Made by a program: the position numbers and the translations under genes. From positions 1 to 15,132 of the forward strand of contig JAGHAJ010000232.1 of NCBI GenBank assembly GCA_021161545.1: a DNA stretch of 15,132 nucleotides. Direction: 5' to 3'. How positions within the stretch are numbered: the first letter of the stretch is position 1; every line of letters starts with the position of its first letter. The notes below the pieces were generated by a model that ran no database searches, was not told the origin of the DNA, and saw only the letters and a list, made by a program, of their open reading frames with translations. This document shows, in pieces, positions 1-15,132 of the stretch. This DNA comes from Synergistota bacterium (GTDB lineage: Bacteria; Synergistota; JAGHAJ01).

Positions 1-1
1 C

Positions 2-1273
2 CTTGCTGTAGCGTTCAATACCTGCGACACAATGGAAAACCTCTGGCGCGAGGCAGAGGAGCTCAACATACTGCTCGAAATAATAAGAGAGGGAAGCAAG
101 GCAAAAACTCTGCAAGAGCTTGCAAGGATAATCACAACCACTATAGGCAGAGCGAGGGATTACGAAAACCTGTCTTTATTTACCAAAGAGGGCGACAAAC
201 TTGTCATTCAGTACTCCTACTACAAAGAGGGACACAAACCCTCACCAGACACCCCACTTTACGGACATACCATAGGAATAAACCAAAAGAGTGTTATAGT
301 AAGGGCAACAAAGCAAGGCGAGATGCAGAACATACCGGATACCTCAAAGGAGCCTGAATACCTCTGTGGATACGAGTGTTTCAATAGCGAACTTGCCGTT
401 CCCATAAAAGCAGGGGACGAAGTGATAGCAGTATTGAACACGGAAAGCAAAAAGCTAAACGCATTCGACACCCAGGAAGAGCTGTTCTTGTCTCTGGCAG
501 CAGAGGAATCTGCAGGCATGATACAGAACATAAAACTCCAAGAAGACTTGAAGGCCAAGAACGAAGAGCTTATGATGACAGTACAAGAACTCACAGAGAA
601 AGAGAGCAAACTAAGCTCCACAATAGAGCAGATAGAATCCTATACAAAAGAGATAGAGGAAACAAACAGAAAACTATCACAGAAAGAAGAGCAGCTCAAA
701 CGCACATACATGCAGACGATAAAGGCACTTTCAGAGCTGATAGAGATAAAAGACCCTTACACGAGGGGGCACTCATTGAGGGTAGCCAAGTGGAGCGTGC
801 GGATTGCAAAGGAGATGGGTATATCAGAACCATACCTGCAGAGGATATTCCTTGCAGGCCTGCTGCATGACATAGGCAAAATAGGGGTAAGGGGTGCGGT
901 CCTGAACAAGGCTGGCAAGCTAACCGAAGAAGAGTATGACGAGATAAAGAAACATCCAGTAATAGGTGCAAATATCTTGAGAGAGGTAAAGCACCTCCAA
1001 GACATCGTCCCAGTGATACTCCACCACCACGAGAGGTGGGACGGCAGAGGATACCCGGACGGACTAAAAGGAACAGGAATACCGCTATGGAGCAGGATAA
1101 TGGCAGTTGCGGATACCCTCGATGCGATGACATCCTCGCGTCCCTACAGAAAAGCTCTCTCTATGGAGGATGCTGTAGAAGAGATAAAGAGAAATGCGGG
1201 CAGGCAGTTTGACCCCGATGTAGTAGAAGCATTCCTGAAGATAATAATAGAGAGTAAAGACATACCTAAATAA
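2..1273 (+). CDS. GAF / coiled-coil / HD-GYP signalling protein (5' end outside window)
   Basis: Probable cyclic-di-GMP phosphodiesterase of the HD-GYP class, joined to a sensory domain. Numbering from the ATG at base 32, a GAF-like domain covers about residues 10-166, a charged coiled coil about 168-232, and the HD-GYP domain about 233-405. The HD pair is H279/D280 in the motif LLHDIGKIG. Later come HHHERWDGRGYP (H331-H333, G340-Y341-P342) and a DTLDAMTSSRPYR motif. The catalytic set looks intact, which supports activity by family knowledge. The frame is open upstream of base 32 and reads LAVAFNTCDT, which resembles the end of another GAF domain, and no Shine-Dalgarno precedes that ATG. I therefore treat the gene as 5'-truncated by the window, so its full input domains are unknown. 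The TAA stop lies inside the 3' end of convergent queA. No membrane segment is visible in the part seen, so it is probably cytoplasmic. Confidence 0.9.
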   Translation, partial: LAVAFNTCDTMENLWREAEELNILLEIIREGSKAKTLQELARIITTTIGRARDYENLSLFTKEGDKLVIQYSYYKEGHKPSPDTPLYGHTIGINQKSVIVRATKQGEMQNIPDTSKEPEYLCGYECFNSELAVPIKAGDEVIAVLNTESKKLNAFDTQEELFLSLAAEESAGMIQNIKLQEDLKAKNEELMMTVQELTEKESKLSSTIEQIESYTKEIEETNRKLSQKEEQLKRTYMQTIKALSELIEIKDPYTRGHSLRVAKWSVRIAKEMGISEPYLQRIFLAGLLHDIGKIGVRGAVLNKAGKLTEEEYDEIKKHPVIGANILREVKHLQDIVPVILHHHERWDGRGYPDGLKGTGIPLWSRIMAVADTLDAMTSSRPYRKALSMEDAVEEIKRNAGRQFDPDVVEAFLKIIIESKDIPK

Positions 1274-2288
1274 TCAACATTCCATCACCAAAGCTGTAAA
1301 AACGATAACGCTTCCTTATAGCAAAGTCGTAAGCACCCCGCATGAGATTCGTGCCACCAAAGGCATAAACAAGCATCAGAAGTGTTGATTTAGGCAGGTG
1401 AAAGTTGGTAACAAGTGCATCAACCACCTTAAACCTATACCCCGGATAGATAAAGATGTCTGTCCACCCAGATGAGGCTATTACCTGGCCAGAGTCGTTT
1501 GCAACCGTCTCTAAAACCCTGACGGCAGTCGTTCCAACGGCAACGATTCTTCTTCTCTCAGCTTTAGCAGTATTTATAAGGCCTGCTGCATCTTCTGATA
1601 TCTCAAAATATTCTGCATGCATCTGGTGATGTTCTATCTCATCCACCACAACAGGTCTAAATGTTCCAAGTCCTACATGGAGCGTAACAAACACAACCTT
1701 TACCCCCACGGATTTTATCCTTCGAAGGAGCTCCTCTGTAAAGTGGAAACCCGCTGTTGGTGCAGCAACAGAACCCGGCACCTTTGCATAAACTGTCTGG
1801 TAATCATCGGCACTCCTAACTTCCCTGCAGATATACGGTGGCAAAGGGACTTTACCTTCCTTTTGAAGAAAGTCATCAAAGCGCTCTGAAGGGGAAAAAG
1901 ACAGCAGTTTCCTCCCTTCACCAAGGTCCTTTATAACCTCTGCAGAAAAGCCACTATCACCGAAGCTGACTCTATCACCCACATGTAGCCTCTTTGCCCT
2001 CTTCACCAGCACTTCCCAAACGCCAGTGTCCCTCTCATTCAATAGGAGTATCTCCACCCTGCCACCTGTAACCTTCCTACCAAACAGCCTTGCAGGTATA
2101 ACCTTGCTCCAGTTAAAGACCATTACATCGCCTTCGCGAAGATAGTCAACAATCTCGTAAAAGCACCTTTCCTCCAACCGAGAGCTCTTTCTATCCACCA
2201 CCAAAAGACGACAGTGATCCCTGGGGTATGCAGGCTCCTGTGCAATAAGTTCCTCAGGTAATACATAATCAAATTCAGAAAGCTTCAT
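1266..2288 (-). CDS. queA: S-adenosylmethionine:tRNA ribosyltransferase-isomerase (QueA)
   Basis: Transfers and isomerises the ribosyl moiety of S-adenosylmethionine onto 7-aminomethyl-7-deazaguanine at the tRNA wobble position, giving epoxyqueuosine in the queuosine pathway. The 340-residue product has the usual family length. It begins with the characteristic LSEFDYVLPEELIAQEP and has an RDHCRLLVV strand. It also carries PTAGFHFTEELL, VTLHVGLGTF and the C-terminal VTNFHLPKSTLLMLV, all diagnostic of QueA. The ATG follows the TAA of the upstream spoIID-like gene with no gap (TAAATG) and has no obvious Shine-Dalgarno, so translation probably depends on coupling to that gene. The TAG stop overlaps the convergent HD-GYP gene by 8 bp. 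The usual partner tgt is not next to it here. It is the last gene of the minus-strand operon. Confidence 0.96.
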   Translation of the reverse strand: MKLSEFDYVLPEELIAQEPAYPRDHCRLLVVDRKSSRLEERCFYEIVDYLREGDVMVFNWSKVIPARLFGRKVTGGRVEILLLNERDTGVWEVLVKRAKRLHVGDRVSFGDSGFSAEVIKDLGEGRKLLSFSPSERFDDFLQKEGKVPLPPYICREVRSADDYQTVYAKVPGSVAAPTAGFHFTEELLRRIKSVGVKVVFVTLHVGLGTFRPVVVDEIEHHQMHAEYFEISEDAAGLINTAKAERRRIVAVGTTAVRVLETVANDSGQVIASSGWTDIFIYPGYRFKVVDALVTNFHLPKSTLLMLVYAFGGTNLMRGAYDFAIRKRYRFYSFGDGMLII

Positions 2289-3653
2289 TTAGTAAAGTTT
2301 CACCAGTTTCACTCCGGGATAGTAGTAAAGGAGTATCTGTTTATATGTATAACCATGCTCTGCCATTGCCTTAGCACCCCACTGTGACATTCCAACACCG
2401 TGCCCCCATCCTTTACCTACGAAGCGTATGACACCCTCACCAACTACCTGAGGCACAGTCTTTGCACTCCTGTAGCTGTACACTCGCTCCTTCTGAACAT
2501 CACTGTGCTGTCTAATATACTCCTCGACGGCCTTTTTTCGCGCTTCTGGATGCTTCAGGAAATACAGGAGCTGTTCAGTCGTAAAGTGCTTGAGTCTGAG
2601 GAGCTGCATAAATGTCAGCTTCTTAGCAGCCAAACCACCCTGCTTAGTAGAAGCTACAGAGGTAGTCGAAAACAATATCTCAAACTTTGTGCTTCTTAAG
2701 TTTTTATATCCAAGTACCGCACGCATCTGCGTGCCTTTGAGTCTCAAAATGCCATGAGTGTGCTTTACCTCAACAGAAAGCACCCTTCCACCTTTATCCC
2801 TTTTCGCAACCTTAACATACTCTATATCGCCCACATCTGGATACTTCTTCAGGAGCCTCTTCCTAAAATCGTCGATGGAAAGTTGATACTGCCAGTTGTG
2901 ATAAGGGGGGGTCTCCTCAAATTTTGCCTTAACAGACTTCAAATATGGATAATACTTACCCCATACACTCTTACTTGAAGAGGTCGCCCCTCCACTGTCA
3001 GAGTGATAGAAAGCAGCTATAGGTTTACCATGATATACAAGTATCTCTCCTCTCGTCTCGTTCACTGCCTTCCTTATTACATATCTCTCCGCCGCAACAC
3101 CTCTATACGCCTGAAATCTCGTGCTACCCACGATGTCAAAACCCGCCTTTCTATAACTACCCCTACTATACAGCGCATATGTCCTCGCAACAACCGCCTG
3201 AGCCTTGATTGCCTCTATGTTCCACTTAGGGTTTATCTCCATACCAAGCACACCATAAAGGTAGTGCTCAATGTCAACCACATTTATCAAGACCAGTTTA
3301 CTCTCATACATCCTCACAAGAAAATACCCCCTATAAGGCCTTGCCTTTATTCTCCCAGTATAAAACCTCACATTTATATACTTTCCCCTTGGGGGATAGA
3401 TGGCAATCTTCCGACCATACAGATGTTTACCTACTTTTATTCTATTACTGCTCGCCACAAATGTAATCTTCTTCACTCGTGCAATGACTCTGTGGGTAGT
3501 CTTGTCCACTACGGTCATCGGCCTACTACTGAACAGGGTAACCTTCTGAACACCAATGAGTATACCAACTTTCAGCCTCCTGGGTGCACGGGCATCTGCA
3601 ACAGCAGAGCCAAGAAGTAAAACAACAACAATTCCAAACAAAGCCCTTTTCAT
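2289..3653 (-). CDS. SpoIID/LytB-domain secreted protein
   Basis: Exported cell-wall protein of the SpoIID/LytB family, whose members include the peptidoglycan lytic transglycosylase SpoIID and amidase enhancers in non-sporulating bacteria. Residues 1 to about 23 form a signal peptide: KR, a hydrophobic VVVLLLGSAVA core, then ADARA. Family motifs are DIEHYLYGVLGMEINPKW (about 127-144, with E139 at the position of the proposed catalytic glutamate), IKAQAVVARTYALYSRG (149-165), YHSDSGGATSSSKSVWG (216-232) and the C-terminal GKGWGHGVGMSQWGAKAMA (413-431). About 75 lysine-rich helical residues (roughly 330-405) sit between the LRSTKFEI strand and the GWGHG segment, which makes the protein longer than a minimal family member. 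The ATG is preceded by AGGAGG at 3663-3668, which lies in the last codons of the upstream DUF2905 gene. Presence of SpoIID alone does not show sporulation. Confidence 0.92.
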   Translation of the reverse strand: MKRALFGIVVVLLLGSAVADARAPRRLKVGILIGVQKVTLFSSRPMTVVDKTTHRVIARVKKITFVASSNRIKVGKHLYGRKIAIYPPRGKYINVRFYTGRIKARPYRGYFLVRMYESKLVLINVVDIEHYLYGVLGMEINPKWNIEAIKAQAVVARTYALYSRGSYRKAGFDIVGSTRFQAYRGVAAERYVIRKAVNETRGEILVYHGKPIAAFYHSDSGGATSSSKSVWGKYYPYLKSVKAKFEETPPYHNWQYQLSIDDFRKRLLKKYPDVGDIEYVKVAKRDKGGRVLSVEVKHTHGILRLKGTQMRAVLGYKNLRSTKFEILFSTTSVASTKQGGLAAKKLTFMQLLRLKHFTTEQLLYFLKHPEARKKAVEEYIRQHSDVQKERVYSYRSAKTVPQVVGEGVIRFVGKGWGHGVGMSQWGAKAMAEHGYTYKQILLYYYPGVKLVKLY

Positions 3654-3659
3654 CAGAAA

Positions 3660-3890
3660 TTACCTCCTGAATATGATATTTATGACGATGCTCAAAAGGA
3701 TGCTTATAATGAGCGAGGTAACTAAAGGAAAGTAAAACACAAAATTCTTCCTCTGAATGTATATATCCCCCGGTAGTCTTCCAAGCCACGAGTGACCCCC
3801 AGTATGCCCCAGCAAGTAGAACAGTCCTCCTATTCCCACCAGAACTATACCCATTACTACAAGTATCTTTGCAAAATGGTTAAGCTCCAT
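3660..3890 (-). CDS. DUF2905 family small membrane protein
   Basis: A 76-residue protein with two predicted membrane helices: about residues 6-26 (KILVVMGIVLVGIGGLFYLL) and about 51-73. Between them lies the family signature LGRLPGDIYIQRKNFVFYFP, which I recognise as DUF2905. The function is unknown. The frame is open further upstream to an ATG at 3950, but that would lie deep inside ruvB. The ATG at 3888-3890 has a perfect AGGAGG nine bases upstream (3900-3905) and gives the normal family length, so I chose it. The gene overlaps the 3' end of ruvB by 11 bp. Its own last codons contain the Shine-Dalgarno of the following spoIID-like gene. A ruvB-DUF2905-spoIID-queA order occurs in several bacterial phyla, so the linkage is conserved rather than accidental. 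Confidence 0.88.
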   Translation of the reverse strand: MELNHFAKILVVMGIVLVGIGGLFYLLGHTGGHSWLGRLPGDIYIQRKNFVFYFPLVTSLIISILLSIVINIIFRR

Positions 3891-4839
3891 TAAATATCCC
3901 CTCCTTTTGGGAAAGAATCTCAAATGCTTTACGGGTTGCAACCCTGCCACGAGGCGTCCTTACCACCAACCCAAGTTTCATGAGGTAAGGTTCATACACA
4001 TCTTCAAGCGTATTTCTATCCTCACCCAGAGAAGACGCTATAGCAGATATACCAACAGGTCCCCCACCAAACCTCTCCACAATAGTCCTCAAAAAGGCGT
4101 AGTCCACTCTGTCAAGCCCATTCTCATCTATATTAAGAAAGGCAAGGGCTTCAGAGACTACAGTTTCATCTATAATGCCTTTCTCATGGACCTGCGCAAA
4201 ATCCCTTACCCTCCTTAAAAGTCTGTTTGCAAGCCGGGGGGTACCTCTTGAACTCCTTGCAATCGTCAAAGCCCCTCGAGGCGTAATCTCCACCCCAATG
4301 ACTTTGGCCGTCCCCATCACTATCTCGGCAAGTTCATTCACCGGATAAAAGTCCAAAGAGAAGACTATTCCAAACCTGCTCCTCAAAGGAGCTGAAAGCA
4401 TTCCAACCCTTGTTGTTGCTCCTATAAGGGTAAACGGCTGTAGCTGTATTCTAACGACCTTCGCCAGCGCACCTTTACCCGTTGGTATATCAACTACCCA
4501 ATCTTCCATAGCAAGATAGAGTATCTCCTCTATCGGCTTTCTGAGTCTGTGAATCTCATCTATGAAAAGGACATCTCTGTAGTTTAGTGCCGCAAGCAGA
4601 GATACAAGGTCTGCTGCCCTCTCGATGGCAGTTGCACCTACAGCGGTAAATCCGACACCAAGCTCATTAGCAACAATCCTGGCAAGTGTTGTCTTTCCAA
4701 GACCTGCAGGACCTGAAAGTATCATGTGGTCTAACGGTTCTTCTCTCCTCAAAGCAGCATCCACAAAAAGCCTTATTCTGGAAGTTACATCCTTCTGTCC
4801 CACAAACTCACCCAAACTGCTGGGTCTAAAAGAGTTCAT
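3880..4839 (-). CDS. ruvB: Holliday junction branch migration ATPase RuvB
   Basis: AAA+ motor that drives branch migration of Holliday junctions together with RuvA. The 319-residue protein has the RPSSLGEFVGQ start of the family. It has Walker A GPAGLGKTT (43-51), Walker B LFIDEIH (91-97) and sensor/arginine-finger segment IGATTRVGMLSAPLRSRFG (139-157). The C-terminal winged-helix domain carries ISAIASSLGEDRNTLEDVYEPYL and RTPRGRVAT. It is slightly shorter than many RuvB proteins because the N-terminal extension before the RP(S/T)SL motif is minimal. The ATG overlaps the ruvA stop as ATGA, and GAGGTG inside the ruvA 3' end acts as ribosome binding site. The 3' end overlaps the DUF2905 gene by 11 bp. 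ruvC, ruvA and ruvB form one translationally coupled set. Confidence 0.97.
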   Translation of the reverse strand: MNSFRPSSLGEFVGQKDVTSRIRLFVDAALRREEPLDHMILSGPAGLGKTTLARIVANELGVGFTAVGATAIERAADLVSLLAALNYRDVLFIDEIHRLRKPIEEILYLAMEDWVVDIPTGKGALAKVVRIQLQPFTLIGATTRVGMLSAPLRSRFGIVFSLDFYPVNELAEIVMGTAKVIGVEITPRGALTIARSSRGTPRLANRLLRRVRDFAQVHEKGIIDETVVSEALAFLNIDENGLDRVDYAFLRTIVERFGGGPVGISAIASSLGEDRNTLEDVYEPYLMKLGLVVRTPRGRVATRKAFEILSQKEGIFNGA

Positions 4840-5396
4840 CTGTTCACCTCAGCAAGAAACCTCTTCAACGCAGACTCTATACCCTCACTATCTTTTACAA
4901 CAAAATTACGCAGTTTATCCATTACCTCTCTTTTCCTATAGCCAAGCGCAACAAGTGCATCTATCATCTCACCCTTAACACCCTGAAGACCTTCCTGCCT
5001 TCTGCTCCACTCCCCCAGCTCCATCAGAATTCTTGCAGCCCGTCTGGGTCCTACACCGGGAACCTGCTCCAGGATAGAGGTATCACCCATATCTGCCCTA
5101 TACCTCAGCTCCTCAAATGAGACAAAAGAGACTATGTTAAGTGCCAACCTCGAACCTATATTGGGCAGGTGCCTCAGCTTGTTGAAAAACAGCCTCTCCT
5201 GTAATGTAGAAAAACCATAAATAGATACTGCATCTTTTCCAATGACAAATTCCGTATAAAGCCTACACCCCTGCCCCACTTCCAGCCTTTCATACAAAGA
5301 AACCGGCACATAGACTCTGTAACCTATACCATTCACATCTATAACCACATACGGCAGGTTCTTGCTATCAATCACACCTGAAAGGTACTCAAACAT
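4836..5396 (-). CDS. ruvA: Holliday junction DNA helicase subunit RuvA
   Basis: Four-way-junction binding subunit that loads RuvB rings onto Holliday junctions. The 186 residues show the OB-fold domain I (FEYLSGVIDSKNLPYVVIDVNGIGYRVYV, about 2-30). Two helix-hairpin-helix motifs follow, LPNIGSRLA (77-85) and VPGVGPRRA (112-120), then a linker and the RuvB-binding domain III (about 140-186, with DALVALGYRKREV). Length is slightly below the usual 190-205, mostly from a short linker. It starts inside the end of ruvC (8 bp overlap) and its stop overlaps the ruvB start by 4 bp. The closest purine-rich run, GGAGGG, is about 15 bases before the ATG, farther than ideal, so initiation may depend partly on coupling to ruvC. 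Confidence 0.96.
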   Translation of the reverse strand: MFEYLSGVIDSKNLPYVVIDVNGIGYRVYVPVSLYERLEVGQGCRLYTEFVIGKDAVSIYGFSTLQERLFFNKLRHLPNIGSRLALNIVSFVSFEELRYRADMGDTSILEQVPGVGPRRAARILMELGEWSRRQEGLQGVKGEMIDALVALGYRKREVMDKLRNFVVKDSEGIESALKRFLAEVNR

Positions 5397-5868
5397 TAAA
5401 ACTACTTTCCACCCTCCTCAAGGTCGCAACAGCAACTGCCAGAGCATCTGAAACATCAAAGGAAAGCCTTTCCCTTACGTCAAGTAACCTCTTCACCATC
5501 TCCCTTACCTGCTCCTTTTTCGCCCTACCATACCCTGTAAGTGCCATCTTCACTTCTATGGGGTTTAGCTCGACAACCGGTATCCCCTGCTGAGCAGCAA
5601 TCAACAACACCACACCTCTTATCTCTGCCACCCTTATGGCAGTCCTGACATTCCTGTTGAAAAAGAGCTTTTCCACTCCCAAAACTTCCGGTTTTACTCT
5701 ACCCACAACATCTCTTAAGCCATTATACAGCAAAAGTAAACGCCTTTCCCATGAAACACCTTTAACGCTTATGCTTCCAAAGTCAACTGCACGAATCTCG
5801 CTACCATCAGAGACAACAGCAGCATACCCAAGGGCATCACTCCCCGGGTCCACACCAACACACAGCAT
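5389..5868 (-). CDS. ruvC: Holliday junction resolvase RuvC
   Basis: Endonuclease that resolves Holliday junctions by paired symmetric nicks. The 159-residue protein has the RNase-H-like fold signature VGVDPGSDALGYA with catalytic D7. It has VEKLFFNRNVRTAIRVAEIRG with E66, TGYGRAKKEQV (111-121), and the C-terminal FDVSDALAVAVA carrying D138 and D141. The four acidic active-site positions are therefore all present. Length matches the family. The ATG follows the yebC TGA with no gap, and there is only a weak purine-rich sequence upstream. The gene lies directly upstream of ruvA and ruvB and overlaps ruvA by 8 bp, so all three Ruv functions are co-expressed. Confidence 0.96.
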   Translation of the reverse strand: MLCVGVDPGSDALGYAAVVSDGSEIRAVDFGSISVKGVSWERRLLLLYNGLRDVVGRVKPEVLGVEKLFFNRNVRTAIRVAEIRGVVLLIAAQQGIPVVELNPIEVKMALTGYGRAKKEQVREMVKRLLDVRERLSFDVSDALAVAVATLRRVESSFNV

Positions 5869-6615
5869 TCAGACTGCCATCTTCTCCATTATCTCGTCCG
5901 GGATATCAAAGTTGGCATAAACCTCCTGAACATCATCGTGTTCCTCAAGCTCTTCCATAAGCTTCATCATGTGTTCGGCATCCTTGCCTTCTAACTTAAC
6001 GGTAGATTGGGGTATCATGGTAACCTTTGCTTCAACCATAGATATACCTGCATCCTCAAACGCCTGTTTTACACTCTGAAAGTCCTTCGGATCAGTAGTA
6101 ACCTCTATGCTCCCATCCTCATTCGTCTTCACATCTTCCGCACCTGCATCTATTGCAACTTCCATAACCGCTTCTTCATCTGCACCCTCCAGATATATGT
6201 ATCCCTTACGTGTAAACATCCATGCAACACACCCGTTCTCACCAAGGCTACCACCGTGCCTTGAGAATATATGCCTCATCTCAGCAGCAGTTCTCTTCCG
6301 ATTATCGGTAAGCACTTCAACCATAACGGCAACACCGCCCGGGCCATACCCTTCATAAACTATCTCCTCATACGCAACGCCGGATAGCTCACCTGTGCCT
6401 TTTTGTATGGCCCTCTTGATATTATCCATAGGCATATTATATTCCCTTGCTTTGTCTACTGCCGCTCTAAGTCTCGGGTTAGCCTCAGGGTCTCCCCCAC
6501 CCTCTCTTGCCGCCACCATTATTGCCCTTATCAACTTACCAAATATCTTTCCCCTCTGGGCATCAACTTTCTGCTTCTTGTGTTTGATGTTTGCCCACTT
6601 AGAATGACCCGACAT
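5869..6615 (-). CDS. yebC: YebC/PmpR/TACO1 family protein
   Basis: Member of the YebC family. Some members are described as transcriptional regulators, and the family has also been linked to relief of ribosome stalling in translation (the TACO1 relation). The 248-residue protein begins with the hallmark [23 protein letters not shown]. It continues with the family core [36 protein letters not shown] and [21 protein letters not shown], and ends with an acidic helical third domain ([22 protein letters not shown]). Length is typical. AGGAGG at 6623-6628, overlapping the nadE stop, lies seven bases before the ATG. Location just before ruvC is very common in bacteria. Which molecular activity applies here cannot be read from sequence. 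Confidence 0.96.
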
Positions 6616-6627
6616 AAAAGACCCTCC

Positions 6628-7386
6628 TTAATCGATTTTGCACACCGGCACTGCAGAGCGCTTGTGCATATTCTTTGCCTTCAGCCTCTCTATCCGAACC
6701 TTCACATCACCTGAAACATCAAGCCCAAGTATGTATCTATCAAGCTCTTCGTATGTTATACCCATCTCTCCTTCATCAGTCTGCTCCTCCCATAATCCTG
6801 CAGATGGCGGTTTATCTATTATCTTCTCTGGTATGCCAAGGTATTCTGCAACCGCCTTTACCTCATGCTTAACCAGGCAGCCAATCGGTAGCATATCCAC
6901 ACCACCATCACCATACTTGGTGAAATACCCCACTTCCAGCTCACTCCTGTTCCCCGTTCCAGCAACCATGTATCCCTTGAGATTCGCAATATGGTAAAGA
7001 ACAGCCATCCTCAACCTCGGCTTTATGTTTATAACAGCATTTTCCTTTACATCCTTCCCGTCAATACCAACTGCCTTAAGAAAGGCATCAAACACACCAT
7101 CAAGCACAACTTCTCTCAGAGGAATATCAAACTTTTTGGCTACTAAAAGTGCATCTTCTCTATCTTCCTGCCTACTGTAGCACGGCATGTAAACTCCAAG
7201 CATGTCCTTTCCCATCGCCCTCTTAACAAGCACAGCAACAACACTTGAATCTATACCACCACTCATACCAACTACAATCCCATTTACCTTAGCTGACTCA
7301 ACCTGCTGCCTTATCCACGAAGAAAGCTTCTCGACCACATAAGAAGGCTTCCACCTAACAAGATAGCTATACAACCCTGCATTCAC
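6628..7386 (-). CDS. nadE: Ammonia-dependent NAD+ synthetase (NadE)
   Basis: Amidates nicotinic acid adenine dinucleotide to NAD+, the last step of NAD synthesis. The 252-residue protein carries the N-type ATP pyrophosphatase loop SGGIDSS (42-48), preceded by the GIVVGM strand. It also has NIKPRLRMAVLYHIAN, the substrate-site motif GTGNRSELEVGYFTKYGDGGVD, and KPPSAGLWEEQTDEGEMGITYEELD. There is no N-terminal carbon-nitrogen hydrolase (glutaminase) domain, so ammonia is the likely nitrogen donor unless a separate amidotransferase exists. The chosen start is GTG at 7384-7386; AAAAGGGG lies directly before it, closer than an ideal Shine-Dalgarno. TTG at codon 5 is an alternative. An intrinsic terminator ends only 8 bp before the start. 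The next gene, yebC, is 12 bp downstream. Confidence 0.94.
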   Translation of the reverse strand: MNAGLYSYLVRWKPSYVVEKLSSWIRQQVESAKVNGIVVGMSGGIDSSVVAVLVKRAMGKDMLGVYMPCYSRQEDREDALLVAKKFDIPLREVVLDGVFDAFLKAVGIDGKDVKENAVINIKPRLRMAVLYHIANLKGYMVAGTGNRSELEVGYFTKYGDGGVDMLPIGCLVKHEVKAVAEYLGIPEKIIDKPPSAGLWEEQTDEGEMGITYEELDRYILGLDVSGDVKVRIERLKAKNMHKRSAVPVCKID

Positions 7387-7403
7387 CCCTTTTCAAAAAA
7401 GGG
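7387..7403 (-). promoter_or_regulatory. Small inverted repeat covering the nadE ribosome binding site
   Basis: In the minus-strand RNA, CCCUUUU, a UUG loop and AAAAGGG form a potential 7-bp hairpin. Its 3' arm is the purine run just before the nadE GTG. Its 5' arm uses the last three C bases of the terminator stem plus its U tract, so it cannot form together with the full terminator. It could therefore mask the nadE start or act as a weak antiterminator. This is inferred from base pairing only. Confidence 0.35.
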
Positions 7404-7424
7404 AAGGCTTCAAATGCCTTCCCT
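7395..7424 (-). terminator. Rho-independent terminator after the chemoreceptor gene
   Basis: Read on the minus strand, GGGAAGGC (7423-7416), a seven-base loop (ATTTGAA) and GCCTTCCC (7408-7401) form a perfect 8-bp stem, which an A-U pair (7424/7400) can extend. Six T residues follow at 7400-7395. The stem starts at the last base of the mcp TAG stop. This is a classic strong intrinsic terminator. It lies only 8 bp before the nadE start codon. Confidence 0.9.
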
Positions 7425-9639
7425 ATGTATCCTCTTCTTCGACCTCCTGTATGGCCTTGCTACCTTCTTCTCTTGCTTCTGCTTCCGTCATGTATCCCCT
7501 CGAAACCAAGTCACTCTTGGAAACAATCGTAAAGCGCTCAACCTCCTCCGTAAGCGAGACAACCATCTCGCTGAGCTCCTGAGCAGCCACACCGAGGTTT
7601 TCTGCAACTTTGGTCTGTTCCTCAAGCGATGTAGAAACAGCCTCAACTCTGTCTTTCACGGCAGCAACCGCCTTGGTTACACCGTCTATCGCTGCTGCCA
7701 TTTCCTGTGTGGAAGCAGACTGCTCCTCAGTAATGGATGCTATGTCCTCTATCGATGTAGAAATCTTCCCTATCGCTTTCGTGATATTCTCTATCTCGTC
7801 ATACGTCACCTGTGCCTGTTTGTGCAGTTTCTCTATATCCTCCTGTTCTTTCTGAGCCCTTTCTGCAACCTTGTCCACCATGCCCTGTATCTTCATAATC
7901 AGATTGCCTATCTCACCTGCTGCATTGTTGGACTCTTCTGCCAGCTTCCTTACCTCTTCAGCAACCACTGCAAATCCTCTACCTGCTTCACCTGCACGGG
8001 CAGCCTCTATCGCAGCGTTCAGCGCAAGAAGATTCGTCTGGTCCGCTATGTTGGTAATCGTCTCCACTATCTTACCTATATCCTTAGACGCTACAACGAC
8101 ACCGTTTATAGCCTCAACAGACGCCTTGGAACCGGAAGTGACACGCTCTATCATGTTGAATGTATCAGATATTGCAGCAAGACCCCTTTCCGCAGCATCA
8201 GTGATCTCCTGTGCCTGTGCCGCCACATTCTGAGCACCCTCCGCAGCCGCCTGTGCAGAAGACGCTATCTCTTCAACACCCGCACTCGTCTCTTCGATGT
8301 TAGCAGCAACATCCTCTATCTCCTTGGATACCTGGTCCATGTTTGCCTTTATCTCTTCCGTATTGGCATTGGACTCCTGCGCAGTTGCAGCAAGGGACTG
8401 AGATATGTCTGCAACCCGTTTCACGGCATCTGCTATGCTGTGAAGTGTCCTGCTCGTCTTACCCATGAGCTCATTGAAGGCGGTGGCTATCTCCCCAAAT
8501 TCATCAGAGGTGTAAACCTTCCCGACAGCAGTGAAGTCTCCCTTAGCGGCTGACGCCATAATCTCTTTTATGTTGCTTGCACTCTTCGAAATGCCCCTTG
8601 CTATGAACATACCGAGCAAGATGATGATTACAGCAGCAACCACCAGTACAGTGATGTTCATCTTTCTCATGCTCCAGACAGGTGCCAATATCTGCTCTTC
8701 AGGAACCGCTAACCATATTACCCAGTGCCAAGGTTTAAAATACATTAAATAGCCAAACTTCTTAACGCCATTAAACTCATATTCATAAGCCCCTTTTCCA
8801 TGCTCCTTTGCAAACCCAACGACATTCCTTATAGACTTATACTTCTCGTAAGCGTACCTGTTGCCCACAAACTTCTTGTTTGGGTGGTAAACCGTTATAC
8901 CCGTTTTCGCATCTAATATGGACACGTATCCTTTTTTGCCGTAATGCACCTTCTCTGCAACCTCAACGACTGGCTTTTGTATATCACTTAAGGGTTTTCC
9001 AACATAAACAGCACCTATTATCCTGTTCATGTCATCTATGTAAGGTTTGTAAATCGTGTAGTATTCCCTACCAAGGACCGTTGCTATGCCCATATAAGTC
9101 TTTCTGCTCATTATAGCCTTATAAACAGGGGAAGAAGTTGGTATATATGTCATTATAGCCCTCGAACCATCCTTCTTTTTGATAGTCGTTACCACCCTCA
9201 AAAGTCCCTGAGGTATTACCTGAAAGACCGTTGCAGTTACCCCGAGGTTGTTTGAGACACGGTCGAGTATATTAGGCAAAAACCTCACCGATACACCAGC
9301 CATCGTCATATCCGGTATGGTGACCTCTTCCGTCTTCCCTGTAACCTGATTGGTAATCTTTACCTTTACCTTCTTCTGTTCCTCAAGGGACAGCCTGCCA
9401 GTAGCGTTCATCTCTTTTTCAACCAGAGTCAATGCCCTTTTAAGCGTATTACTAACATCCTCATGGGCAGCCTCTGCTGCATCGTAAACCGGCAGAGCCG
9501 CATGCATCATCCCCTCCTTTGATACTCTTTGAAGAGAATTAGACGCCGTATTGTAATCAAGAAGTCCTACCGTTACAAGTGGCACAATACCCACTATGAG
9601 CATAAACACCATTATCTTCGTACCAAGCCCCATCTTCAT
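7423..9639 (-). CDS. Methyl-accepting chemotaxis protein with periplasmic Cache domains
   Basis: Transmembrane chemoreceptor, 738 residues, signalling to CheA/CheW. TM1 is about residues 8-27. A large extracytoplasmic region (about 30-315) follows. Its first part, with [18 protein letters not shown] and [28 protein letters not shown], resembles the Cache_3-Cache_2 class. The second part, [18 protein letters not shown]...[24 protein letters not shown]-like, resembles a Cache_2 module. TM2 is about 328-349, HAMP about 349-401, and the coiled-coil signalling domain ends near 715. The conserved hairpin tip is at 530-571 ([32 protein letters not shown] in shortened form). No CheR/CheB pentapeptide tether is seen at the EEEDT C-terminus. 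The ATG at 9637-9639 has AAAGGGG upstream; M3 is a possible alternative. It follows the secreted-protein gene by 25 bp. The ligand is unknown. Confidence 0.95.
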
Positions 9640-9664
9640 TTCGCTACACCCCTTTCTTAATAAT

Positions 9665-10441
9665 CTACCTCCTGCGATGGCTATCCACTATTAGCACACT
9701 ATCAGCAATAAGCCTTCTGTATTTGAAGACCAACGGCTGAGAGACTATCATAAAGACATGCCTCCTGTAGTATATCACCAGTGTCCTCCTGTATCCCTCT
9801 CCCCACCTCCTTTTGGTATAAACAGCCCTTCCGTCTCCACTTATACCTACAAAGGCTGGTCGGGTGCTATCCTGCACCTTCAAGACCTGTCTTTTGTAGT
9901 AGTCCGCAACATCTTTCAAAGACATGGACACTTTGCTCACATAAACAGCAGCTAAAGGTAAACTCCTCTTCTTTAAGATATAGCAGTTAAAGTACTTCTG
10001 CAATCCCCTATCTGAAGTCAAAGGTTCAGCACACGGCAGGAGCATCACACCCTTACCGTAGGGCACAGCTTTCCCACTCTGCCTGCCTACTATTATATAC
10101 CTATCCTCATATTCATAAAAGAGACCAATCTCATAAATGAGCCTACCCTTACCCACCACGAGGAAAGGGGTATCCATGTCCATTATATCAAGCCAGAGTT
10201 TGCCCCTTGCCCTCTTGAGTATAGACCAGTGAAGCCTCTTCATCAAAGGTTGTGCTTTACCCCTATTAAACCGTATCTTTACTTCGATATCCTTATAGGT
10301 GTTTTCATAAACCACTTTGTGAAACGCAACCTCATAGTTATGCAACACACTCTCAACTTCTGGTATATACTTTCTTAACACAGAGGCCTCAGCAATGTTC
10401 ACAAAAGACAACATGCAGGCAAAAAGAAAGAGATACTTCAA
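9665..10441 (-). CDS. Secreted protein of unknown function
   Basis: I do not recognise this family. The frame is open up to an ATG at 10498, but that would overlap the upstream gene by 61 bp and spoil the signal peptide. Starting at TTG (10439-10441), which overlaps the upstream TGA as TTGA, gives [19 protein letters not shown], a good Sec signal peptide with AEA before the probable cut. GAGGG lies about 11 bases upstream. The product is then 258 residues. The mature part is basic and rich in Y, R, K and V, with predicted beta strands ([26 protein letters not shown], and [22 protein letters not shown]). Two cysteines (PCAEP and FNCYI) could form a disulfide. It ends in HRRR. It sits between a DUF362-ferredoxin gene and a chemoreceptor gene, 25 bp before the latter, so it could be a periplasmic partner of the receptor, but nothing in the sequence proves that. 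Confidence 0.75.
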
Positions 10442-11541
10442 TATCCAAGCACCCTCGCAGCAAGGCTTTTCTTTATCTCCATTGCACCTGTAGGACATAC
10501 CTCATTGCAGGTAAAACAGTATATGCACCTGTTCCTATCTATTACGGGATAAGGTTGCATCTTGATAGCCTCTGCGGGGCATGCACCTGCGCATACACCA
10601 CACTTTACACAACTGCTTTTGTCCAGAGAGGGATAAATCCTCACCAGCCTGTAACCTATAGCACCTATTATGCCAGACATCTTGAGCTTCCAGCTATCTG
10701 GCCTCTTAAAGGGAACAACATCTATGCTATCCCCTACTATCTCTATCTCATCAAGCCTGCCCTTACCCACTCCTATTGCATCTGCATAGGTTATCGTGTC
10801 CACCTCTTTCGGGTCAAAACCCATTATGTAAGAGGCAACCACATCCAAAGCCACACCATCAGCGGACGCAAGCAGGTACCCTGCCTTTTTGGGACTTCCA
10901 TGGGAAGGCCCATTACCCTCCATTCCAACAACCGCATCCATAACAGAAAGCTGTGGCATTACCACCCTGTATATATCCACAATACTTTCGGCAAGCATCT
11001 TCCTGTTACCAAGCATGTGCGCTGTCCTCCTCGTACCGGATGCCACCGTTCCAAAGATGTTTTTCACCGCACCGGTGATTAGCGTATCCACATGCGTCTT
11101 CATCTTCGCTACATTGACAATGAACCCTACCTCACCTACCATCTTTGAGAGGACTATCTCCTTTAAGTGCTTACCATCCATTCTGATACTCTCCATCCCA
11201 CTTGAGCGCAGCAACGCATACCTGATCCCTTCTGCATCCGCAACATCTTTAACCCCTGTCCTGACAAAAAGCTCATCTTCCTGCCCATCAAATATAAAGC
11301 CCGGATTGTCAGCTATCACAATGTCACTTACCTTGTCCTTAAAATACCTGACAATAGCCCTTATAACCTCAGGGTGCGTCGTAACTGCTCTATCAGGCTC
11401 CACAGGAGAGATGAGATTCGGTTTTACCAAGAGCCGAGAAGGAGGCTGAAGATCAGGCAAATACGAAAGCAGTCTATATATTGCCCCTTCAACCTCCTCT
11501 CTACTATACGAAGAGCACCTCACAACTGCAACTCTCGACAC
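10438..11541 (-). CDS. DUF362 domain protein with a C-terminal two-cluster ferredoxin domain
   Basis: A 367-residue putative iron-sulfur protein. The DUF362 domain spans about residues 1-285, with LLVKPNLISP (37-46), VVTTHPEVIRAIV-like RAVTTHPEVI (51-60), VNVAKMKTHVDTLITGAVKNIFG (142-164) and MEGNGPSHGSPKKAG (207-221). The C-terminus has two CX2CX2CX3C motifs (C311, C314, C317, C321 and C339, C342, C345, C349), each followed by proline, so two [4Fe-4S] clusters are expected. No signal peptide is visible, so it is likely cytoplasmic. The biochemical role of this domain pair is not established; electron transfer or metal/cofactor handling is possible. Start is GTG at 11539-11541, directly after the TGA of the nicotinate phosphoribosyltransferase gene. 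The 3' end overlaps the secreted-protein gene by 4 bp. Confidence 0.9.
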   Translation of the reverse strand: MSRVAVVRCSSYSREEVEGAIYRLLSYLPDLQPPSRLLVKPNLISPVEPDRAVTTHPEVIRAIVRYFKDKVSDIVIADNPGFIFDGQEDELFVRTGVKDVADAEGIRYALLRSSGMESIRMDGKHLKEIVLSKMVGEVGFIVNVAKMKTHVDTLITGAVKNIFGTVASGTRRTAHMLGNRKMLAESIVDIYRVVMPQLSVMDAVVGMEGNGPSHGSPKKAGYLLASADGVALDVVASYIMGFDPKEVDTITYADAIGVGKGRLDEIEIVGDSIDVVPFKRPDSWKLKMSGIIGAIGYRLVRIYPSLDKSSCVKCGVCAGACPAEAIKMQPYPVIDRNRCIYCFTCNEVCPTGAMEIKKSLAARVLGY

Positions 11542-12576
11542 TCACTTCACCCTCTTCAACTTCTTGTTCGGCATCTTACCGGGTAGTCTGCCCCTCTTTG
11601 CAACAGGCACACCTTCCACCTCTTTTATATCCATCGTCATATCTATAGGTGTGCCGTGAACTATATAACTTCCTACCCCAAAGCCGTCCACAGGGGCATC
11701 CTTTAGCCGCTCAATCTTCTGAGGATTCACACCGCCAGATACAAATATCTTCACATCTCCAAAGCCCTCAAGGTCAAGCCTGTATCTTACTTCCTCTACA
11801 AGTTCAGGGGTTATCCCCCCTCTTTCCTCAGGTGTATCAAGTCTTATACCATTTAACTTACCTCCAAGTGCCCGTGCAACCCTGAGAGATTCTTCAGCCT
11901 CATCCTTGAATGTATCAACTAATATTATCCTCTGCTCTTCAGGAGGAACAGCCACATCATACAGGCGTGCAACTTCCACCGTATCGCCAATAATAAGTGC
12001 TACTGCATGCGGCACCGTCCCTTTTGGCAGGTAACCTGCAAGTTTCGCACCAAGAATGCAGCTCGCACCATCAACTCCGCCAACAATTGCAGCCCTTTCC
12101 ATAACAGGGGCAACCGCAGGGTGTGTATGCCTTGCGCCGAAGCAGAGAACAGTCCTATCGCCTGCAGCTTTCTTACATTCCCTTGCAGCAGTAGCCCAGC
12201 TTGAAGACGCAGAAAGAAAGCCAAGGATTACCGTCTCCCACTGGCCAAACTCATCATACGGACCTTCTATCCTCATAACTACTTCTTTCCTGAAGAACTC
12301 CTCACCCTCTTCTATCGACCAGATGCTCACATCAGCACCATCCAGGAAGTTCAAGACCTCCTGAACGCCTGCCATAACGCCATCCTTGCGGGGAAAGATT
12401 TCAGCGGTTACAACAGTATGCTCCTTACCCGCCTTCCTTAGTATATCCAAGGTCTTCAGAAAATAGACATCCGTTGTGTAACCTGCAAGAATCTCCTCAT
12501 GTGTGGCAGAAAAGAGCCTCCTTTCTGCACTTACCCGCAAGCTCACCACATCTTCAAAGCTACTGAGCCTTTTCAA
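11542..12576 (-). CDS. pncB: Nicotinate phosphoribosyltransferase (NAD salvage)
   Basis: Converts nicotinate and PRPP to nicotinate mononucleotide, the first Preiss-Handler step. The 344-residue protein is of the short type also found in archaea. Recognisable segments are LFSATHEEILAGYTTDVYF (21-39), TAEIFPRKDGVMAGVQEV (57-74), FGARHTHPAVAPVMERAA (146-163), GGVDGAS (166-172), LNGIRLDTPEERGG, KIFVSGGVNPQKI and DGFGVGSYI, typical of the TIM-barrel type II phosphoribosyltransferases. Quinolinate phosphoribosyltransferase has a related fold, but the FPRKDGV and FGARHTHP motifs favour nicotinate. Start is TTG at 12574-12576, set by a perfect AGGAGG seven bases upstream that overlaps the secG stop. 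The next gene starts immediately after the TGA. nadE, the last enzyme of the same pathway, lies further down the same strand. Confidence 0.92.
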   Translation of the reverse strand: MKRLSSFEDVVSLRVSAERRLFSATHEEILAGYTTDVYFLKTLDILRKAGKEHTVVTAEIFPRKDGVMAGVQEVLNFLDGADVSIWSIEEGEEFFRKEVVMRIEGPYDEFGQWETVILGFLSASSSWATAARECKKAAGDRTVLCFGARHTHPAVAPVMERAAIVGGVDGASCILGAKLAGYLPKGTVPHAVALIIGDTVEVARLYDVAVPPEEQRIILVDTFKDEAEESLRVARALGGKLNGIRLDTPEERGGITPELVEEVRYRLDLEGFGDVKIFVSGGVNPQKIERLKDAPVDGFGVGSYIVHGTPIDMTMDIKEVEGVPVAKRGRLPGKMPNKKLKRVK

Positions 12577-12583
12577 TGTGGCA

Positions 12584-12589
12584 CCTCCT
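12584..12589 (-). promoter_or_regulatory. Ribosome binding site that fixes the TTG start of pncB
   Basis: AGGAGG on the minus strand overlaps the secG TAG stop and lies seven bases before TTG (12576-12574). No ATG or GTG in frame nearby would use it better, so it supports a TTG start and translation right after secG termination. Confidence 0.8.
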
Positions 12590-12818
12590 ACCTGTTAACA
12601 AGGACCCAAAGGATGGATGTCAGAAAGAATATCCCTCCAAACACAGCAGTGAGCTTTGTAAGAAGGGGCATCTTTCTCTTCCTCCCCCCACTGTAGTCAG
12701 CCAGAGTACCCCCTCCAAATATCCCGTGAAACTGTGCTGCCTTTCTCGACTGCATGAGGACAAGCACAATTATAATGGCAGACACAATTACATGAAACAC
12801 TATTATTGCTGTTCTCAA
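12588..12818 (-). CDS. secG: Preprotein translocase subunit SecG
   Basis: Small membrane subunit of the SecYEG protein-export channel. It has two membrane helices: about residues 3-22 (TAIIVFHVIVSAIIIVLVLM) and about 52-72 (TKLTAVFGGIFFLTSILWVLV). The family cytoplasmic loop QSRKAAQFHGIFGGG lies between them, close to the QxxKG...FGGG pattern. A GTG at 12825-12827 would give 79 residues, but it lies within the Shine-Dalgarno AAGGAG (12832-12827). TTG at 12816-12818 is eight bases downstream of it and gives a 76-residue protein starting MRTAII, which fits the family better. It is the first gene after the divergent promoter region and its stop overlaps the pncB ribosome binding site. Export machinery upstream of NAD salvage genes has no obvious functional logic; co-expression as housekeeping genes is enough. 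Confidence 0.93.
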   Translation of the reverse strand: MRTAIIVFHVIVSAIIIVLVLMQSRKAAQFHGIFGGGTLADYSGGRKRKMPLLTKLTAVFGGIFFLTSILWVLVNR

Positions 12819-12826
12819 CGAAACCA

Positions 12827-12832
12827 CTCCTT
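12827..12832 (-). promoter_or_regulatory. Ribosome binding site that decides the secG start
   Basis: AAGGAG on the minus strand ends eight bases before TTG (12818-12816), normal spacing. The competing GTG shares its last G with this site and therefore cannot be served by it. Confidence 0.7.
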
Positions 12833-12854
12833 ATGCTTGATTTGAACAAAAATA

Positions 12855-12882
12855 ATTATAACATAGTTGGAGAATTTATCAA
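12855..12882 (-). promoter_or_regulatory. Probable sigma-70-type promoter for the secG operon
   Basis: On the minus strand, TTGATA (12882-12877) is separated by 16 bases from TATAAT (12860-12855). The TG of an extended -10 (TGTTATAAT) is present. This leaves a leader of about 30 bases before the secG start. The -35 matches consensus at five of six positions. It overlaps the plus-strand promoter, so the two may compete. Confidence 0.65.
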
Positions 12883-12896
12883 GATAGTGGTATAAT
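12867..12896 (+). promoter_or_regulatory. Probable extended -10 promoter for the AmmeMemoRadiSam genes
   Basis: On the plus strand, TGGTATAAT (12888-12896) contains a consensus -10 with the TG extension. Eighteen bases upstream of the hexamer is a weak -35, TTGGAG (12867-12872). The predicted leader is about 35-40 bases and contains AGGAGG at 12926-12931, nine bases before the ATG at 12941. It is intertwined with the divergent secG promoter. Confidence 0.6.
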
Positions 12897-12940
12897 TACT
12901 GTATAAGAGTGGCTACTTCCTGCAAAGGAGGGATTTAGTA

Positions 12941-13765
12941 ATGATAACTATGGGAGCGCTGACACCACATCCTCCAATCATCGTACCAGAAGTAGGTGGG
13001 AGAGAAACAAGGAATGTAACTTCAACAATAGAGGCGATGAAAAGGCTTTCTGAGATTATGTGGAGTAAAAACCCCGATACAGTGGTGTTGATAACACCAC
13101 ACAACCTCGTATTCAGAGACGCTGTAGGGATATTGATAGACGATGTATTAAGTGGTTCTCTTGCATCATTCGGTGCACCAGAAGTGAGGCTTTCACTTCA
13201 AAACAACATGTCTCTCGTGAAAACCATACAGGAAGAGTGTTTGATGAGCAATTTCCCCACTGCAGAGATAGGAGAAAAGTTCAGATACAGATACGGTATG
13301 ACACAGATACTCGACCACGCATCGATAGTCCCGTTGTACTACTTGCTGAACGGCAAGGAATTACCACTTGTCATATTAACAATGGCGTTTATGCCATACG
13401 AGAGGCTGTTCGAGTTTGGAAAGATACTGCAAAAGGCACTACAGAGATACGAAGGAAATGTGGTGTTAGTGGCAAGTGGAGACCTCTCCCATAGGCTCAC
13501 GCCCGGTGCACCTGCAGGCTACAACCCTATGGGTAAGGTGTTTGACAAAAAGGTGGTGGATGTAATAAGGAGTTTCGACAGTAAAGGACTTTTAAGTATA
13601 GACAAAGAACTGATAGAGGAAGCCGGGGAGTGCGGCTACAGGCCTTTAGTCATGTTGTTTGGGGCATTTGACGGCATAAAGGTAAAGACAGAAGTCCTTT
13701 CATACGAAGGACCATTCGGAGTGGGATACTGCGTGGCAGCTATACACCCGGAGAGGGAGGTGTAA
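12941..13765 (+). CDS. amrB: AmmeMemoRadiSam system Memo/LigB-like protein (protein B)
   Basis: Homologue of class III extradiol ring-cleavage dioxygenase catalytic subunits (LigB) and of Memo. It has 274 residues. Motifs seen: [16 protein letters not shown] with H10, VVLITPHN with H54, [18 protein letters not shown] with H126, [18 protein letters not shown] with H184, and LIEEAGECG with E230. The His-His-Glu trio H10/H54/E230 is at the places where LigB-type dioxygenases bind iron, so a metal site is inferred. The true substrate is unknown; members of this group next to AMMECR1 are named by gene context rather than activity. In some clostridia I recall a similar protein fused to AMMECR1; here the two are separate genes two bases apart. 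ATG at 12941 has a strong AGGAGG upstream. It is the first gene of the plus-strand cassette. Confidence 0.88.
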
Positions 13766-13767
13766 CG

Positions 13768-14277
13768 ATGCATCCACTGGTTCTGCTCGCAAAACAGGCC
13801 GTTGAAGAGTATGTAACGAAAAGGCGCATTATACCTGTGCCAGAGGAACTCACGCCCGAGATGAAGCAGAAAAAGGGGGTATTTGTCTCTCTGCACAAAG
13901 GGAAGAATCTCAGAGGTTGCATAGGGACATTCATGCCAACAAGAAAGAATGTAGCCGAGGAGATAATATACAATGCAATAGCTGCCAGCTCAGAAGACCC
14001 AAGGTTCTATCCCGTAACACCAGAAGAGTTACCATACATAGAGTATTCCGTAGATGTACTTGAGCCCCCAGAAGAAGTAAAGGATATATCGGAGCTTGAC
14101 CCAAAGGTTTATGGAGTAATAGTAGAGAAGGGTTTTAGAAAAGGTCTGCTACTGCCAGACTTAGAAGGGGTAGATACCGTAGAGCAGCAGCTATCCATAG
14201 CGAAGAGAAAGGCAGGGATATGGGAAGGCGAGGAAGATGTTAGGATATACAGGTTCACAGTTACAAGATACCATTAA
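13768..14277 (+). CDS. amrA: AMMECR1-domain protein (AmmeMemoRadiSam system protein A)
   Basis: A 169-residue AMMECR1-domain protein. The family signature LRGCIG is at residues 48-53, preceded by [13 protein letters not shown]. It is followed by [38 protein letters not shown] (in shortened form) and [29 protein letters not shown]. The conserved C51 could be catalytic or bind metal. The molecular function of the family is unknown. The ATG is two bases after the stop of the Memo-like gene, with GGGAGGTG five bases upstream, so the two are co-translated. The 3' end overlaps the start of the radical SAM gene by 41 bp. Direct co-operation with both neighbours is inferred from the recurrent gene trio. 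Confidence 0.9.
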
Positions 14278-15132
14278 AGAGGCCTTGTTTTATGAAAAAG
14301 AAAAAGACGGTGTGAGATGTCTTTTATGCCCACATAGGTGCTACATACCTGAAGGCAAAGAAGGTATATGTAAGGCAAGGTTCACCAAAAATGGTAAGCT
14401 CTATACAAAGATATACGGTGCAGTTTCTTCCATTGCCATGGACCCCATAGAGAAAAAGCCCCTTTACCACTTCTATCCGGGCAGTGGTATCCTGTCCATA
14501 GGGACTGTATTCTGCAACTTTTCGTGCAGATTCTGTCAGAACTGGCAGCTCGTCGAGGCAAAAGTGGATGTAGAATACATACCTCCTGAGCGGATTGTAG
14601 AGCTTGCCCTCAGACACAAGAGTATAGGCATAGCCTACACATACTCAGAGCCCGTGATATGGTATGAATATGTGAGGGATACGGCACAACTTGCAAAGGA
14701 AAAGGGACTAAAGAATGTGCTCGTAACAAACGGCTTTATCGAAGAGGAGCCTCTAAAAGAGCTGCTACCATACATAGATGCCATGAACATAGACCTAAAA
14801 TTCTTTGATGATGATACCTACAGAAAGCTCAGTGGTGGCAGATTAAAGCCCGTTTTGAGGAGTATAGAGATAGCCAGCCAGAAGACGCACATAGAGGTAA
14901 CAAACCTCATAATAACGGGGGTAAACGACAGCGAAGAGATGTTCGTAAAGTTGGTGGATTGGCTGAGCAATGTCTCAAAAGACATACCACTTCACCTCTC
15001 AAGATACTTCCCTATGTACAAACTCAACAATCCACCAACACCGTTTCAGACATTGCAGAGATTTTACGAGATAGCGAGTAAGAGGCTGAACTATGTGTAT
15101 GTGGGAAACATACCATGGGAAGAAGGAGAGGC
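14237..15132 (+). CDS. amrS: AmmeMemoRadiSam system radical SAM enzyme (3' end outside window)
   Basis: Radical S-adenosylmethionine enzyme, open to the window end, with 298 full codons seen. The catalytic cluster motif CNFSCRFC (C93, C97, C100) fits CX3CX2C. An N-terminal motif CLLCPHRC with a later cysteine (C28, C31, C35, C45) is conserved in this family and in pyruvate-formate-lyase-activase-like proteins, and may bind a second metal. SAM-site and barrel segments follow: [34 protein letters not shown] and [10 protein letters not shown]. The end seen, [11 protein letters not shown]...[13 protein letters not shown], is close to the family C-terminus, so about 40 residues are probably missing. 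ATG at 14237 lies inside the AMMECR1 gene with GAGG just upstream. A later TTG at 14285 is an alternative, since many relatives begin near KEALFYEK. The substrate is unknown. Confidence 0.9.

Follow-up and report, generated by a model that had tools for sequence, protein, structure and literature searches.

A candidate leaky terminator between a chemoreceptor gene and the nadE gene block in a draft bacterial genome

Main finding

On the minus strand of the window, an intrinsic terminator closes the chemoreceptor gene mcp and stands directly before nadE. The window is a complete contig of 15,132 nucleotides; the draft genome it comes from comprises 288 contigs and 1.58 Mb. We consider it moderately probable that this terminator acts constitutively inside an operon and brakes transcription only in part. 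Transcription would begin either at the promoter of pncB (12860) or at weaker sites within the gene that precedes mcp; RNA polymerase would then pass through mcp and meet the hairpin at the mcp stop codon. Most polymerases would stop there, leaving an mcp message that is stable and ends in a hairpin; a minority would read through and produce the message for nadE-yebC-ruvCAB-spoIID-queA. We propose that the nadE Shine-Dalgarno sequence (SD) would be free on this read-through message because the terminator hairpin, and not a weaker alternative, would form. Co-transcription of these genes, incomplete termination and the efficiency of termination are deduced here from sequence.

Gene order in the window and in relatives

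Read on the minus strand, the window contains pncB, a DUF362-ferredoxin gene, an orphan gene, mcp, nadE, yebC, ruvC, ruvA, ruvB, DUF2905, spoIID and queA (Table 1). Gene calling relied on a simple model of hexamers and SDs in place of a published gene finder. In the presumed upstream unit, pncB is the first gene that could be recognised. The product of the orphan gene had no match in Pfam or NCBIfam and no homologue in 40 relatives.

Table 1. Features of the window, listed in the direction of minus-strand transcription.
Feature	Coordinates	Strand	Details
Strong promoter upstream of pncB	12855..12882 (site 12860)	-	TTGATA-16-TATAAT with TG; score 16.8
pncB, nicotinate phosphoribosyltransferase	11542..12576	-	PRK08662, E 2.4e-143
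DUF362-ferredoxin protein gene	11541-10438	-	
Orphan protein gene, between the DUF362 gene and mcp	9665-10498	-	
mcp, chemoreceptor	7423..9639	-	Cache_3-Cache_2, HAMP, MCPsignal; stop codon TAG 7425-7423
Intrinsic terminator	7395..7424	-	Stem AGGGAAGGC/GCCTTCCCT, loop ATTTGAA, six T; dG -15.9, z -3.95
Competing hairpin CCCUUUU/AAAAGGG	7385..7403	-	Drawable, judged chance complementarity; -7.1 kcal/mol
nadE SD, core of AAGGGGTGA	7384..7390	-	Same AAAGGGGTG form precedes mcp
nadE, NH3-dependent NAD synthetase	6628..7374	-	TIGR00552, E 4e-72
yebC-ruvC-ruvA-ruvB-DUF2905-spoIID-queA	1266..6615	-	Conserved block headed by nadE

The relatives used for comparison belong, at the closest, to the same phylum. 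The most similar NadE proteins share 57-59% identity with this one; bacterium GBS-1 and bacterium 42_11 are among the records they come from. In all 12 relatives detailed, nadE comes first in the order nadE-yebC-ruvC-ruvA-ruvB-(spoIID)-queA and the genes upstream are unrelated. Among these 12, spoIID was undetected in one family, f3, and DUF2905 was detected in f3 only. No mcp gene was found beside nadE in the flanks examined in the 12 relatives, and the mcp-nadE order occurred in no other genome examined. The 171 bases around the junction gave only chance matches to 185 genomes of the phylum, among them a terminator of ordinary type, similar in sequence, that lies between other genes (L206) and 23 matching bases within a gene (L205). 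A conserved pncB-mcp cluster was considered and rejected: the relatives' pncB genes have no mcp, DUF362 gene or counterpart of the orphan gene within about 1.5 kb. Separately, the LigB/Memo-like and AMMECR1 genes that diverge from pncB in the window (12941-14277, plus strand) lie directly 3' of queA in the f3 relatives, which points to a rearranged version of the same neighbourhood.

The terminator at the mcp stop codon

The terminator was the top-ranked terminator-like site of the window in a terminator scan. Its arms (7424-7416 and 7408-7400) enclose the loop at 7415-7409, and the T tract runs from 7400 to 7395 within the minus-strand letters ...GATACATAGGGAAGGCATTTGAAGCCTTCCCTTTTTTGAAAAGGGGTGAATGCAGGGTTGTATAGC... 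The initial annotation had described an 8-bp perfect stem followed by six U ending at 7395. The hairpin and the six T were borne out, but the stem is longer, with nine perfect pairs when A7424-T7400 is counted, followed by a seven-base loop. The G+C-rich hairpin runs directly into a U tract, and its stability of -15.9 kcal/mol exceeds chance, being equalled by none of 200 shuffles. The mcp stop codon lies inside the foot of the stem: the A and G of TAG are the first stem bases, starting at A7424. Both flanking genes are on the same strand, and no promoter was found between the terminator and the downstream gene.

The start codon of nadE

The start of nadE had been placed at GTG 7386, 8 bp from the terminator. 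We rejected this start as unlikely: it lacks a usable SD, since the SD would run into the start codon itself. The most likely start is TTG 7374. It is preceded by AAGGGGTGA at an aligned spacing of 11, which is inside this genome's range, and TTG serves as the start codon in 98 of the 560 scored starts of this genome. Further, the residues that follow it, LVRWKP, align with an N-terminal VR-P or YR-P segment in several relatives. The gap between the T tract and the start is therefore 20 nt rather than 8. The annotation had allowed that the start might be elsewhere, which TTG 7374 supports, and it had argued that no normal promoter fits between terminator and gene; the latter also holds for the 20-nt gap. 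A start at GTG 7338 is possible from the sequence. Its SD is poor, and it would drop residues that align with the relatives.

The competing hairpin over the nadE SD

The initial annotation had further proposed that an alternative hairpin hides the nadE SD and forms a two-state switch with the terminator. The pairing, CCCUUUU/AAAAGGGG, can indeed be drawn, at -7.1 kcal/mol, but it is not beyond chance: its z is -1.4, and among 200 shuffled sequences 19 folded equally well or better. When the same 3' half of the terminator was joined to 559 real leaders of this genome, 40% folded at least as well, as did 63% of those leaders with a purine-rich SD. Such a hairpin is therefore expected of any C/U-rich terminator arm that adjoins a purine-rich SD. 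Minimum-free-energy folding, which had been named as a check, favoured the terminator (-15.9 versus -7.1 kcal/mol), and in the folding model of the free RNA the pair probabilities were 0.99 for the terminator and 0.045 for the alternative. Mutually exclusive hairpins of the attenuator or riboswitch kind are thus not supported at the junction, as the antiterminator pairing is not above chance and loses to the terminator. Moreover, when a ribosome was simulated by barring pairing down to 7412, the terminator was lost, the alternative rose to 0.83 and the nadE SD was mostly paired. Antitermination and nadE translation would therefore oppose each other, which is not expected of a coherent switch, and the two-state proposal is not supported. 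No Rfam match above threshold was obtained for an RNA family or aptamer at the junction.

Promoters for the nadE block

Promoters were scored with a matrix trained on this genome's own intergenic and upstream regions, which resembles TTGACA, a 16-18 nt spacer and TGNTATAAT. The promoter upstream of pncB was the only strong minus-strand site found upstream of nadE, at a distance of 5.5 kb; scores of at least 16 occur inside genes at about 0.01 per kb. Weaker minus-strand sites were located at 10223 and 9774. Around and upstream of the junction (7340-7700, 360 nt), no promoter exceeded background: the best score was 6.7, and the upper quartile in random in-gene stretches of 150 nt was 6.4. A promoter in the 3' end of mcp, which the annotation had suggested might be attenuated at the junction, was likewise rejected, as nothing there stood above background.

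The relatives presented a different picture. An extended -10, TGNTANAAT, occurs upstream of nadE in 25 of 29 of them (L003-L031), where 0.027 per 130 nt would be expected, and mostly lies 50-85 nt before the aligned nadE coding region. In this genome it is absent within 600 nt of nadE. Because this typical -10 is missing and the only strong promoter is that before pncB, the nadE block probably depends on read-through, in agreement with one of the options of the initial annotation. The missing TGNTANAAT, together with the unrelated upstream genes in the relatives, suggests that this lineage lost the usual nadE promoter and that the block was placed behind the pncB-mcp unit. As a separate matter, the phylum-wide TGNTANAAT before nadE could anchor promoter annotation in the phylum.

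Terminators elsewhere in the genome

Genome-wide counts were made on 699 kb in 110 contigs using a stricter terminator scan. We found 21 intergenic terminators versus 1.3 expected from the in-gene rate, an enrichment of about 15-fold. Same-strand neighbours in this genome are tightly packed, with a median gap of 3 nt, and for several terminators, on other contigs too, the following co-directional gene begins 16-31 nt away. Two are situated between the gene for an ABC substrate-binding protein and its permease gene (L121, plus strand, 6405-6465; L185, 1040-1086), and these are likely to be internal terminators that set stoichiometry. In two others, an extended -10 directly follows the T tract, with a short leader: TGGTATAAT in L094 (about 6643-6710), after a flagellin gene, and TGGTAAAAT on the minus strand of L121 (oriented 9436-9496), after a hydroxylamine-reductase-like gene. 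In these compact junctions, judged by their motifs, terminator and next promoter overlap. Gene names at the L094, L121 and L185 terminators come from reading the translations, with no family search. The junction in the window fits the promoterless class of the genome's terminators.

Alternative explanations

The terminator may instead be controlled by translation of mcp: a ribosome finishing mcp would cover the 5' arm (7424-7416), block the terminator and allow transcription of nadE, and lagging or failed translation would lead to a stop. We regard this as unlikely, though several observations speak for it. The stem starts at 7424, inside TAG, and is thus within the reach of the ribosome, and masking to 7412 abolished the terminator in the folding model. 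In Escherichia coli, the efficiency of a terminator 5 bp past a stop codon falls from about 90% to under 10% as the trailing ribosome covers it, an effect that is abolished by uncoupling translation (PMC4824070). However, masking also hides the nadE SD, and proximity to a stop codon is common in this genome: 9 of the 18 terminators with a same-strand upstream gene begin within, or at most 12 nt past, its stop codon. Stop codons are also found inside or next to stems at convergent gene ends (L145, L175 and L144), where only termination makes sense and a terminator that the ribosome could switch off would serve no purpose. Coding sequences average 56.2% purine over the 110 contigs, and rho is present. 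Purine loading is common in thermophiles too, which makes this an indirect indication. In Bacillus subtilis the purine content is 54%, and purine bias together with rho is a reported sign of runaway transcription (PMC13323073); RNA polymerase there outruns the ribosome, and terminators lie a few nt past stop codons (review, PMC7858274). These features suggest that the genome is a candidate runaway-transcription lineage. The stop-to-stem distances, purine content and rho argue, indirectly, against a ribosome-operated switch. Overall, a partial brake that acts passively seems the likelier reading. A stronger version, in which the terminator senses chemoreceptor translation, is very improbable. 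The ribosome completing mcp would antiterminate into the nadE, DNA-repair and queuosine genes, and the second hairpin would delay nadE initiation until the ribosome leaves. If true, it would tie NAD synthesis to translation of a membrane receptor through a single hairpin that overlaps a stop codon.

It is also quite unlikely that nadE has its own promoter over the junction (TTGAAA at 7396 with TGTATA at 7373 or TATAGC at 7371), with translation starting at GTG 7338 after a short leader; in that case the terminator would simply end the mcp unit. The L094 and L121 minus-strand junctions provide a precedent in the same genome, and some NadE homologues start near the conserved W. The scores of the proposed sites, 6.7 and 6.5, are nevertheless those of background, sites of at least 6 occurring at about 3 per kb inside genes, and GTG 7338 carries the defects described above. 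Fuller termination has something in its favour: six U and a stem of -16 kcal/mol resemble a strong terminator, so that read-through may be small for an essential nadE. We think it very unlikely, all the same, that termination is essentially complete and nadE is served by an unrecognised promoter within mcp, or that the junction is an assembly artefact. A promoter for an unmodelled sigma factor could lie inside mcp, but its transcripts would still cross the terminator. The division of the draft into 288 contigs is compatible with an artefact; such junctions between terminator and gene recur, however, on other contigs.

Relation to known systems

A leaky terminator within an operon is a known bacterial means of setting gene dosage. 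Experiments in Ruminiclostridium cellulolyticum showed that terminators between binding-protein and permease genes set transporter stoichiometry with 20.7-96.1% termination, which exceeds 90% for hairpins with long U tails, termed Type I (PMC9045158). The partial brake proposed here resembles these internal terminators of ABC importers in that a hairpin and U tract directly follow one gene of an operon and stand a short way ahead of the next, with a promoterless gap, and the same genome also has the binding-protein/permease version. It differs in that the junction parts two functionally unrelated genes. By its six-U tail it would correspond to Type I. A stem that starts where a translated gene has its stop codon recalls the ribosome-repressed terminators and pyrBI-type attenuation of E. 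coli (PMC4824070), but this genome has signs of uncoupled, runaway transcription, and neither a leader peptide nor a pause site was found. In Methanococcus maripaludis, in-operon termination is similarly reported to lower the expression of later genes (PMC10450193); those sites are archaeal, whereas the present one is a bacterial hairpin terminator.

If the partial brake is real, this lineage would have exchanged the phylum-wide promoter of the essential nadE-yebC-ruvCAB-queA operon for leaky read-through out of an upstream unit unrelated to it. It would be a concrete example of how a lost promoter can be bridged, with a terminator acting as the dosage setting. The genome would also add one more deep-branching bacterial lineage to those with indirect evidence for runaway transcription. 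As mechanisms, promoter loss with read-through and runaway transcription are both known already.

Other leader terminators

Two further terminators lie in leaders. At L161 (6247-6458), the leader of a methylmalonyl-CoA-mutase-like gene holds a strong promoter (score 19.4) and a terminator; nothing in Rfam matched this leader above threshold, and it is possibly an uncharacterised attenuator. At L068 (4097-4346), a T-box leader with a terminator scored 92.5 bits (E 4.6e-21), just under the Rfam default gathering threshold of 93.
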